Shown here in pieces: positions 1 through 64,000 of a stretch of DNA of 64,000 nt; positions within the stretch are counted from its first letter, which is position 1, and the number at the start of each line of letters is the position of its first letter. Source of the stretch: Desulfovibrio aminophilus DSM 12254 (lineage in GTDB: Bacteria > Desulfobacterota > Desulfovibrionia > Desulfovibrionales > Desulfovibrionaceae). The stretch spans positions 248,001-312,000 of the forward strand of contig NZ_AUMA01000006.1 of assembly GCF_000422565.1 (NCBI RefSeq), written 5' to 3'. The notes beneath the pieces were generated by a model. The model had not been told where the DNA came from, ran no database searches, and was given only the letters and a program-made list of their open reading frames with translations. Position numbers and translations under genes: made by a program.

Positions 1-726
1 GTTGGGCACCACGCCGATGGCTACGATGACCGCCTCGCAGGGCACGAACATGCCGTCCGTGGTGAGCACGCCCATGACATGGCCCTTGTCGTCGCGGTGG
101 ATCTCCTTGGCCGTGACGCCGCAGCGTACGCCGATGCCGGTTTCGGCCAGACGGCGGGCGGCCAGGCGGCCGGCGTTCTCGTCGAAGGCCGCCGAAAGCA
201 CCCGCGAGGAGAGCTCCAGGATGGTCACGTCCACGCCCCGGTCGAAGAGGCTCTCGGCCGCCTTGAGGCCGATGAGTCCGCCGCCGATGACCACGGCGCG
301 CTTGAGTTTTTTGGACGCGGCGATGAGCGCCTGGGCGTGGTCCAGGTTGGTGAAGTTATAGATGTCCGGGCCTTCGGAGCCGGGGATGGGCGGATTGAAG
401 GGCACCCCGCCGGTGGCCAGGAGCAGCCGGTCGTAGGGAATGACTTCGCCCTTGTTGGTGGTCACGGTTTTTTTCTTGGCGTCGATGCCCGTGGCCGTGG
501 TGTTCAGGCGCAGATCGACGCACATGCGGCGGTAGAAGTCTTCGCTGCGCAGATTCAGGCGCTCGGGTCCGATCTTGCCCGCCAGAAGATAGGAGATGAG
601 CGGGCGACCGTAGGCCGGAACGTGTTCCGAGCCCAGAACCACGATGGTCCCCTCCTGGTCCAGCCTGCGGATTCCCTCAATGGCCCCGATGGAGGCCACG
701 CCGTTGCCGATGATGACGTAGGTCAT
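1..726 (-). CDS. NAD(P)/FAD-dependent oxidoreductase (3' end outside window)
   Basis: This is the N-terminal 242 codons of a pyridine-nucleotide-disulfide oxidoreductase of the NirB-N/rubredoxin-reductase type. The reading frame starts MTYVIIGNG, giving an N-terminal FAD-binding GxGxxx loop, and a second Rossmann motif GGGLIGLKAAE lies near residue 140 for NAD(P)H. The ATG follows AAGGAG at a good distance. It lies 19 bases downstream of a polyferredoxin gene, which in turn follows a glutamate synthase subunit. It therefore probably feeds electrons from NAD(P)H through the ferredoxin to the synthase (inference from operon context). No redox-active CxxC is visible in the part present. The C-terminus is cut by the window edge. 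Confidence 0.85.
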   Translation of the reverse strand, partial: MTYVIIGNGVASIGAIEGIRRLDQEGTIVVLGSEHVPAYGRPLISYLLAGKIGPERLNLRSEDFYRRMCVDLRLNTTATGIDAKKKTVTTNKGEVIPYDRLLLATGGVPFNPPIPGSEGPDIYNFTNLDHAQALIAASKKLKRAVVIGGGLIGLKAAESLFDRGVDVTILELSSRVLSAAFDENAGRLAARRLAETGIGVRCGVTAKEIHRDDKGHVMGVLTTDGMFVPCEAVIVAIGVVPN

Positions 727-745
727 GGTCGTGCTCCTTGGGGGT

Positions 746-1192
746 TCAGCGTTCCTCGAAGATGAGGGCCCGGTTCGGACAGGCGGCCACGCAAGCGGGA
801 CCGCCCTCGCGGTCCTTGCAGAGGTCGCACTTGACGATCTTGTTCAGGGTGGGATGTCGCTGGATCGCTCCGTAGGGGCAGGCCATGAGGCAGGACCAGC
901 AGCCCACGCATTTGTCCATGTCGTAGGTGGTGGTTCCGGTCTCGGGATCCTTTTGCAGGGCCCCGGAGATGCAGGCGGCCACGCAGGAGGGGTCGTCGCA
1001 GTGGCGGCAGGACAGGGCCACGCAGGTCGGGCCGTTTTCCTGGAAGCGCTTGCAGCTCTTGAGACCGTCCTCCAGGCGTTCCTTGGTGTAGGCGATGATC
1101 AGATCCTTGCTCTTGGAATGCACGGTGATGCAGGCCAGCTCGCAGAGGTGGCAGCCGATGCAGAATTCCTTGTTCGGATAGACGCGTTTCAT
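746..1192 (-). CDS. four-cluster 4Fe-4S ferredoxin (HycB/CooF-like electron carrier)
   Basis: A 148-residue iron-sulfur protein with sixteen cysteines in four groups, enough for four [4Fe-4S] clusters: CIGCHLCELAC near the N-terminus, a CRHCDDPSC-type group in the middle, CVGCWSCLMACP, and a C-terminal CDLC...CVAACP group. This spacing is that of the HycB/CooF/DmsB family of electron-transfer subunits. There is no signal peptide, so it is cytoplasmic. It sits between the glutamate synthase FMN subunit (10 bases upstream) and the FAD oxidoreductase (19 bases downstream), so it most likely shuttles electrons between them. Assignment to the family is firm; the physiological partner is inferred. 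Confidence 0.9.
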   Translation of the reverse strand: MKRVYPNKEFCIGCHLCELACITVHSKSKDLIIAYTKERLEDGLKSCKRFQENGPTCVALSCRHCDDPSCVAACISGALQKDPETGTTTYDMDKCVGCWSCLMACPYGAIQRHPTLNKIVKCDLCKDREGGPACVAACPNRALIFEER

Positions 1193-1202
1193 GACGTTCC
1201 CC

Positions 1203-2747
1203 CTAGCGACCAGCGTGCTTCACGCCCAGGATGTCCATCTCCGTGGAGGAAAGACCCACGGCTCGGAGCTTGTCGCGGTTGCCGCGCAGGCTCTCGATGG
1301 AGTTCAGGCCCATGCCGCCAAGCATCTCCTCGATCTCGTGGCCCCAGGCCCGGACCAGATTGGCCATCTTTTTGGCCGCGATGTCCGGGTTCTGGCGCTT
1401 GGAGAGTTTGGCGTCGTTGGTGGCGATGCCCCAGGGACACTTGCCGGTGTAGCACTTGCCGCAGAGCGTGCAGCCCACGGCCAGCAGCGCGGCGGTGGCG
1501 ATGTAGCAGGCGTCCGCGCCCAGGGCGATGGCCTTGACCACGTCGGCGCTGCAGCGTGTGCCGCCCGCGGCTACGATGGAGGCCCGGTTGCGGATGCCTT
1601 CGTCGCGCAGGCGCTGATCCACGGCGGCGATGGCCAGTTCGATGGGGATGCCGACGTTGTCGCGGATCATGGCCGGAGCCGCGCCCGTGCCGCCCCGTAT
1701 GCCGTCGATGGCCACGATGTCGGCCCCGGCGCGCACGATGCCCGAGGCGATGGCGGCCACGTTGTGCACGGCCGCGATCTTCACCGAAACCGGCACCCGG
1801 TAGCGTGAGGCTTCCTTGAGGGCGAAGATGAGTTGATGCAGATCCTCGATGGAGTAGATGTCGTGGTGCGGGGCGGGCGAGATGGCGTCCGAACCCACCG
1901 GGATCATGCGCGTCTCGGAGACCTTCTCGTTGATTTTTTCGCCCGGCAGATGGCCGCCGATGCCCGGTTTGGCTCCCTGGCCGATCTTGATCTCGATGCC
2001 CGCTCCGGCGTTCAGGTAGTCGGGGTCCACGCCGAAGCGGCCCGAGGCCACCTGGACGATGGTGTTCTTTCCATACTGATAGAGCGACTTGTGCAGTCCG
2101 CCCTCGCCGGTGTTGTAACAGATGCCCAGTTCCGTGGCGGCCCGGGCCATGGCCACGTGCAGGTTGAAGTTGATCGAGCCGAAGCTCATGGCCGAGAACA
2201 TGATCGGGTAGTTCAGTTCGATCTGCGGCCCGAGCTTGGTGGACAGCTTGGGTTTGGCCTTTTTGCCTTTGCCCGTGGTGGTGAACTCCACCCGATCCGG
2301 CTTGGAGCCGAGGAAGGTCTTCAGCTCCATGGGCTCGCGCAGGGGGTCGATGGAGGGGTTCGTGACCTGGCTTGCGTCCAGGAGGAGCTTGTCCCAGTAG
2401 ACCGGGATGTCCACGGGCGAGCCCATGCCCGCCAGCAGGACGCCGCCGGTGTCGGCTTGCTTGTAGATATTTTTGAGGAAGACAGGTCGCCAGCAGGCAT
2501 TGGGGCGGAACTCGGACTGGTTGAGCCGGATGCAGAGGGCTCCGGTGGGACAAAGGGCTTCGCAGCGATGGCAGCCGACGCACTTGGTGTTGTCGTGGCG
2601 AACCATTTGCCGCGCCTCGTCCCAGTAATGGGCCTCATAGGCGCATTGTCGGATGCAGACCTTGCAGTTGATGCACAGGTCTCTGTCCCGCACGATTCGG
2701 TAGTCGTGGTAGTTCTTGTTGATTGGTTGGAACAGCAAGTCCGCCAC
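1203..2747 (-). CDS. gltB: glutamate synthase FMN/Fe-S subunit, ferredoxin-fused archaeal-type
   Basis: A 514-residue protein carrying two N-terminal 4Fe-4S motifs (CINCKVCIRQC and CVGCHRCEALCP, about residues 27-70). These are followed by the FMN-binding synthase domain of glutamate synthase and a 3Fe-4S motif CTLCGKCYTGKCP near residue 430. The N-terminal glutaminase domain and C-terminal structural domain of the large bacterial GltB are absent, as in archaeal-type split enzymes where the amidotransferase is a separate protein. The start is GTG, chosen because GGAGCGAG precedes it and the ferredoxin domain begins at once. It would convert 2-oxoglutarate plus ammonia from glutamine to glutamate. 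It is first in an operon with the ferredoxin and FAD oxidoreductase. No amidotransferase gene lies in the window; one may lie beyond the left edge. Confidence 0.88.
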   Translation of the reverse strand: MADLLFQPINKNYHDYRIVRDRDLCINCKVCIRQCAYEAHYWDEARQMVRHDNTKCVGCHRCEALCPTGALCIRLNQSEFRPNACWRPVFLKNIYKQADTGGVLLAGMGSPVDIPVYWDKLLLDASQVTNPSIDPLREPMELKTFLGSKPDRVEFTTTGKGKKAKPKLSTKLGPQIELNYPIMFSAMSFGSINFNLHVAMARAATELGICYNTGEGGLHKSLYQYGKNTIVQVASGRFGVDPDYLNAGAGIEIKIGQGAKPGIGGHLPGEKINEKVSETRMIPVGSDAISPAPHHDIYSIEDLHQLIFALKEASRYRVPVSVKIAAVHNVAAIASGIVRAGADIVAIDGIRGGTGAAPAMIRDNVGIPIELAIAAVDQRLRDEGIRNRASIVAAGGTRCSADVVKAIALGADACYIATAALLAVGCTLCGKCYTGKCPWGIATNDAKLSKRQNPDIAAKKMANLVRAWGHEIEEMLGGMGLNSIESLRGNRDKLRAVGLSSTEMDILGVKHAGR

Positions 2748-2848
2748 CTCGCTCCATGAAGAGTTGACACATCTTCCCCCGCTGTCGGCCGGGCCGGTTC
2801 GCGGCCGTCAAAGATGGGGGCGACCAGGAGATGCGCAAAAGGGGAGTC

Positions 2849-2877
2849 AGAAAATCACAAGAGCCCTACCCTGTCAA
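2849..2877 (-). promoter_or_regulatory. candidate sigma-70 promoter for the glutamate synthase operon
   Basis: On the minus strand there is a perfect TTGACA (2872-2877), a 17-base spacer and TTTTCT (2849-2854). The -10 matches only 3 of 6 consensus bases. Transcription would begin near 2842, leaving a leader of about 95 bases before the GTG start. The position fits the operon, but there is no experimental support. Confidence 0.4.
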
Positions 2878-2972
2878 GAAGTGGGCCAATGACGTTCCGA
2901 CAAGGCTTGGTGGCTATTTTTTCCGTCAGAGACGGTTTTTGCCAATTTCGAAAGTGGAAAATTTGTTTTTCA

Positions 2973-3007
2973 GGGTCCGAACCTGGCAAGCAGCCGGGTT
3001 CGGACCC
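2973..3007 (-). terminator. strong hairpin just after glgP (probable terminator)
   Basis: A perfect 11-bp inverted repeat (GGGTCCGAACC, 2973-2983, and GGTTCGGACCC, 2997-3007) with a 13-base loop begins nine bases past the glgP stop codon. On the minus strand it is followed by TGAAAAACAAATTTT rather than a clean U-run, so it may be Rho-assisted or protect the transcript end rather than act as a classical intrinsic terminator. Confidence 0.55.
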
Positions 3008-3015
3008 CGATTCGG

Positions 3016-5589
3016 TCAGGATTTGGCCCAAAAAATCAAACCGAGGGAATGTGGATCCAAAAGCAGGGGATGGTGCGGCAGAATGCGCACCGTGAAGCCG
3101 AAACGCCCGGCTTCCGAGGGAATCAGGTCGCCGCGGAAGAGATGCCAACCGTCGCTCAGGACTCCTTCCGGGGTCATGGGCGTGGTCTGGCGGGAGGAAA
3201 AACGGTCGTCCTGACCCACGGGACCGTGGTAGATCTGCACGAGGATGTCCTCGGGACGCAGCCCGCCGCCGAGGTAGACCTCGCATTCCACGATGACGGG
3301 CTCGCGCACGTATATCTGGCCCGGAGTCTCGACCCGCACGTTGCGCGCGTTGAGCGTACCCCACTTGGTCATCATTTCCATGCGCCAGGAGGCCAGCGCC
3401 TTGGCGGGCTCGAAACTGTCGCGCATGAGGTTCAGGAAGTTCGTGTAGGCCGGGAGATAGGCCTTCTCCACATAGTCCTCGACCATGCGGTGGGCGTTGA
3501 ACACCGGCCCCAGCTCCTTGAGGGCCTCCTTCATGCCCCGGATCCAGGAGCGAGGCAAATTGCCGTGACCCCGGTCGTAGAACTCCGGGATGATCTCGTT
3601 CTCCAGCAGGTTGTAGAGGGTCTGGCTTTCCACGAAATCCTGGTAGGCCAAGTCCTCGTATTCCTCGCCCGTGCCTATGGCCCAGCCCAGGCGGTTGTCC
3701 GACCGATAGGCCTCGTCCCACCAGCCGTCCAGGGTGCTGCACTGCATCACGCCGTTGGCCATGGCCTTCATGCCGCTGGTGCCGCAGGCCTCCAGGGGGC
3801 GGCGCGGGTTGTTCAGCCAGACGTCGCAGCCCTGGACCATGCGGCTGGCGATCTTCATGTCGTAGTCTTCCAGGAAGACCATGTTGTAGCGGCATTCCTC
3901 GCGGCGGCAGAATTGGATGAGTTCCTGGATGATCTTCTTGCCTTCGTTGTCCTGGGGGTGGGCCTTGCCCGCGAAGATGAACTGCAGCGGCCTCTTGGCG
4001 TCCTGGATCAGGCGCAGGAGGCGCTCCTTGTCCTGGAGCAGGAGGTGGGCCCGCTTGTAGGTGGCGAAGCGCCGGGCGAAACCGATGGTCAGGGCCTGGG
4101 GGTCGAGAACCTCCTCGGCCATCTGGAGTTCCTTGCGCCGCGCGCCCTTGGCCAGGAGCTGCTTGCGCAGGCGCTTGCGCACGAAGTCCACCAGGCGTTC
4201 GCGCAGGCGTTCGTGAGTGCGCCACAACTCCGCGTCGGGGATGTTCTCGGCGTTGGCCCAGAAGCGGGCGCAGTCAGGATCTTCGCGCCAGTTCACGCCC
4301 AGGTAGCGGTCGAAGAGAAGGGCCATGTCCTTGGCCACCCAGGTGGGCATATGCACGCCGTTGGTGATGGCCCCGATGGGCACATCCTCCTCGGGGTACT
4401 GCGGCCAGACTTTTTTCCACATGTTGCGCGAGACCTTGCCGTGGAGCTTGCTCACGCCATTGTTGAAGCGCGAGAGCTTGAGGGCCAGGACGGTCATGCA
4501 GAACGGCTCGTTGTCGTCGCGTGGGTCTTCGCGGCCAAGGGCCAGGAAGACCTTGTAGGCCAGCCCGAGGCTCCGGACGTAACCTTCGAAATAGGGCCGC
4601 ATGAGGTCCGGTGGGAACCGGTCGTTTCCGGCGGGGACGGGAGTGTGGGTGGTGAAGACCGAGGACGAGGCCGCCAGCTCTCCGGCCGCCTCGAAGGGCA
4701 GATTCTTTTCCTGCATGAAGACCCGGATGCGTTCCAGTCCGGCGAAGGCCGAGTGACCCTCGTTCATGTGGATGACCTTGGGCTCCAGGCCCAGGGCCGT
4801 GAGCGCCTTGACCCCGCCGATGCCGAGCAGGATCTCCTGCCAGAGGCGCATTTCCAGGTTGCCGCCGTAGAGACTGGAGGTGATCTGGCGGAAGTGTTCC
4901 GGATTCTCGGGCACGTAGGTGTCCAGGAGGAAGAGCCGGATGCGGCCCACCCTGGCCTCCCAGATGCGCGCCGTGAGCGGCTGCCCGGCCAGGTCCACGA
5001 TGATGCTGACCGGTTCGCCGTCCTTGGTGCGGACCGGATGGACCGGCATCTGATTGAAATCGTTCTCGGGGTAGCGTTCCTGCTGCCAGCCGTCCGGGGT
5101 CATGTACTGGCGGAAGTAGCCTTCGCGATAAAGCAGGCCCATGCCCACCAGCGGGATGTTCAGGTCGCTGGCGGATTTCAGGTGGTCGCCCGCCAGGATG
5201 CCCAGACCGCCGGAATAGATCGGCAGGCTCAAGGTGATGCCGTATTCGAGGCTGAAATAGGCCACCACCGGGGCGTGGTTCTTGTTTTCCGGGAAGGTGA
5301 AGGCCGTGGGCTTGCGGGACATGTACTGGTCCAGGGCCTTCTTGGCGTCCTCCAGGCGGGAGAGGAAGAAGTCGTCCCGGGACAATTCCTCCAGAGTCTT
5401 CTGGGGGATGTTGTTCAGGAAGGTCACGGGATTTTCCTGGCAGCGCCGCCAAAGCTCGTGGTCGATGGAGGCGAACAGGTTCAGGATGCGGTCGTTCCAG
5501 GAAAAGAAGAGGTTGTAGGCGAGATCCCACATGGCCTCGAGCTTGGGCGGCAATTTCGAAACGACGCTGTATATGCGCAACGGTTGCAT
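3016..5589 (-). CDS. glgP: alpha-glucan (glycogen) phosphorylase
   Basis: An 857-residue glycosyltransferase-family-35 phosphorylase of the short bacterial type with the extra N-terminal DUF3417 region (about residues 1-110). It releases glucose-1-phosphate from storage glucans. Visible family signatures are NGVHMPTW in the middle and the PLP-lysine block CGTSGMKAMANGV near residue 610-620, followed by GWWDEAY. A longer reading frame extends 25 codons upstream, but I start at the ATG at 5589. It has AAGGAG seven bases before it, the family's usual N-terminus follows, and the upstream part overlaps a good promoter. It appears monocistronic, with a hairpin after the stop. No other glycogen gene is in the window. 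Confidence 0.93.
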   Translation of the reverse strand: MQPLRIYSVVSKLPPKLEAMWDLAYNLFFSWNDRILNLFASIDHELWRRCQENPVTFLNNIPQKTLEELSRDDFFLSRLEDAKKALDQYMSRKPTAFTFPENKNHAPVVAYFSLEYGITLSLPIYSGGLGILAGDHLKSASDLNIPLVGMGLLYREGYFRQYMTPDGWQQERYPENDFNQMPVHPVRTKDGEPVSIIVDLAGQPLTARIWEARVGRIRLFLLDTYVPENPEHFRQITSSLYGGNLEMRLWQEILLGIGGVKALTALGLEPKVIHMNEGHSAFAGLERIRVFMQEKNLPFEAAGELAASSSVFTTHTPVPAGNDRFPPDLMRPYFEGYVRSLGLAYKVFLALGREDPRDDNEPFCMTVLALKLSRFNNGVSKLHGKVSRNMWKKVWPQYPEEDVPIGAITNGVHMPTWVAKDMALLFDRYLGVNWREDPDCARFWANAENIPDAELWRTHERLRERLVDFVRKRLRKQLLAKGARRKELQMAEEVLDPQALTIGFARRFATYKRAHLLLQDKERLLRLIQDAKRPLQFIFAGKAHPQDNEGKKIIQELIQFCRREECRYNMVFLEDYDMKIASRMVQGCDVWLNNPRRPLEACGTSGMKAMANGVMQCSTLDGWWDEAYRSDNRLGWAIGTGEEYEDLAYQDFVESQTLYNLLENEIIPEFYDRGHGNLPRSWIRGMKEALKELGPVFNAHRMVEDYVEKAYLPAYTNFLNLMRDSFEPAKALASWRMEMMTKWGTLNARNVRVETPGQIYVREPVIVECEVYLGGGLRPEDILVQIYHGPVGQDDRFSSRQTTPMTPEGVLSDGWHLFRGDLIPSEAGRFGFTVRILPHHPLLLDPHSLGLIFWAKS

Positions 5590-5635
5590 GGGGGCTCCTT
5601 GCGGTAAAAGGCGTCGGGGGAACACCGATTCTTGA

Positions 5636-5664
5636 GTCATAGCGGCTCGGGTCTGGAATGGCAA
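5636..5664 (-). promoter_or_regulatory. sigma-70-like promoter for glgP
   Basis: Minus strand TTGCCA (5659-5664), a 17-base spacer and TATGAC (5636-5641), matching 5/6 and 4/6 of the consensus. Transcription would start near 5629, leaving a leader of about 40 bases. This placement rules out the upstream ATG as translation start and supports 5589. Confidence 0.55.
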
Positions 5665-5763
5665 GTCGCGAGCCGTTCATAATAAAGGAAGCGGTTGGTC
5701 TCATTGACAGACCGGGGGCATCGGGAGCATGTAAATAAATTCGAAACCGAATACGGGAGCCCC

Positions 5764-6234
5764 ATGCAACCGAGTCCTGTCGATCTGAACGTGAAGGTGA
5801 AGTATCTCCGTCCGTTGGCCGAGGAAGCGGGCCTGGCCTACGCCACGCCCTCCTCCGTCGGCCTGGATCTGCGCGCCTGTCTGGACGCGCCCGAGGCTCT
5901 CGTGGAGCCGGGCGGCCGTCTGGCCGTGCCCACGGGCATCGCCATTGAAATCGTCGAGCCGAACGTGGCCGGCTTCGTCTTTTCCCGCAGCGGCCTGGGC
6001 GCCAAGGACGGTTTGACCGTGGCCCAGGGCGTGGGCGTCATCGACCCGGACTACCGGGGCGAAATCGTGGTCTGGCTCCTCAATACCTCCGGCGAGGTCC
6101 GACGAATCGAGCGCGGGCAGCGCATCGCCCAGCTCGTCTTCCTGCCCTGCTTCCAGGCCCGCATCCTGCCCGCGCGGGACCTTTCGGAAACGGATCGCGG
6201 GGCCGGAGGATTCGGACACACCGGACACAAATGA
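5764..6234 (+). CDS. dut: deoxyuridine 5'-triphosphate nucleotidohydrolase (dUTPase)
   Basis: A 156-residue trimeric dUTPase that hydrolyses dUTP to dUMP and pyrophosphate, limiting uracil in DNA and supplying dTMP synthesis. All five family motifs are present in order: SVGLDLRA, RSGLGAKDGL, GVIDPDYRGEI with the catalytic Asp, RGQRIAQLVF, and the C-terminal flexible-arm glycine motif GAGGFGHTG. In the last motif the usual Arg/Ser positions read G-A, a conservative variation. An upstream in-frame start exists, but ATG 5764 has GGGAGC just before it and matches the family N-terminus. It is followed at once by argD. Confidence 0.95.
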   Translation: MQPSPVDLNVKVKYLRPLAEEAGLAYATPSSVGLDLRACLDAPEALVEPGGRLAVPTGIAIEIVEPNVAGFVFSRSGLGAKDGLTVAQGVGVIDPDYRGEIVVWLLNTSGEVRRIERGQRIAQLVFLPCFQARILPARDLSETDRGAGGFGHTGHK

Positions 6235-6242
6235 GGAATACC

Positions 6243-7454
6243 ATGAACGCCACATTCGATACGATCAAGCAACGGAACGAAAAAGTCATCATGCGGACCT
6301 ACGGCCGCTACCCCCTGGCCCTGGCCAGGGCCAAGGGCGCGCGGCTTTATGACTCCGACGGCAAGGAATATGTCGACCTGCTGGCGGGAATCGCCGTCTG
6401 CGGCCTGGGGCATTGCCGTCCCGAACTGGCCAAGGTCATGGCCGAGCAGGCCGATAAGCTCGTGCATGTGAGCAACCTCTTCTACCAGGAAGAGCAGATC
6501 GTGCTGGCCGAGAAGCTGCTTTCCACTTGTCAGGCCGACAAGGTCTTCTTTTGCAACTCCGGGGCCGAGGCCAACGAGGGCGCCATCAAGCTGGCCCGCC
6601 GCTACATGGCCAAGGTCCGGGGTTCGGCGGCCCGCGAGATACTGACCCTGGAGGGTTCGTTTCACGGCCGTACCCTGGCCACGCTGACGGCCACGGCCCA
6701 GACGGGCAAGATCAAGGATGGCTTCGAACCCCTGCCCGGGGGCTTCCGCAGCGTCCCCTTCGCCGACGCCTGCGCCCTGCGTGCGGCCGTGAACGAGAAC
6801 ACCGCCGCCGTGATGGTCGAGACGGTTCAGGGCGAGGGTGGTGTGCGGCCGCTGCCTCCCGAGTTCGTGGAGGCCCTGCTGGCCTTGCGCCGGGAAAAAG
6901 GTTTCCTGATCATCGTGGACGAGGTCCAGACCGGCATGGGCCGGACCGGCCGCTTCTGGGCTCACGAGCACTACGGGATCACGCCGGACATCTTCACCGT
7001 GGCCAAGGGGCTGGCCAACGGTCTGCCCATGGGCGCGGTTCTGGCCACGGACGAGGTGGCCCGGGGTTTCGAACCCGGCACCCACGCCACGACCTTCGGC
7101 GGCGGCGGCGTGCTTTCGGCCGTTGCCTCCAAGGTCATCGACATCATGCGTGAGGAACGGCTGGTGGAGCGCGCCGCCGAACTGGGCGCGTTCTTCCTGG
7201 GCGAGGCCGGCAAGCTTCAGGCCAAACATCCGGACAAGATCGCCCACGTGCGCGGTCTGGGGCTCATGCTCGGCATCGAACTGGCCGCTCCCGGCCAGGA
7301 TATCTGGCGGGCCCTGTTGGACGCCGGGTTCGTTTGTAATTTGACCCACGAGCGGGTGCTGCGTCTGTTGCCGCCCCTGACCATCGCCCGCGAGGATTTG
7401 AGCGCCTTCCTGACGACGCTGGATACGATTCTCGCAAACCGGCCGACGGCGTAA
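6243..7454 (+). CDS. argD: acetylornithine/N-succinyl-diaminopimelate aminotransferase
   Basis: A 403-residue class-III PLP aminotransferase of arginine (and probably lysine) biosynthesis, making acetylornithine from N-acetylglutamate semialdehyde. Signatures seen: YDSDGKEYVDLLAGIAV near the N-terminus, FFCNSGAEANEGAIKLAR for phosphate binding, IIVDEVQTGMGRTG with the PLP-contacting Asp, and the Schiff-base lysine in TVAKGLANGLPMGAV. ATG 6243 is preferred over 6231 because GAGGAA lies six bases before it. The upstream ATG overlaps the dut stop, so translational coupling remains possible. The role in lysine synthesis fits dapA at 47.6 kb but is inferred. Confidence 0.93.
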   Translation: MNATFDTIKQRNEKVIMRTYGRYPLALARAKGARLYDSDGKEYVDLLAGIAVCGLGHCRPELAKVMAEQADKLVHVSNLFYQEEQIVLAEKLLSTCQADKVFFCNSGAEANEGAIKLARRYMAKVRGSAAREILTLEGSFHGRTLATLTATAQTGKIKDGFEPLPGGFRSVPFADACALRAAVNENTAAVMVETVQGEGGVRPLPPEFVEALLALRREKGFLIIVDEVQTGMGRTGRFWAHEHYGITPDIFTVAKGLANGLPMGAVLATDEVARGFEPGTHATTFGGGGVLSAVASKVIDIMREERLVERAAELGAFFLGEAGKLQAKHPDKIAHVRGLGLMLGIELAAPGQDIWRALLDAGFVCNLTHERVLRLLPPLTIAREDLSAFLTTLDTILANRPTA

Positions 7455-7458
7455 CCAC

Positions 7459-8817
7459 ATGAGCGGCCCCGGCCAGGACGGCGCGCGCCCGGACGAATAC
7501 TTCCGCGGCCTCAATCTGCTCCTGGCCGGGGCGGTGCCCCAAGCCGTCCGGCGCATCCTGGAAGTGGGGTGCGCCGAAGGCCGCCTGGGCGCCCATCTCA
7601 AATCGCTTGATCCCTCCCGCACGGTCATCGGCCTGGAACTGGAGCCCGGCCCGGCCGCCGAGGCCGCCAAGCGTCTGGACCGGGTCTTGGTCCAGGACGC
7701 CGAAGCTTCACTTGCTGACCTGGAACCCGGGAGCCTGGACTGCATCCTCTACGGCGACGTGCTGGAGCATTTTCGTGATCCTCTGAACGTACTGCTCCGG
7801 CACCGCGCCCTACTCGCGCCCGGGGGAACGGTTCTGTGCTGCGTGCCCAACGTGCAGCACCACACCCTGGCCTCTTCCCTGCTCCGAGGCGATTGGCAGC
7901 CCGAGGCCGCCGGGCTCCTGGATCGCGGACATCTGCGTTTCTTCTCCCATCTGAGTCTGCTGCGCATGTTTCTGGACGCCGGATTTCTGCCCGAGGTGGC
8001 GGCGGCCTTCAATGTCCCGGCGGCGGAGGGGTTCCATGCCGCGGCGCGGCCCCTGCTGGAGCACCTGGGATTGGACTCGGAGCGCCTCAAGCCGTTCCTG
8101 GACGTGGCCCAGTGGATCGTGCGCGCCATGTTGCCGTCCGCGGCTCCTGTCTGCGTCGTGCCGCCCCTGACCCTGGTCACTCGCTCCAGCGAGCCCGCCC
8201 TGCTCATGGCCAATCTTGGGCGCTCACCATGCCTTGGTCCTGGAACTCCCCACGAGCTTCTCGTATTCCCCGAGTCCATGCCGTTCGCCGAGGCTGCGCG
8301 TCGAGCCCTGGAATGCGCCCGGCATTCTCTCGTGCTGGTTCTCGATCAGAACGCCTATCTCCCCGTCGGTTTTCTGGAGCGTTTCCTGGGCGGGTGGAAC
8401 GCGGCGGAACAGCGCTTGGGTTCTCGGCCCTTAGCCGGTGTGCATGGCTGGTTCGTGGGCGAAAACGGCCTGGAAGAAGCTGGTCGTTTTGTGGATGGTT
8501 TGCGGCTCTGCGCCGGGACGACGGTTTTGCCCTGCCGCGCGCTGGCTCTGGACGGACCGCTTCTGGCCCTTCGCCGGGGGGAGGTGCCCGTGCCCGACCT
8601 CAGCCTGGGCCGTCATTGGGCTGTTGGGCTTTGCCTGGAAATGGGGCGGCGGGGACAGGGACCGCTGGTGCTCGACGCCCCCATGCATTGGGCCGCGGAC
8701 TTTCGTCCGTCGGCGGCCGCGGGTTCCCTCCGCGATGCCCACGCGTTGCGTGCCCGATATCCTGACATTCCTCCGGAACTCATGGACCGGCTTGGACCGA
8801 AGCCTGGCCGTCCTTGA
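7459..8817 (+). CDS. SAM-dependent methyltransferase fused to a degenerate glycosyltransferase-like domain
   Basis: A 452-residue two-part protein. Residues about 30-200 form a class-I methyltransferase: ILEVGCAEGRLG is the SAM loop, GLELEP the acidic motif-II strand, and LYGDVLEHFRDP the Methyltransf_11/23-type motif. Residues about 250-430 resemble the glycosyltransferase-2-like domain PF13712. LVLVLDQNAYLPVGFLERF occupies the place of the usual HQDVYLP segment, LAGVHGW follows, and DGPLLALRR matches the DGFFIAVRR-type segment. The expected nucleotide-sugar DxD and His are not preserved, so this half may be a non-catalytic scaffold. It starts 4 bases after argD. A role in modifying a surface glycan is inferred; the substrate is unknown. 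Confidence 0.7.
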   Translation: MSGPGQDGARPDEYFRGLNLLLAGAVPQAVRRILEVGCAEGRLGAHLKSLDPSRTVIGLELEPGPAAEAAKRLDRVLVQDAEASLADLEPGSLDCILYGDVLEHFRDPLNVLLRHRALLAPGGTVLCCVPNVQHHTLASSLLRGDWQPEAAGLLDRGHLRFFSHLSLLRMFLDAGFLPEVAAAFNVPAAEGFHAAARPLLEHLGLDSERLKPFLDVAQWIVRAMLPSAAPVCVVPPLTLVTRSSEPALLMANLGRSPCLGPGTPHELLVFPESMPFAEAARRALECARHSLVLVLDQNAYLPVGFLERFLGGWNAAEQRLGSRPLAGVHGWFVGENGLEEAGRFVDGLRLCAGTTVLPCRALALDGPLLALRRGEVPVPDLSLGRHWAVGLCLEMGRRGQGPLVLDAPMHWAADFRPSAAAGSLRDAHALRARYPDIPPELMDRLGPKPGRP

Positions 8818-8860
8818 CCGTGCAAGGCCCAGATCGTAAGATCATTCAAATGAGGACGCC

Positions 8861-9067
8861 ATGAGCATGACCGTGGCCGGGCTCGACAAGGAGCTCCCCT
8901 TTCCCCTCGGCTCCCAGGCCGCGCGGGAGCCGGCGGGCAAGCCGACAGCGCCGGAACATCCGACGATTTCCGAGCTTCACGCCCGGGATGAGCAGCAGCG
9001 TTTCACCACCACGGTGCAGCAGTTCATGTATAGCGGCAAGGGCTCCGTCATCGACGACCAGGTCTGA
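8861..9067 (+). CDS. small hypothetical protein (68 aa)
   Basis: A short reading frame with a good GAGGA ribosome-binding site nine bases before its ATG and a strong intrinsic terminator 25 bases after its stop, both arguing that it is a real gene. The product is soluble, proline- and charge-rich in the first half (APEHPTISELHARDEQ) and mixed in the second. It has no cysteines, no membrane segment and no signal peptide. I do not recognise a family. It closes the transcription unit that begins at dut, directly before prmA. Confidence 0.6.
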   Translation: MSMTVAGLDKELPFPLGSQAAREPAGKPTAPEHPTISELHARDEQQRFTTTVQQFMYSGKGSVIDDQV

Positions 9068-9091
9068 GGATCGGGTCGGCAGCGTAAACCC

Positions 9092-9124
9092 ACCGGGGCC
9101 GGGACGACCGGCCCCCGGTTTTTT
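9092..9124 (+). terminator. intrinsic terminator after the dut-argD unit
   Basis: A GC-rich hairpin (ACCGGGGCCGG, 9092-9102, against CCGGCCCCCGGT, 9108-9119, one bulged C) with a five-base loop is followed by six T residues. It closes the transcription unit ending in the 68-residue gene and separates it from prmA. Confidence 0.9.
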
Positions 9125-9151
9125 CAGGTCCGACGACGAGGTATACCGACC

Positions 9152-10015
9152 ATGACCGATCTTCTCCAGATACGCTTCTCCCTCCCCGCGCACGAAGTCG
9201 ATGCCTGCCAGGCCTTTCTGGCCGAGAACGTGCCGCATGGCTGGCAGGAGGACCAGGATGGCCCGGATGGAACGGCCTTCAGTCTCTATGTGGAGGACAG
9301 CCCCGCCGGTCGCGCCGTGGCCGAGGTCGTCTCCAGCCGCTGGCCCCAGGCCGGGGTCCAGGTCCAGGGCCGGGAGAAGGAAGACTGGGGCCGCGCCTGG
9401 ATGGAGTTCTTCGTGCCCCTGGAATGCGGGCAGCGCTTCGAGATTCTGCCGCCCTGGCTGGCGGACAAGGCCAATCCCGAACTGACCCCGGTGATCATCG
9501 AGCCCAAGATGGCCTTCGGTACGGGCCACCACCCCACCACGGCGCTCTGCCTGGAGGGCCTCTCCACCATCCTGGGCGATGGTGCCAGCTGGGAGGACAA
9601 ACACTTCCTGGACCTCGGCACCGGCTCGGGCATCTTGGCCATCGCCTTGTGCCGCCTGGGCATGACCGGTGTGGGGTTGGACATCGACCCCCTGGCCGTG
9701 GAATGCGCCGAGGAGAACGCGGCCCGCAACGGCGTGGGGGATAGGCTCTCCCTGGCCGTGGGCAGCATCGACGCCGTGGAGCCGGGGGTGCGTTTCGACC
9801 TCATCGTGGCCAACATCCTCTCCGGCCCGCTCATCGGCATGGCCCCGCTCATCGTGTCCCGACTGGCTCCGGGCGGGGCTCTGGTCCTCTCAGGCATTCT
9901 CGAGGAACAGGCCGACGCTGTGGCCGCGGCTTACGAGGCTCAGGGCCTGGGCCCGGCCGAGCGGAAGATTTCCGGCGAGTGGGCAGCCCTGACCTACGCC
10001 GGGGCATGCCGGTGA
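9152..10015 (+). CDS. prmA: ribosomal protein L11 methyltransferase
   Basis: A 287-residue PrmA-family enzyme that trimethylates lysines and the N-terminus of ribosomal protein L11. The N-terminal substrate-binding domain (about residues 1-100) is followed by the MAFGTGHHPTT linker block diagnostic of PrmA. Then come the class-I methyltransferase core with LDLGTGSGILAIA, and the NPPY-like catalytic motif as VANILSGPL. Length matches the family. ATG 9152 follows CGAGGT. Its last codons overlap the start of the endonuclease III homologue, so the two are translationally coupled. Confidence 0.93.
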   Translation: MTDLLQIRFSLPAHEVDACQAFLAENVPHGWQEDQDGPDGTAFSLYVEDSPAGRAVAEVVSSRWPQAGVQVQGREKEDWGRAWMEFFVPLECGQRFEILPPWLADKANPELTPVIIEPKMAFGTGHHPTTALCLEGLSTILGDGASWEDKHFLDLGTGSGILAIALCRLGMTGVGLDIDPLAVECAEENAARNGVGDRLSLAVGSIDAVEPGVRFDLIVANILSGPLIGMAPLIVSRLAPGGALVLSGILEEQADAVAAAYEAQGLGPAERKISGEWAALTYAGACR

Positions 10016-10671
10016 AGCGTCTCAACCTGCTTCTGAACATCCATCACGCCATGCTCGCGACCCTGGGTCCGAGCAACTGGTGGCCCGGCGAGACGCCGTT
10101 CGAGGTGGCCGTGGGCGCCATCCTGACCCAGAACACGAACTGGGGGAACGTGGAGAAGGCCATCGCCAACCTCAAGAACGAAGGAGCCCTGGAGCCCAAG
10201 ACGCTCTACCGTCTGCCGCGTGAGCGCCTGGAGGAATGCCTGCGTCCCGCCGGGTACTTTCGGCTCAAGGCCACCAGGTTGCGCAACTTTCTCGAATTTC
10301 TCAAGGACGAGGCGGGCCTCAGCATGGAGGCCCTGGTCGGCCGCGACCTTCCCGGCCTGCGGGAGCGTCTCCTGGCGGTCAAGGGCATCGGTCCGGAAAC
10401 CGCCGACTCCATTTTGCTCTACGCCCTGGACGCCCCAGTCTTCGTGATCGACGCCTACACCCAGCGCATCTTCTCCCGCCACGGCCTGCTTCCCGAGGAC
10501 AGCGACTACCATGAAATTCAGTCTCTGTTCATGGACGCCCTGCCCCGGGACGCCGCCCTGTTCAATGAGTATCACGCCCTCATCGTGCGCACGGCCAAGC
10601 AGTGGTGCGTGAAGAAGACGCCCCGCTGCGACAGCGGCTGCCCCCTGGCTCCCTTCCTGGAGGCCCGTTGA
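10006..10671 (+). CDS. endonuclease III-family DNA glycosylase with altered Fe-S loop
   Basis: A 221-residue HhH-GPD base-excision repair protein. The helix-hairpin-helix LAVKGIGPETADSILLYA (about residues 125-143) is followed by VIDAYTQRI containing the catalytic Asp. The Fe-S loop is atypical. The Nth consensus is C-x6-C-x2-C-x5-C, whereas this protein has C-x6-C-x3-C and then ends without a fourth cysteine, so a standard [4Fe-4S] cluster may be lost. The lysine of bifunctional Nth enzymes is not obvious in the HhH, suggesting a monofunctional glycosylase of the MagIII/Mig-like branch. The start overlaps the prmA stop; its own stop overlaps the next ATG (TGATG). Confidence 0.8.
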   Translation: MPVKRLNLLLNIHHAMLATLGPSNWWPGETPFEVAVGAILTQNTNWGNVEKAIANLKNEGALEPKTLYRLPRERLEECLRPAGYFRLKATRLRNFLEFLKDEAGLSMEALVGRDLPGLRERLLAVKGIGPETADSILLYALDAPVFVIDAYTQRIFSRHGLLPEDSDYHEIQSLFMDALPRDAALFNEYHALIVRTAKQWCVKKTPRCDSGCPLAPFLEAR

Positions 10672-11765
10672 TGTCGCGCCGGGCTCTGCTCGCCCTGCTC
10701 TGCCTGTTTTTGTCCCTTCAGCCCGCCTTGGCCCAGGAGGTGAACGAGGATCTGCGCGGCCGGGAGGAACAGGCCGCCCGGACGCGGGAGGAGGTGGCCC
10801 GTCTGGCCGCCCGGGAAAAGGATTTGAGCGGCAGGATCGCGGCCATCGAGGGACGTGTGCGCTCGGCCGAAAAGGAGATCGCCGCGCGGGAACGCAAGCT
10901 GGAGGCGATCCGCGCCGAGGAGCGCAAGACCCGGGAGGAGCACGCCATGCTGAGCGCCCGCAAGGCCGCCATCGTGGCCGACCTGAAACGTTTGCTGCAG
11001 GGCGTTTGGCCGGTGCACGTGAAGAACCTCCAGAGCCGCTTCCAAGGCCTGTCTTCCTGGGAAGCCTTGGACCGCCGCTTCACCTGGATGAGCCACGTCT
11101 ACGCCGCCACTCGCGACAAGCTGGAGGAGGCCCGGCAGGCCCAATTGCGCATCGCAGCCAACCTTGAGCGGCAGAAGCGCCTCGCCTCCGAGGCCGAGGC
11201 CCAACTGGCCCAGGTGAACAAGGCCAAGGACGCGCTCCTGCGCGAACGCCTGGAATTGCGGCGGGTTCTGGCCCAGGTGCGCGACGAGCGCCGGGATCTG
11301 GAAACCGAGCTGGCGGCCATCCTTCAGACCATCAAGGAGTTGCGCTACCAGGAAGGGCCGGTGGGCGGACGGCGCATCGAGGGCTTCAAGGGCAGGCTGC
11401 CCTGGCCCGCCAAGGGCGCGACAGTGGCCCGCTTCGACGCCTCGGCCCGGCCTCCGCGCAACGGATTAGGCTTGAGCCTACCGGAGGGCGCGCCGGTGCG
11501 CGCCGTGTTCTGGGGCAAGGTGATGCACAACGATGTTCTGCGCGGATTCGGCCGGGTGGTCATTCTCTATCACGGCGGCGACTATTACAGCCTCTATGCC
11601 TTTCTGGCCGATTCCGACCTGCGCCCGGGGCAGGAGGTGGAGAAGGACGAGACCGTGGGCTCGGCCGGTTATTACCCGGACGCCAAGGGTCCAGGACTTT
11701 ATTTTGAATTGCGTTTTCACCAGAAACCCATTAATCCGGACGCGTGGCTGAACGCCGCGCCGTAA
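10671..11765 (+). CDS. envC: EnvC-like periplasmic coiled-coil/degenerate M23 protein (murein hydrolase activator)
   Basis: A 364-residue secreted protein: a signal peptide (about residues 1-23, ending ALAQE), a long charged coiled coil (about 25-215), and a C-terminal LytM/M23 domain. The M23 metal ligands are missing: the usual HxGxD position reads RNGLGL and the HxH region reads YYSLYAFL, as in E. coli EnvC (SLYGY). Such degenerate proteins activate amidases during cell separation rather than cleave peptidoglycan themselves. Start at ATG 10671 overlaps the preceding stop codon. It is followed by a C-terminal processing protease and a divergent polysaccharide deacetylase, the common envC-ctpA-yibQ arrangement. 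Confidence 0.85.
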   Translation: MSRRALLALLCLFLSLQPALAQEVNEDLRGREEQAARTREEVARLAAREKDLSGRIAAIEGRVRSAEKEIAARERKLEAIRAEERKTREEHAMLSARKAAIVADLKRLLQGVWPVHVKNLQSRFQGLSSWEALDRRFTWMSHVYAATRDKLEEARQAQLRIAANLERQKRLASEAEAQLAQVNKAKDALLRERLELRRVLAQVRDERRDLETELAAILQTIKELRYQEGPVGGRRIEGFKGRLPWPAKGATVARFDASARPPRNGLGLSLPEGAPVRAVFWGKVMHNDVLRGFGRVVILYHGGDYYSLYAFLADSDLRPGQEVEKDETVGSAGYYPDAKGPGLYFELRFHQKPINPDAWLNAAP

Positions 11766-11808
11766 CGCCGCCGGCCTGATCTCCGGCCTCCCGGGAGGAT
11801 ACCTCATT

Positions 11809-13086
11809 ATGCGCGTTTTTCTTTGGATCGGCACTCTGCTGCTCCTGTTCGTCCTGGCCGTCGCGCCTCTTTCCAGCCAGGCCGTGGGCGACAACTCCTT
11901 CGAGGCGCTGAAGCGTTTCAGCCAGGTCATGGACATCGTGGAGAACCATTATGTCCAGGAGATTCCCCGCTCCACGCTCATTGAGGACGCCATCAAGGGC
12001 ATGTTGGAGCAGTTGGACCCGCATTCCACCTATCTGAACAAGGATGACTTCAAGGACATCCAGGTCAGCACCAGCGGGGAATTCTCCGGCATCGGCATCG
12101 AGATTTCCCTGGAGCAGGGCCGCCTGACGGTCATCTCGCCCATCGAGGACACCCCGGCGGACAAGGCCGGACTGAAGAGCGGCGACATCATCCTGGAAAT
12201 CGACGGTCAGTCCACCCAGGACATCACTCTCACCGAGGCCGTGAAGCGCATCCGCGGCGCCAAGGGCTCCACGGTCAAGCTGGTCATCCTGCATAAGGGC
12301 TCCAACAAGCCGACTACCGTGCCCATCGTGCGCGGCACCATTCCGATCCACAGCGTGAAGACCCAGGAGCTGGAATCCGGCTATCTTTATGTGCGTCTGA
12401 CCCGCTTCAACGAGAACACCACCCGCGACCTGCTTGACAGGCTCAAGGACTACAAGGCCAAGAAGCAGATCAAGGGCTTGGTTCTCGACCTGCGCAACAA
12501 TCCCGGCGGCTTGTTGGATCAGGCCGTGTCCGTGGCCGACGCCTTCCTGTCCGAGGGTCTCGTGGTCTACATCCAGGGCCGCGACGCCGGTCAGCGCAAG
12601 GACTTCCCGGCCACCCGCGGACCCGAGGACGTGGCCGCCCCCATGGTCACGCTCATCAACCCCGGCTCGGCATCGGCCTCGGAGATCGTGGCCGGAGCCC
12701 TGCAGGATCACAAGCGCGCGCTGCTTCTGGGCGAGCGTTCCTTCGGCAAGGGCTCGGTGCAGACCGTGATCCCGCTCTCCGACGGCACGGGCATCAAGCT
12801 GACCACGGCGCTTTACTACACGCCCAACGGCCGCTCCATCCAGGCCGAGGGCATCGTGCCCGATCTGGAAGTGCCTTTCGTCCCGGCCGAAGAGGACAAA
12901 GACGGCGACAACCGCTTCACCCTGCGCGAACAGGATCTGTCCCGCCATCTGCAGAACAACGGCGGCGGCAAGTCCAAGGACAACGAGACGAGCAAGGAGG
13001 CCGGCGAGATGCTGGGCCGCGACAATCAGTTGCGTCTGGCCCTCGAACTGGTCAAGAAATTGCCGACCATCAGGCAGATCCGCTAG
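11809..13086 (+). CDS. ctpA: carboxyl-terminal processing protease (S41, PDZ)
   Basis: A 425-residue periplasmic serine protease of family S41A. A signal peptide or anchor occupies residues 1-25 and an N-terminal helical region follows. A PDZ domain spans about 80-165 (GIGIEI, DTPADKAGLKSGDIILEI). The catalytic core has the SASASE nucleophile region (Ser289 by spacing) and the general-base lysine in SFGKGSVQ (Lys314), 25 residues apart as in E. coli Prc. It starts at ATG 11809 behind GGGAGG. It lies between the EnvC-like activator and the polysaccharide deacetylase, so it probably trims envelope or division proteins; substrates are not predictable. Confidence 0.93.
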   Translation: MRVFLWIGTLLLLFVLAVAPLSSQAVGDNSFEALKRFSQVMDIVENHYVQEIPRSTLIEDAIKGMLEQLDPHSTYLNKDDFKDIQVSTSGEFSGIGIEISLEQGRLTVISPIEDTPADKAGLKSGDIILEIDGQSTQDITLTEAVKRIRGAKGSTVKLVILHKGSNKPTTVPIVRGTIPIHSVKTQELESGYLYVRLTRFNENTTRDLLDRLKDYKAKKQIKGLVLDLRNNPGGLLDQAVSVADAFLSEGLVVYIQGRDAGQRKDFPATRGPEDVAAPMVTLINPGSASASEIVAGALQDHKRALLLGERSFGKGSVQTVIPLSDGTGIKLTTALYYTPNGRSIQAEGIVPDLEVPFVPAEEDKDGDNRFTLREQDLSRHLQNNGGGKSKDNETSKEAGEMLGRDNQLRLALELVKKLPTIRQIR

Positions 13087-13101
13087 GCGAAACGCTTCCG
13101 C

Positions 13102-14325
13102 ATGGACGAACCGACCCCGGAACTGGACGAACAGGAACGGGCGCGGGCCGGGATACTTTCCCGGCTGACGCGCCCGATTCCTTTTGCACTCGCGGCGGTG
13201 AGCGCGGCGGCGCTGCTGTCGCTTCTCCTTTGGCTGTTCTTTTTCCGTTCGCCCGAGCCGGAACCAGCTGTCGCACCCTCCGAGGACCGGCATCCCCCGG
13301 TCGTTCTCTATGAGGAGACCGCCGCCTGGGATCTGGAGGACAAGGTCAAGCAGGCCGACCTGGCCCTACTGGAGACGATGCGCTCCCTGGGAGGCGGCAA
13401 CGTGTCCATGCGTCTGCTGGACGCCCAGGTCCGTCACCACGGCGAGGAAGACTACCACTTCCAGTCCCTGCGTCTGGGCGTGGGCCGCAAGGGTGCCGAG
13501 TTCCTCGACTCCTTCCGCTCGATTCTGGCGGCCCGTCTGCCCGAGGCTCAGCTGGGCGAAGGCTCGGCCGGACTCGTGACGGTGAGCATCGACGGCGTGC
13601 TGACGCATGAGCTGCACGTGGACGGCGTCAAGGAGAAGGAAAAGGAGCTGCCGCCCCCCAGCGTGCCCGGGCCCAAGCTGACCATCGTCATCGACGACAT
13701 GGGGGAGCACGCGGAATTCGCCCGAGCCCTGGCGCGACTGTCCTTCCCCGTGACCTTTTCCATCTGGCCCAACGCCGGGCAGAGCCGCGAGACGGCGGCC
13801 GTGGCCCGCAAGGCCGGCCGCGAGGTGCTGGCGCACGTGCCCATGCAGCCCAAAGGCTGGCCCGGCATCAACCCCGGCCCGCAGGCCCTTTACGTGAGCA
13901 TGGACGCCGACGAGATCCGCCAGACCCTGCGCCGCAACCTGGATCGCCTGCCCGAGGCCGTTGGCATCAACAATCACATGGGCTCACGTTTCACCGAGTC
14001 CGCCCCCGGTATGGGTGCGGTCATGGACGTGCTGGCTGAGCGTGGGCTCTTCTACCTCGACAGCGTGACCTCGCCTCGCAGCGTGGGCGCCGCCGAGGCC
14101 CGCCAGGCCGGGTTGCGGGCCTTCAAGCGCGATGTGTTCCTGGACAACGAACGCAACGTGCAGGCCATCATCCACCAGCTCCGGCTGACGGAATCCCTCG
14201 CCCGACGCAACGGCCGGGCCATCGCCATCGGCCATCCCCACCCTGAGACCCTGGAAGCCCTTGCCCAGTGGGCCAAGGACCGCGACGGCCGCATCGCCGT
14301 GGTTCCACTCTCGGGCTTGCGCTAG
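13102..14325 (+). CDS. divergent polysaccharide deacetylase family protein (YibQ-like)
   Basis: A 407-residue protein with one N-terminal membrane span (about residues 25-48) placing the rest in the periplasm. A variable region of about 150 residues follows, then the DUF610/PF04748 divergent NodB-like deacetylase domain (about 190-405). Seen motifs: KLTIVIDDMG at the start of the barrel, TFSIWPN, HVPMQP, GINNHMGS and the C-terminal IAIGHPHPET. The family is usually linked to envC/ctpA and peptidoglycan remodelling, and this gene follows ctpA by 15 bases, so it completes that operon. Enzymatic activity has not been shown for most members, so the deacetylase name is structural. Confidence 0.88.
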   Translation: MDEPTPELDEQERARAGILSRLTRPIPFALAAVSAAALLSLLLWLFFFRSPEPEPAVAPSEDRHPPVVLYEETAAWDLEDKVKQADLALLETMRSLGGGNVSMRLLDAQVRHHGEEDYHFQSLRLGVGRKGAEFLDSFRSILAARLPEAQLGEGSAGLVTVSIDGVLTHELHVDGVKEKEKELPPPSVPGPKLTIVIDDMGEHAEFARALARLSFPVTFSIWPNAGQSRETAAVARKAGREVLAHVPMQPKGWPGINPGPQALYVSMDADEIRQTLRRNLDRLPEAVGINNHMGSRFTESAPGMGAVMDVLAERGLFYLDSVTSPRSVGAAEARQAGLRAFKRDVFLDNERNVQAIIHQLRLTESLARRNGRAIAIGHPHPETLEALAQWAKDRDGRIAVVPLSGLR

Positions 14326-14390
14326 GGCGCGCTTGCCTTCCCGGCTTCGCCGGGCTACATGTAAAGAAAGGTTCGCACTCCCGGCTTTCC

Positions 14391-14406
14391 TGGCCCGCTT
14401 CTTGCT
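14391..14406 (+). promoter_or_regulatory. sigma-54 (-24/-12) promoter upstream of fliM
   Basis: TGGCCCG-N4-TTGCT matches the RpoN consensus TGGCACG-N4-TTGCW at every position but one, with exact GG/GC spacing. Transcription would start near 14418, about 78 bases before the fliM ATG. rpoN itself is at 53-54.6 kb in this window. Flagellar genes are commonly sigma-54 driven, so the context fits. Confidence 0.65.
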
Positions 14407-14495
14407 TGATTTCCGCGCCAAGGGGTCGGCGCGGCCGGTTTTTTTGACGCGTCGGCGGGATACGGACTGCAACCCGCAAGGATCGAAGCCGAACC

Positions 14496-15473
14496 ATGAG
14501 CAAGATTCTCGAACAGGATGAAGTAGATGCGTTGCTGCGGGGCCTCTCCGGAGGTGACGTCGAAACGGAGTCCGACCTGCCGGAGGACGACTCCGGCGTC
14601 GTTTCCTTCGACCTCGCCAACCAGGATCGCATCATCCGCGGCCGCATGCCGGTCCTTGAGATCGTCAATGACCGCTTCGCCCGCCTCTACACCAACGCCC
14701 TGGCCAACACCATGCGCAAGCGCGTGGACATCAACCCCATCTCCATCGACATGTCCAAGTTCGGGGACTTCATGCGCTCCCTGCCCGTGCCCACGAGCAT
14801 CTCCATCTTCAAGATGGAGCCCCTGCGCGGCAACGCGCTCCTCGTGGTGGACTCGCGCCTAGTCTTCGCCTTGGTGGAGAACTTCTTCGGCGGCGCGGGC
14901 AGCCAGCCCAAGGTCGAGGGTCGCGATTTCACGCCCATCGAGCAGGCCATCGTGGACCGGGTGGTCAAGATCGCCCTCTCCAACATGGAGGACTCCTGGA
15001 AGCCGGTGCATGAAGTGCACATCGAGATGATCCGCTCGGAGGTCAACCCCCAGTTCGCGGCCATCGTCCCGCCCAGCGACGTGGTCATCGTGATCACCTT
15101 CGAGGTGGAGCTGGAGAACGCCATCGGTTCGCTCATCTGCTGCCTGCCCTACGCGACCATGGAGCCCATCCGGGCCAAGCTGCACGCCTCCTTCCAGTCC
15201 GAGCGCCTGGAAGTGGACCACGCCTGGATCAGCCGTTTCAAGGAGCGGCTCATGGAAACCCCGGTGGACATGCTCGTGCGCCTGGGCCGGACCAAGATCA
15301 CCGGCCGCCAGCTCCTCCAGCTTCAAGTGGGCGACATCCTCCTCCTGGACACGGACGAGGACGACCTCCTGGAGGCCGAGATCGAGAGCGTGCGCAAGTT
15401 CTACGGCATCCCGGGCCGGGTCAAGGGCAACAAGGCCTTCCAGGTCATCAAGGAAGAACCCATCCGTTTCTAG
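14496..15473 (+). CDS. fliM: flagellar motor switch protein FliM
   Basis: A 325-residue C-ring protein that binds phospho-CheY and sets motor direction. The N-terminal CheY-binding peptide is clear (ILEQDEVDALLRG). The middle CheC-like domain spans about residues 45-230. The C-terminal SpoA/FliN-like domain (about 245-320) has DMLVRLGRTKITGRQLLQL. Length is typical. The ATG follows AAGGAT. No other flagellar gene is adjacent: it lies between a polysaccharide deacetylase and an ABC transporter. It appears to have its own sigma-54 promoter. Confidence 0.95.
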   Translation: MSKILEQDEVDALLRGLSGGDVETESDLPEDDSGVVSFDLANQDRIIRGRMPVLEIVNDRFARLYTNALANTMRKRVDINPISIDMSKFGDFMRSLPVPTSISIFKMEPLRGNALLVVDSRLVFALVENFFGGAGSQPKVEGRDFTPIEQAIVDRVVKIALSNMEDSWKPVHEVHIEMIRSEVNPQFAAIVPPSDVVIVITFEVELENAIGSLICCLPYATMEPIRAKLHASFQSERLEVDHAWISRFKERLMETPVDMLVRLGRTKITGRQLLQLQVGDILLLDTDEDDLLEAEIESVRKFYGIPGRVKGNKAFQVIKEEPIRF

Positions 15474-15573
15474 GCCGCCTGACCGGGTGGGAGCCATCCG
15501 GTTCCCGCCGCCTCTTGACGTCGGGTCGCAAATGCGGCTTCATGCGCCGACCGAATCCAACCGGAGGGCTCTC

Positions 15574-16524
15574 ATGCGCCGTCTTCTTTTCGTCACCCTG
15601 GCCGTCCTGCTCTGGGTCGCGCCGTGCCTGGCCCAGGACAAGGTCTTCCACGTCTCCGTGACCCAGATCGTGGAACATCCGTCCCTGGACGCCATGCGTC
15701 TGGGCTTCCTGGACCGTCTCAAGGCCCTGGGCCTCAAGGTCGAACCCTCGGTGCACATCGCCCAGGGCAACATGGCTGCCAACGTCCAGATCGCCAGCCA
15801 GATCCAGGGCGAGAACCCCGACCTCATCCTGGCCATCACCACGCCCTCGGCCCAGGCCGTGGTCCAGAAGATCAAGGACAAGCCCGTCGTCTTCACCGGC
15901 GTCACCGATCCCCTGGCCGCCGGTCTGGTGAAGAGCCTGGCCGCCCCTGGGGGGAACGTCACCGGCATGACCGACAAGAGCCCCATGGACCGCCACTTGG
16001 CTCTGATCCGGGAGTGCCTGCCCGGACTCAAGCGCCTGGGTGTGCTCTACAACGCGGGCGAGCCCAACTCCGTGGTCCTGGTGAACCTGCTCAAGGACGA
16101 GTGCGCCAAGGCCGGGGTCGCCCTGGAGGAGGCCACGGCCGCCAACTCCGCCGCCGTGTATCAGGCGGCCAAGAGCCTCGCGGGCCGGGTGGACGCGGTC
16201 TACGTGCCCGTGGACAACACGGTGGTCTCGGCCCTGGAGGCGGCCATCAAGGTCTGCGAGCAGAACCGGCTGCCCTTCTTCTCAGGGGACACGGACTCCG
16301 TGGCCCGGGGCACCGTGGCGGCCCTGGCCGTGGACTACCGCAAGATGGGCGAGCAGACCGCGGACATGGCCGCGCGCATTCTCAAGGACGGCCGGAAACC
16401 CGGCGAGATGCCCGTGGAGAGCATCCGCGACCTCGCCCTGCACGTGAACACGGGCGCGGCGGCGCGCATGGGGCTGACTCTGCCCGAGAGCGTGCTCAAG
16501 CGGGCGGACAAGGTCATCCCCTGA
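15574..16524 (+). CDS. ABC transporter substrate-binding protein (PF04392 type)
   Basis: A 316-residue periplasmic binding protein of the ABC_sub_bind family, whose characterised members are linked to aromatic amino acid uptake (TrpX-like). A signal peptide covers residues 1-21 (cleavage after CLA), without a convincing lipobox. Family traits are VTQIVEHPSLDAMRLGF near the N-terminus, the LILAITTPSAQAV strand and VFTGVTDPLAAGLV. The ATG at 15574 was chosen because GGAGGG precedes it and the signal peptide starts there. It is followed by a permease and an ATPase gene, a complete importer. The substrate is not determinable from sequence. Confidence 0.85.
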   Translation: MRRLLFVTLAVLLWVAPCLAQDKVFHVSVTQIVEHPSLDAMRLGFLDRLKALGLKVEPSVHIAQGNMAANVQIASQIQGENPDLILAITTPSAQAVVQKIKDKPVVFTGVTDPLAAGLVKSLAAPGGNVTGMTDKSPMDRHLALIRECLPGLKRLGVLYNAGEPNSVVLVNLLKDECAKAGVALEEATAANSAAVYQAAKSLAGRVDAVYVPVDNTVVSALEAAIKVCEQNRLPFFSGDTDSVARGTVAALAVDYRKMGEQTADMAARILKDGRKPGEMPVESIRDLALHVNTGAAARMGLTLPESVLKRADKVIP

Positions 16525-16618
16525 GCCGGGCTCCGGCCTTGGAATTTGCCTTGCGCCGCGTTTCGGTGTACAGCCGCCGTCAACGCCGACGCACTCTATT
16601 CAGGAACCGCATCCGCCC

Positions 16619-17506
16619 ATGACCTCGTATGCTTTCTTCGGCGCCCTGGAACAGGGCTTCGCCTTCGGGCTCATGGTCCTGGGCGTCTATCTGACCTTCC
16701 GGGTCCTGGACTTCCCCGACCTCACCGTGGACGGCAGCCTGCCCCTGGGCGCGGCCGTCTCAGCCGTGGCCATCGACGCCGGGATGCACCCGGCCCTGTC
16801 CCTGGTCCTGGCCTGCGGCGCGGGCTTCCTGGCCGGGGCCGTGACCGGCTTCCTGAATACCCGCCTGCGCATCCTGCACCTGCTGGCCTCTATCCTGACC
16901 ATGATCGCGCTCTACTCCGTAAATCTGCGGATCATGGGCCGACCGAATCTGACCCTGCTCGGCAAGCCCACCCTGGTGGACCTCTTCACCACGGCCAGCG
17001 GCCTGCCACAGTATCTGTCCACCCCCCTGCTCTTCGGCCTCGCGACCGCCTTCGCGGCCGTGGTCCTGATCTGGTTCCTGCGCACCGAGTTGGGCTTGGC
17101 CCTGCTGGCCACGGGCGACAATCCACGCATGATCCGCGCCTTGGGCGTGAACACCGGCGGCACCATCATCCTCGGCCTGGGCCTGTCCAACGCCCTGACC
17201 GCCATGTCCGGGGCCTTGGTGGCCCAGAATCAGGGCGGCGCGGACGTGAACATGGGCGTGGGCACCATCGTGGCCGGACTGGCCTCGGTGATTCTCGGCG
17301 AAACCGTCTTCGGGCGGCGTTCCGTGGCCTGGGCCGTGCTGGCGGCCATCTTGGGCTCCCTGCTCTATCGCCTGGCCATCGCCCTGGCCCTGGGGCTCAA
17401 ACTCGGTTCCTTCTCCATCACCCCGAGCGACCTGAACCTGATCACCGCCCTGCTCGTGGTCCTGGCCCTGACCGCGCCGCGCATGAAGGCCAAGGTGTTC
17501 TCCTGA
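16619..17506 (+). CDS. ABC transporter permease (branched-chain/TrpY-like)
   Basis: A 295-residue inner-membrane protein with about eight to nine hydrophobic segments, of the BPD_transp_2 permease family that pairs with PF04392 binding proteins. [17 protein letters not shown] near residue 35 and the [20 protein letters not shown] segment near 200 are typical. The stop codon overlaps the ATG of the ATPase gene (TGATG), giving translational coupling. Together with its neighbours it forms an importer, probably for an amino acid or a related small molecule. Confidence 0.87.
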
Positions 17507-18300
17507 TGTTGCGCGCCGAGGGCATCGCCAAGACCTTCTTCAAGGGCGGGGCCAACGAGGTCCGGGCCCTGAACGGCGTGAACCTGCGCCTGGACGAGGG
17601 CGAATTCGTCACGGTCATCGGCTCCAACGGCGCGGGCAAGTCCACCTTTCTCAACGCCGTGGCCGGGGTCTTTCCCGTGGACGAGGGCCGCGTGGTCATC
17701 GGCGACACGGACGTGACGGCCTGGCCCGAGTGGCGGCGCGCCGTGCTCATCGGCCGGGTTTTCCAGGATCCCTCCCAGGGCACCTGCCCCGGGGCCACCA
17801 TCGAACAAAATCTCGCCCTGGCGCTCAAGCGCGGGCAACCGCGCGGCCTGGGGCCCGGTGTGCGCCGTCGCGACCGAGAGCTGTTCCGGGAGCGGTTGTC
17901 GCGGCTCGGCCTGGGCCTGGAGAACCGCCTGCGCGACCCGGCCGGACTGCTCTCCGGCGGCCAGCGCCAAGCCCTTACCATGCTCATGTCCGTGCTGGTC
18001 CGGCCCCGGCTGCTCCTCCTGGACGAGCACACCGCCGCCCTGGACCCCAAGACCGCCGAGAAGATCCTGGGGCTCACCGCGCGGCTGGTGGAGGAACTGG
18101 GCCTGAGCACGCTCATGGTCACGCACAACATGCGCCAGGCCATCGGGCTCGGCCATCGGCTGGTCATGTTTCATCGCGGCGAGATCGTTCTGGACATCCG
18201 GGGCGAGGAAAAACGGAATCTGCGGGTGGAGAACCTGCTCACACGCTTCGCCGAGGCGCGCGGGGAGGAGTTCACCTCGGATCGGGCGCTGCTGGTCTGA
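17506..18300 (+). CDS. ABC transporter ATP-binding protein
   Basis: A 264-residue ATPase energising the importer encoded just upstream. Walker A is GSNGAGKST, the Q-loop is in [10 protein letters not shown], the signature is [11 protein letters not shown], Walker B is [12 protein letters not shown], and the switch histidine is in LMVTHNM. The D-loop context [12 protein letters not shown] is characteristic of the TrpZ/PF04392-linked ATPases. The reading frame continues open far upstream, but the ATG at 17506 overlaps the permease stop and begins the canonical domain, so that start is used. Confidence 0.9.
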
Positions 18301-18365
18301 ACGCCGGAAGGCGTTGGCGGCGAACGGGAAACCATGTACACCAATCGAACACGAAGGAGACTTTC

Positions 18366-18785
18366 ATGAGCGAACTGACCTTTTCCATCGTCAAGCCCGA
18401 CGCCGTCGAGGCCGGACAGGCCGGCTCCGTCCTCCAGATGATCATCGACGCGGGCCTCAAGATCAAGGCCATGAAGATGATCCGGCTCACCCGTGAGCAG
18501 GCCGAGGGCTTCTACGCCGTGCACCGCGAGCGTCCCTTCTTCAAGGACCTGGTGAATTACATGATTTCCGGCCCGGTGGTCGTCTCCGTGCTGGAGGGCG
18601 ACAACGCCATCGCTCGTTACCGCGAGCTCATGGGCGCCACGGATCCGGCCAAGGCCGCCGAGGGCACCATCCGCAAGCGTTTCGGCAAGAGCATCGAGGC
18701 CAACGCCTGCCACGGCTCCGACGGCCCGGACACGGCCAAGACCGAGGTGGCCTATTTCTTCAGCCGCCTGGAGATGGTGGGCTGA
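18366..18785 (+). CDS. ndk: nucleoside diphosphate kinase
   Basis: A 139-residue enzyme transferring the terminal phosphate from NTPs to NDPs. The N-terminal [10 protein letters not shown] and the active-site histidine in NACHGSDG (about residue 116) are intact, and length is that of the family. GAAGGAGA lies just before the ATG at 18366. proC follows after one base, so the two are cotranscribed. Confidence 0.96.
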
Positions 18786-18786
18786 C

Positions 18787-19587
18787 ATGGCCACTGTCGG
18801 CTTCATCGGCGTGGGCAACATGGGCACGGCCATCATCCGTGGTCTGGCCCGGCGCAAGGACATACAGCTCCTGGGCCTGGACCTGGACGCGGCCCGGCTC
18901 AAGGCCCTGGGCAAGGAGTGCGGCCTGAAGGCCGCCGCCTCGGTGAAGGAGCTGGTGCAGGCCAGCGACTACGTGGTCCTGGCCGTGAAGCCGCAGCAGG
19001 CCCCGGAAGTGCTCCAGGAGGCCGGTTCGGCCCTGGGCAAGACCCGCTGCCTCGTCTCCATCGCCGCCGGGCTCACCGTGGCCCGGCTCAAGGAGCTGAG
19101 CGGCGCCAAATGTCCCGTGGCGCGGGTCATGCCGAACACACCCGCCCTGGTGGGCGAAGGCGTCTTCGCCCTCTGCCTGGACGACCCGGGCCTGAAGAAG
19201 GCCCAGCGGGAGTTCTTGTCCGGGCTGTTCACCAGCCTGGGACAGGTGCATGTCCTGGCCGAGAAGCTCTTCGACGCCTTCACGGCGGTGATCGGCTCCG
19301 GTCCGGCCTATGTCTTCTACTTCATGCAGGCCCTGGCCGACGCGGCCGTGAACCTCGGCTTGCCCCGGGCCCAGGCCGTACAGATGGTCCAGGGCCTGTT
19401 CGCCGGTTCGGCCAAGCTGGCCGGCGAGGACGGGCGGCACCTGGGCGAGCTCACGGACATGGTCTGTTCACCCGCGGGCACGACCATCCGGGGCGTGCTG
19501 CACATGGACCGCACGGGCGTGAAGGGCAACATCGCCGACGCGGCCCGCGAGTCCTATCTGCGCAGCGTGGAGCTGGGCAAGAAATAG
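18787..19587 (+). CDS. proC: pyrroline-5-carboxylate reductase
   Basis: A 266-residue enzyme of the last step of proline synthesis, reducing 1-pyrroline-5-carboxylate with NAD(P)H. The Rossmann start IGVGNMGTAI, YVVLAVKPQQ, the RVMPNTPALVGEG block, and the C-terminal signature SPAGTTIRGV are all present. It starts one base after ndk and ends at a strong intrinsic terminator. Confidence 0.95.
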   Translation: MATVGFIGVGNMGTAIIRGLARRKDIQLLGLDLDAARLKALGKECGLKAAASVKELVQASDYVVLAVKPQQAPEVLQEAGSALGKTRCLVSIAAGLTVARLKELSGAKCPVARVMPNTPALVGEGVFALCLDDPGLKKAQREFLSGLFTSLGQVHVLAEKLFDAFTAVIGSGPAYVFYFMQALADAAVNLGLPRAQAVQMVQGLFAGSAKLAGEDGRHLGELTDMVCSPAGTTIRGVLHMDRTGVKGNIADAARESYLRSVELGKK

Positions 19588-19610
19588 TTTCCCGCCGGAC
19601 ATCATGCGAA

Positions 19611-19645
19611 AGCCCCGGTTCCGTCCTGGAACCGGGGCTTTTTTT
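19611..19645 (+). terminator. intrinsic terminator after proC
   Basis: A perfect 12-bp stem (AGCCCCGGTTCC against GGAACCGGGGCT) with a five-base loop runs directly into seven T residues. It lies between the convergent proC and antiporter genes. On the minus strand only TTTCGC follows, so it is best for the plus strand but may act on both. Confidence 0.93.
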
Positions 19646-19661
19646 CGCGCGCCGCGCGGGG

Positions 19662-21017
19662 TCAGGAGACCGGGCCGCCGCGCTGGGCCAGGGTCTTGCG
19701 CTCGTAGTCCGAGCGGTCCTTGCCCACGTAGAAGATGAAGGAACAGAGCATGACCAGCAGGCAGCCGGTGAGCGCCGCCTTGGCGGCCCCGGCCAGGGCG
19801 ATGAGGCAGAAGACGCAGGCGATCAGGGCCGAGCCCACCTGGAGCAGAGCCCGGGTGTTGGCCAGGCCGTAGCGCCGCAGCAGGTTGAGGGAGGAGTAGA
19901 AGTATGGCGGCAGGGTCAGGAGCACCGCGATGTCGCAGATCTCGCCGAACAGGGTCTGGGTGTCTCCGTCCTTGGACACGAGCATGAGCAGCGCGAGCAG
20001 GATGGTCATCATGACCGAGGCCAGGATCAGCCCGGCCACGGGCACGTTCTTGTGGTTCCGGCGGCCGAAGATCGCCGGGAGCGTGCCGTCCTGGGCCGCG
20101 CGGCAGCCCGCCTGGGAGACGAGCATCATCCAGGAGCCCAGGGAGGCGAGGCAGGCGAAGGCCGTGACCGCCGAGACGGCCTTGGAGATCAGACCCGCGA
20201 AGGGCAACTTGGCGCAGATGTGGCCCATGGCCAGGGAGAACGGCGCGCCCGAGGCAGCCATTTCCGCCGCCGGGAACATGCCCGAGATGGCCGAGCAGGA
20301 GAGGAGGTAGACCAGCCCGGCCAGGGCCGCGCCGATCATGGTCGAGAGCGGGATGTTGCGCTTGGGGTTGTCCACCACGGCGGTGTTCACCGAGGCGCTT
20401 TCGATGCCGATGAAGCTCCAGATGCAGAGCAGCACAGCGGCCATGACCGCCTCGCCCGGGGGCTTGCCGCCCACGATCCAGTTGGCCTGGAACAGGGCCG
20501 GGTCGAAGGAGAGCCAGCCCAGGGTTCCGGTGAGCACCACCGGGATGAGGAGCAGCACCACCCCGATGGAGACGAGGCGGCCGATCCAGGCCGCGCCCAG
20601 GATGTTGATGCCGGTGAAGAGCCAGATGAGGGCGATGGAGGTGACTCCGGCCGTCAGCGGATGCTCCAGGGCCGGGAAGAACACTGAAAGGTAGTCCACC
20701 CCGGTGATGGCGATGGCCAGGTTGCCGATCCAGTTGGCGTGGTAATAGAGCAGGCCCGCCTGGTAGCCGAGCACCGGCGAGACCTCGCCGGAATAGGCGA
20801 TGGGGCCGCCTTCCTGGGGATCCTCCATGCCCAGGCGGGAAAACACGTAGGCCAGGGCCAGGGCCCCCACCAGGGCGACGGCCCAGCCGACCACGGTGAT
20901 GCTGCCGATGGCGGCGAGGTTCGCGGGCAGCAAGGCGATGCCGGAACCCATCATGTTGCCCGCCACCACGGCGATACAGGCGATGAGGCCCATCTTGTGG
21001 CTGCTGTCGGCGGCCAT
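19662..21017 (-). CDS. APC-family amino acid/amine antiporter (AdiC/CadB-like)
   Basis: A 451-residue membrane protein with about twelve spans of the basic amino acid/polyamine antiporter family. The first helix VVAGNMMGSGIALLPANLA and the conserved SFIGIESASV followed by DNPKRNIPLSTM are as in AdiC and CadB. The ACLASLGSWMMLVSQAG segment is closest to CadB. It would exchange external arginine or lysine for the internal amine made by the decarboxylase encoded 55 bases upstream, consuming a proton per cycle for acid resistance (established for the E. coli pairs). Substrate choice cannot be settled by eye; the partner enzyme suggests arginine/agmatine. Confidence 0.85.
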   Translation of the reverse strand: MAADSSHKMGLIACIAVVAGNMMGSGIALLPANLAAIGSITVVGWAVALVGALALAYVFSRLGMEDPQEGGPIAYSGEVSPVLGYQAGLLYYHANWIGNLAIAITGVDYLSVFFPALEHPLTAGVTSIALIWLFTGINILGAAWIGRLVSIGVVLLLIPVVLTGTLGWLSFDPALFQANWIVGGKPPGEAVMAAVLLCIWSFIGIESASVNTAVVDNPKRNIPLSTMIGAALAGLVYLLSCSAISGMFPAAEMAASGAPFSLAMGHICAKLPFAGLISKAVSAVTAFACLASLGSWMMLVSQAGCRAAQDGTLPAIFGRRNHKNVPVAGLILASVMMTILLALLMLVSKDGDTQTLFGEICDIAVLLTLPPYFYSSLNLLRRYGLANTRALLQVGSALIACVFCLIALAGAAKAALTGCLLVMLCSFIFYVGKDRSDYERKTLAQRGGPVS

Positions 21018-21071
21018 GCGTCACTCCCCTTTCAGCGCTTGGGATGTTGAGAAGCCCGGCGATCCGGGGAA

Positions 21072-23372
21072 TCAGCCCTGCTTCACGCACATGATGGTGA
21101 AGTACTTCTTGCCGCCGCGTTTGATCCGTTCCACCCCGTGGATGTCGCTCTCGTATCCCGGGAAGAGGTTCTCGAAGTCCTGCCGGGCCAGGAGGTAGTC
21201 GAAGATGGGCGCGGCCTTCTTGTTCATGATCTCGCCGCCCATCATGACCGGGATGCCCGGGGGATAGGGCACGGTCATGACCGCCGGGACGCGGTCACGC
21301 ATGTCCTTGAGCTCCACGTACTCCACGTTCTTGCGCACCACCGCGTGGTAGGCGTCGGCGGGCTTCATGGCCTGGTCCGGGATGACCTGGAAGGCGGCCT
21401 GCATCTTGTCCAGCAGATTGTGGTCGCGGATGTGGCGGTGGATGGCGTTGCAGTGGTCCCTGAGCCCGACGCCCCGGTAGCAGGGATTGTCGCGCGTCAA
21501 CTCGGGCAGGACCAGCTCCAGGGGGGCGTTGTCGTCATAGAGGTCCTTGAACTTGAGCAACCCAGATAGGAGGGCCCCCTGCTTGGCCTTGGTGGTGCCC
21601 ATGGAGTTCAGCAGCAGGAAGGAATAGTAGTCCGTCTTTTCGCAGACGATGCGGTGGCGGATCAGATAGTTGGTGACGATGGCCGCGGGAATGCCCTCCT
21701 CGCTCATGCCGCCCTTCTCATCCAGGCCGGGCGTGGTGAAGGTGAGCTTGATGGGGTCGAGCATGGCGTAGTTCTCCTCCATGTCCTCGAACCCGTGCCA
21801 GTCGTCCTTGGGGCTGAAGATCCAGGGCTGCTGGTTCCCGGCCAGGTACTCCGCCGGGACGTTCTCGAAGTCGCAGGGCTTGCCGTTGTAGATGACCTTG
21901 CGCGGCTGCCACATGTCGAAGAACCACTCGCCCGCCTTGCGCATCTCCTTGGCGATCCGGGCCACCTTGCGGCGGATGTGCACGGCTTCCAGGATGGTGT
22001 CGCTGATGATGATCTCGCCGCTGTCGTCCATCATCTTGGTGGCCACGTCCAGGGAGGCGATCATGCTGTATTGCGGCGAGGTCGAGCCGTGCATCATGTA
22101 GGACTCGTTCAGTTCGTCCCGGTTGACCGAGACGTGGCTGCCGTTCTTCACGTGCAGCATGGAGGCCTGGGAAAAGGCCATGAGCAGCTTGTGTGTGGAC
22201 TGGGAACAGAAGATGGGCGGATGCTCCGTGTTCACCTCGTCGTCAGCCATGCCGTAGTGGTCCTTGTACATGGGATGGAAGCGGGCGTACGCGTACCAGG
22301 CCTCGTCGAAGTGCAGGTTCTCTACGCTCTTCTTGAGCTCCTTCTTGATGTTGATGACGTTGTAGCAGATGCCGTCGTAGGTGGAGTTGGTCAGGGCCGA
22401 CATCTTCACGGCGTTCTTCTTCAGCCCGGCCGGGATGAGCTTGTTGTCCTGGATCTTCTTGCGGATGGTCTTGGCCGAGAACTCGGAGAGTCGGCAGGGG
22501 CCGATGATGCCGCGCTTGTTGCGTCGGGGCACCATGTAGACCGGATAGGCCTCGGTGATGACCATGGCGTAGTTCAGGGACTTGTGGCAGTTGCGGTCCA
22601 CAAAGGCGATGTCGTCCCGGATGAGCTGGCTGCGCCAGATGATCTGGTTCACGTTGGAGGTGCCGTTGAGCACGTAGAAGGTCAGGTCCGCCCCGAAGAC
22701 CCGGGCGGAATTGCGCTCTGCGTCGCCCACCACCCCACTGTGGTCCAGCAGGGAGCCCAGCTCGGGCACGGAGATGGAGAGATCGGAGCGGAACACGTTC
22801 TCGCCGAAGAACTTGTGCATGGCCACCCCGGCCGGGCTCTTCAGGAAGCCCTCCCCGCCCATGTGGCCCGGGGTGTGCCAAGCGTACTTGTATTCCCGGG
22901 AATACTCCACGAGCATGCCGAAGAAGCTCGGGTACACGCTGAGGATGTAGTCAACCAGGAGCTTTTCGATGCGTCCGGCCAGGAATTCGATGGTGTCGGC
23001 GGTCTTCCAGATGCAGTCGTCGATGCGGCCGAGCACGTCCGTGGGGATGTTCTCGATCTCCCGGCGTTCGGTGAGCAGAACCACCGGCACGCCGCGGTTG
23101 CGGCGGCGGATGCCGTCCAGCAGTTCCTCCGGTGGCATTTTTTCTCCAATATCCTCCTTCTGGATGTCCCAGTCGATGACCACCACCCCGAGGTCGGCGC
23201 GCGAGGCGAACATCTCCAGCGCGTCCTCGTAGCTTTGGGAGGTCAGGACGGAGCACTCCTGCACCTGCTCCAGTTCTTCCTCCAGGGCGCGCAGCCGCAA
23301 TCCCTCGTCCGTTGGCGCGTCGAACTGTTTGGAAACGATCAGGACCGGCCAGCTGTGCTTGGTGATCTTCAT
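21072..23372 (-). CDS. adiA: Orn/Lys/Arg decarboxylase, biodegradative arginine decarboxylase type
   Basis: A 766-residue PLP decarboxylase of fold III. The N-terminal wing/flavodoxin-like domain (about residues 1-140) is followed by the PLP core with HTPGHMGGEGF, VLNGTSN and the Schiff-base lysine in SQSTHKLL. ESYMMHGSTSP and VPYPPGIPVMMGGE follow in the C-terminal part. Length and C-terminal spacing match the AdiA branch (about 755 residues) rather than lysine decarboxylases (about 713). I start at ATG 23372, seven bases after AAGGAG, because the wing domain begins there; the open frame further upstream is not family-like. It is cotranscribed with the antiporter and likely supports acid resistance. 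Confidence 0.88.
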   Translation of the reverse strand: MKITKHSWPVLIVSKQFDAPTDEGLRLRALEEELEQVQECSVLTSQSYEDALEMFASRADLGVVVIDWDIQKEDIGEKMPPEELLDGIRRRNRGVPVVLLTERREIENIPTDVLGRIDDCIWKTADTIEFLAGRIEKLLVDYILSVYPSFFGMLVEYSREYKYAWHTPGHMGGEGFLKSPAGVAMHKFFGENVFRSDLSISVPELGSLLDHSGVVGDAERNSARVFGADLTFYVLNGTSNVNQIIWRSQLIRDDIAFVDRNCHKSLNYAMVITEAYPVYMVPRRNKRGIIGPCRLSEFSAKTIRKKIQDNKLIPAGLKKNAVKMSALTNSTYDGICYNVINIKKELKKSVENLHFDEAWYAYARFHPMYKDHYGMADDEVNTEHPPIFCSQSTHKLLMAFSQASMLHVKNGSHVSVNRDELNESYMMHGSTSPQYSMIASLDVATKMMDDSGEIIISDTILEAVHIRRKVARIAKEMRKAGEWFFDMWQPRKVIYNGKPCDFENVPAEYLAGNQQPWIFSPKDDWHGFEDMEENYAMLDPIKLTFTTPGLDEKGGMSEEGIPAAIVTNYLIRHRIVCEKTDYYSFLLLNSMGTTKAKQGALLSGLLKFKDLYDDNAPLELVLPELTRDNPCYRGVGLRDHCNAIHRHIRDHNLLDKMQAAFQVIPDQAMKPADAYHAVVRKNVEYVELKDMRDRVPAVMTVPYPPGIPVMMGGEIMNKKAAPIFDYLLARQDFENLFPGYESDIHGVERIKRGGKKYFTIMCVKQG

Positions 23373-23431
23373 CCAGCATCTCCTTGGTGAGGTTTCGCGC
23401 CGTGCCGTCGCATGCCGTTGCGGACGCGTTA

Positions 23432-23445
23432 TCCGTCCGGACGGA
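23432..23445. repeat. 14-bp perfect palindrome TCCGTCCGGACGGA in the adiA leader
   Basis: The two 7-base arms TCCGTCC and GGACGGA are exactly complementary without a spacer, as in binding sites for dimeric regulators. It lies 60 bases upstream of the decarboxylase start, downstream of the predicted transcription start, so as a site it would act as a roadblock or be an RNA hairpin stem. Flanking bases extend it imperfectly. Confidence 0.4.
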
Positions 23446-23604
23446 CGGTCTGAATCCGTTGTACAGTGCGTTCGTGATCTTCTCCTGAGACGTTGCATGC
23501 GTCCAGCCGCGCCGAAAAAGCCGTGAGGCCAGAAAACAGGGTGCGGAGCGTGGAATCGGAATCCGATACGAGCCAGGAGCCGACTCGCATGGATGATACT
23601 GGAG

Positions 23605-23634
23605 TCTATACGCGTTGCGCGCGTCGCGCGTCAA
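23605..23634 (-). promoter_or_regulatory. candidate sigma-70 promoter for the decarboxylase/antiporter operon
   Basis: Minus strand TTGACG (23629-23634), 18-base GC-rich spacer, TATAGA (23605-23610). Consensus matches are 5/6 and 4/6. Predicted transcription start is near 23598. The spacer is one base longer than optimal and consists of alternating CG, which may lower basal activity. Confidence 0.5.
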
Positions 23635-23684
23635 ATGGACAATGCGGAGTGGGTGAAAAAAATACCGAGCGGGAAAATGCGGGA

Positions 23685-24167
23685 TCAGAGCGGGCGGATC
23701 ATGAGCGAGACGGTCTTTTTCCCGTTTTCCGTGTCCTGTGTGCCCGCTTGGCGGAAGCCGAAGCGCTCGTGGAAGGCCAGGGAGCCGGGGTTGGCGGGCT
23801 GAAGGTTCACTTCGCAGGTCAGGACCGGGGCGCGGCCGGTTGAGAAATCGATGACGGCGCGGTAGAGGGCCGAGCCCACGCCCAATCGGCGGGCGCTTTC
23901 GGCCACCACCACACGGTCGATGTAGCAGAATCCGGGATAGCGTTTCTTGAACCAGAGGAAGTTCGGACTGGCGTAATCCGCTTCCGGGGTCATGGCCAGG
24001 AGGAAGCCCAACGGGCCGGAATCATCTTCGGCCAAGTGGAAGAAGGCGGCCTGGGCGGTCAGTCGCCGAAGTCCGGCGACCCCCACGTCGTTGACGTTGG
24101 GCACGGCGGCGCGGTTGAGCCGGTCCAGGGCGGGGAGGTCGCTGTCTGTGACGGGGCGCAGGCGCAT
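23685..24167 (-). CDS. GNAT-family N-acetyltransferase
   Basis: A 160-residue Acetyltransf_1 protein. The acetyl-CoA pyrophosphate loop RRLGVGSALY is near residue 93, preceded by the core strand YIDRVVVAESA. The C-terminal NPGSLAFHERFGFRQAG is typical of small-molecule acetyltransferases. It starts 11 bases after the cbiB stop when the minus strand is read, so it may be cotranscribed with cbiB. No substrate can be assigned. Confidence 0.85.
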   Translation of the reverse strand: MRLRPVTDSDLPALDRLNRAAVPNVNDVGVAGLRRLTAQAAFFHLAEDDSGPLGFLLAMTPEADYASPNFLWFKKRYPGFCYIDRVVVAESARRLGVGSALYRAVIDFSTGRAPVLTCEVNLQPANPGSLAFHERFGFRQAGTQDTENGKKTVSLMIRPL

Positions 24168-24178
24168 GAGAAAGTCTC

Positions 24179-25129
24179 CTAGATGAACAGGCGCAACAGG
24201 CCGAGCCCGAGGAACAGGAACAGAGCCGTGAGCGCGGCCGTGAGCAGGCAGAGCTGGAACAGGGTCTCCAGCTTGTCCCCGTCCCAGAAGCCCCCTTCCG
24301 GGCCGATCCAGGGCTTGTCCTTCGTCCTACCGAAGTAGATCGCCGGGCCGCCCACGCGTGCTCCGCAGAGCCAGGCAGCCGCGCTCATGGGCCAGCCTGC
24401 GTTGGGGCTTTCGCTCTCGCTCGCGGCGGCGGCGACATGGGCCTTCGCCGCGCGCCAGTCCAGGTCCATGAGCGCGCCGGTGAGGATCATGACCAAGGCC
24501 GTGATCCGGGCCGGGATGTAGGCCAGCAGGTCGTCCAGCCGGGCCGGGAACTTGCCCAGGCGCTCGTAGCGCTCATCGCGGTAGCCCCACATGGAGTCCA
24601 GAGTGCTCACGGTTTTGTGGAACCAGAGGCCGCCAGGGCCTAGCAGGCAGAGCCAGAAGAATGGAGCGACGAAGGCGTCGTTCAGGTTTTCGCTCACGGT
24701 CTCGGCCAGTGCCCGGCGTACGCCGTCGGCGTCGAGATGCGCCGTCTCACGGCTGACCAGTCCGGAAAGGGTCACGCGCGCCCCAGGCAGATCGCCCTTT
24801 TCCAGCTGACGGGCCACGGCGCGGCCGGAGTCCAGAAGTCCTCTCAGGGCCAAGCCGCTCCAGGCGAGATAGAGGGCGACGAGCCAGCCGACCCAGGGCA
24901 GGCGGGAAAGATCGTGGGCCAGGGCGGCCGCGCCTCCGGCCAGGATCAGGGTGCTCAGACCGCCCCAGAAGAACAGGCCGCCGGGCATGAGCCGCCGCCC
25001 CCAAATTTCCAGGCGGTCGGCCACCAAGCCGAGTCCACGCACGGGATGAGGCAGGCGGGCCGGATCGCCCCAAAGCAGATCCAAGGCCAAGGCCAGCAAC
25101 GGCAGGAGCGTAAGGAAAACGGTGGTCAC
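24179..25129 (-). CDS. cbiB: adenosylcobinamide-phosphate synthase
   Basis: A 316-residue membrane protein of the CobD/CbiB family, attaching aminopropanol phosphate to adenosylcobyric acid in cobalamin synthesis. DLLWGDPARLPHPVRGLG at the N-terminus and ETVSENLNDAFVAPFFW near residue 145 are diagnostic, as is NAGWPMSAAAWL near 245. The start is GTG at 25129. No other cobalamin gene and no cobalamin riboswitch is visible nearby. It begins about 55 bases downstream of rpoD, after a terminator. Confidence 0.9.
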   Translation of the reverse strand: MTTVFLTLLPLLALALDLLWGDPARLPHPVRGLGLVADRLEIWGRRLMPGGLFFWGGLSTLILAGGAAALAHDLSRLPWVGWLVALYLAWSGLALRGLLDSGRAVARQLEKGDLPGARVTLSGLVSRETAHLDADGVRRALAETVSENLNDAFVAPFFWLCLLGPGGLWFHKTVSTLDSMWGYRDERYERLGKFPARLDDLLAYIPARITALVMILTGALMDLDWRAAKAHVAAAASESESPNAGWPMSAAAWLCGARVGGPAIYFGRTKDKPWIGPEGGFWDGDKLETLFQLCLLTAALTALFLFLGLGLLRLFI

Positions 25130-25147
25130 GTGGCGGCTCCGGGGACG

Positions 25148-25178
25148 AAAAGGGAGGGCGGCCGAGGCCGCCCTTCCC
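25148..25178 (-). terminator. intrinsic terminator after rpoD
   Basis: On the minus strand a GC-rich hairpin (core GGGCGGCC/GGCCGCCC, extended by GGGA/TCCC with one bulge, 25152-25178) is followed by TTTT. It lies five bases past the rpoD stop and ends the macromolecular-synthesis operon. Confidence 0.8.
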
Positions 25179-25183
25179 GGTGT

Positions 25184-26939
<1,756 letters not shown>

Positions 26940-26953
<14 letters not shown>

Positions 26954-28676
26954 CGTCCCTCCCTAGGAACACGTTCAGGGCCTGCAAATGCTCCTGGGCC
27001 TGGCGGGAATCGCCCTCCTTGAGAGCCTCCCGCAGGGCTTCCGTCAGCTGCCTTCTGGCGTGCTTTTCATGGCTCTCGGCCACCCGGTCGCAGATGTACA
27101 GCCACTCGTCCTTCAACATCTCGCCGGTGAGCGTGTGCTCCGCACGTTCCTGACGGCAGCGAGCCCAAAATTTCTTCTCGCTTTCGTCGAGCCAGGACAC
27201 CAGTTCCTGGCCATCGTGCAAGCGGATCTTCTCCCACAGGCCCCGGGCCCAGTCCGTGATCAGGACGCGTTCAAATCCCCGGTCGGCCAAGTCCCGAACG
27301 TATTCGGGGTACTGGATGGGGAACCGCAGGTACTCGCGGTCGTTCTTGTCGTCCTTGCCCACGGGCCGCACGGCGGCCAGCGGCGCGCGCTCCCTGGGGG
27401 CATCGCGTCCGGCCCGGGAGGTTCCCAGCGCCTGGCGCAGCTCCACCTCGGAGACGCCCAGCCCCGACACCAGCCGAGGCAGATAATAGGCCCGCAGACC
27501 GTCGTCCGCGAGCTTTTCAAAAAAATCCTTGGCCCAGGCCATGGTCTCCCGGGGCGCGAACTGGTCGCGCAGGGTGTCCAGGGCGAAGGTCAATCCATCC
27601 TTGGCGGCCTTGAGACATTTTTCAAAACCTTCGGGGCCCTCCTTCTGGAGCACGCTGTCCACGTCCTCGCCCTCAGGCAGCAGGATCACCCTGCAGGCCA
27701 CCCCTTGCAGGAGGATCATTTCGCTGGACTTCAGGGCGGCCTTGCGGCCCGCGTTGTCGCCGTCGAAGACCAGATCCACGCGCGAACAAAAGCCCGCAAG
27801 GCGGCGCACCTGATCACCGGTGAGGGCCGTGCCGAGAACCCCGCAAGCGTCGGTGTAACCGAACTGGTGCAGGGAAAGCACGTCCATGTAGCCTTCGGTG
27901 AGCAGGGCCCGCTTGCTGCGGGTCATGGTCGGGCGGGCTTGGTACAATCCGTAGAGATGCTCTCCCTTTTTATAGATGGGGGTATCGCTGCTGTTGAGAT
28001 ACTTTGGTTCCCCTTCACTAATGATTCTGCCGCCAAAGGCAATAACCCGACCTGATAAATTCTGGATGGGAAAGATGAGTCTTGCACGGAACCTATCGTA
28101 AATGTTGCCTTTATCATTTTTCGACAGGAGTCCGGCCTCGACCCCCAGCTCCGGCGTGTGGTGTTTGGATTGGAGGAATTGGTCCAGGGCGTGCCAGTCG
28201 TCCGGAGAGTAGCCCAGACCGAAGGATTCCACGATGCGCGGCTCGATGCCCCGCTGGGAGAGGTAGGCGCGGGCGGCCCGGCCCTCGTTCTTGCGCAGGA
28301 AGGCGCGGAAAAAATCCCGGGCCTGTTCGTGCATGTCCAGGAGGATCTTCTTGCGCCGTTGCCGCTCCTGGGCCTCGGGATCCTCGCGCTGGTCGCCCAG
28401 ATCGACCCCGGCCTCGGCGGCCAACTGCTCCAGGGCCTCGCGGAACTCCAACCCGTTGATGCGCTTGTAAAAGTCGATCACGTCGCCGGAAGCTTGGCAG
28501 CCGAAACAGTAGAAGAAGCCCTCCTCATCGTTCACCGACATGGACGGCTTGGTTTCCTGATGGAAGGGGCAGGCTCCCATGAACCGCCCCGAAACGGGCC
28601 GCAGATCCACGTAGCGCCGCACCACGTCCGAAAGGACGAGCCGGGATTTGACGGCCTGGATGGCCTGTGGATTCAT
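26940..28676 (-). CDS. dnaG: DNA primase
   Basis: A 578-residue primase making RNA primers for replication. The N-terminal CHC2 zinc ribbon [10 protein letters not shown]...CFGCQASGD is complete (about residues 35-65). The catalytic core follows, with the Toprim motifs [14 protein letters not shown] and [14 protein letters not shown]. The C-terminal DnaB-interacting region is short, in keeping with the total length near the lower end of the family. It lies between mutS2 (10 bases upstream) and rpoD (overlapping). Confidence 0.95.
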
Positions 28677-28686
28677 GCGTCCGTCC

Positions 28687-30984
28687 CTACTTGAGCGTCG
28701 CTTCGGTCATGCCGTCGCCGCCCCGGTCCTCGGGGGCCAGGGCAAAGGCGTTCACGGCGGGGGATTGCCGCAGAAATTCATGCACTTCGCGGCGCAGCGC
28801 TCCGGTGCCCCGGCCGTGGATGATTTCCACGCTGCCGGTTCCGCGCAACAGCGCGTCGTCCAGGAAGCGTTCCAGAAGGCGCAGGGCCTCGTCGGCGCGT
28901 TGCCCGCGAAGGTCCAGAACCTGTGTGGGGCCGGAGGCCGACGGCACGGCTGCGGTGAAGCTTTGGGAAGCGCCGGTCTGAGCCGCCGGGCCCAGGTCGG
29001 ATTCCTTGACCCAAAGGGACAGGCCGTCCAAGTCCACCTTGACCTGGCGCTTGCGTTCGTCCTTCTCCTGCACCGAGCCCTGACGATCCCAGGGGAGATA
29101 GCGGACGGTCAGACCGGAGCGCAGATCGTCCCAGCCGAGGGCTGGAGTCGCTGTCTCCGCGGCGAGGGTTCCGGTGTCCACCAGCCGTTCGCGCGCGTCG
29201 GAGAGCTTCTTCAAGGCCTGCTTGCGACCGAGCTTGCCGCTCTTCCACTCGTGCAGCACTGCCTGCGCCTGGGCCTTGATCTCATCCATGAGGCCGGAGC
29301 GTTCGCGGGCGAACTCGGCCTCCAGTGTGGCGCGCTTGCGGCGCAGCCGTTCCCGCTCATCGGCCAGGGACCGGAGTTCCTTGTCCCGGGCCACGGCCTG
29401 GGAGTTGAGCCGGTCCAGGACCGCCGTGGTGTCCGAGCCGTCCAGCAGAAGATACTGCGCCGCACGGTCCAGGATGGCGCCGGGCAGGCCGTGCTCCCTG
29501 GCCACCTCCAAAGCGATGCTCGCGCCGACCTGGTCGTAGGCCAGGCGGAACAGCGGCCGCTTGGTGTCCGGGTCGAAGAGCACACTGGCCGCGCGTACGC
29601 CCTCGGCGGCCAGCGCGTGCGCCTTGAGGGCCGGGAAATGGGTGGCCACCATCACGGTGGCGCGGCGTTCCAGCAAGCTGTCCAGTACCGCTTGAGCCAG
29701 CGCCGCGCCCTGGGTGGGGTCCGTGCCGGCGCCGAATTCGTCTAGAAGGAAGAGCGTTTCCGCGTCCACTTGGTCCCAGACCCGGGAGAGGTAGCGCACC
29801 TGGGCCGTGAAGGTGCTCACGTGATCTTCCAGACTCTGTTCGTCGCCCAGAACCACGAAGATGTCGCGCCAGACCGGGATGCTGCTGCCCACGCCCACGG
29901 GCACGGGCAGGCCGGAGAGTCCCATGAGCGCGATGAGCCCCAGGGTCTTCAGGCAGACGGTCTTGCCGCCCGCGTTGCCGCCGCTGATGACCAGGGCGTG
30001 CTGACCGGGCTGCAGCTTGATGTCCAGGGGGACGGCCCGGTCCCTGTCCAGAGCCAGGAGCGGATGACGGGCCTCCAGCAGGCGGGGCGGCAGATCCGGC
30101 TCGATGTCCAGGGTCCGGCCACCCAGGGCCAAGCCCAGGCCCACCTTGGCCAGAAGCACGTCCAGGCGCACCAGGGCCCGGTAACAGCCGATGACGGCGT
30201 CTCGCTCCTGGCGCACGATGCCGGTGAGGAATTCCAGAACCTTGCGTTCCTCGCGGCGCTCTTCCTGCTTCAGTTCCTGGAGTTGATTGTTCATCTCCAC
30301 CAGGAACATGGGCTCGAAGTAGCAGGTTTCGCCGGTCTGCGAATAGTCGTGAATGATGCCCGGGAAGCGGCCCTTGAAATTCGCCTTGAGCGGCAGGACA
30401 TAGCGGTCCGAGGAGATGGTCATGAACTCGTCCTGGAGAAAACGGGACAGATCCTCGCCCAGGATGAAGTCTTTGACCCTCTTGGTGCAGCGCTGGTGGA
30501 TGGAGCGGATTTCGCCGCGCACGGCCAAGAGGCCGGGAGAGCTTTCGTCGCGCAGGCGGCCCTCGTCGTCCAGGCAGCGCCGGACGGCGGACCAGACCGT
30601 GGCGGGCCAGGGGGCTCGGGCCACGGCGTCGAGCAGTTCCTCCCATTCCCGTTCGCCGCAGGATTGCAGCGCTTCGCGGGCGGACTTGGCCTGCTCCAGG
30701 GTCTTCAGCAGGGCGAACAGATCGTCCTGATCCAGAATGGCCGTAGGACGTTCAAGGATGGCCGCCAGGCCGTCGAGGGGTTCGAAGGTATTCAGCCGGA
30801 AGCCGGTTTCGGCGCGCCAGGACATGGCCTGCTCCAGCAGGCGGTTCTGCAGGCGCACGGACATCTCATCGCCCAGGGGCGCGAGGGCGAGACAGGCGTT
30901 TTCCCCGGCCGTGGAAACCGCGTGGTCGGCGAGAACCCGCAGCACCTTGGGGAATTCCAGCAACTGAAAGGTTCTGGATTCCAT
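28687..30984 (-). CDS. mutS2: MutS2 family protein (MutS-like ATPase with Smr domain)
   Basis: A 765-residue MutS2 homologue, a family acting on recombination intermediates and, in Bacillus, in rescue of collided ribosomes. The clamp/lever region is followed by the ATPase with Walker A SGGNAGGKTVCLKT (the canonical GPN is GGN here), and LFLLDEFGAGTDP as Walker B. A coiled coil (about residues 510-620) leads to a C-terminal Smr nuclease domain with VLDLRGQRADEAL and IIHGRGTGALR. I start at ATG 30984 (MESRTFQLLEF), the family's usual N-terminus, though the ribosome-binding site is poor. It is 14 bases after yqeY. Confidence 0.92.
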   Translation of the reverse strand: MESRTFQLLEFPKVLRVLADHAVSTAGENACLALAPLGDEMSVRLQNRLLEQAMSWRAETGFRLNTFEPLDGLAAILERPTAILDQDDLFALLKTLEQAKSAREALQSCGEREWEELLDAVARAPWPATVWSAVRRCLDDEGRLRDESSPGLLAVRGEIRSIHQRCTKRVKDFILGEDLSRFLQDEFMTISSDRYVLPLKANFKGRFPGIIHDYSQTGETCYFEPMFLVEMNNQLQELKQEERREERKVLEFLTGIVRQERDAVIGCYRALVRLDVLLAKVGLGLALGGRTLDIEPDLPPRLLEARHPLLALDRDRAVPLDIKLQPGQHALVISGGNAGGKTVCLKTLGLIALMGLSGLPVPVGVGSSIPVWRDIFVVLGDEQSLEDHVSTFTAQVRYLSRVWDQVDAETLFLLDEFGAGTDPTQGAALAQAVLDSLLERRATVMVATHFPALKAHALAAEGVRAASVLFDPDTKRPLFRLAYDQVGASIALEVAREHGLPGAILDRAAQYLLLDGSDTTAVLDRLNSQAVARDKELRSLADERERLRRKRATLEAEFARERSGLMDEIKAQAQAVLHEWKSGKLGRKQALKKLSDARERLVDTGTLAAETATPALGWDDLRSGLTVRYLPWDRQGSVQEKDERKRQVKVDLDGLSLWVKESDLGPAAQTGASQSFTAAVPSASGPTQVLDLRGQRADEALRLLERFLDDALLRGTGSVEIIHGRGTGALRREVHEFLRQSPAVNAFALAPEDRGGDGMTEATLK

Positions 30985-30997
30985 GAATGTGTGTCGG

Positions 30998-31444
30998 TCA
31001 GGCCGAGAGCCGTCCACGGACCAGCGCGCTGGCTTTCTTGCCGTCCACTTGGCCCTTGTGGGCCTCCATGACGGCCTGCATCACACGGCCCATGTCCTTG
31101 AGGCCGGAGGCGCCCAAGGCGGCGATGGCCGTGTCCACGGCGGCGGCCAGTTCCTCGTCGGAGAGAGCCTTGGGGAGATAGTCGGCGAGCTGTTCAAGCT
31201 CGGCTGCTTCCTTTTCGGCCAGGTCCGGACGGTGACCCGCGTTGAACTGTTCGATGGATTCGCGGCGCTGCTTGACCTGTTTGGCGATGACGTCGAGTAT
31301 CTCGCCGTCCTCCAGGGGGCGGCACAGTTCGACCTGACGGTTCTTGATGGCTGTCTTGAGCATTCTCAAGACAGCCACCTTGACCGATTCCTTGGCCTTG
31401 TAGGCGGCGACGAAGTCGCTTTCGATCCGTGCCTGGAGGCCCAT
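30998..31444 (-). CDS. yqeY: GatB/YqeY domain-containing protein
   Basis: A 148-residue YqeY protein, resembling the tRNA-binding C-terminal domain of GatB. The N-terminal block LQARIESDFVAAYKAKESVKV and the C-terminal KDMGRVMQAVMEAHKGQVDG are typical. Function is unproven; a tRNA-related role is the usual suggestion. Its ATG overlaps the rpsU stop (TAATG), and this rpsU-yqeY pairing is widely conserved. Confidence 0.9.
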   Translation of the reverse strand: MGLQARIESDFVAAYKAKESVKVAVLRMLKTAIKNRQVELCRPLEDGEILDVIAKQVKQRRESIEQFNAGHRPDLAEKEAAELEQLADYLPKALSDEELAAAVDTAIAALGASGLKDMGRVMQAVMEAHKGQVDGKKASALVRGRLSA

Positions 31445-31644
31445 TACATCATCTTCATTTTGCGGAGTTTTTTGACGAGCCGCTTCTTGGCGGCGGCCTT
31501 CTTCTTCTTGCGCTGAACGCTGGGCTTTTCATAGTGCTGACGCTTCTTCAGCTCGGAGAGGATGCCAGCCTTCTCGACCTGCTTCTTGAAACGACGCAGG
31601 GCCACATCGAAGTTATCGGAATCGTCGAGAACGATACCGGGCAT
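31444..31644 (-). CDS. rpsU: 30S ribosomal protein S21
   Basis: A 66-residue, very basic S21 protein, with the conserved N-terminal half ([16 protein letters not shown]) and a lysine-rich tail ending KKLRKMKMM. The ribosome-binding site is an almost perfect anti-16S match (GGAGGTGAT) nine bases before the ATG, which suits a highly expressed leading gene. It is first in the rpsU-yqeY-mutS2-dnaG-rpoD unit. Confidence 0.95.
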
Positions 31645-31723
31645 GGGGACATCACCTCCTCGCGGCCGGCGTCAGGGTTGAAGAAAGACGCTCGGCAAAT
31701 TTTGCAAAAGAGACAAATAGGCC

Positions 31724-31747
31724 TTTTCTTGCCTGAAGGCAAGAAAA
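31724..31747. promoter_or_regulatory. AT-flanked hairpin in the rpsU leader
   Basis: TTTTCTTGCC (31724-31733) and GGCAAGAAAA (31738-31747) form a perfect 10-bp stem with a four-base loop, 80 bases upstream of rpsU. The U-rich arm comes first in the transcript on both strands, so it is not a standard intrinsic terminator. It may be a leader structure controlling the macromolecular-synthesis operon, or part of its promoter: TTGCCT, 17 bases, TATTTG is also readable on the minus strand. Confidence 0.45.
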
Positions 31748-31811
31748 AACCGCCTCCGAATGCTGGGAGGATGTCAGGCGAAGCGCATCATTTTCCGGTG
31801 TCCATAATGGG

Positions 31812-31839
31812 AGCCCGCCCGGAGATGTCCGGGCGGGCT
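31812..31839. terminator. 12-bp GC hairpin between the small membrane protein gene and rpsU
   Basis: AGCCCGCCCGGA (31812-31823) and TCCGGGCGGGCT (31828-31839) pair perfectly around a GATG loop, 35 bases past the stop of the minus-strand membrane protein gene. No U-run follows on either strand, so termination would need Rho or another factor. Confidence 0.45.
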
Positions 31840-31873
31840 TCAAACCAGAAAACGCTTTGCCGTCGAGAAAACC

Positions 31874-32059
31874 CTAGTGATGGTGGCTTGCGCCGCCGTC
31901 CCCGCAGGAATCCCACCAAGCTTTCAGGATGCAATACCCCATGCCGGCGGCGATGAAGCCCAGCACGATGTAGAGAACCCCGAAAAACACGGCATGGTCG
32001 GCCTGCCACCAGGGAAGGTCCATGGGCAGAGGGCTGTGAACGGTTTCACCGTGGAGCAT
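31874..32059 (-). CDS. small single-span membrane protein, His-rich tail (61 aa)
   Basis: A 61-residue protein with one hydrophobic span (about residues 23-46, FFGVLYIVLGFIAAGMGYCI) preceded by a tryptophan-rich segment MDLPWWQADHAVFF and ending in a histidine tail GGASHHH. The ATG at 32059 has AGGAGT before it. Two cysteines flank the tail region (one in the helix, one after). I know similar small proteins in Desulfovibrionales but no assigned function. The His/Cys content could bind a metal or heme (speculative). It lies between HU and the rpsU operon, same strand, 14 bases from HU. Confidence 0.65.
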   Translation of the reverse strand: MLHGETVHSPLPMDLPWWQADHAVFFGVLYIVLGFIAAGMGYCILKAWWDSCGDGGASHHH

Positions 32060-32073
32060 GTCGGACTCCTACT

Positions 32074-32346
32074 TTACTTAACGGCGTCCTTGAGCAACTT
32101 GCCGGGGCGGAACTTCACGATCTTGGTGGCCGGGATCTTGATGGTGGCGCCGGTGCGGGGGTTGCGGCCCACGCGGGACTTGCGCTGCTCGACCAGGAAG
32201 GTGCCGAAGCCGGTGAGGGTCAGCTTCTTTTCCTTGACCAGGGTGCCTTCCACGGTCTCCAGGAAAGCGTTCAGGGCGCGCTCGGCGTTCGCCTTGGTCA
32301 GGTTGGCCTTCTCCGCGATTTTGACAACCAGCTCAGCCTTAGTCAT
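32074..32346 (-). CDS. hup: HU-family DNA-binding protein
   Basis: A 90-residue histone-like protein with the DNA-binding beta-arm signature GRNPRTGATIKIPA and the dimer-forming N-terminal helices (MTKAELVVKIAEKA). It compacts and bends DNA. The start has GGAGGAAGG just before it. This is one of two HU/IHF-type genes in the window; the other is at 46.4 kb and is only distantly similar. Confidence 0.95.
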   Translation of the reverse strand: MTKAELVVKIAEKANLTKANAERALNAFLETVEGTLVKEKKLTLTGFGTFLVEQRKSRVGRNPRTGATIKIPATKIVKFRPGKLLKDAVK

Positions 32347-32570
32347 CAGTCCTTCCTCCTCAATAGGTTTTCGACGATGATACTCTCGTCAAAGCGTGAC
32401 CACTTTTCCGCCGGGAGCCTTGAAGTTCGCCGATTAACGCATGTTGTGCATGTACTGCAAACTTCGCGGGCTGTCTAGCGGGCTCCAATTCTAACATAAG
32501 GCCCAGCGATGCCCGAAATTGCTCACCTTCGCAATTTGCATCACCTGAAAACAAGATTTTCCACGCGAAG

Positions 32571-33353
32571 TCAAGCGAAAAAGTGATCCCCAAACCGCTC
32601 GGCCAGACCCAGAAAGTGGCGAGGAGACAAGTTTTCCGGCCTCAGGGTTCCGCTCAGGCCCTGTTCCGCGAACCATTGGCCAACGCCGTCTTCCCATTGT
32701 GATTTCAATATGTTGGCAAGCTGCTTGCGGCGTTTCTGAAAGCAGCCGTGGAGCAGCTTGGCCAGACGCTCGGCCAGGGCCGGATCGGGCCGCTTCGCCA
32801 ACGGGGAAAAAAGCACCACGCCGGAGTCGACCTTGGGCCTGGGGCGGAAGACGGCCGGCCCTACCTTGAACAGGAGCGAGGTGGCGGCGAAGTTGCGCAC
32901 CCAGGCCGTGAGTGCTCCGTAATCGCCAAAGCCGGGTTCGGCGGTCAGCCGCCGGGCCACCTCGTACTGGACCATGAAAACGGCTCGGCCATAGTTCCGG
33001 GCGCGGGAGACGAAGTCCCAGATGAGGGGCGACGCTATGTTGTAGGGCAGATTCCCTACTATTTTATAGAAGGGGGCGTCGAGGGATTCCCAGCGATGCT
33101 CCAAGGCGTCGCCTGCCAGGATCTCCAGGCTTGGCCAGCGATCCGGCAGGGTTCGGGCGAGCTCGCGGTCCTTTTCCAATGCTTGGAAGCGGGCGGGGCC
33201 GGCGGCGATGATCCATTCCGTAAGAGCCCCTCGCCCAGGGCCGATCTCCAGCACATGGTCTCCGGTGGCGATCTCCAGAGCGGCCACGATGCGCCGGGCG
33301 GTGTTGGGGTCTTGCAGGAAGTTCTGCCCCAGGCTTCTCTTGGCGAACGGCAT
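32571..33353 (-). CDS. rsmA: 16S rRNA dimethyladenosine transferase
   Basis: A 260-residue KsgA/RsmA enzyme that dimethylates two adjacent adenines in helix 45 of 16S rRNA. SLGQNFLQDP at the N-terminus, the SAM motif LEIGPGRGALTE and the catalytic NLPYNIASPL are all present. A longer open frame extends upstream, but the family N-terminus starts at ATG 33353 (MPFAKRSLGQ). It is divergently oriented to apt. The 224 bases between its stop and HU hold no gene; a TAGAAT-like -10 for HU can be read there, with a poor -35. Confidence 0.94.
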   Translation of the reverse strand: MPFAKRSLGQNFLQDPNTARRIVAALEIATGDHVLEIGPGRGALTEWIIAAGPARFQALEKDRELARTLPDRWPSLEILAGDALEHRWESLDAPFYKIVGNLPYNIASPLIWDFVSRARNYGRAVFMVQYEVARRLTAEPGFGDYGALTAWVRNFAATSLLFKVGPAVFRPRPKVDSGVVLFSPLAKRPDPALAERLAKLLHGCFQKRRKQLANILKSQWEDGVGQWFAEQGLSGTLRPENLSPRHFLGLAERFGDHFFA

Positions 33354-33459
33354 GGGGTTTTCTAGCCCAGAGCGGATCAACTGGCAACGCGGTCCGGCAC
33401 GTTGACAACGATTTCCGGTCCGCCGTACAACCCTCCATCCAGAGATGAGGAGGGATTGC

Positions 33460-33972
33460 ATGGACCTGCGTGAACTGATTCGGGACATCCCCAATTATCC
33501 CAAGGAAGGCATCGTCTTTTTCGACATCACTCCCCTGCTGGGAGACGGCCGGGCGTTCAAGCAGTCCATTGAAGCCCTGGCCGAGCGCTTCGCGGACAAG
33601 GGCGCGACCAAAATCATGGCCGCGGAGGCGCGGGGTTTCATCTTCGGCGCGCCCCTCGCTTATCGCTTGGGCATCGGCTTCGTGCCTGTGCGCAAGCCCG
33701 GAAAATTGCCCTACAAAACCCGCTCCGTGACCTATGACCTGGAATACGGCACGGACACCCTCTGCATGCACGAGGACGCCGTGGCCCCGGGCGAACCGGT
33801 GCTGCTCATCGACGATCTGCTGGCCACCGGCGGCACCACCAACGGCATGCTCCGTCTGGCCCAGGGCGCGGGCGCCGACGTGGTCGGCATCGGCTACCTC
33901 GTGGAGCTCGGTTTCCTGGACGGCCCCAAGCAGCTTCTGGGGCACTATTACGAGTGTCTGCTCAAAATCTGA
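33460..33972 (+). CDS. apt: adenine phosphoribosyltransferase
   Basis: A 170-residue salvage enzyme converting adenine and PRPP to AMP. The N-terminus LRELIRDIPNYPKEGIVFFD and the PRPP-binding loop VLLIDDLLATGGTT are diagnostic. ATG 33460 lies six bases after GGAGG. It precedes the MTA phosphorylase gene by 20 bases; that enzyme releases adenine, the substrate of this one. Confidence 0.95.
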   Translation: MDLRELIRDIPNYPKEGIVFFDITPLLGDGRAFKQSIEALAERFADKGATKIMAAEARGFIFGAPLAYRLGIGFVPVRKPGKLPYKTRSVTYDLEYGTDTLCMHEDAVAPGEPVLLIDDLLATGGTTNGMLRLAQGAGADVVGIGYLVELGFLDGPKQLLGHYYECLLKI

Positions 33973-33992
33973 CAACCACATCGGACCCCCCC

Positions 33993-34772
33993 ATGCTCAA
34001 AATCGGCGTCATCGGCGGCAGCGGCCTGGACAGCGCGGACGTGCTTCAGGAAAGCCATGAAGAGCGCGCGCTCAAGGACATGCACGATATCGAGGTATCC
34101 ACACCCTATGGCCCGCCCAGTTCGTCCCTGCGCGTGCTGCATCTCTTCGACAAGGAGGTGTATCTCCTGGCCCGCCACGGAAGGGAGCACACCATCCCGC
34201 CCGGCCAAGTGAATTACAGGGCCAACATTCAGGCCCTCAAGGACCGGGGCTGTGACTGTATTCTGGCGACCACGGCCGTGGGCTCCCTGCGGCGGCGCAT
34301 CGAACGCGGCGACCTGGTGATCCTGGACCAGTTCATCGATTTCACCCGACGGCGGATCAACACCTTCCACGACCAGTTCCAGCCGCACAATCCGGTGCAT
34401 ACGCCCATGCCCGATCCCTTTCACGACGGTCTGCGGGAACAGTTCATCGCCGCGGGACGGAAGCTCGGCCTGAAACACCATGAGCGCGGCACCGTGGTGA
34501 CCATCGAGGGACCACGCTTCTCCACCCGGGCCGAGTCGCACATGTTCCGGGCCTGGGGCGCGGATGTGATCAACATGAGCGTCGCGCCGGAGTGCGCCCT
34601 GGCCAACGAGGCCGGTCTACCCTACGCGGCCGTGGCCATGAGCACGGACTACGACTGCTGGAAGGAGGACGAAGCGCCCGTGACCTGGGAGCAGATCGTA
34701 CGGATATTCACCGATAACGCCTTGAAGGTCACCAGCCTGCTCCTGGAGACCATCCGCAACTTGCGGATCTAG
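33993..34772 (+). CDS. mtnP: S-methyl-5'-thioadenosine phosphorylase
   Basis: A 259-residue MTAP/PNP-family enzyme splitting 5'-methylthioadenosine (MTA) into adenine and 5-methylthioribose-1-phosphate. Features: IGVIGGSGL at the N-terminus, phosphate-binding LARHGREHTIPP, and GPRFSTRAESHMFRAWGADVINMS with the methionine of the base pocket. An in-frame ATG lies 13 codons earlier inside apt, but ATG 33993 matches the family start. It lies between apt and an MTA/SAH-type deaminase, so the three act on one purine by-product. Confidence 0.92.
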   Translation: MLKIGVIGGSGLDSADVLQESHEERALKDMHDIEVSTPYGPPSSSLRVLHLFDKEVYLLARHGREHTIPPGQVNYRANIQALKDRGCDCILATTAVGSLRRRIERGDLVILDQFIDFTRRRINTFHDQFQPHNPVHTPMPDPFHDGLREQFIAAGRKLGLKHHERGTVVTIEGPRFSTRAESHMFRAWGADVINMSVAPECALANEAGLPYAAVAMSTDYDCWKEDEAPVTWEQIVRIFTDNALKVTSLLLETIRNLRI

Positions 34773-34790
34773 TCCCGCCGGCGCGACGGC

Positions 34791-36119
34791 ATGCCGACTC
34801 CCCTCATTCCCTGCGACCTTCTCCTGCGCGCGTCCCGGATCGTGACCCAGGACGCGCGCAGGCGTGTTTTCGAGGACGCCTGTCTGGCCGTTCGGGACGG
34901 CCGCGTCCTGGACGTGGGCCCGTGGGAGGCCACGGCCTCGCGCCACGCAGCCACCGAGGTCCGGGACTTGGGCGCGGCACTGGTGTTGCCCGGCCTGATC
35001 AACGTCCACGCCCACGCCTCCATGACCCTCTTCCGGGGATTGGCCGACGATCTTCCGCTCATGGACTGGCTTTCCCGGCATATCTGGCCCTTGGAGGCCA
35101 AGCTGTCGCCGGAGCTGGTGCGCCTGGGCGCACAGGCGGCCTGCGCCGAAATGCTCGCCACAGGCGTCACCTGCTTCGCGGACGGCTACTTCCATGAACG
35201 GCAAGTATTGGCGGCGACACGGGAAGCGGGCATCCGCGTCGTTCTGGGCGAAGGCTTTTTCGGTTTTCCTTCTCCCATGTTTCCAACGGCCCGGCATTGC
35301 TGGGACGTGGTGGAGGGCCTGCGCGAAGCCACCCGGGACGATCCGTTCGCCCGGATCATGCTCATGCCCCACGCGACCTACACCACCACCTCGGAGAGTC
35401 TGCGCGAGAGCATGGCCCTGGCCGAATCCCTGGACTGCCCCTGGCACATCCACTGCGCCGAGTCTCCGGCCGAAACGTCCAGCTGTCTGGAGATGTTCGG
35501 TCTGCGGCCCGTGCCCTACCTGGACTCCCTGGGTTGCCTGCGGCCGCGCACCATCCTGGCCCATTGCGTGGACCTGAACGAGGAGGAGATCGCCCTGGTG
35601 GCCGCAAGGGGCGCCAAGGTGGCTCATTGCCCCAGCAGCAACATGAAGCTGGCCAATGGCGCGGCTCCGGTCCAGAGATTCCTGGACGCCGGGATCGTCG
35701 TGGGCCTGGGCACGGACGGCGCGGCCAGCAACAACTCCCTGAATCTCTTTACTGAGATGCGTCACGCGGCCCTGCTGCAGAAGCTGCTCCTCCTGGACCC
35801 CGGAGCCCTTCCGGCCCAGGCCGTACTGGATATGGCCACACGCCAGGGCTCGGCCTGCCTGGGCTGGCCCGGCATCGGCAACCTGGAGCCCGGCAGCCGG
35901 GCCGACCTGCTGGTTCTGGATCTTTCCTCCCCCAACCTCCAACCTCTGCACAACCCCGTATCCCAGGCGGTCTACGCGGCCCACGGCGGGGAGGTTCGGT
36001 TGGTCCTGGTGGACGGACGCGTGGTGTATCAGGACGGCAGACCGCTGGGCATCGACCTCCCGCTTTTGCGCCGAGAACTGGCCGGGGCCGTGCGGTGGAT
36101 GCGTGAGCACCGGGCCTGA
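34791..36119 (+). CDS. mtaD: amidohydrolase, MTA/S-adenosylhomocysteine deaminase type
   Basis: A 442-residue member of the metal-dependent amidohydrolase superfamily, cytosine-deaminase-like/MtaD group. Metal ligands and catalytic residues are seen as NVHAHASM (HxH), WHIHCAES, the LAHCVDL histidine and GTDGAASNNSL (Asp). Members deaminate MTA, S-adenosylhomocysteine or adenosine to the inosine forms. Placement 18 bases behind MTA phosphorylase supports an MTA-related substrate. Guanine or other purine-like substrates cannot be excluded. Confidence 0.85.
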   Translation: MPTPLIPCDLLLRASRIVTQDARRRVFEDACLAVRDGRVLDVGPWEATASRHAATEVRDLGAALVLPGLINVHAHASMTLFRGLADDLPLMDWLSRHIWPLEAKLSPELVRLGAQAACAEMLATGVTCFADGYFHERQVLAATREAGIRVVLGEGFFGFPSPMFPTARHCWDVVEGLREATRDDPFARIMLMPHATYTTTSESLRESMALAESLDCPWHIHCAESPAETSSCLEMFGLRPVPYLDSLGCLRPRTILAHCVDLNEEEIALVAARGAKVAHCPSSNMKLANGAAPVQRFLDAGIVVGLGTDGAASNNSLNLFTEMRHAALLQKLLLLDPGALPAQAVLDMATRQGSACLGWPGIGNLEPGSRADLLVLDLSSPNLQPLHNPVSQAVYAAHGGEVRLVLVDGRVVYQDGRPLGIDLPLLRRELAGAVRWMREHRA

Positions 36120-36128
36120 AGCCAGGGC

Positions 36129-36158
36129 TTGACAAAACAGGTTCCCGGCGCATATTCA
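36129..36158 (+). promoter_or_regulatory. sigma-70 promoter for the PxxKW gene
   Basis: A perfect TTGACA (36129-36134) followed by 18 bases and TATTCA (36153-36158), or by 16 bases and CATATT. Transcription would begin near 36165, about 80 bases before the ATG. Together with the terminator at 36552 it makes the small gene an independent transcript. Confidence 0.6.
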
Positions 36159-36244
36159 GCTCGTTTCTTGGCGCTGATTCCAATTTTTCGACAACCCCGC
36201 TGTCGGCCCATTCGGCGCGCGGCGTGAGGCAAGGAGGAGCATCC

Positions 36245-36535
36245 ATGGCCAACGGCAACGTGAAAGCCGTCTCGTTCGAGGGCGCGGTGAAGACCCCCGA
36301 GGGGCTGTCCTTCAAGGGCGTCATCATGCAGCCCGTCATCGACAAGTGCGAAGGCTGCGCGCGCATTGTGGCCTTCGAGGACCAGAACTACTGCCCCAGC
36401 TACCCCCAGCCTGCCCGCAAGTGGGCCCTGGGTGTCTGCAACTTCGCCACCCATGCGAAGACCCAGACCGGGACGCAGGGCAAAAGCAAGGTCAACCCCC
36501 TCAAGGCGTCCAAGCGCTCCGTCAAGGGTCGTTAA
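36245..36535 (+). CDS. PxxKW family cysteine-rich protein
   Basis: A 96-residue protein with the motif PARKW (PxxKW) near residue 60. Cysteines are arranged as CEGCARI, YCPSYP and GVCNFATH, which suggests binding of one metal ion or Fe-S centre. The C-terminus is lysine-rich and basic. I recognise this as the PxxKW cysteine-rich family known mainly from delta-proteobacteria; its function is unknown. The ATG is preceded by AAGGAGG, and the gene has its own consensus-like promoter and terminator, which implies substantial expression. Confidence 0.8.
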   Translation: MANGNVKAVSFEGAVKTPEGLSFKGVIMQPVIDKCEGCARIVAFEDQNYCPSYPQPARKWALGVCNFATHAKTQTGTQGKSKVNPLKASKRSVKGR

Positions 36536-36551
36536 GACCGGATTTCGGCTC

Positions 36552-36582
36552 AAGGGGCGGGGGCGACCTCGCCCCTTTTTTT
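36552..36582 (+). terminator. intrinsic terminator after the PxxKW gene
   Basis: AAGGGGCG (36552-36559) pairs with CGCCCCTT (36570-36577) around a 10-base loop and is followed by a run of seven T residues, 17 bases past the stop codon. Confidence 0.88.
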
Positions 36583-36642
36583 CATTGATCCTGCCGGGCC
36601 GCGCCCGAACCTGTCCGGCCGCGACGCCCAATGGAGCGGAGC

Positions 36643-37863
36643 ATGCAGGACCTCTTCGCCTTCATCGACGGCCAGACCGACTACGTGGTGGACATCCAGC
36701 GCAGGCTCACGGCCATTCCGGCGGTGGGCCCCAAGAACGGCGGCGAGGGCGAGGGGGCGAAAGCCGACTTCCTGCGCGGGCATCTGCGCTCCCTCGGCTT
36801 CGAGAATATTCGCGATTATCCGGCCCCGGACCCCTCCGTCCCCAGAGGCGAGCGTCCCAACCTTGCCGCCGTCATTCCCGGCGAAGACCGTTCACGGACC
36901 ATGTGGGTCATCTCCCACCTGGACATCGTGCCACCGGGCGACCTGTCCCTTTGGCACTCCGACCCCTACGACATGGTGCGCAAGGGTGACCTCCTCATCG
37001 GTCGGGGCGTGGACGACAACCAGCAGGGGCTTGTCTCCTCGCTTCTGGTGGCCCGCCATTTCCTGGAGAACAAGGTCCAGCCGCCCATGAACTACGGCCT
37101 GCTTTTCGTCTCCGACGAGGAGACGGGCAGCGTCTTTGGTCTGGATTACGTGCTCCGTGAACACGGCGACATCTTCGGCAAGGACGACCTGTTTCTCATC
37201 CCCGATTTCGGCCAGCCGGATTCGGCCCTCATCGAAGTGGCCGAGAAGAGCATGTTCTGGCTCAAGATCACGGTTACCGGCCGCCAGTGCCATGCCTCCA
37301 CGCCCGAAAAGGGCCGCAATTCCCTGGTGGCGTCCGCCGATCTGATCCTCAGGATCAGGGGACTGTATGCCGAGTTCTCGGACCACGACGAACTGTTCGA
37401 TCCGCCGCTGTCCACCTTCGAGCCCACGAAAAAGGAAGCCAACGTGGGCAACATCAATACCCTGCCTGGACGGGATGTGTTCTACGTGGACATGCGCGTG
37501 TTGCCCCATTACTCCTTGGACGCCGTCCTGAACCGCATCCAGGAGCTGGGACGCGAGGTGGAGGCAGTTCATGACGTGAGCGTGGCCTACGAGACCGTGC
37601 AGCGCGAACAGGCAGCTCCCGCCACTCCCGAGGACGCGGAGATCGTCCGACGCACCGTGGCTGCCGTGCGCCGGATCTACGGCGGCGACCCCAAGGCGGT
37701 CGGCGTGGGCGGCGGCACCGTGGCCGCGTTCCTGCGCCGCAGGGGCTATCAGGCCGTGGTCTGGGCCACGCTCATGCACTACGCCCACCAGCCCAACGAG
37801 CTGTCCAGCATCGCCAACACCCTCGGTGACGCCAAGGTCATGGGCGCCGTGCTCCTGGGCTGA
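36643..37863 (+). CDS. M20-family metallo-hydrolase (ArgE/DapE/peptidase-like)
   Basis: A 406-residue di-zinc hydrolase. The metal and catalytic residues are visible: SHLDIVPPGD, GRGVDDNQQG, SDEETGS with the catalytic glutamate, IPDFGQPD, and the C-terminal histidine in HYAHQPNE. The central lid/dimerisation domain (about residues 200-320) is present (FWLKITVTGRQCHAS). The family includes acetylornithine and succinyl-diaminopimelate deacylases and dipeptidases; the sequence alone does not decide. ATG 36643 is preferred over 36631 because GGAG lies six bases before it. Confidence 0.85.
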   Translation: MQDLFAFIDGQTDYVVDIQRRLTAIPAVGPKNGGEGEGAKADFLRGHLRSLGFENIRDYPAPDPSVPRGERPNLAAVIPGEDRSRTMWVISHLDIVPPGDLSLWHSDPYDMVRKGDLLIGRGVDDNQQGLVSSLLVARHFLENKVQPPMNYGLLFVSDEETGSVFGLDYVLREHGDIFGKDDLFLIPDFGQPDSALIEVAEKSMFWLKITVTGRQCHASTPEKGRNSLVASADLILRIRGLYAEFSDHDELFDPPLSTFEPTKKEANVGNINTLPGRDVFYVDMRVLPHYSLDAVLNRIQELGREVEAVHDVSVAYETVQREQAAPATPEDAEIVRRTVAAVRRIYGGDPKAVGVGGGTVAAFLRRRGYQAVVWATLMHYAHQPNELSSIANTLGDAKVMGAVLLG

Positions 37864-37875
37864 CGCGGGGATATC

Positions 37876-39756
<1,881 letters not shown>

Positions 39757-39832
39757 TCCAGCGTACGGCACTCTTTCCCTTCCCGGGGAAAGACGTTATC
39801 ACCGATAAAAACGAACCCCGCACGGGACCGTC

Positions 39833-40945
39833 ATGACGCATATCCTGCAATTCCTGGTCGCTCAGGCCCCGGGCCTGGAAGAGCCCACCCTGGACCGCCA
39901 TTTCGTTCAGCGGATCGGGGAGTCCTTCGGCGGAGGCGGCGCGGTGACACCCGCCCTGCTGGTCATCGCGGCCGGAGTGTTGGTGTTCTGCGCCCTGCTC
40001 ATCATCCTGGTCCGTATGCGTCGGAAGATTCAGGCGGGACGGGAGCGGCAGGAGCCGCCCATCGGTTGGCTCATGGACCGGCCCTCGATCATGGAGGTCA
40101 TGGAAAACGCCTTGATGCACCGCTCCAAGGTCGAGTTGAGCTTTCACCAGCAGGACGAACGCCGTCGCGCCGTGGCTTGCGCCCTGCTCGAGGTGAGCCC
40201 TGAGTCCATGCTCCTGGAACTGCCCGCTGGAATCCAGCCCGGAGCCTCCTGGGTAGGGCGCCAAATAGATGGCTTCTTTCAGATCGGCAAGGGGCCGGCT
40301 ACCCAGAGCCGCAAGATATTCTACCATTTCACTTCCGAGATCGCCGCCGTGCCGAGGGCCCGCAAGCAGGCCGCCGTGCTTTCCGTGGCCATCCCGGACA
40401 AGATCGTGCTTTCCCAGAAAAGGGCCTTCCTGCGCATGGCGCCGCCTTCCTCGGCCATCCCGGTCTTCGAGATCCTGCCGCACGACGACGCCACCTTGGC
40501 GCACTGCCTGTCCTGGTTCCTGCCCCCCCCGGAGGAGGACGGCAAGCAGCCCTCCCCCCCTCCGCGCCTCCCTTCGCTCGGTCGCTTCGCCATCAAGGAC
40601 ATCTCCGGCGGCGGGGCCCGAGTGGAAGCCCGGATCGCGGACAAGGAATCCTTGCAACGGCTGAACCTCGTGGCCGGAACATCTTGTTACGTGGCCCTTG
40701 AACTGCTGGCCGAGCGCCCCCGGCGCTACGTGCTGGCCGCCACGGTGCGTCGCGTGTTTCGCGACACCGGCGGTGTGCAGGAACTCGGGCTGGAGTTCAC
40801 CTCCCGGCTCAAGGGCCGGGACCAGGGCACGGGACTGCCCTCCTGGAAGGCGCTCAAGGGCAAAGGGGAGGAGAGCATCGAATCCTGGGTGGTGAAGAAA
40901 TACCTTGAGGTCTACCGGGAGAAGGGCGTGGAGCCCACGGCCTGA
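39833..40945 (+). CDS. membrane-anchored PilZ-domain protein (predicted c-di-GMP receptor)
   Basis: A 370-residue protein with one N-terminal membrane span (about residues 40-62) followed by a positively charged RMRRK stop-transfer. A YcgR-N-like beta domain covers about 85-200. A PilZ domain follows, with the c-di-GMP motifs RxxxR (KRAFLRM) and DxSxxG (IKDISGGGARVE) separated by an unusually long, proline-rich insert of roughly 60 residues. Both motifs are intact, so ligand binding is expected. A role in motility or envelope control is inferred; the gene is not next to flagellar genes. Confidence 0.75.
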   Translation: MTHILQFLVAQAPGLEEPTLDRHFVQRIGESFGGGGAVTPALLVIAAGVLVFCALLIILVRMRRKIQAGRERQEPPIGWLMDRPSIMEVMENALMHRSKVELSFHQQDERRRAVACALLEVSPESMLLELPAGIQPGASWVGRQIDGFFQIGKGPATQSRKIFYHFTSEIAAVPRARKQAAVLSVAIPDKIVLSQKRAFLRMAPPSSAIPVFEILPHDDATLAHCLSWFLPPPEEDGKQPSPPPRLPSLGRFAIKDISGGGARVEARIADKESLQRLNLVAGTSCYVALELLAERPRRYVLAATVRRVFRDTGGVQELGLEFTSRLKGRDQGTGLPSWKALKGKGEESIESWVVKKYLEVYREKGVEPTA

Positions 40946-40953
40946 AGCCGCTG

Positions 40954-40980
40954 TTGACAGATCGTCCGGCTCCATTTAAT
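40954..40980 (+). promoter_or_regulatory. candidate sigma-70 promoter for corC-lnt
   Basis: TTGACA (40954-40959) and TTTAAT (40975-40980) are strong hexamers, but the spacer is only 15 bases, shorter than optimal. The element lies about 75 bases before corC and just after the PilZ gene stop. Confidence 0.4.
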
Positions 40981-41012
40981 TCCCAAGCCTACGTGAATAC
41001 GTAAAAAACAGC

Positions 41013-41024
41013 GGGGAATTCCCC
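41013..41024. repeat. 12-bp palindrome GGGGAATTCCCC in the corC leader
   Basis: A perfect palindrome between the candidate promoter and the TTG start of corC. It could be an operator or a short RNA stem close to the ribosome-binding site. No regulator is suggested by neighbours. Confidence 0.3.
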
Positions 41025-41052
41025 CGGCCGCGAGACGGCAAGGAGAGATGTC

Positions 41053-41895
41053 TTGGACGAGGGCTCAGAGGGCCGACTATTGTCCCGCATCATCAGCCTC
41101 TTCCGCAACAAATCCATCGGGCACGACCTGGAAGAGCACATCCTGGACGCCAAGGACGAAGGCGCCATCCCCCCCGAGGAAGGATCCATGCTCTTGAACG
41201 TCCTGGACCTGGGCAAGACCCTGGTGGAGGACATCATGGTTCCGCGCATCGACATCGCCTGCGCGGAGGTGGACGCCGAACTGGAGGAGGTCGCCAACCT
41301 GATAATGGAATGTGGGCATTCCCGCATTCCATTGTATGAGGACTCCAAGGACCGCATGGTTGGCATCGTCCACGCCAAGGATCTGCTCAAGCCTTTGCTG
41401 GCTCCCGCGCCGGAAGGCGGTGGGAAACGGATTCCCCTGCGGGGGATCATGCGTCCTGTCTTCTTCGTCAACGCCAACGCCAGTGTGCGCAGCCTGCTGC
41501 GCCAGTTTCAGAGCGAACGCATGCACCTGGGCATCGTCCAGGACGAATACGGCGGAACGGCCGGTCTGGTGACCATGGAGGACGTGTTGGAGGAGATCGT
41601 CGGCGACATCGAGGACGAGTACGACACGTTGCAGCCCGACGAGATCGAGCATCGCGAGGATGGGACCATGCTCTGCTCCGGCCGCGCGCTGCTGGAGGAC
41701 GTCAACGAGACGCTGGGTCTCTCCCTGGAGTCCGAGGAGGTGGAGACCATCGGCGGCTATCTTTCCCAGATGGCCGGCGACATCCCTCACGACGGACAGA
41801 CCTTTGATCTCGGCCCCTGGCGGTTCGTGGTCCAGGACGCCGACGCCAAACATATCCGCATGATCCGCATCGAACCGCTGGCGGGGGACCGCTAA
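41053..41895 (+). CDS. corC: CBS-domain transporter-associated protein (CorC-like)
   Basis: A 280-residue cytosolic protein with two CBS domains (about residues 55-185; motifs VEDIMVPRIDI and LRGIMRPVFFVN), EYGGTAGLVTMEDVLEEIVGD, and a C-terminal CorC_HlyC domain. The DUF21 membrane domain of full-length hemolysin homologues is absent, as in E. coli CorC/YbeX. It starts at TTG 41053 with AGGAG eight bases upstream; an ATG five bases earlier is in another frame. It precedes lnt, the same pairing as ybeX-lnt in enterobacteria. A role in Mg/Co efflux is by family name only. Confidence 0.87.
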   Translation: MDEGSEGRLLSRIISLFRNKSIGHDLEEHILDAKDEGAIPPEEGSMLLNVLDLGKTLVEDIMVPRIDIACAEVDAELEEVANLIMECGHSRIPLYEDSKDRMVGIVHAKDLLKPLLAPAPEGGGKRIPLRGIMRPVFFVNANASVRSLLRQFQSERMHLGIVQDEYGGTAGLVTMEDVLEEIVGDIEDEYDTLQPDEIEHREDGTMLCSGRALLEDVNETLGLSLESEEVETIGGYLSQMAGDIPHDGQTFDLGPWRFVVQDADAKHIRMIRIEPLAGDR

Positions 41896-41910
41896 AGGAA
41901 AGCCGCGGCA

Positions 41911-43434
41911 GTGCCAGTGTTCATCCTCCTCTGCGCCCTGGGGGCCTGGTCGGGTTTCGCCAACCCTTATTTTCAGCTGCCTCCGGCGGTGTTGCTGCTG
42001 CCGTTCGGGCTGGCCGGCGTCGGTCTGCTGGCCGAAACGCCGCGCCGGGCCATGAAGATGGGCTGGTTGGCCGGAACATCGGCCGCCGTCGGATGCCTCT
42101 ACTGGATTTACATTCCGGTGCAGCACTACGGTAATCTGCCGTGGTATCTGGCCCTGCCGTGCCCTGCCCTGCTGGCCTCGGCCCTGGGAGTCTACTACGG
42201 CCTGTTCGCTCTTTTCATGCAGCGCGCCGTCCGTCGCCTGTCCGGATTCACCACGGTGCTGGCGGCCGGTTTTCTTTGGGCGGCCATGGAATGGTGCGTC
42301 GGCCACCTGCTCACGGGCTTTCCTTGGCTGACTCTCTCCGCGGCCTTCAGCCCCTGGCCCTGGGCCGTACAGGGGGCATCGCTCATCGGTGCGTATGGCC
42401 TTTCCGGGGTCTTGGCGGCGGTGTCCGTGGGGCTCCTGCTGGCGCCCTCCTCGCGGCCGGCCCCGGCCCTGGCCGTTTTGCTGGCCGCTGGGATCGCGGT
42501 CTTCGGCTGGCGGGTGTTGGAGAGCGCGGCTCCCGGGGGCGTCTCGGCCACGGTGGGTCTGGTCCAGGGCAACATCGACCAGAGCTTGAAGTGGGATCCG
42601 GAATACCAGATCGCCACCATGGAGCGCTACGCCGGACTTTCCACTCAGGCCATCGCGACCGCCCAGCCGGACCTGCTTGTTTGGCCCGAGACGGCGCTGC
42701 CGTTCTATTTTCAGGAGCCGAGCCCCTTGCACAACCGGGTCGTCTCCTTCGTCAGAACGAACAAGACGCCCCTCTTGGCCGGAGCGCCGGCATACATTCC
42801 AGCCACCCCGCCGACCAAACCCGAGCTGTTCAACCGGGCCTACCTCCTGGGGCCGGACGGCGCGGTGGTCGGATTCTACGACAAGGAACACCTCGTGCCC
42901 TTCGGGGAGTATGTGCCCCTGGGGGAATGGCTGCCCCTGGGAAAGCTGGTGGAGAGCGTGGGCGACTTCTCCTCGGGCCGCAACCAGCGCGCGCCCTCCA
43001 TAGGCGACATTGCCCTGGGGGTTCTGGTCTGCTATGAAGGAATCTTTCCCGAGCTGGCTCAGAAGCGCGTGGAGGAAGGGGCCACCTTGCTGGTGAACAT
43101 CAGCAATGACGCTTGGTTCGGTGATTCCTCGGCCCCCTGGCAGCACCTTCAGCTCAGTCTGCTGCGGGCCGTGGAACAGGGGCGCTGGCTGGCGCGGGCC
43201 ACCAATACGGGGATATCCCTGCTGGCCGATCCCCAGGGCCGGATAACGGCGCGAAGCGGCCTGTTCACCGAAGACGCGGTTACGGGCCAAGTCCGGCTGG
43301 AAACCGGTTCGACCTTCTTCCACCAGACCTTCCACATCCAGGCCTGGGTTCTGCTCGGCGTGGCGGCGTCAGCCGTCCTGACCGTCCTGGTCCGGCCGCT
43401 CAAGGCCGCACCGCGCCGAAAACTTCGAGTCTGA
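41911..43434 (+). CDS. lnt: apolipoprotein N-acyltransferase
   Basis: A 507-residue inner-membrane enzyme adding the third acyl chain to lipoproteins. About seven hydrophobic segments precede a periplasmic nitrilase-like domain. The catalytic triad is visible as WPETALPF (Glu) and VCYEGIFPE (Cys), with the lysine expected between them near YDKEHLVPFGEYVP. A last membrane span is at the C-terminus. The start is GTG 41911. It follows corC by 15 bases. Confidence 0.93.
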   Translation: MPVFILLCALGAWSGFANPYFQLPPAVLLLPFGLAGVGLLAETPRRAMKMGWLAGTSAAVGCLYWIYIPVQHYGNLPWYLALPCPALLASALGVYYGLFALFMQRAVRRLSGFTTVLAAGFLWAAMEWCVGHLLTGFPWLTLSAAFSPWPWAVQGASLIGAYGLSGVLAAVSVGLLLAPSSRPAPALAVLLAAGIAVFGWRVLESAAPGGVSATVGLVQGNIDQSLKWDPEYQIATMERYAGLSTQAIATAQPDLLVWPETALPFYFQEPSPLHNRVVSFVRTNKTPLLAGAPAYIPATPPTKPELFNRAYLLGPDGAVVGFYDKEHLVPFGEYVPLGEWLPLGKLVESVGDFSSGRNQRAPSIGDIALGVLVCYEGIFPELAQKRVEEGATLLVNISNDAWFGDSSAPWQHLQLSLLRAVEQGRWLARATNTGISLLADPQGRITARSGLFTEDAVTGQVRLETGSTFFHQTFHIQAWVLLGVAASAVLTVLVRPLKAAPRRKLRV

Positions 43435-43451
43435 CAAGGAATCGGACAACC

Positions 43452-44568
43452 ATGCTGCAATATCCCGAGTTGAAGTCCCAGGGAACCGATCTGTTGTCCC
43501 AGTTCGCCAGTCTTTGGGGGCGGCTTTGACTACCAGGACGTGAAGGAACGCCTCGCCGAGATCGAGTCCGAACTTGCTCGTCCCGGAGCCTGGGACAGAC
43601 CGGAAAAGTTGACCCCTGTGCTGCGTGAGAAGCGTACCCTCGAGGCGCGTCTGGAAATGTATGACGCCCTGGACGCGGCCCGCCGCGACGCCGAGGAATG
43701 GCTGGAAATGGCCCGCGAGGACCAGAGCACGGAAATTCTCGAAGCCCTCGACGAGCAATTGAACCTGCTTTCCCGGCGGCTCCAGGGCACGGAGCTGGCC
43801 ACCCTGCTCTCCGGCCCGGAAGACAAGACCCCGGCCATCATGGAAATCCATTCCGGGGCCGGCGGCGTGGAGTCTCAGGACTGGGCTGAAATGCTCCTGC
43901 GTATGTACACCCGCTGGGCCGAGGCGCGGGGTTTCACGGTAGCGGTCATGGACCACCTGCCCGGCGAGGAAGCCGGCATCAAGAGTGTGACCCTGACCAT
44001 CGAGGGCCTCTACGCCTACGGTCTGCTCAAGGGCGAGACCGGCATCCACCGGCTCATCCGCATCTCGCCCTTTGACGCCTCGGGACGACGGCACACCTCT
44101 TTCGCCTCGGTGGCCGTCTTCCCGGACATCGAGCAGGACATCGAGATCGACATCCGCGAGGAGGATCTGCGCATCGACGTGTTCCGCGCCAGCGGGCCCG
44201 GCGGCCAGCATGTGAACCGCACCAACTCGGCCATCCGCATCACCCACCTGCCAACGAACATCGTGGTCCAGTGCCAGAACGAAAAATCGCAGGTGAAGAA
44301 CAAGGCCACGGCCATGAAAGTCCTCAAGGCCAGACTCTACGAACGTGAGCTGCAGAAGATCGAGGAGGCCAAGCGTGCCGATCACGCCACCAAGGACGCC
44401 ATCGGCTTCGGCAGCCAGATACGCACCTACACCCTGCAACCATACCGTCTGGTCAAGGATCACCGTTCGGACACGGAAACCGCCAATGTGGACGCAGTGT
44501 TGGACGGTGACCTGGACGACCTGATCCGCGGCCAACTGCTCCATGCCCATGCCGGAAAAAAAGCCTGA
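43452..44568 (+). CDS. prfB: peptide chain release factor 2, programmed +1 frameshift
   Basis: RF2 recognises UGA and UAA stop codons. Translation begins at ATG 43452, runs 25 codons, meets an in-frame TGA at 43527-43529 and must shift +1 (CTT TGA C) to continue as DYQDVKERL to 44568. The full product is about 371 residues, as in E. coli (365). The stop-recognition tripeptide is in ISPFDASG (SPF) and the peptidyl-tRNA hydrolysis motif in SGPGGQHVN (GGQ). A simple ORF caller would start only at 43540 and lose the first 29 residues. Confidence 0.95.
43516..43530 (+). promoter_or_regulatory. prfB autoregulatory +1 frameshift site
   Basis: GGGGGCGGCTTTGAC: a Shine-Dalgarno-like G-run placed directly before CTT TGA C, with the same spacing as the E. 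coli AGG GGG TAT CTT TGA C site. Low RF2 lets the ribosome pause at UGA and slip by one base, so RF2 controls its own synthesis. Confidence 0.95.
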
Positions 44569-45403
44569 TCCCGCCGCCGGGACCGCACTTCTCGCCGATA
44601 TAGCGGCCTTGCAACAGGCCCTTTGCGGCCAGTACTCGGAGGCCTGCTCCGGACGGAACGGATCACCCACGCTGGGCGTCTTCCGTCTGTTTCCGGGCGT
44701 GGACCTTTCGCTCTGGTCCCGGTTGTCCCGGGAGCACGGACTGAGTCATTGGCTGACCCTGCCCCTGGACGAGCAGGCGTATCCCCATCTGGCTTTGTAC
44801 CAGGATGCCCTGGAACGCCTGACCTACCAAACCGACCATGACCCGCTCACCAGTCTGGCCAACCGCCGTTCCTTCGAGCGGACCCTGGATCTGGAGATTG
44901 AGCGCGCCCGGCGCTCCCGCGTGCCGGTAAGCCTCGCCCTTCTGGACCTGGACGACTTCAAGACCGTCAACGACACCCACGGCCATCCGGCCGGGGACTT
45001 GGTGCTCCGCCGTCTGGCCGAGGTGCTGGAGCAAGGCAAGCGCCGCTACGACTTGGCCGCGCGCATCGGCGGCGAGGAATTCGCCCTGGTGCTCTCCGGG
45101 GTGGGCTTGGTGAAATCCGCCGAAATCCTGGAGCGGATACTGGAATCCTTTTCCACCGTGCGCTTCGAGGGTTCCGGAGGAGAATCGTTCTCAGTCACCT
45201 TCTCCGTGGGCATCGCCTCCTACCGGGGCAATGTGGAGCTGGCCGTGCCCGAGCTGGTCAGCTTGGCCGACGAGGCCCTGTACCGGGCCAAGGGGTTGGG
45301 CAAGAACCGCGTGACGGTGGCTCCTCTGCCCGACGTGGACAAGGTCGCCAACGAGGCCACGCTGGTTCACGCCAATGAAAAGAAATTCCTCTTCGGCAAA
45401 TGA
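44543..45403 (+). CDS. GGDEF-domain diguanylate cyclase
   Basis: A 286-residue protein whose C-terminal GGDEF domain (about residues 90-260) has the active-site GGEEF and the metal-binding LLDLDDFKTVNDTHGH. The inhibitory-site RxxD four residues before GGEEF is not clear (DLAARIGGEEF). The 85-residue N-terminal region has no membrane span and no recognised sensor. It overlaps the prfB 3' end by 26 bases and its stop overlaps a possible start of the next gene, so prfB, this gene and the FlhG-like gene are probably cotranscribed. It makes c-di-GMP; the signal is unknown. Confidence 0.87.
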   Translation: MPMPEKKPDPAAGTALLADIAALQQALCGQYSEACSGRNGSPTLGVFRLFPGVDLSLWSRLSREHGLSHWLTLPLDEQAYPHLALYQDALERLTYQTDHDPLTSLANRRSFERTLDLEIERARRSRVPVSLALLDLDDFKTVNDTHGHPAGDLVLRRLAEVLEQGKRRYDLAARIGGEEFALVLSGVGLVKSAEILERILESFSTVRFEGSGGESFSVTFSVGIASYRGNVELAVPELVSLADEALYRAKGLGKNRVTVAPLPDVDKVANEATLVHANEKKFLFGK

Positions 45404-45411
45404 GGCACGAG

Positions 45412-46236
45412 ATGACGAACGTCAACCGGACCTTGTCCCTGGCCGTGCTTTCCGGGAAGGGCGGCGTGGGCAAGACCAATCTGGCCTTGAACGTGGGCTA
45501 TGCCCTCCACGGCGCCGGTCACAGTCTGCTGCTCATGGATTGTGACCTCGGGCTGGCCAATCTGGACGTGCTCCTGGGTATCTCGCCCGAACGGAACCTC
45601 CAGGACCTCTTGCGCGACGGTGTGCGTCCCCGCGACGTGGTGGTGGCCCTGGAGCAGAACGGCCTGGACGTCCTGCCTGCGGCAAGCGGCGTGCCCGAAC
45701 TGGTGGAAATGGACGAGGACATGCAAGGCTTGCTGTTCCAGAAGGTCGCTGACCTTGTGGGACGCTACCAGTTCCTTCTGCTCGACCTGGGCGCGGGCAT
45801 CAACCGCACGGTTTTGTCTTTCGCCCAGACCGCCCGGCACCGCCTCGTGGTGGTCACCCCTGAACCTACATCGCTCACGGACAGTTACGCGGTGATCAAG
45901 GTGCTGGCCACCCAGCACGGGGTGCGCGACTTCTGGGTGGTGGTCAACCAGGCCGCCGACGCCCGCGAGGCCCGCGAAACCTTCAAGCGTCTCTCCATGG
46001 CCTGCAAAAATTTCTTGGACCTGGATCTGACCGACCTGGGTTTCGTGCGTCAGGATCCCACCCTGACCGAGGCCGTCCGGAACCAGACCCCATTGCTGAA
46101 GTTCGCGCCCAAGTCCGACGCGGCTCGGGACATCATTTCCCTGGCGGTCAAAGTTGAACGATTTCGATCTGATAATCTTGACGCCTTGGCCGAAGGCGAT
46201 ATTTTAGGACGATTGCCGAGGCCCAAGGTGGATTAA
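45412..46236 (+). CDS. MinD/ParA-family ATPase, FlhG (FleN)-like
   Basis: A 274-residue P-loop ATPase with the deviant Walker A SGKGGVGKTNLALN, the DCDLGLANLDVLLG strand, LLLDLGAGINRTV and the FlhG-like VVTPEPTSLTDSYAVIK. FlhG proteins set flagellar number and placement. flhF is not adjacent, so the assignment rests on sequence pattern. ATG 45412 is preferred because GAGGCACG precedes it; ATG 45400 overlaps the upstream stop. It follows a diguanylate cyclase gene, consistent with a link between motility and c-di-GMP (inference). Confidence 0.8.
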   Translation: MTNVNRTLSLAVLSGKGGVGKTNLALNVGYALHGAGHSLLLMDCDLGLANLDVLLGISPERNLQDLLRDGVRPRDVVVALEQNGLDVLPAASGVPELVEMDEDMQGLLFQKVADLVGRYQFLLLDLGAGINRTVLSFAQTARHRLVVVTPEPTSLTDSYAVIKVLATQHGVRDFWVVVNQAADAREARETFKRLSMACKNFLDLDLTDLGFVRQDPTLTEAVRNQTPLLKFAPKSDAARDIISLAVKVERFRSDNLDALAEGDILGRLPRPKVD

Positions 46237-46260
46237 TGCCTTGACGAAAACCTGTATTTT

Positions 46261-46280
46261 TCGGCATAGATATCGGCATA
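46261..46280. repeat. two direct copies of TCGGCATA, 12-base period, upstream of the IHF/HU gene
   Basis: TCGGCATA at 46261-46268 and 46273-46280 are just over one helical turn apart. They overlap the -10 region of a possible promoter (TTGACG at 46241-46246, CATAGA at 46265-46270, spacer 18). Such spacing suits a regulator or autoregulation by the DNA-bending protein encoded downstream. Confidence 0.3.
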
Positions 46281-46359
46281 AGCGGTCCAAATGCGGTGGC
46301 AACCGCTGGGGAACGGTGACGGAACCCTTTTTTCGCCGCCAAAGTCATTGGGGGACGCC

Positions 46360-46635
46360 ATGAACAAGAGTGAGCTGATCAAGGCTTTGTCCGAGAAGAA
46401 AAAGCTGCACGTCGAGGAATCCACCAAGATCGTCACGGCCTTCGTGGACGCGGTCAAGGAGGCTCTGGTGCGTGGAGACCGGGTGGAAATCCGGGGCTTC
46501 GGCAGCTTCAAAATCAAATCGTACAGCGGCTATACCGGTCGCAATCCCAAGACCGGCGCCGTGGTCAAGGTCCAGCCCAAGAAGCTTCCCTTCTTCCGCC
46601 CCGGCAAGGAACTCAAGGAATTCATCAACAATTAG
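46360..46635 (+). CDS. HU/IHF-family DNA-binding protein
   Basis: A 91-residue DNA-bending protein with the beta-arm signature GRNPKTGAVVKVQPKKLPFFRPGKEL and IRGFGSFKIK, closer to the IHF style than the HU at 32.1 kb. A longer open frame extends 23 codons upstream, but ATG 46360 with GGGGGAC before it gives the family N-terminus MNKSELIKAL. It stands alone between the FlhG-like gene and a secreted protein. Confidence 0.92.
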   Translation: MNKSELIKALSEKKKLHVEESTKIVTAFVDAVKEALVRGDRVEIRGFGSFKIKSYSGYTGRNPKTGAVVKVQPKKLPFFRPGKELKEFINN

Positions 46636-46639
46636 GCGT

Positions 46640-47530
46640 ATGATGAAACATTTCTTCGCGACCGTGGCGATCCTGACCGCCTTGCTTTTGGGCGCGGATC
46701 GCTCCTGGTCGGCCGAGCCTTTGTTGTCGATCATCTTCTCAGCCAACTCCGAAGGTGCTGTACGGCCCTGCCCTGTTTGCGGCGGCCGAATCATAGGCGG
46801 GCTTTCCCGGCGCGCGACCTACATCCAACAGTCTCGCCAGAGTGCGGGCAAGACCGTGCCTGTCTTCGCGGTTTCCGGCGGCTTCGAGTTCCTGCCGGAG
46901 AGCGGCAAGCAGCCGGACCAAGCCAAGTTGCAGGCCCTGGCCAAGGCCTATGGGATGATCAACTTCGACCTCGGACTGCTGACCCCGGGTGAAGCCGGCG
47001 CTATGCGCAAGGCGGGCGTCAACTTGCCCGGCCAATGGATCACGGCCGAAGCCGTGACCCAGACACAGCTGCCGTTGCCCGGTGGCGGAGCCGTCGGGTT
47101 CGTACTCTTTCCGCCCCTGACGCCCACGGAGAAGGAAGCGCCGAAGGATCTCATCGCCCAGATATCCAAGGCGGTCGAAACCCAGCGCAAAAAAAGCAAT
47201 ATCGTGGTGGGCTTGAGCCCCTGGGGCTATTTTGTGGAGCTGCTCTATCTGCGGAGCAATGACGCCGTGCTCCCGGACGTCCTCCTTGGTTCCGGCCCCG
47301 GCCCCGGCTTCAAGGGCATGGTCGCGGGCGAAGGGCGTGCCTACTGGATGCGCGCCTACAGCCTGGGCAAGGCCCTGAATCGCCTGGAAGTTCTTGCTTG
47401 GCCCAAGCGTGAAGCCGGATTCCGCTGGAGCGACGACATGGACATCCGCTCATTGAATGTGGGGTTGACGGACCAGTTCAAGGAAGATCCGGCCATAGCC
47501 GTCCTGTTCGAGGGAATGGAGACGGACTGA
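46640..47530 (+). CDS. secreted protein, UshA/metallophosphatase-like N-terminus, function unknown
   Basis: A 296-residue protein with a signal peptide (residues 1-24, cleaved near WSAEP). It then has IIFSANSEGAVRPCPVCGGR and GGLSRRATYI, a layout resembling the start of UshA-type 5'-nucleotidases (ILHTNDxHG...GGxARxAT). The metal ligands Asp and His of that motif are replaced, and a CPVC pair is present instead. The rest keeps the alternating strand pattern (INFDLGLLTPGEAG, NIVVGLSPWG). It is therefore probably a non-classical or inactive relative, perhaps metal- or redox-binding. It starts five bases after the IHF/HU stop and precedes dapA by 37 bases. Confidence 0.55.
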   Translation: MMKHFFATVAILTALLLGADRSWSAEPLLSIIFSANSEGAVRPCPVCGGRIIGGLSRRATYIQQSRQSAGKTVPVFAVSGGFEFLPESGKQPDQAKLQALAKAYGMINFDLGLLTPGEAGAMRKAGVNLPGQWITAEAVTQTQLPLPGGGAVGFVLFPPLTPTEKEAPKDLIAQISKAVETQRKKSNIVVGLSPWGYFVELLYLRSNDAVLPDVLLGSGPGPGFKGMVAGEGRAYWMRAYSLGKALNRLEVLAWPKREAGFRWSDDMDIRSLNVGLTDQFKEDPAIAVLFEGMETD

Positions 47531-47567
47531 TAAACCGGCGGCCAGAGGCGCCGCCGAGGGAGGAAGC

Positions 47568-48449
47568 ATGAAGATTCGTGGGGCGTTCACCGCGCTCGTC
47601 ACCCCCTTCAAGGGGGGGCAGGTGGACGAGGAAGCCTACCGGCGGCATGTGGAGTGGCAGATCGAACAAGGCATCGACGGCCTTGTGCCCTGCGGCACCA
47701 CGGGCGAAGCCGCGACAATGGACCACGAGGAACAGGGCCGGGTCATCCGCATGTGCGTGGACCAGGTCAAGGGACGGGTGCCGGTCATCGCCGGAGCCGG
47801 TTCCAACAGCACCCGCGAGGCCATCGAGCTGACCCGACTGGCCAAGGAAGCCGGGGCCGACGCCACGCTCCAGATCACTCCCTACTACAACAAACCCACC
47901 CCCGACGGGCTGGTGGGACATTTTCAGGCCATCGCCAAGGCCGTTCCCTTGCCCATGATCATCTACAACGTTCCCGGACGTACCGGCCTGAACCTCGCGC
48001 CCAAGACCCTGGCCCGTATCGCCCGGGAAGTGCCCGAGGCCATCGGCGTCAAGGAGGCCACCGGAGATCTCAAGCAGTGCACCGAGGTCGTGGAGCTCTG
48101 CGGGCCGGACTTTCTGCTGCTTTCCGGCGACGACTTCACGGTCCTGCCCCTGCTGGCCGTGGGCGGCGTGGGCGTCATATCCGTGGTTTCCAATCTCATT
48201 CCGGCCAAGATGCATGAACTCTGCGCCGCCTATTTCGCCGGAGATCAGGTCCGGGCCAAGGCTCTGAACATCGAAATCCAGGCCCTTTCCCGCGCCATGT
48301 TCATGGAGACCAATCCCATCCCCGTCAAAACCTCCCTGGTTTATATGGAGCGGTGTCAGCCTGGATTCCGCCTGCCTCTGGCTCCGCTGGAGGAGAAACA
48401 TGTCGAACCGCTCAAGACGGTGCTCAAGGCCTACGGTTTGATCCAGTAG
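47568..48449 (+). CDS. dapA: 4-hydroxy-tetrahydrodipicolinate synthase
   Basis: A 293-residue aldolase condensing pyruvate with aspartate semialdehyde in lysine and diaminopimelate synthesis. The pyruvate pocket PCGTTGEAATM, the triad tyrosine in ITPYYNKPT, YNVPGRTG, and the Schiff-base lysine in GVKEATGDL are present. The ATG has GGAGGAAGC before it. It ends at a strong two-way terminator facing ppaC. Confidence 0.96.
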   Translation: MKIRGAFTALVTPFKGGQVDEEAYRRHVEWQIEQGIDGLVPCGTTGEAATMDHEEQGRVIRMCVDQVKGRVPVIAGAGSNSTREAIELTRLAKEAGADATLQITPYYNKPTPDGLVGHFQAIAKAVPLPMIIYNVPGRTGLNLAPKTLARIAREVPEAIGVKEATGDLKQCTEVVELCGPDFLLLSGDDFTVLPLLAVGGVGVISVVSNLIPAKMHELCAAYFAGDQVRAKALNIEIQALSRAMFMETNPIPVKTSLVYMERCQPGFRLPLAPLEEKHVEPLKTVLKAYGLIQ

Positions 48450-48469
48450 CGATCGAAGCCGAACCAACG

Positions 48470-48503
48470 AAAAAGGCCGCCGGATTGTTCAGGCGGCCTT
48501 TTT
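48470..48503. terminator. bidirectional terminator between dapA and ppaC
   Basis: AAAAAGGCCGCC (48470-48481) and GGCGGCCTTTTT (48492-48503) form a perfect 12-bp arm pair around a 10-base loop. T-runs follow the stem on both strands. Confidence 0.93.
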
Positions 48504-48510
48504 CGTGCGA

Positions 48511-48537
48511 AAAAAAAGGCGGGGCCGAAGCCCCGCC
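48511..48537 (-). terminator. intrinsic terminator after ppaC
   Basis: On the minus strand GGCGGGGC and GCCCCGCC pair around TTCG and run into seven T residues (48511-48517). It lies 18 bases past the ppaC stop, in tandem with the two-way terminator. Confidence 0.92.
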
Positions 48538-48555
48538 TCGCGGATCAAAGCGGAT

Positions 48556-49482
48556 TTAGGCGAAGGCCTTCTCGAAGGGAGGCACGACCTGCTTCTTGCG
48601 GCTCATGACCTTGTCCAACCAGACGCTCTTGGCGTCGGGCTTCACGCCGAAGGCCTTCTCGATGACGGAGGCGTCATCGGAGACGTAGAGCATCTTGGAG
48701 CCTTCCTTCATGATGTCGGTGAGGAGCAGGAACACGCTGTGACGGCCGCCGTCCTCGCCCTTGACCTTCTGGATCTCGGCGTAGAGAGCTTCCTCGTAGG
48801 GGGCCAGGATGCCCAGATCCACCACTTCCAGCTGGCCGATGCCGACCTTCTTGCCGCTCATGTTGAAGTCCTTGTAGTCGCGGAAGACCAAGTCCCGCAT
48901 GGGGGTGCCTTCCACGGCGGACTTCACTTTGAACATCTCCATGCCCAGGGCCATGACGTCGGCCACGCCCGCGAGTTTGGCCAGCTTCTCGACGGCCTTC
49001 TTGTCCTTCTCGGTGCAGGTCGGGGACTTGAACATGACGGTGTCGGACAGGATGGCGCAGAGCATGATTCCGGCGATGGGCTTGGGAACGGCCACGCCGA
49101 AGTAGTCGTACATGGCGGCGACCACGGTGCAGGAGCAGCCCACGGGCCAGACCCACATTTCAAGCGGGTTGGAGGTGGTCACGTCGCCCAATTTGTGGTG
49201 GTCGACCACGTACTGGACTTCAGCCTTGTCGAAGTCGGCGGGCAACTGAGCCTTGTCGGTGGTGTCCACCAGGGCGATCTTTTTGCCGGCGGCCTCGGTC
49301 AACAGCTCGGGGGCCTTCACGCCGAACTTGTTCAGCACGAACTCGGACTCGGGCGGGCAGGCGCCCTGCGCGGCGGCGATGAACTCTCCGCCATAGGCCT
49401 TGGCGGCCAGGTCGGCGAAAGCGATGGAAGCGGCGATGGTGTCGGTGTCGGGATTCTTGTGACCGATAACGTAAATAGCCAT
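48556..49482 (-). CDS. ppaC: manganese-dependent inorganic pyrophosphatase
   Basis: A 308-residue family-II pyrophosphatase of the DHH superfamily. The metal ligands are visible in YVIGHKNPDTD, IALVDTTDK and YVVDHHKLGD, and the C-terminal DHHA2 domain has SRKKQVVPPFEKA. It hydrolyses pyrophosphate; in sulfate reducers this pulls the ATP-sulfurylase reaction forward (known physiology, here inferred). I start at ATG 49482, behind GAGGAGGATG; upstream in-frame codons do not belong to the family. Confidence 0.95.
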   Translation of the reverse strand: MAIYVIGHKNPDTDTIAASIAFADLAAKAYGGEFIAAAQGACPPESEFVLNKFGVKAPELLTEAAGKKIALVDTTDKAQLPADFDKAEVQYVVDHHKLGDVTTSNPLEMWVWPVGCSCTVVAAMYDYFGVAVPKPIAGIMLCAILSDTVMFKSPTCTEKDKKAVEKLAKLAGVADVMALGMEMFKVKSAVEGTPMRDLVFRDYKDFNMSGKKVGIGQLEVVDLGILAPYEEALYAEIQKVKGEDGGRHSVFLLLTDIMKEGSKMLYVSDDASVIEKAFGVKPDAKSVWLDKVMSRKKQVVPPFEKAFA

Positions 49483-49585
49483 GACATCCTCCTCGATAGT
49501 GTCCTGTTTTTTCAATACCCCGCGTGGGATACCAAGGGCCAGACAAAGCTCGTTCGATTTATCACAAAGTTCGCACACCGACAAG

Positions 49586-50289
49586 TCAGAAAATCCCGGC
49601 GAAGGAGAAAAGTATGACCAGAACCGCCCCGGCGGCGAACAGGGCCTGGGCCTTGCGTAATCGCAGGGAGAGCACCCCGCCAAGTCCGGCGGCCAGGAAC
49701 AACGGGGTCCAGCTCAGCCGTGACGTGGCCAGTTGCGGCCCGAAGCGCAGCAGGCAAAGGTCCGTGAGCACGGCCAAGGCCAGGATGCTGGAAAAGAAGA
49801 ACAGCCAGGAAAAAAGCGCTGACGTGCGCAACGCCCGAAGAACCAGCCGGGGAGGCAGGTCCGGGTCGGCGGAATGCCGGGCCCACTGGAGAATGGCGCT
49901 ATAGCTCCGGTTCTGCCATTCGCGCAGCGCGCCTTCCAGGCGGGCGCCCAGCCAGGAAAGCGGCATGGTCAAGACGAGCGGCACGGCGATCTGGGCTGGA
50001 TGGGTCAGACCGAAATGCGTGACAAGCGCCAGGGCGGCTGTGGTCGAGGCGGCAAGATGCGGGGGAATGTATGTTCCGGCCGGAATGGCGTCGAGCCAGA
50101 AAAGTTCATAGAAGACGGCAACGGCCAGGGAGGTGCTCCAGTCACCTCCAAAGAGGCTCCAGAGAAAACCGATGGCCAGGGGGCGTTCAACGAGCCCCAG
50201 GTTCAAGCTGGAGCGACAGAGCCCGAGGAGGACAAAAAAAAACCGACCGCGCTGAACCAGGCGAGGCTGCCGAGAGTGAAGTCCATCAT
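49586..50289 (-). CDS. PTS mannose-family EIIC component, interrupted by a -1 frameshift
   Basis: The frame opened at ATG 50289 (overlapping the EIIB stop, ATGA) encodes MMDFTLGSLAWFSAVGFF and ends at TGA 50203-50205 after 28 codons. The -1 frame continues unbroken from the nine-T run with VLLGLCRSSLNLGLVERP and carries the EIIC body to 49586, including YELFWLDAIPAGTYIPP and about five more membrane spans. A -1 slip gives a 234-residue protein of normal size. A start at TTG 50206 would lose the first transmembrane helix. It follows EIIB; EIID is absent. It may be intact through slippage, a sequencing error, or a recent pseudogene. Confidence 0.65.
50234..50242 (-). other. nine-base homopolymer (A9; T9 in the gene) at the EIIC frame break
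   Basis: In the mRNA the zero-frame reading GGU UUU UUU UUG contains the heptamer U UUU UUU, a canonical -1 slippery arrangement, and the long run also favours transcriptional slippage. The two frames of the EIIC gene join exactly here. Confidence 0.7.
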
Positions 50290-50762
50290 TTGAACCTCGC
50301 TTGCACGGGGTCGTTGGGAACGCAGCGGAAGTCCAGGCTTACCCCATGTTGGGAAAAAAAGCGCAAGCAGGACTCGTCGTCGGTGGAGAGGGCCACGCTG
50401 GGCGATATTTGGCGCCGACCCGGCTTGTAGTGGATGTTGCCGACATTGAGGCTCTCGAACTGGAATCCGCGCTCGAAGGCCCGACGGGCGTCGGCGCAGG
50501 ATGAGAAGAGCACCAGCGCGGCGAGGGGGTGGCCGGACATGGCCTGGACCAGAGCCAACTGGGTGCGTTCCACATGCACAAAAAGGCTGGTGGTGTTTTG
50601 GGGGATGGCCAGGGACATGATTTCCTGCTGGATGCTGTCGCCGGCCACTTCGTCATTGGCCACGATGATCGTGGAGGCTCCGGTATAAGGGAGCCACGCT
50701 TCAATGACCTGGCCGTGAATCAGCCGGTTGTCGATGCGCACCCAGAGGGATTCCAAGGACAT
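50286..50762 (-). CDS. PTS mannose/fructose/sorbose-family EIIB component
   Basis: A 158-residue EIIB of the mannose family. The phosphorylated histidine is in VRIDNRLIHGQVIEAW near the N-terminus, and VANDEVAGD follows. I start at ATG 50762, three bases past the EIIA stop, because the conserved domain begins there; the long open frame upstream is the shadow of EIIA. It would pass phosphate from EIIA to a sugar or to a regulator. Neither HPr nor EI is in the window. Confidence 0.92.
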   Translation of the reverse strand: MSLESLWVRIDNRLIHGQVIEAWLPYTGASTIIVANDEVAGDSIQQEIMSLAIPQNTTSLFVHVERTQLALVQAMSGHPLAALVLFSSCADARRAFERGFQFESLNVGNIHYKPGRRQISPSVALSTDDESCLRFFSQHGVSLDFRCVPNDPVQARFK

Positions 50763-50764
50763 GT

Positions 50765-51205
50765 CTAGCCTTCCGCGCGGTTGCGGCGCAGGATCTCCCC
50801 GGCCACGACGATGCCCTGCTGCCCGGCCTTCTTTGCCTGCGCCGAGAGTTCCGCCAGGGGTTGGTTCCGGCTTTGGAGCACCTTGAGGAGCATGGGCAGG
50901 TTCACGCCGGTGATGACTTCCAGTGCCGCCGACTTGCACAGGGACAGAGACAGGGTGGTGGGCGTACCGCCGAAGAGATCGGTCATGACCAACACGCCGG
51001 CGCCTTGATCCGTGGCCGACACGGCGGCTTTGATGCCCTCCACCAGTTCTTCCATGCCCGCCGAGGCGGCCATGCTCACGGCTCGGCACCCTTCCTGGGG
51101 GCCGAGGACCAGAGAGGCCGCCTCCAACAGGGTCTCACCGAAGTTGCCGTGGGTGACCAGCACCACTCCGATGTGCTTTTCCTCAATCCGCTCGTTGTTG
51201 GCCAT
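50765..51205 (-). CDS. PTS mannose-family EIIA component
   Basis: A 146-residue EIIA-Man domain protein. The phosphorylatable histidine is in VVLVTHGNFGETL near residue 16 and VMTDLFGGTPTT is the second family block. A TTG nine bases earlier overlaps the rapZ stop; ATG 51205 is used here. It lies between rapZ and EIIB. In related bacteria such PTS modules often act in regulation rather than uptake. Confidence 0.92.
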   Translation of the reverse strand: MANNERIEEKHIGVVLVTHGNFGETLLEAASLVLGPQEGCRAVSMAASAGMEELVEGIKAAVSATDQGAGVLVMTDLFGGTPTTLSLSLCKSAALEVITGVNLPMLLKVLQSRNQPLAELSAQAKKAGQQGIVVAGEILRRNRAEG

Positions 51206-51210
51206 GTCGC

Positions 51211-52092
51211 TCAACCCAGTTCAAGGTGTCGATGTTCCAGGGTCACGGCGTATCCGGTGCGCCGAAGTGCTTCGCAGACCAGTTCGGCTACCGCCACAGA
51301 GCGATGGCGGCCGCCGGTGCAGCCCAGGGCAAGGGTCACGCGATAGCGTCCCTCGGCCAGGTACAAGGGCAGGAGATAGGAGAGAAAGTCCAAGAACTTA
51401 CTCCGGAACGTCGCCCCAGGGTCATTGGCCAGAACGTAGTCCGCGATGATTGTGTCCTTGCCGGACAGGGGCCGGAGGTTCTCGTCGAAATAGGGGTTGG
51501 GCAAAAAACGCAGATCGAAAAGCAGATCCGATTCGATGGGGACGCCGTACTTGAAGCCGAAGGAGATGATGTGGACCCGCAGCACACCCACTTCCTGCTC
51601 CAGCGAGGTCCACTTCTCCTGCAGGGTCCGGCGAAGGTCGTGAATGGAATAATTGGTGGTGTCGATCACCAGGTCGGCCCGCTTGCGCAGAGGGTCCAGG
51701 AGCACCTTCTCAGTCTCCAAGGCCTGCTCCAGGCCGAGGCTCCGGCTTTCCAGGGGATGCGGTCGGCGGGTGGTGGCGTAGCGTCGCACCAGTTCGGACA
51801 GCCTGGCCTCCAGAAAGACGATGTGCGTCCGGACGCCCTGTTTCTTCAATTCTCCGAAAGCCTTGCGCCACTCCTCGGGAAAGTCCATCTGGCGCAGATC
51901 CAGTCCCAGCACCAGACCCCGGTGCTTGCTGTCCTGCTCACGGAAGAGACTCACCAGCTTGGGCGTCAGGCTTGCGGGCAGGCCGTCGACGACGAAGAAG
52001 CCCAGATCCTCGAAGACCTTGAGGGCCGTGCTCTTGCCCGAGCCCGAGAGACCCGAGACCACGATGACCGAGAAGCTTCGGGTATCCCCCAC
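51211..52092 (-). CDS. rapZ: RNase adapter/nucleotide-binding protein RapZ (YvcJ)
   Basis: A 293-residue P-loop protein. Walker A is SGLSGSGKSTALK, a second nucleotide motif is GLDLRQMDF, and the C-terminal domain has the conserved ALGCTGGRHRSV. In E. coli RapZ steers small-RNA control of glucosamine-6-phosphate synthase; in other phyla the role is open. The start is GTG 52092. It is sandwiched between ptsN and EIIA, the frequent rpoN-hpf-ptsN-rapZ arrangement. Confidence 0.94.
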   Translation of the reverse strand: MGDTRSFSVIVVSGLSGSGKSTALKVFEDLGFFVVDGLPASLTPKLVSLFREQDSKHRGLVLGLDLRQMDFPEEWRKAFGELKKQGVRTHIVFLEARLSELVRRYATTRRPHPLESRSLGLEQALETEKVLLDPLRKRADLVIDTTNYSIHDLRRTLQEKWTSLEQEVGVLRVHIISFGFKYGVPIESDLLFDLRFLPNPYFDENLRPLSGKDTIIADYVLANDPGATFRSKFLDFLSYLLPLYLAEGRYRVTLALGCTGGRHRSVAVAELVCEALRRTGYAVTLEHRHLELG

Positions 52093-52099
52093 CAGCGCC

Positions 52100-52549
52100 T
52101 CACCTGTCGTTCAGCAGGTCCCAGAGGGCCTGGCTGTTCGGAGCGGAGATGAAGCTCCGCCGGAAGGAGTCGTCCTTGAGCAGTCGAGAAATGTGGGCCA
52201 GGATGCGCAGATGCAGACCGGCCACCTGCTCGGGCGCCAGCACGAGAAAGAAGATGTGGCAGGGCTTGAAGTCCAGGGAATCGAATTCGACGCCCTGGAT
52301 GCTCCGCCCCGCCACAACCACGATCTGGGTCAGCCCCGGCAGCTTGCCGTGAGGGATGGCGATGCCGTCCCCGATGCCGGTGGTGCCGAGGCTTTCGCGT
52401 TCAAGCAGGACGGCCACGGCCTCGTCCGGATCGACCGGCGGGGTCAGGGCGGCCAGAGACGCCGTCAACTCCGCCAGAACATCGGCCTTGGCCGTGGCCT
52501 TGAGGTCCGAGAGGACCAAGTCCCGCGACAGGTATTCCGAAAGCCGCAT
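52100..52549 (-). CDS. ptsN: PTS EIIA-Ntr/fructose-type regulatory protein
   Basis: A 149-residue PTS_EIIA_2 protein with the phosphorylated histidine in GIAIPHGKLPG near residue 66 and FFLVLAPEQVAGLHLRILAHIS further on. The N-terminal MRLSEYLSRDLVL is that of PtsN-like proteins. It lies one base from hpf and seven from rapZ. It acts as a phosphate-state regulator rather than a transporter component (known for PtsN; inferred here). Confidence 0.92.
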   Translation of the reverse strand: MRLSEYLSRDLVLSDLKATAKADVLAELTASLAALTPPVDPDEAVAVLLERESLGTTGIGDGIAIPHGKLPGLTQIVVVAGRSIQGVEFDSLDFKPCHIFFLVLAPEQVAGLHLRILAHISRLLKDDSFRRSFISAPNSQALWDLLNDR

Positions 52550-52550
52550 T

Positions 52551-53093
52551 TCAGATTCCAGGGTCGATGAGCCCGAAGTCGCCGTTCTTGCGCCGGTAGA
52601 TGACGTTCAGGCCATCAGTCTCAGAGTTGCGGAAGACCAGGAAGTCGTAACTCCTGGACTCCAGTTGCATGGCGGCCTCGTCCACGCTCATGGGCTTGGG
52701 CTCGTACTTGTCCATCTCGGCGATGGACGGGGTGCGCTTCCCCGATTCCTCGATGAAGGTCAGCACGCCCATGCTCACTGCCCGTTCGCGGCCCGCGCGG
52801 CGGCGGTCCTTCTGCTTCTCGCGCATCCGGCGCAATTGGGCTTCGAGCTTGTCCAAGACCATGTCGATGGTCGAGTACATGTCCTCGGACTCTTCGTAGG
52901 CAGAAAGATGCAGATTGTCGGCCAGGAAGACCACGTCGGCCTTGTGGCGGAACTTCTCCACGGAGAGGTTGACCTGCAGTTCGGGATCCTCGGCGTCGGA
53001 AATGAACTTGGAGAGCTTCTCGAAACGCGACTCGGCGTATTCCTTGAGATGCTCGGACGGGTCGAAATTCTTGAAGTTGAAGGAGATGTTCAT
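52551..53093 (-). CDS. hpf: ribosome hibernation promoting factor, long form
   Basis: A 180-residue protein with the N-terminal S30AE/YfiA domain (about 1-100, FKNFDPSEHLKEYAESRFEK) that fits the ribosome decoding site. A linker and a C-terminal dimerisation domain follow (about 120-180, EAAMQLESRSYDFLVFRN and GLIDPGI). Long forms pair 70S ribosomes into 100S dimers. AGGAGGATAC precedes the ATG. It lies between rpoN and ptsN. Confidence 0.94.
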   Translation of the reverse strand: MNISFNFKNFDPSEHLKEYAESRFEKLSKFISDAEDPELQVNLSVEKFRHKADVVFLADNLHLSAYEESEDMYSTIDMVLDKLEAQLRRMREKQKDRRRAGRERAVSMGVLTFIEESGKRTPSIAEMDKYEPKPMSVDEAAMQLESRSYDFLVFRNSETDGLNVIYRRKNGDFGLIDPGI

Positions 53094-53134
53094 ATGTATC
53101 CTCCTGTTCGAGTAAGGAGTGTACGGGCCAAGGG

Positions 53135-54583
53135 TCAGAGAATGTCCTTGCGCTTGGACGAAGAGGCGATGTTCATGGCCGAACGGTACTTGGCCACCGT
53201 GCGGCGGGCGATGTCCACCTTGAGGTGATCCTTGAGGATTTCCCCGATGCGCTCGTCGGACAGGGGGTGCTTGGGATCCTCCTCGCCGATGAGCTTTTTG
53301 ATCAGGGCCTTGACGCTCTCGGAACCGACCTGGGTGCCGTCCTCCAGGTCCAGGGCGCTGTTGAAGAAGAACTTCAGCTCGAACACGCCGTGCGGCGTGG
53401 CCACGTACTTGCTCGTGGTGATGCGGCTGACCGTGGACTCGTGCATGCCGATGTCCTCGGCCACTTCCTTGAGTATGAGCGGCTTGAGCTTGGTCACGCC
53501 GTACTCGAAGAACTCGCGCTGGAAGCGCACGATGCTCTCCACGACCTTGTAGAGGGTGCGCTGACGCTGGTAGAGGCTCTTCATGAGCCAGGCCGCCGAG
53601 CGCATCTTCTCCTGGACGTAGTCCTTTTCCTTGCCCGCGGTCTGGGACAGGGAGTCGGCGAAAAAGGTGTTCAACTGAAGGCGCGGCAGTCCATCCTCGT
53701 TGAGTACGATGATGAAATCGTCGCCGTACTTGTAGACGAAGACGTCCGGGGAGACGTAGTGCGGCTCGGTGCTGGAGAAGTTGGCCCCGGGCATGGGATC
53801 AAGCTTCTGGATGATTTCCAGGTAGTGCTTGAGCTCCTCCATGTCGATCTTGAACTTGCGGGCCAGTGGCTTGTAGCGCTTCTTTTCGAGGTCTTCCAGG
53901 TGCTCGTCCACCAGTGAGAGCAGGATGGGGTCGGTCTCGCCCAGGATCTCGAGCTGCACGAGCAGGCATTCGCGAGGAGTGCGCGCGGCCACGCCCACCG
54001 GGTCCAGGCGCTGGATGCGGTGGATGACGGCCTCGATCTCCTCGTCCGCGGCGTCGGGCACCATGGCCCGAATGTCGTCCATGTCGGCATGCAGATAGCC
54101 GCCGGAATCCAGGTTGCCGATGACCGCCTCGCCGATGTCCAGTTCCCGCGGGGTGAAGTGCGACAGGCGCATCTGCCAACTCAGGTGGCCGTCCAGAGAA
54201 GGCTTGCTGGCCAAGCGGGCCTCGAAGGAGACGCCCTCCTCCGGTATCTCGGTTTCGCGAACCTGGGCCTGCTTGGAGATGCTGGAAAATTCGCCCAGGT
54301 AGTTCTCCCAGTCCGTGCTGCGGATCATCTCCTCGCTGCGTTCCGGGGAAGTCATTTCAGGCGTGGCCGTGGTCTGGTCCACCTCCACGGGCATTTCTTC
54401 CATGGGCAGGTCCGAACGTTCGGTCTCGGCTTCCTCCAAAAAAGGATTCTCCAGAAGCTCCTGCTGAACCGTTTCCACCAGCTCCAGGCGCGAGAGCTGC
54501 AACAGCTTGATGGCCTGCTGCAACTGGGGGGTCATGACCAGCTGCTGCGAGAGCTTGAGTTGTTGTCTCAGTTCAAGTCCCAT
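53135..54583 (-). CDS. rpoN: RNA polymerase sigma-54 factor
   Basis: A 482-residue sigma-54. Region I is glutamine/leucine-rich (LRQQLKLSQQLVMTPQLQQA), the core-binding domain is central, and the C-terminal region has the RpoN box ARRTVAKYR near residue 465. Sigma-54 needs AAA+ activators; none are encoded in the window. A likely target promoter lies in front of fliM at 14.39 kb. The 231 bases before it hold no gene. They contain a hairpin (54605-54622, GGGCCG/CGGCCC) just upstream of the ribosome-binding site, and a CACAAT-like -10 that could give rpoN its own promoter. Confidence 0.96.
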   Translation of the reverse strand: MGLELRQQLKLSQQLVMTPQLQQAIKLLQLSRLELVETVQQELLENPFLEEAETERSDLPMEEMPVEVDQTTATPEMTSPERSEEMIRSTDWENYLGEFSSISKQAQVRETEIPEEGVSFEARLASKPSLDGHLSWQMRLSHFTPRELDIGEAVIGNLDSGGYLHADMDDIRAMVPDAADEEIEAVIHRIQRLDPVGVAARTPRECLLVQLEILGETDPILLSLVDEHLEDLEKKRYKPLARKFKIDMEELKHYLEIIQKLDPMPGANFSSTEPHYVSPDVFVYKYGDDFIIVLNEDGLPRLQLNTFFADSLSQTAGKEKDYVQEKMRSAAWLMKSLYQRQRTLYKVVESIVRFQREFFEYGVTKLKPLILKEVAEDIGMHESTVSRITTSKYVATPHGVFELKFFFNSALDLEDGTQVGSESVKALIKKLIGEEDPKHPLSDERIGEILKDHLKVDIARRTVAKYRSAMNIASSSKRKDIL

Positions 54584-54814
54584 GACGCCCGAAACATCCT
54601 TTATGGGCCGTTTGGGCGGCCCGATTCAGCTTATTTTTTCACGTTACGGCTTCATTGTGCCACAGTCACCCGGACGGCGCAACCAAGGATCTCGCGGAAC
54701 TCCCCGTCCGTATTGGTTTTTCGATGAAGACCGCCGACATGAAAAAAGTGTACCAAGTCTGGCGAGGCATGTAAATCGGGCCGGCACGGCGGGCAAACGG
54801 AAAAGGCTGGGCGG

Positions 54815-55537
54815 TCAGAGGCTGAAATCTTCGCCCAGGTAAAGCTGGCGGGCCTTGCTGTCGCGCACGATCTCTTCCGGGGTGCCCTCGAGAATGATCG
54901 TGCCTTCGTAGACCAGATAGGCGCGATCGCAGATATTCAGGGTTTCGCGCACATTGTGGTCCGAGATGAGGATGCCCATGCCCATCTTCTTGAGCATGGA
55001 GATGATCTCCTGGATGTCGATGACCGCTATTGGGTCGATGCCCGCGAAGGGTTCATCCAGGAGGATGAACTTTGGGTCCAGAATGAGCGCCCTGGCGATT
55101 TCCAGCCGCCGTCGTTCGCCGCCGGAAAGGTACATGGCGGGCTGGTCCGCCAGTCGCTTGATGCCGAATTGGTCCATGAGTTCGTCGGCGCGCTTGCGTT
55201 GCCGCTCCGGCGAGAGAGCGGACTGCTCCAGGATGATCTGGAGGTTCTGGCGCACGGTGAGCTTGCGGAAGATGGAGCTTTCCTGAGGCAGGTAGGACAT
55301 GCCGAGACGGGCCCGTTCGTGCAGTGGTCGGTCGGTGATGGGCTGGTCTTCCAGGAGCACTTCCCCGCCGTTGGGCCGGACGATGCCCACGAGCATATAG
55401 AAGGTGGTCGTCTTGCCCGCGCCGTTGGGGCCGAGCAGACCGACCACCTCGCGGGGAGAGAGATTCAGGTGGATGTCGTGGACCACCTCGCGGTTGCCGT
55501 ACCGCTTCTTTAGGTTCGTGGCGATGAGACCGGCCAT
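54815..55537 (-). CDS. lptB: LPS export ABC transporter ATP-binding protein
   Basis: A 240-residue ATPase of the LptBFG lipopolysaccharide extractor. Walker A is GPNGAGKTTTFYML, the signature LSGGERRRLEIARAL, Walker B FILLDEPFAGIDP, and the switch His is in LISDHNVRET. Its start overlaps the lptA stop (ATGA). LptF and LptG are not in the window. A 230-bp gap separates it from rpoN. Confidence 0.95.
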   Translation of the reverse strand: MAGLIATNLKKRYGNREVVHDIHLNLSPREVVGLLGPNGAGKTTTFYMLVGIVRPNGGEVLLEDQPITDRPLHERARLGMSYLPQESSIFRKLTVRQNLQIILEQSALSPERQRKRADELMDQFGIKRLADQPAMYLSGGERRRLEIARALILDPKFILLDEPFAGIDPIAVIDIQEIISMLKKMGMGILISDHNVRETLNICDRAYLVYEGTIILEGTPEEIVRDSKARQLYLGEDFSL

Positions 55538-56829
55538 CAGGGTTTCTTCGCCCCCTCGGGCACACGGAAGATGGCTTCCACCCGTTTGTTCTGTCCGCCG
55601 AGCACCTCGCTGCGGTTGTCCTTGACGTAGAACTTGATGACTTCCCCGGCGACGCTGTTGGCGCCGTCGTTCAGCCGGGGGTTGCCCTCCATGCGCAGGA
55701 CGCCGTCCTTCACGAAGTAGATCAGGGTCTGGCAGGTGCCTTCGCTTTTTTCCTTCTTCATCTTCACACCGCCGTCGGCCACGATGCGCTCGATGTTGTC
55801 GGCCACGTCCTTGGCGCCCTTGCCCGCCTCGGTGAAGTAGGCAGAAAGGGTGGTCGCCCAGAGATGCAAACCTTCGTGCTCGGCCTGGACGTTGCCCGAG
55901 AAGGTCACCTTGCGGTCCTTCTCCACATAGGTCATCCGATCGGCGGTGATTTTCACCGGAGTCTGGGCCTCTGTCGTGGCGGACGGTGTTTCACCGGGAA
56001 CCACGGGGACCGGTTGGACCGCCTCGGTGATCTCGGAACGCGAGGCGACGGGAGCGGTCGGCTCCGGCGTCGTCGATTTGGAAGACGCCGCCGGTGTCGA
56101 AAGCTGGGCCAGGGGCTTCACCCCGGGAGTCTCGGGCAGCAGTTCCGAGGCGTGAACGAAGCCGAGAGCCTTGGATTCTTCAAGGTTCTTGTCGTCCAAC
56201 TTGAAGACGGCGAACCAGCCGTCGCGGAGGAAGGCGGCCTGGACGCGCTGGCCGGGAGCCAGCGTGGCGGAAATCGGAGAGTTGACCGCCCGGGCCGTGC
56301 GCACGGAGACTTTTATGGCGGCGGCCTTGATCTCCGAAGGGATGATGCTGGAAACCGGCAGGGGCTTCGTTTCCACTGTGGGCGCGGCGATGGGAGCGGA
56401 CTGCGCCGGAGCTTTGATCTCCGGCATGGGCACACCTACGGGAATCTTGGTTTCAGCGGGTGCCGGCTGCGCCGTACCGACGCCGACGGGAACCTGGTTT
56501 TTGGTCGGCGGAGCGGGGATCTGCACCTTGGCTGCAGGGGCTGGCGCAGCCTCCGGAGTTACGGGCAAAAGGAAACTGGCCTTGGCGTAGCCCAAAGCCT
56601 TGGATTCTTCCGGGGTGGCGGCGTTCAGGTCGAAGACGGCGTACCAGCCGTCGCGGAGATGATCCACGCGGACCTTCTCCCCGGCCTGAAGGGTCTTGAC
56701 GTGTTCGCTCTCCAGACTGCGGGCCTTGCGCACGTTGAGCGGCCGGTCGGCATAACGGATCTCGCCGAAGGCCCATGCATGGGTGGCGATGAGCAGCAAA
56801 ATGAGGGCGAACGTGAGGCGTTTGGTCAT
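55537..56829 (-). CDS. lptA: LptA-type periplasmic protein with two N-terminal SH3-like domains
   Basis: A 430-residue exported protein. A signal peptide spans residues 1-20 (THAWA). Two SH3_3/SH3b-like domains (about 23-92 and 165-245) each have a conserved V-R/K-A-R, VxxLRDGWYAVF or AAFLRDGWFAVF and an ESKALGxxxAS tail, separated by proline/alanine-rich linkers. The C-terminal OstA/LptA domain (about 290-430) begins VKITADRMTYVEKDRKV. Typical LptA is about 185 residues, so this is an extended architecture. It overlaps lptC (ATGA) and lptB, placing it in the LPS bridge; the SH3-like domains may bind peptidoglycan or partner proteins (inference). Confidence 0.8.
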   Translation of the reverse strand: MTKRLTFALILLLIATHAWAFGEIRYADRPLNVRKARSLESEHVKTLQAGEKVRVDHLRDGWYAVFDLNAATPEESKALGYAKASFLLPVTPEAAPAPAAKVQIPAPPTKNQVPVGVGTAQPAPAETKIPVGVPMPEIKAPAQSAPIAAPTVETKPLPVSSIIPSEIKAAAIKVSVRTARAVNSPISATLAPGQRVQAAFLRDGWFAVFKLDDKNLEESKALGFVHASELLPETPGVKPLAQLSTPAASSKSTTPEPTAPVASRSEITEAVQPVPVVPGETPSATTEAQTPVKITADRMTYVEKDRKVTFSGNVQAEHEGLHLWATTLSAYFTEAGKGAKDVADNIERIVADGGVKMKKEKSEGTCQTLIYFVKDGVLRMEGNPRLNDGANSVAGEVIKFYVKDNRSEVLGGQNKRVEAIFRVPEGAKKP

Positions 56830-57482
56830 GGTGTCGTTCCTTGGGGCTTGGACTGGTCCGCTGGGGGCAGAAGGTCAAGGTTCACATCGCGCGAGGCGAT
56901 GAAGGCCGTCACGCCGCCGGCGGCCACCAACTCCCGGGAGGCCAGATCGATTTCCACGGCCGCGGCGTCGATGGACATGTCCGGGCGGCGCACCTGCACC
57001 GATCCCTTGAGAAAGACCTTGTTCATGGCCCCGATGTAATCGAAATTGTCCGCCGTCAGGGCGAAAAGCCCGTAACGTCCCTCCACGCGGTCCCAGAGGG
57101 TCAGGTTGTCGCCTTGCTGATCGATCTCGCCGCGCTCGGCCTGAACGTAGACTTCCCGGCGCTCCTCTCCCACGTAGGAGAGCATCTGCGGCTTGACCAC
57201 CACCACCCTGCCCTTCTCCTGGCTGTACTGGGCGCTGCGGGCCTTGAGCCGCCACTGGATCTGCCCGGCCTTGCCCTGGACCAGCTCGATGTCTTGGGCC
57301 GAGATGTCCGCTCCGCCCAGGGCGCCGGACGCCAGCCCCTGCTCCACGGCCTTGGCCGCGCTTTTGGCCGCGCCTTTGACCGCGTCGCGGTCGTGGTCCT
57401 CGCGGGAAAGGAGTGTCCCCAGCAGCACGCCGCCCACGAAGATCGCCGCCACGGCGGCCCAGGCCTTTCCCGTCAGACGCAT
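56826..57482 (-). CDS. lptC: LPS export system protein LptC
   Basis: A 218-residue bitopic protein: one N-terminal membrane span (about residues 7-25, AWAAVAAIFVGGVLLGTLL) and a periplasmic beta-jellyroll domain of the LptC/OstA kind (about 60-205). GRVVVVKPQMLSYV and ERGEIDQQGDNLTLWDRVEG are typical strands. It connects LptBFG to LptA. ATG 57482 is used because it abuts the kdsC stop and begins the membrane segment; the upstream open frame is not family-like. Confidence 0.88.
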   Translation of the reverse strand: MRLTGKAWAAVAAIFVGGVLLGTLLSREDHDRDAVKGAAKSAAKAVEQGLASGALGGADISAQDIELVQGKAGQIQWRLKARSAQYSQEKGRVVVVKPQMLSYVGEERREVYVQAERGEIDQQGDNLTLWDRVEGRYGLFALTADNFDYIGAMNKVFLKGSVQVRRPDMSIDAAAVEIDLASRELVAAGGVTAFIASRDVNLDLLPPADQSKPQGTTP

Positions 57483-57483
57483 A

Positions 57484-60576
<3,093 letters not shown>

Positions 60577-60604
60577 TCAACATGCCGTCACTTAGGAGGA
60601 ATCC

Positions 60605-61414
60605 ATGGCCCGCGTCAACGTCCTGGTTATTACCGGATACGGCACCAATTGTGAACAGGAATCCGCGTATGCGGTGAGGCAGGCCGGAGCCGACGCGGCG
60701 ACCGTCGTCTTTTTCTCGGATATCGCGGCCGGGCGGGTGAACATCGCGGACTTCAACTACCTCATCTTCCCCGGTGGATTCCTGGACGGCGACGACCTGG
60801 GCGCGGCCCACGCGGCGGCGGTGCGCTGGCGGCACGCGGTCACGGCCAAGGGCGAGCCGCTGCTCCACCAGTTGCGCGCCTTCCTGGACCAAGGCGGCGT
60901 GGTCCTGGGCATCTGCAATGGTTTTCAGCTGCTGGTGAAGCTGGGCCTGCTGCCCGCCTCCACCGGTGAATATTTCGTCAAGGAAGTCTCCCTGTCCAAC
61001 AACGACTCGGCCCGCTTCGAGGACCGCTGGGTCTGGCTCAAGGCCAATCCGGCCTCGCCCTGCGTCTTCACCAGGGGGTTGGACCGGCTCTACCTGCCGG
61101 TACGCCACGGCGAAGGCAAGATCATTCCCAAGTCTCAGGAAATGCTGGACGACATCGTGAAGAAAAATCTCGTGGCTCTGCAGTACTGCGACCCGGAGAG
61201 CGGCCTGCCGACCCAGGAGTACCCCTACAATCCCAACGGCTCCCCCCTGGCCATCGCCGGGCTCACCGATCCCTCGGGCCGCATCCTGGGCCTCATGCCC
61301 CACCCCGAGGCCTTCAACCATCCCACCAACCATCCCGGCTGGACCCGCGGCGAGGAAATTCGTCTGGGACTGGTCCTGCTGGAAGGCGGGGTGCGGCACC
61401 TCAAGGCCCAGTAG
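60605..61414 (+). CDS. purQ: phosphoribosylformylglycinamidine synthase, glutaminase subunit (PurQ-like)
   Basis: A 269-residue class-I glutamine amidotransferase of the PurQ/PurL-C type. The nucleophile elbow is in LGICNGFQLL (Cys near residue 103) and the His-Glu pair in GLMPHPEAFNHP. TGYGTNCEQE at the N-terminus is characteristic. It supplies ammonia to FGAM synthase in purine synthesis. It is somewhat longer than the typical 225-residue PurQ, resembling the delta-proteobacterial form. AGGAGG lies before the ATG. Confidence 0.9.
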   Translation: MARVNVLVITGYGTNCEQESAYAVRQAGADAATVVFFSDIAAGRVNIADFNYLIFPGGFLDGDDLGAAHAAAVRWRHAVTAKGEPLLHQLRAFLDQGGVVLGICNGFQLLVKLGLLPASTGEYFVKEVSLSNNDSARFEDRWVWLKANPASPCVFTRGLDRLYLPVRHGEGKIIPKSQEMLDDIVKKNLVALQYCDPESGLPTQEYPYNPNGSPLAIAGLTDPSGRILGLMPHPEAFNHPTNHPGWTRGEEIRLGLVLLEGGVRHLKAQ

Positions 61415-61420
61415 CCGGTC

Positions 61421-61918
61421 ATGAAACCACGGCCGCTGCCCCCCGAGGAATCCGCCCTGGGCGGCACTTGGCGTTCGTTCATGGACCAGGCCCTGGCCGA
61501 GGCCATGATCGCGGCCCGTGAAGGCGAGACCCCGGTGGGTGCTCTGCTCCTTTCCCCGAGTGGTGAGGTTCTCGCCCGGGGACGCAACCGGAGCATCGCT
61601 CGGCACGATCCCACGGCCCATGCGGAAATCCTCTGTCTGCGCCAAGCCGGAGAGCGGCTCGGCAACTACCGGCTCACGGGTTCGATCCTGGTGGTCACGC
61701 TGGAGCCGTGCCTCATGTGCGTGGGCGCGCTCCTGCATGCCCGGGTGGCGGGCGTGGTCTTCGGCGCGGCGGACCCCAAGGCCGGGGCCCTGGTCTCCAA
61801 CCTGGACGGCGCGGCCCTGCCATTCGCCAACCACGCCATGTGGGCGGTGCCCGGGGTCATGGCCCAGGAGTGCGCCGGCCTGCTCAAACATTTTTTCCAG
61901 AAGCGCCGCAAGGACTGA
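61421..61918 (+). CDS. tadA: tRNA-specific adenosine deaminase
   Basis: A 165-residue zinc deaminase converting A34 to inosine in tRNA-Arg. The catalytic HAEI (His-Ala-Glu) and the zinc cysteines in LEPCLMCVGA are present, with family spacing. An N-terminal extension of about 18 residues (PPEESALGGTWRSF) precedes the usual start. It follows the purQ-like gene by six bases and precedes tRNA-Ser. Confidence 0.94.
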   Translation: MKPRPLPPEESALGGTWRSFMDQALAEAMIAAREGETPVGALLLSPSGEVLARGRNRSIARHDPTAHAEILCLRQAGERLGNYRLTGSILVVTLEPCLMCVGALLHARVAGVVFGAADPKAGALVSNLDGAALPFANHAMWAVPGVMAQECAGLLKHFFQKRRKD

Positions 61919-61926
61919 TCCGGGGG

Positions 61927-61955
61927 TTGCGTCCCGGACCTCCAGCGTTTATAAG
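61927..61955 (+). promoter_or_regulatory. promoter for tRNA-Ser
   Basis: TTGCGT (61927-61932), a 17-base spacer and TATAAG (61950-61955), matching 4/6 and 5/6. Predicted start near 61962, seven bases before the mature tRNA. Confidence 0.6.
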
Positions 61956-61968
61956 CGCTGTTTCCAGC

Positions 61969-62062
61969 GGAGAGGTAGCGAAGTGGCCGTAACGCGCCCG
62001 ACTCGAAATCGGGTTGTCGGCTAATACCCGGCACGTGGGTTCAAATCCCACCCTCTCCGCCA
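61969..62062 (+). tRNA. tRNA-Ser (anticodon CGA)
   Basis: A complete class-II tRNA: acceptor GGAGAGG pairs with CCTCTCC before discriminator G and encoded CCA. The anticodon arm is CCCGA-CTCGAAA-TCGGG with anticodon CGA (62004-62006), decoding UCG. A long variable arm typical of serine tRNAs follows, and the T-arm is GTGGG-TTCAAAT-CCCAC. The 3' end abuts an integrase gene, so it is probably the attachment site of an integrative element and has been kept intact. Confidence 0.96.
62041..62062 (+). other. probable attachment site (tRNA-Ser 3' end)
   Basis: Tyrosine integrases commonly use the T-arm/acceptor 3' half of a tRNA as the crossover core. The integrase ATG lies 94 bases downstream in the same orientation. 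The exact core and the matching copy at the other end cannot be seen because the element runs past the window. Confidence 0.5.
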
Positions 62063-62127
62063 GTTCTTTCATAAGGTGTTGGACTCCCTGATTGTCCTTG
62101 TAGCTAGCTGGCTTCCAGGCTTCCCAC

Positions 62128-62148
62128 TGGTACACTTCGGTGGTACAC
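62128..62148. repeat. two direct TGGTACAC repeats between tRNA-Ser and the integrase
   Basis: TGGTACAC occurs at 62128-62135 and 62141-62148, period 13 bases, directly before the integrase start. Short direct repeats near an attachment core are often arm-type integrase sites, but they may also be the operator of the integrase promoter. Confidence 0.4.
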
Positions 62149-62155
62149 CGGGGGC

Positions 62156-63838
62156 ATGGAGAAGATGCCAAGATGCCAGGGAGTCCAACGCCGGAAAGAG
62201 TCCACGAACTACCGCCTTCGGGTCAAGGTGCCCACCGACCTTCTGACCCACTACCACCCCAGAAAAGAAATCACCAAGTCCCTCAAGACCAGCGACTACC
62301 GCACAGCCTGCGACAGGGCCAGGATAGAGCGGGTGAAGCTGGACCAGGAGTTTGCCGAGGTCCGGCGCAAGCTGGCCGCTCAGGCACACCCCCGCACCAG
62401 CCTGACCCCAACCGAGGTTGACCGCCTGTGCGCCCTGGTTCACCACAGCATGGTCCAGGCCGATGAGGATATGCGGGCCTCCGGCATGGCAGTCGATGAC
62501 CTATGGTTCCAGCGCATGGCCGCCCACCATGAGGAAGTCGAACGGGTCTACCGCCCGGCCCTGGCCCGTGGTGACGTGTCCGTGGTGGCCTCTGCCCTGG
62601 AGGATTGGCTTCAAGGTCACGGCATCGAACTGGACCCCTCCAGCCAGGAGTACCGGACCCTGGCCTACGCCTTCCTCAAGTCCGTGATCCGTGCGGTCGA
62701 GGTCCAGGCCAAGCGCCACCGTGGCGAGGTGGTGGACACCCCACCCGCCCCCGCACCACTCCCAGGCCCTGCCCCTGTCCAGACCACGGCCGAGGGCGAG
62801 TTGACCCTCTCCCGTCTGTTCGAGAAGTGGAAGGATGAGAACGCCCAGCGGGTGGCCCCGAAGTCTCTCCAGGAGTTCACGGCCACGATCCGCCGCTTCA
62901 CCGAGCTTCACGGGGACTTGCCCCTGTCCCGGATCACCAAGGCCCTTGTGCGGGACTTCAAGGACGCCTTGCTCAAGTGTCCCGCCGCCAGTCACCTCCC
63001 GATCAAGCATCGGGGCAAGTCGATCCGGGAGATGATAGCCCTGGCGGAGAAGGACCGGACCTTGTCCAGGCTGTCCACCCGCACGGTCAACGACAAGTGG
63101 CTAGGCTTCCTCTGTGCGGTCCTGTCCTGGGGCACGGCAAACGGCTACCTGGAAAACAATCCCGCCTCCAACGTGAAGGCGACCGTGTCCAAGGTACAGG
63201 ACAAGGCCAGAGTGCCCTACTCCATCGAAGACGTGAACTTCATCCTCCGCTTCCCGATCTTCACCAAGGGAGAACGCCCCCGAGCCGGTGGAGGCGAGGC
63301 GGCGAAGTGGCTCCCGCTCCTGGCCCTGTTCACCGGGGCGCGGCTGGGTGAACTCGGCAAGCTCCAGGTGGAGGACGTGCGTCATGAGCGGGATGTCTGG
63401 TACCTGGACCTCATGAACACCGGCACCAAGACCCAAGGTTCGAAACGACAGGTGCCGATCCATCCCGAGCTGATCCGCCTGGGCTTCCTGGAGTACGTCG
63501 AGGCCCGCCGGAAGGCCGGGGGTGACGGTGCCTTGTTCCCTGACCGGGCCGGGAAGCCTTTGGACACCGAAGCGTGGTCAAAGTGGTGGGGGCGCTACGC
63601 TCGATCCCACGGGATTGAAGACCGGCGCAAGGTCTTCCACTCATTCAGGCACACGGTGAAGGACGGCCTCCGTGACTCCGGCGTTCCCTTCGATCTGCGA
63701 AGCGCCTTGCAAGGTCATGCCGTCCCCGGTGTAGGAGAAGGCTACGGCCAGGGGTTCGCCCTCCAGGTGCTGGCCGAGGCTATGGCGAAGCTCCAGTATC
63801 CGGGCCTGGACTTGGAACACCTATCCATAAAGCCGTAG
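62156..63838 (+). CDS. int: tyrosine-family site-specific integrase
   Basis: A 560-residue phage/ICE-type integrase. The N-terminal part (about 1-200) is an arm-binding/DUF6538-like region, then a SAM-like core-binding domain (about 215-330, LTLSRLFEKWKDENAQRV). The catalytic domain has Arg in GARLGELGK (about residue 396), HSFRHT (His495, Arg498), LQGH (His521) and the nucleophile Tyr530 in GEGYGQGF. All key residues are present, so it should be active. It is read away from the tRNA-Ser gene. Start at ATG 62156 with GGGGG nearby; ATG 62165 is also possible. Confidence 0.9.
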   Translation: MEKMPRCQGVQRRKESTNYRLRVKVPTDLLTHYHPRKEITKSLKTSDYRTACDRARIERVKLDQEFAEVRRKLAAQAHPRTSLTPTEVDRLCALVHHSMVQADEDMRASGMAVDDLWFQRMAAHHEEVERVYRPALARGDVSVVASALEDWLQGHGIELDPSSQEYRTLAYAFLKSVIRAVEVQAKRHRGEVVDTPPAPAPLPGPAPVQTTAEGELTLSRLFEKWKDENAQRVAPKSLQEFTATIRRFTELHGDLPLSRITKALVRDFKDALLKCPAASHLPIKHRGKSIREMIALAEKDRTLSRLSTRTVNDKWLGFLCAVLSWGTANGYLENNPASNVKATVSKVQDKARVPYSIEDVNFILRFPIFTKGERPRAGGGEAAKWLPLLALFTGARLGELGKLQVEDVRHERDVWYLDLMNTGTKTQGSKRQVPIHPELIRLGFLEYVEARRKAGGDGALFPDRAGKPLDTEAWSKWWGRYARSHGIEDRRKVFHSFRHTVKDGLRDSGVPFDLRSALQGHAVPGVGEGYGQGFALQVLAEAMAKLQYPGLDLEHLSIKP

Positions 63839-63847
63839 GAGAATGCC

Positions 63848-64000
63848 GTGCGTCCTTTCAGAGAGTTCGACGTCGTCCGCGTTCTCGCCCCGCTCTCTTG
63901 CCAGAGCAATTATTCCGACTTGGTTGTTCAACTCCACCCTGGACAGATTGGGACGATCATTGACGTGTTGGGACAAGGGACGGCTTTTGAAGTGGACATT
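63848..64000 (+). CDS. DUF4926-like small protein, truncated by window edge
   Basis: GTG 63848, seven bases after TAGGAG, opens a frame of 51 codons to the window end: MRPFREFDVVRVLAPL, then HPGQIGTIIDVLGQGTAFEVDI. The FDxVRxL start and the GxxGTIxDVL...AxEVDI pattern match the DUF4926 family of about 60-80 residues, often found next to toxin-like or DUF6883 genes and thought to include antitoxin/immunity proteins. It follows the integrase by nine bases, so it is element cargo. Function is unproven. Confidence 0.6.
   Translation, partial: MRPFREFDVVRVLAPLSCQSNYSDLVVQLHPGQIGTIIDVLGQGTAFEVDI

Follow-up and report, generated by a model that had tools for sequence, protein, structure and literature searches.

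The locus examined here raises the question of whether a gene that is interrupted at a homopolymeric run is broken, or whether its product is made by slippage at that run. On the minus strand of the window, i.e. the whole 64,000 nucleotide stretch of DNA that was analysed, the gene for the EIIB subunit of a mannose/sorbose-type phosphotransferase system (PTS) is followed by the sequence ATGATGG (50289-50283), sixteen zero-frame codons, a run of nine T residues (T9; 50234-50242) with a G flanking it on either side, and a TGA stop codon (50205-50203). The zero-frame part of the EIIC gene (50203..50289, minus strand; ATG 50289 or ATG 50286) encodes 28 residues, incorporating the hydrophobic beginning of a first helix, and ends at this TGA. 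The -1-frame part (49586..50242, minus strand), which matches the EII-Sor family (PF03609), is open from the first T of the run (50242) to 49586 and encodes 218 residues followed by a stop codon. The first ATG, GTG or TTG codon past the upstream stop in this EIIC frame is TTG 50206, which lies downstream of the T9. An earlier note had described an EIIC gene split at a nine-base homopolymer, a full-length protein of 234 residues and a U_UUU_UUU heptamer in the right phase for -1 slippage. All three claims held: the frames, the TGA and the T9 coordinates were confirmed, the joined EIIC comprises sixteen zero-frame residues plus 218, and the T9 also contains the heptamer (T1-T7) in the correct phase for a ribosomal -1 shift.

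The -1-frame product matches the PF03609 profile over residues 5-107 of 218 (32.5 bits; cut-off 26.3), and its membership of the mannose/sorbose-type PTS EIIC family is shown on this basis, while a role in sugar transport and phosphorylation together with an EIID subunit is putative. Comparison of the EIIC family profile with solved structures retrieved 7dyr and 6k1h (both E 0.005). A structure predicted without the first-helix half has a pLDDT of 80.8, with residues 1-13 below 50, and the best five of 241 matches in a fold search are chains of mannose PTS proteins, but these matches are weak (E 0.03-0.5; TM about 0.5). Escherichia coli ManY (PDB 6k1h, 7dyr) and the Listeria monocytogenes mannose PTS (7xtg) share with the window's EIIC the family, the probable fold and the EIIA and EIIB operon partners. 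Neither of their EIICs is known to be split between frames, whereas the window's EIIC is split and has its EIID at another locus.

EIIC is the last gene in the order rpoN-hpf-ptsN-rapZ-EIIA-EIIB-EIIC. The EIIB gene (50286..50762, minus strand; ATG at 50762) was identified by PF03830 (E 1.2e-43, obtained with a slightly longer segment, 50286-50777), and its TGA stop codon (50288-50286) overlaps the EIIC start codons. It is preceded by genes for EIIA-Man (PF03610; 50765..51214, minus strand; start TTG 51214 or ATG 51205), RapZ (51211..52092, minus strand) and a PtsN-like EIIA (PF00359; 52100..52549, minus strand), the last of which scores 95 bits against TIGR01419, below the cut-off of 138.7. 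The next gene downstream of EIIC encodes a manganese-dependent inorganic pyrophosphatase (ppaC; PRK05427.1, 412 bits, cut-off 283; 48556..49482, minus strand).

Gene neighbourhoods were compared in twenty larger stretches from relatives, ten with an unsplit and ten with a split EIIC, some of which were truncated by contig ends. The row rapZ-EIIA-EIIB-EIIC is present in 20/20 stretches, hpf and rpoN lie upstream in 19/20 and ptsN in 14/20, in split and unsplit species alike, and ppaC is found downstream in 10/20. Both hpf and rpoN were not found in L217 despite 6.2 kb of upstream sequence, and tblastn did not find a ptsN homologue between hpf and rapZ in L217 (genus g2), L219 and L220 (g54), L222 (g56), or L224 and L229 (g52). 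It is possible that ptsN has been lost from, or has moved away from, the locus in these lineages. The EIID gene of the window's genome is located on another contig (G000:C5:195237), adjoining a frame which, by eye, we take to be HPr-like. Partner subunits for EIIC thus exist, with EIIA and EIIB in the operon and EIID elsewhere. Using this EIID as query, none was found near EIIC in any of the twenty larger stretches at E 1e-4 (0/20), with the caveat that a diverged EIID could escape detection. An EIID gene beside EIIC was considered as the cause of site loss in the unsplit species and was rejected, there being no difference in this respect between split and unsplit species.

The search for EIIC homologues gave a match in 49 of 59 relatives and in 252 of the 348 genomes searched within the order; a re-search to place the weaker matches succeeded in 64/64. 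The order, one of sulfate-reducing bacteria, is inferred to be the Desulfovibrionales on the basis of seven named Desulfovibrio/Solidesulfovibrio records. The junction was read in 162 of the 252 genomes, chosen for genus spread and supplemented with automatically returned loci, which cover 47 of the 49 matching genera and six families. One locus (L086, genome G016), where the contig ends before the junction, and repeat loci from any one genome were left out. When loci were classed by frames alone, with start codons sought 20-90 nt upstream and the run ignored, start codons were present only in the zero frame in 133/162 genomes (39 genera), and the run is exactly T9 in 133/133 of these. Start codons were restricted to the EIIC frame in 11/162 genomes (T9 in 1/11, L088) and occurred in both frames in 18/162 (T9 in 16/18). 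In fifteen loci of the latter group T9 occupies the same codon, in L113 it lies a single base further along, and L009 and L084 lack it. The sixteen T9 loci of this group were counted as split using the run itself, while L009 and L084 were counted as unsplit; that 16/149 split loci have start codons in both frames is a weak point of the classification.

On this count EIIC is split at T9 in 149/162 genomes, in 43/47 genera and in all six families, with 148 loci in the standard phase, while a single open frame is found in 13/162. T9 at the same codon likewise occurs in 149/162 genomes, a set which includes L088, where one frame is open nonetheless. The base after the run is G in 146 and A in three of the 149 T9 loci, and in 148/148 standard-phase split genomes T1 is preceded, at a distance of 29-62 nt, by a start codon in the zero frame (search window 28-62 nt). 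The T9 loci span 26-72 % G+C, and T9 occurs in 7/7 named records, one of which (L032) shares the junction of G001, as well as in a sister genome with 93 % identity. In L113 (genome G200, 65 % complete) the T9 lies one base on, in another codon phase, and by eye the gene is still split, the run length having been kept although the phase has moved. A search of both strands of the 3.42-Mb genome of the window returned ten separate runs of at least nine T (14 overlapping matches), the others being mostly intergenic or near gene starts or ends (by eye; incomplete reading). The T9 at EIIC exceeds chance, as such runs are rare in the genome yet this one occupies the same codon in 149/162 genomes. An A9 run is present elsewhere in the window's genome (L191, 1501-1509), where it lies in frame within an hsdS-like open reading frame (1093-2337, plus strand) which, recognised by eye, we take to encode a restriction specificity subunit. 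This A9 is a possible candidate for slippage or phase variation.

The two halves of the gene were further compared for coding constraint by means of substitution counts in 51 disjoint same-genus pairs, using the twelve codons before and the fifty codons after the T9, given that G+C by codon position yielded only a weak frame signal. Before the run, the zero frame shows 103 synonymous and 168 non-synonymous codon changes, and the EIIC frame 24 and 243, respectively. After the run, the EIIC frame shows 767 synonymous and 347 non-synonymous changes, and the zero frame 130 and 994. Both frames are thus under coding selection, with the switch at the run. The zero-frame stretch is also hydrophobic: over 148 loci its mean Kyte-Doolittle value is 1.16, while the other frames give -0.05 and -0.44. 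A pseudogene or an error would not produce constraint in different frames on either side of the T9, and the EIIC gene is not broken; that it is functional is inferred from sequence alone, without RNA or protein data.

As a T9 suits both RNA polymerase and the ribosome, features needed by only one of these were sought. A ribosomal -1 site needs T1-T7, usually together with a helper element. Among the loci split by frames alone, runs of seven or eight T were not found (0/133), and the third Phe codon at the run, its final T being silent, reads TTT in 133/133. Elsewhere in the EIIC genes TTT accounts for 1244/2275 Phe codons (54.7 %), and for 64/107 and 62/110 codons in two other conserved Phe columns; this comparison was counted on 151 loci, two T10 loci included. 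If genera are assumed to be independent, the chance of TTT in all 39 genera is approximately 1e-10. Across the EIIC coding sequences searched (162 loci; about 104.6 kb), no other run of nine or more T or A occurs, although T6, T7 and T8 are seen elsewhere 168, 51 and 27 times, and nine is inferred to be a run length that is otherwise avoided in these genes. In many bacteria, selection against slippage likewise becomes apparent once a run reaches nine A or T (PMC1088944), and seven or more T are enough for the E. coli polymerase to slip, with T preferred to A (PMC6260861).

Signals that could assist a ribosomal shift were sparse. In 42 genomes, one per genus, the mean folding z-score is -0.06 for the stretch downstream of the T9 and 0.09 for that upstream, with control values of -0.18 and -0.23, and no conserved stem-loop was found near the run. 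Stretches with z below -2 number 5/42 downstream and 3/42 upstream, against 1/42 in each of two controls, and Shine-Dalgarno-like words of 4-5 nt occur within 20 nt upstream in 10/148 split loci, against 0/148 in one control window. Ribosomal stimulators are not a conserved feature of the site in the genomes examined. That T8 and T9 are always kept, though the heptamer needs T1-T7 only, points to transcriptional slippage. Of the two mechanisms that the earlier note had left side by side, slippage of the RNA polymerase is thus the likelier, on sequence evidence only, and a ribosomal share is not excluded.

The thirteen unsplit loci (L009, L014, L079, L084, L088, L105, L106, L111, L112, L143, L144, L150 and L157) include seven with six T or fewer, three with T8, one with T9 and two with T10, so that the run differs from nine in 12/13. 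Relatives with an open frame, which the earlier note had named as a refuting case, do therefore exist (13/162), but they are scattered and apparently independent. On a tree of the EIICs (162 loci, first three residues omitted, L113 unscored) the unsplit state requires ten changes, at least nine of them by well-supported branches; the tree was constructed by a quick method, its branches are long and many of its forks are unresolved, and the count is accordingly rough. Both T10 loci (L143 and L144, genus g52) have one open frame and are apparently recent escapes from the split state, but as their genomes are only 79 % and 74 % complete an error in run length cannot be excluded. Beyond the order, a phylum sample gave matches in 111/395 genomes, sixteen of them in the window's family, and fourteen of the 95 others were read. 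None of these fourteen EIICs is split (0/14), each has an EIIC-frame start codon, and none has an A/T run of seven or more within 60 nt (0/14). In the simplest history, which is inferred and for which the number is rough, the split would have arisen once, at the base of the order, and been escaped about ten times. The split is dispensable, given that 13/162 genomes manage without it.

Several other explanations can be weighed against slippage by the RNA polymerase. Programmed -1 ribosomal frameshifting on U_UUU_UUU would give an identical 234-residue protein, and is supported by the presence of the heptamer in phase, as part of the T9, at every standard-phase split locus, and in phase at T3-T9 in the shifted locus L113. 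The heptamer is a known shift site, though a weak one, being listed as less shift-prone than A_AAA_AAG (PMC5009743), and a few loci do have Shine-Dalgarno-like words or local structure. However, ribosomal shifting leaves the constant T8 and T9 unexplained, above all the silent wobble T9 (133/133), and lacks both a conserved stem-loop and more than occasional Shine-Dalgarno-like words (10/148); it is considered unlikely as the main route. Re-initiation at TTG 50206, which overlaps the zero-frame TGA in the window's genome, would yield a 206-residue EIIC without the first helix. This TTG is not conserved, being CTG in the sister genome, and re-initiation would explain neither the T9 nor the zero-frame constraint that precedes it, so that it can be all but dismissed.

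A pseudogene, or a sequencing or assembly error in the window's genome, would fit the location of the break, a homopolymer being the usual signature of such errors. Against it stand the identical break in 149/162 genomes, the T9 in 7/7 named records and in the 93 %-identical sister genome, and the purifying pattern in either half, which leave it practically no room. The broken gene that the earlier note had offered as its alternative has thus failed, as neither a sequencing error nor a strain-specific mutation is compatible with the conserved split. Phase variation at the DNA level, in which the tract would change length during replication and toggle EIIC on and off, finds some support in the T10 and open frame of L143 and L144. 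It would be expected to leave several lengths and phases, whereas the formally "off" length of nine is present in 149/162 genomes at 26-72 % G+C, and it appears very improbable; one genome per species was used, and within-species variation is not covered by this evidence.

The explanation that we consider likely is that EIIC is expressed by programmed slippage at the T9, with the slippage itself, its transcriptional route and a role in dosage all being inferred in the absence of RNA or protein data. RNA polymerase would realign on the nine T within the codons of the first helix, giving some transcripts in which the run is one U longer, or two U shorter. Ribosomes that have initiated at the EIIB stop codon, in the zero frame, would run on into the EIIC frame, and slipped transcripts would give a membrane subunit of 234 (or 233) residues, while unslipped transcripts would give a dead-end peptide of 28 residues. 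The supply of EIIC would then be a set fraction of that of its operon partners EIIA and EIIB. As EIID, the partner of EIIC, is expressed elsewhere, such an arrangement may serve to set EIIC below its soluble partners. In unslipped messages some 600 nt would go untranslated, and transcription further downstream could also be reduced as a result. The "switch", or regulated control, suggested in the earlier note goes beyond the evidence, and a fixed fraction is the simpler reading. The bolder reading, that slippage is itself controlled and varies with cell state (e.g. UTP level or elongation rate), is unlikely; if true, the supply of EIIC, and hence the phosphorylation of the PTS proteins around rpoN, would follow nucleotide or energy status, and the site would constitute an order-wide gene-dosage device.

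Programmed transcriptional realignment is a known kind of mechanism, and what would be notable here is its breadth, its occurrence in a PTS permease and the requirement of slippage for the whole protein. Genes expressed in this way have a run of about nine or more A/T at the frame junction, and a published criterion requires that non-identical homologues share both the run and the ORF organisation (PMC1088944); EIIC satisfies both conditions, the latter in 43/47 genera. As in EIIC, a homopolymer run in Shigella mxiE (for which T runs of more than eight are cited; PMC3711429) and spa13 (PMC5009743) connects a first, shorter frame with the one needed for the functional product. These are plasmid-borne type III secretion genes with experimentally proven slippage, whereas EIIC is a PTS permease gene kept across an order, without experiment. 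Efficiencies of 15-55 % are quoted for the Shigella genes (PMC4256274). The A9 of Thermus dnaX and the two-ORF dnaX of Chlorobi, with nine- and ten-base A runs (PMC1088944, PMC3711429), are lineage-conserved in a cellular housekeeping gene. EIIC resembles them in having a long, lineage-conserved run in a cellular gene, but of T rather than A, and while slippage in Thermus dnaX gives a shorter second product, in EIIC it would give the whole protein. In Citrobacter tssM1 and Yersinia tssM3 A runs are involved, and the prematurely ended tssM1 frame is restored at about 20-25 % (PMC4256274); these are restricted to few species, in contrast to the one T9 in 43 genera for EIIC. No report of slippage or frameshifting in this gene was found in the part of the literature searched. 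Phosphotransferase, Desulfovibrio, sorbose and mannose are absent from the main text of a 2013 GeneTack survey (PMC3711429), in the supplement of which the gene could sit unnamed, and from the part examined of a 2016 review (PMC5009743; supplement excluded), and a 2005 survey of 9A/9T runs (PMC1088944; supplement excluded) does not mention Desulfovibrio, phosphotransferase or PTS.

To our knowledge no programmed slippage site has previously been described in a PTS permease and, if the explanation is true, the T9 of EIIC would be among the most broadly conserved sites of programmed slippage in a chromosomal gene. Gene callers would probably annotate EIIC as a frameshifted or truncated gene in the majority of species of the order, although this is an inference. 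The pure T9 permits a clean test of transcriptional versus ribosomal slippage, and the 149 species with a split gene, together with the thirteen which are naturally unsplit, provide material for asking why the site is kept.
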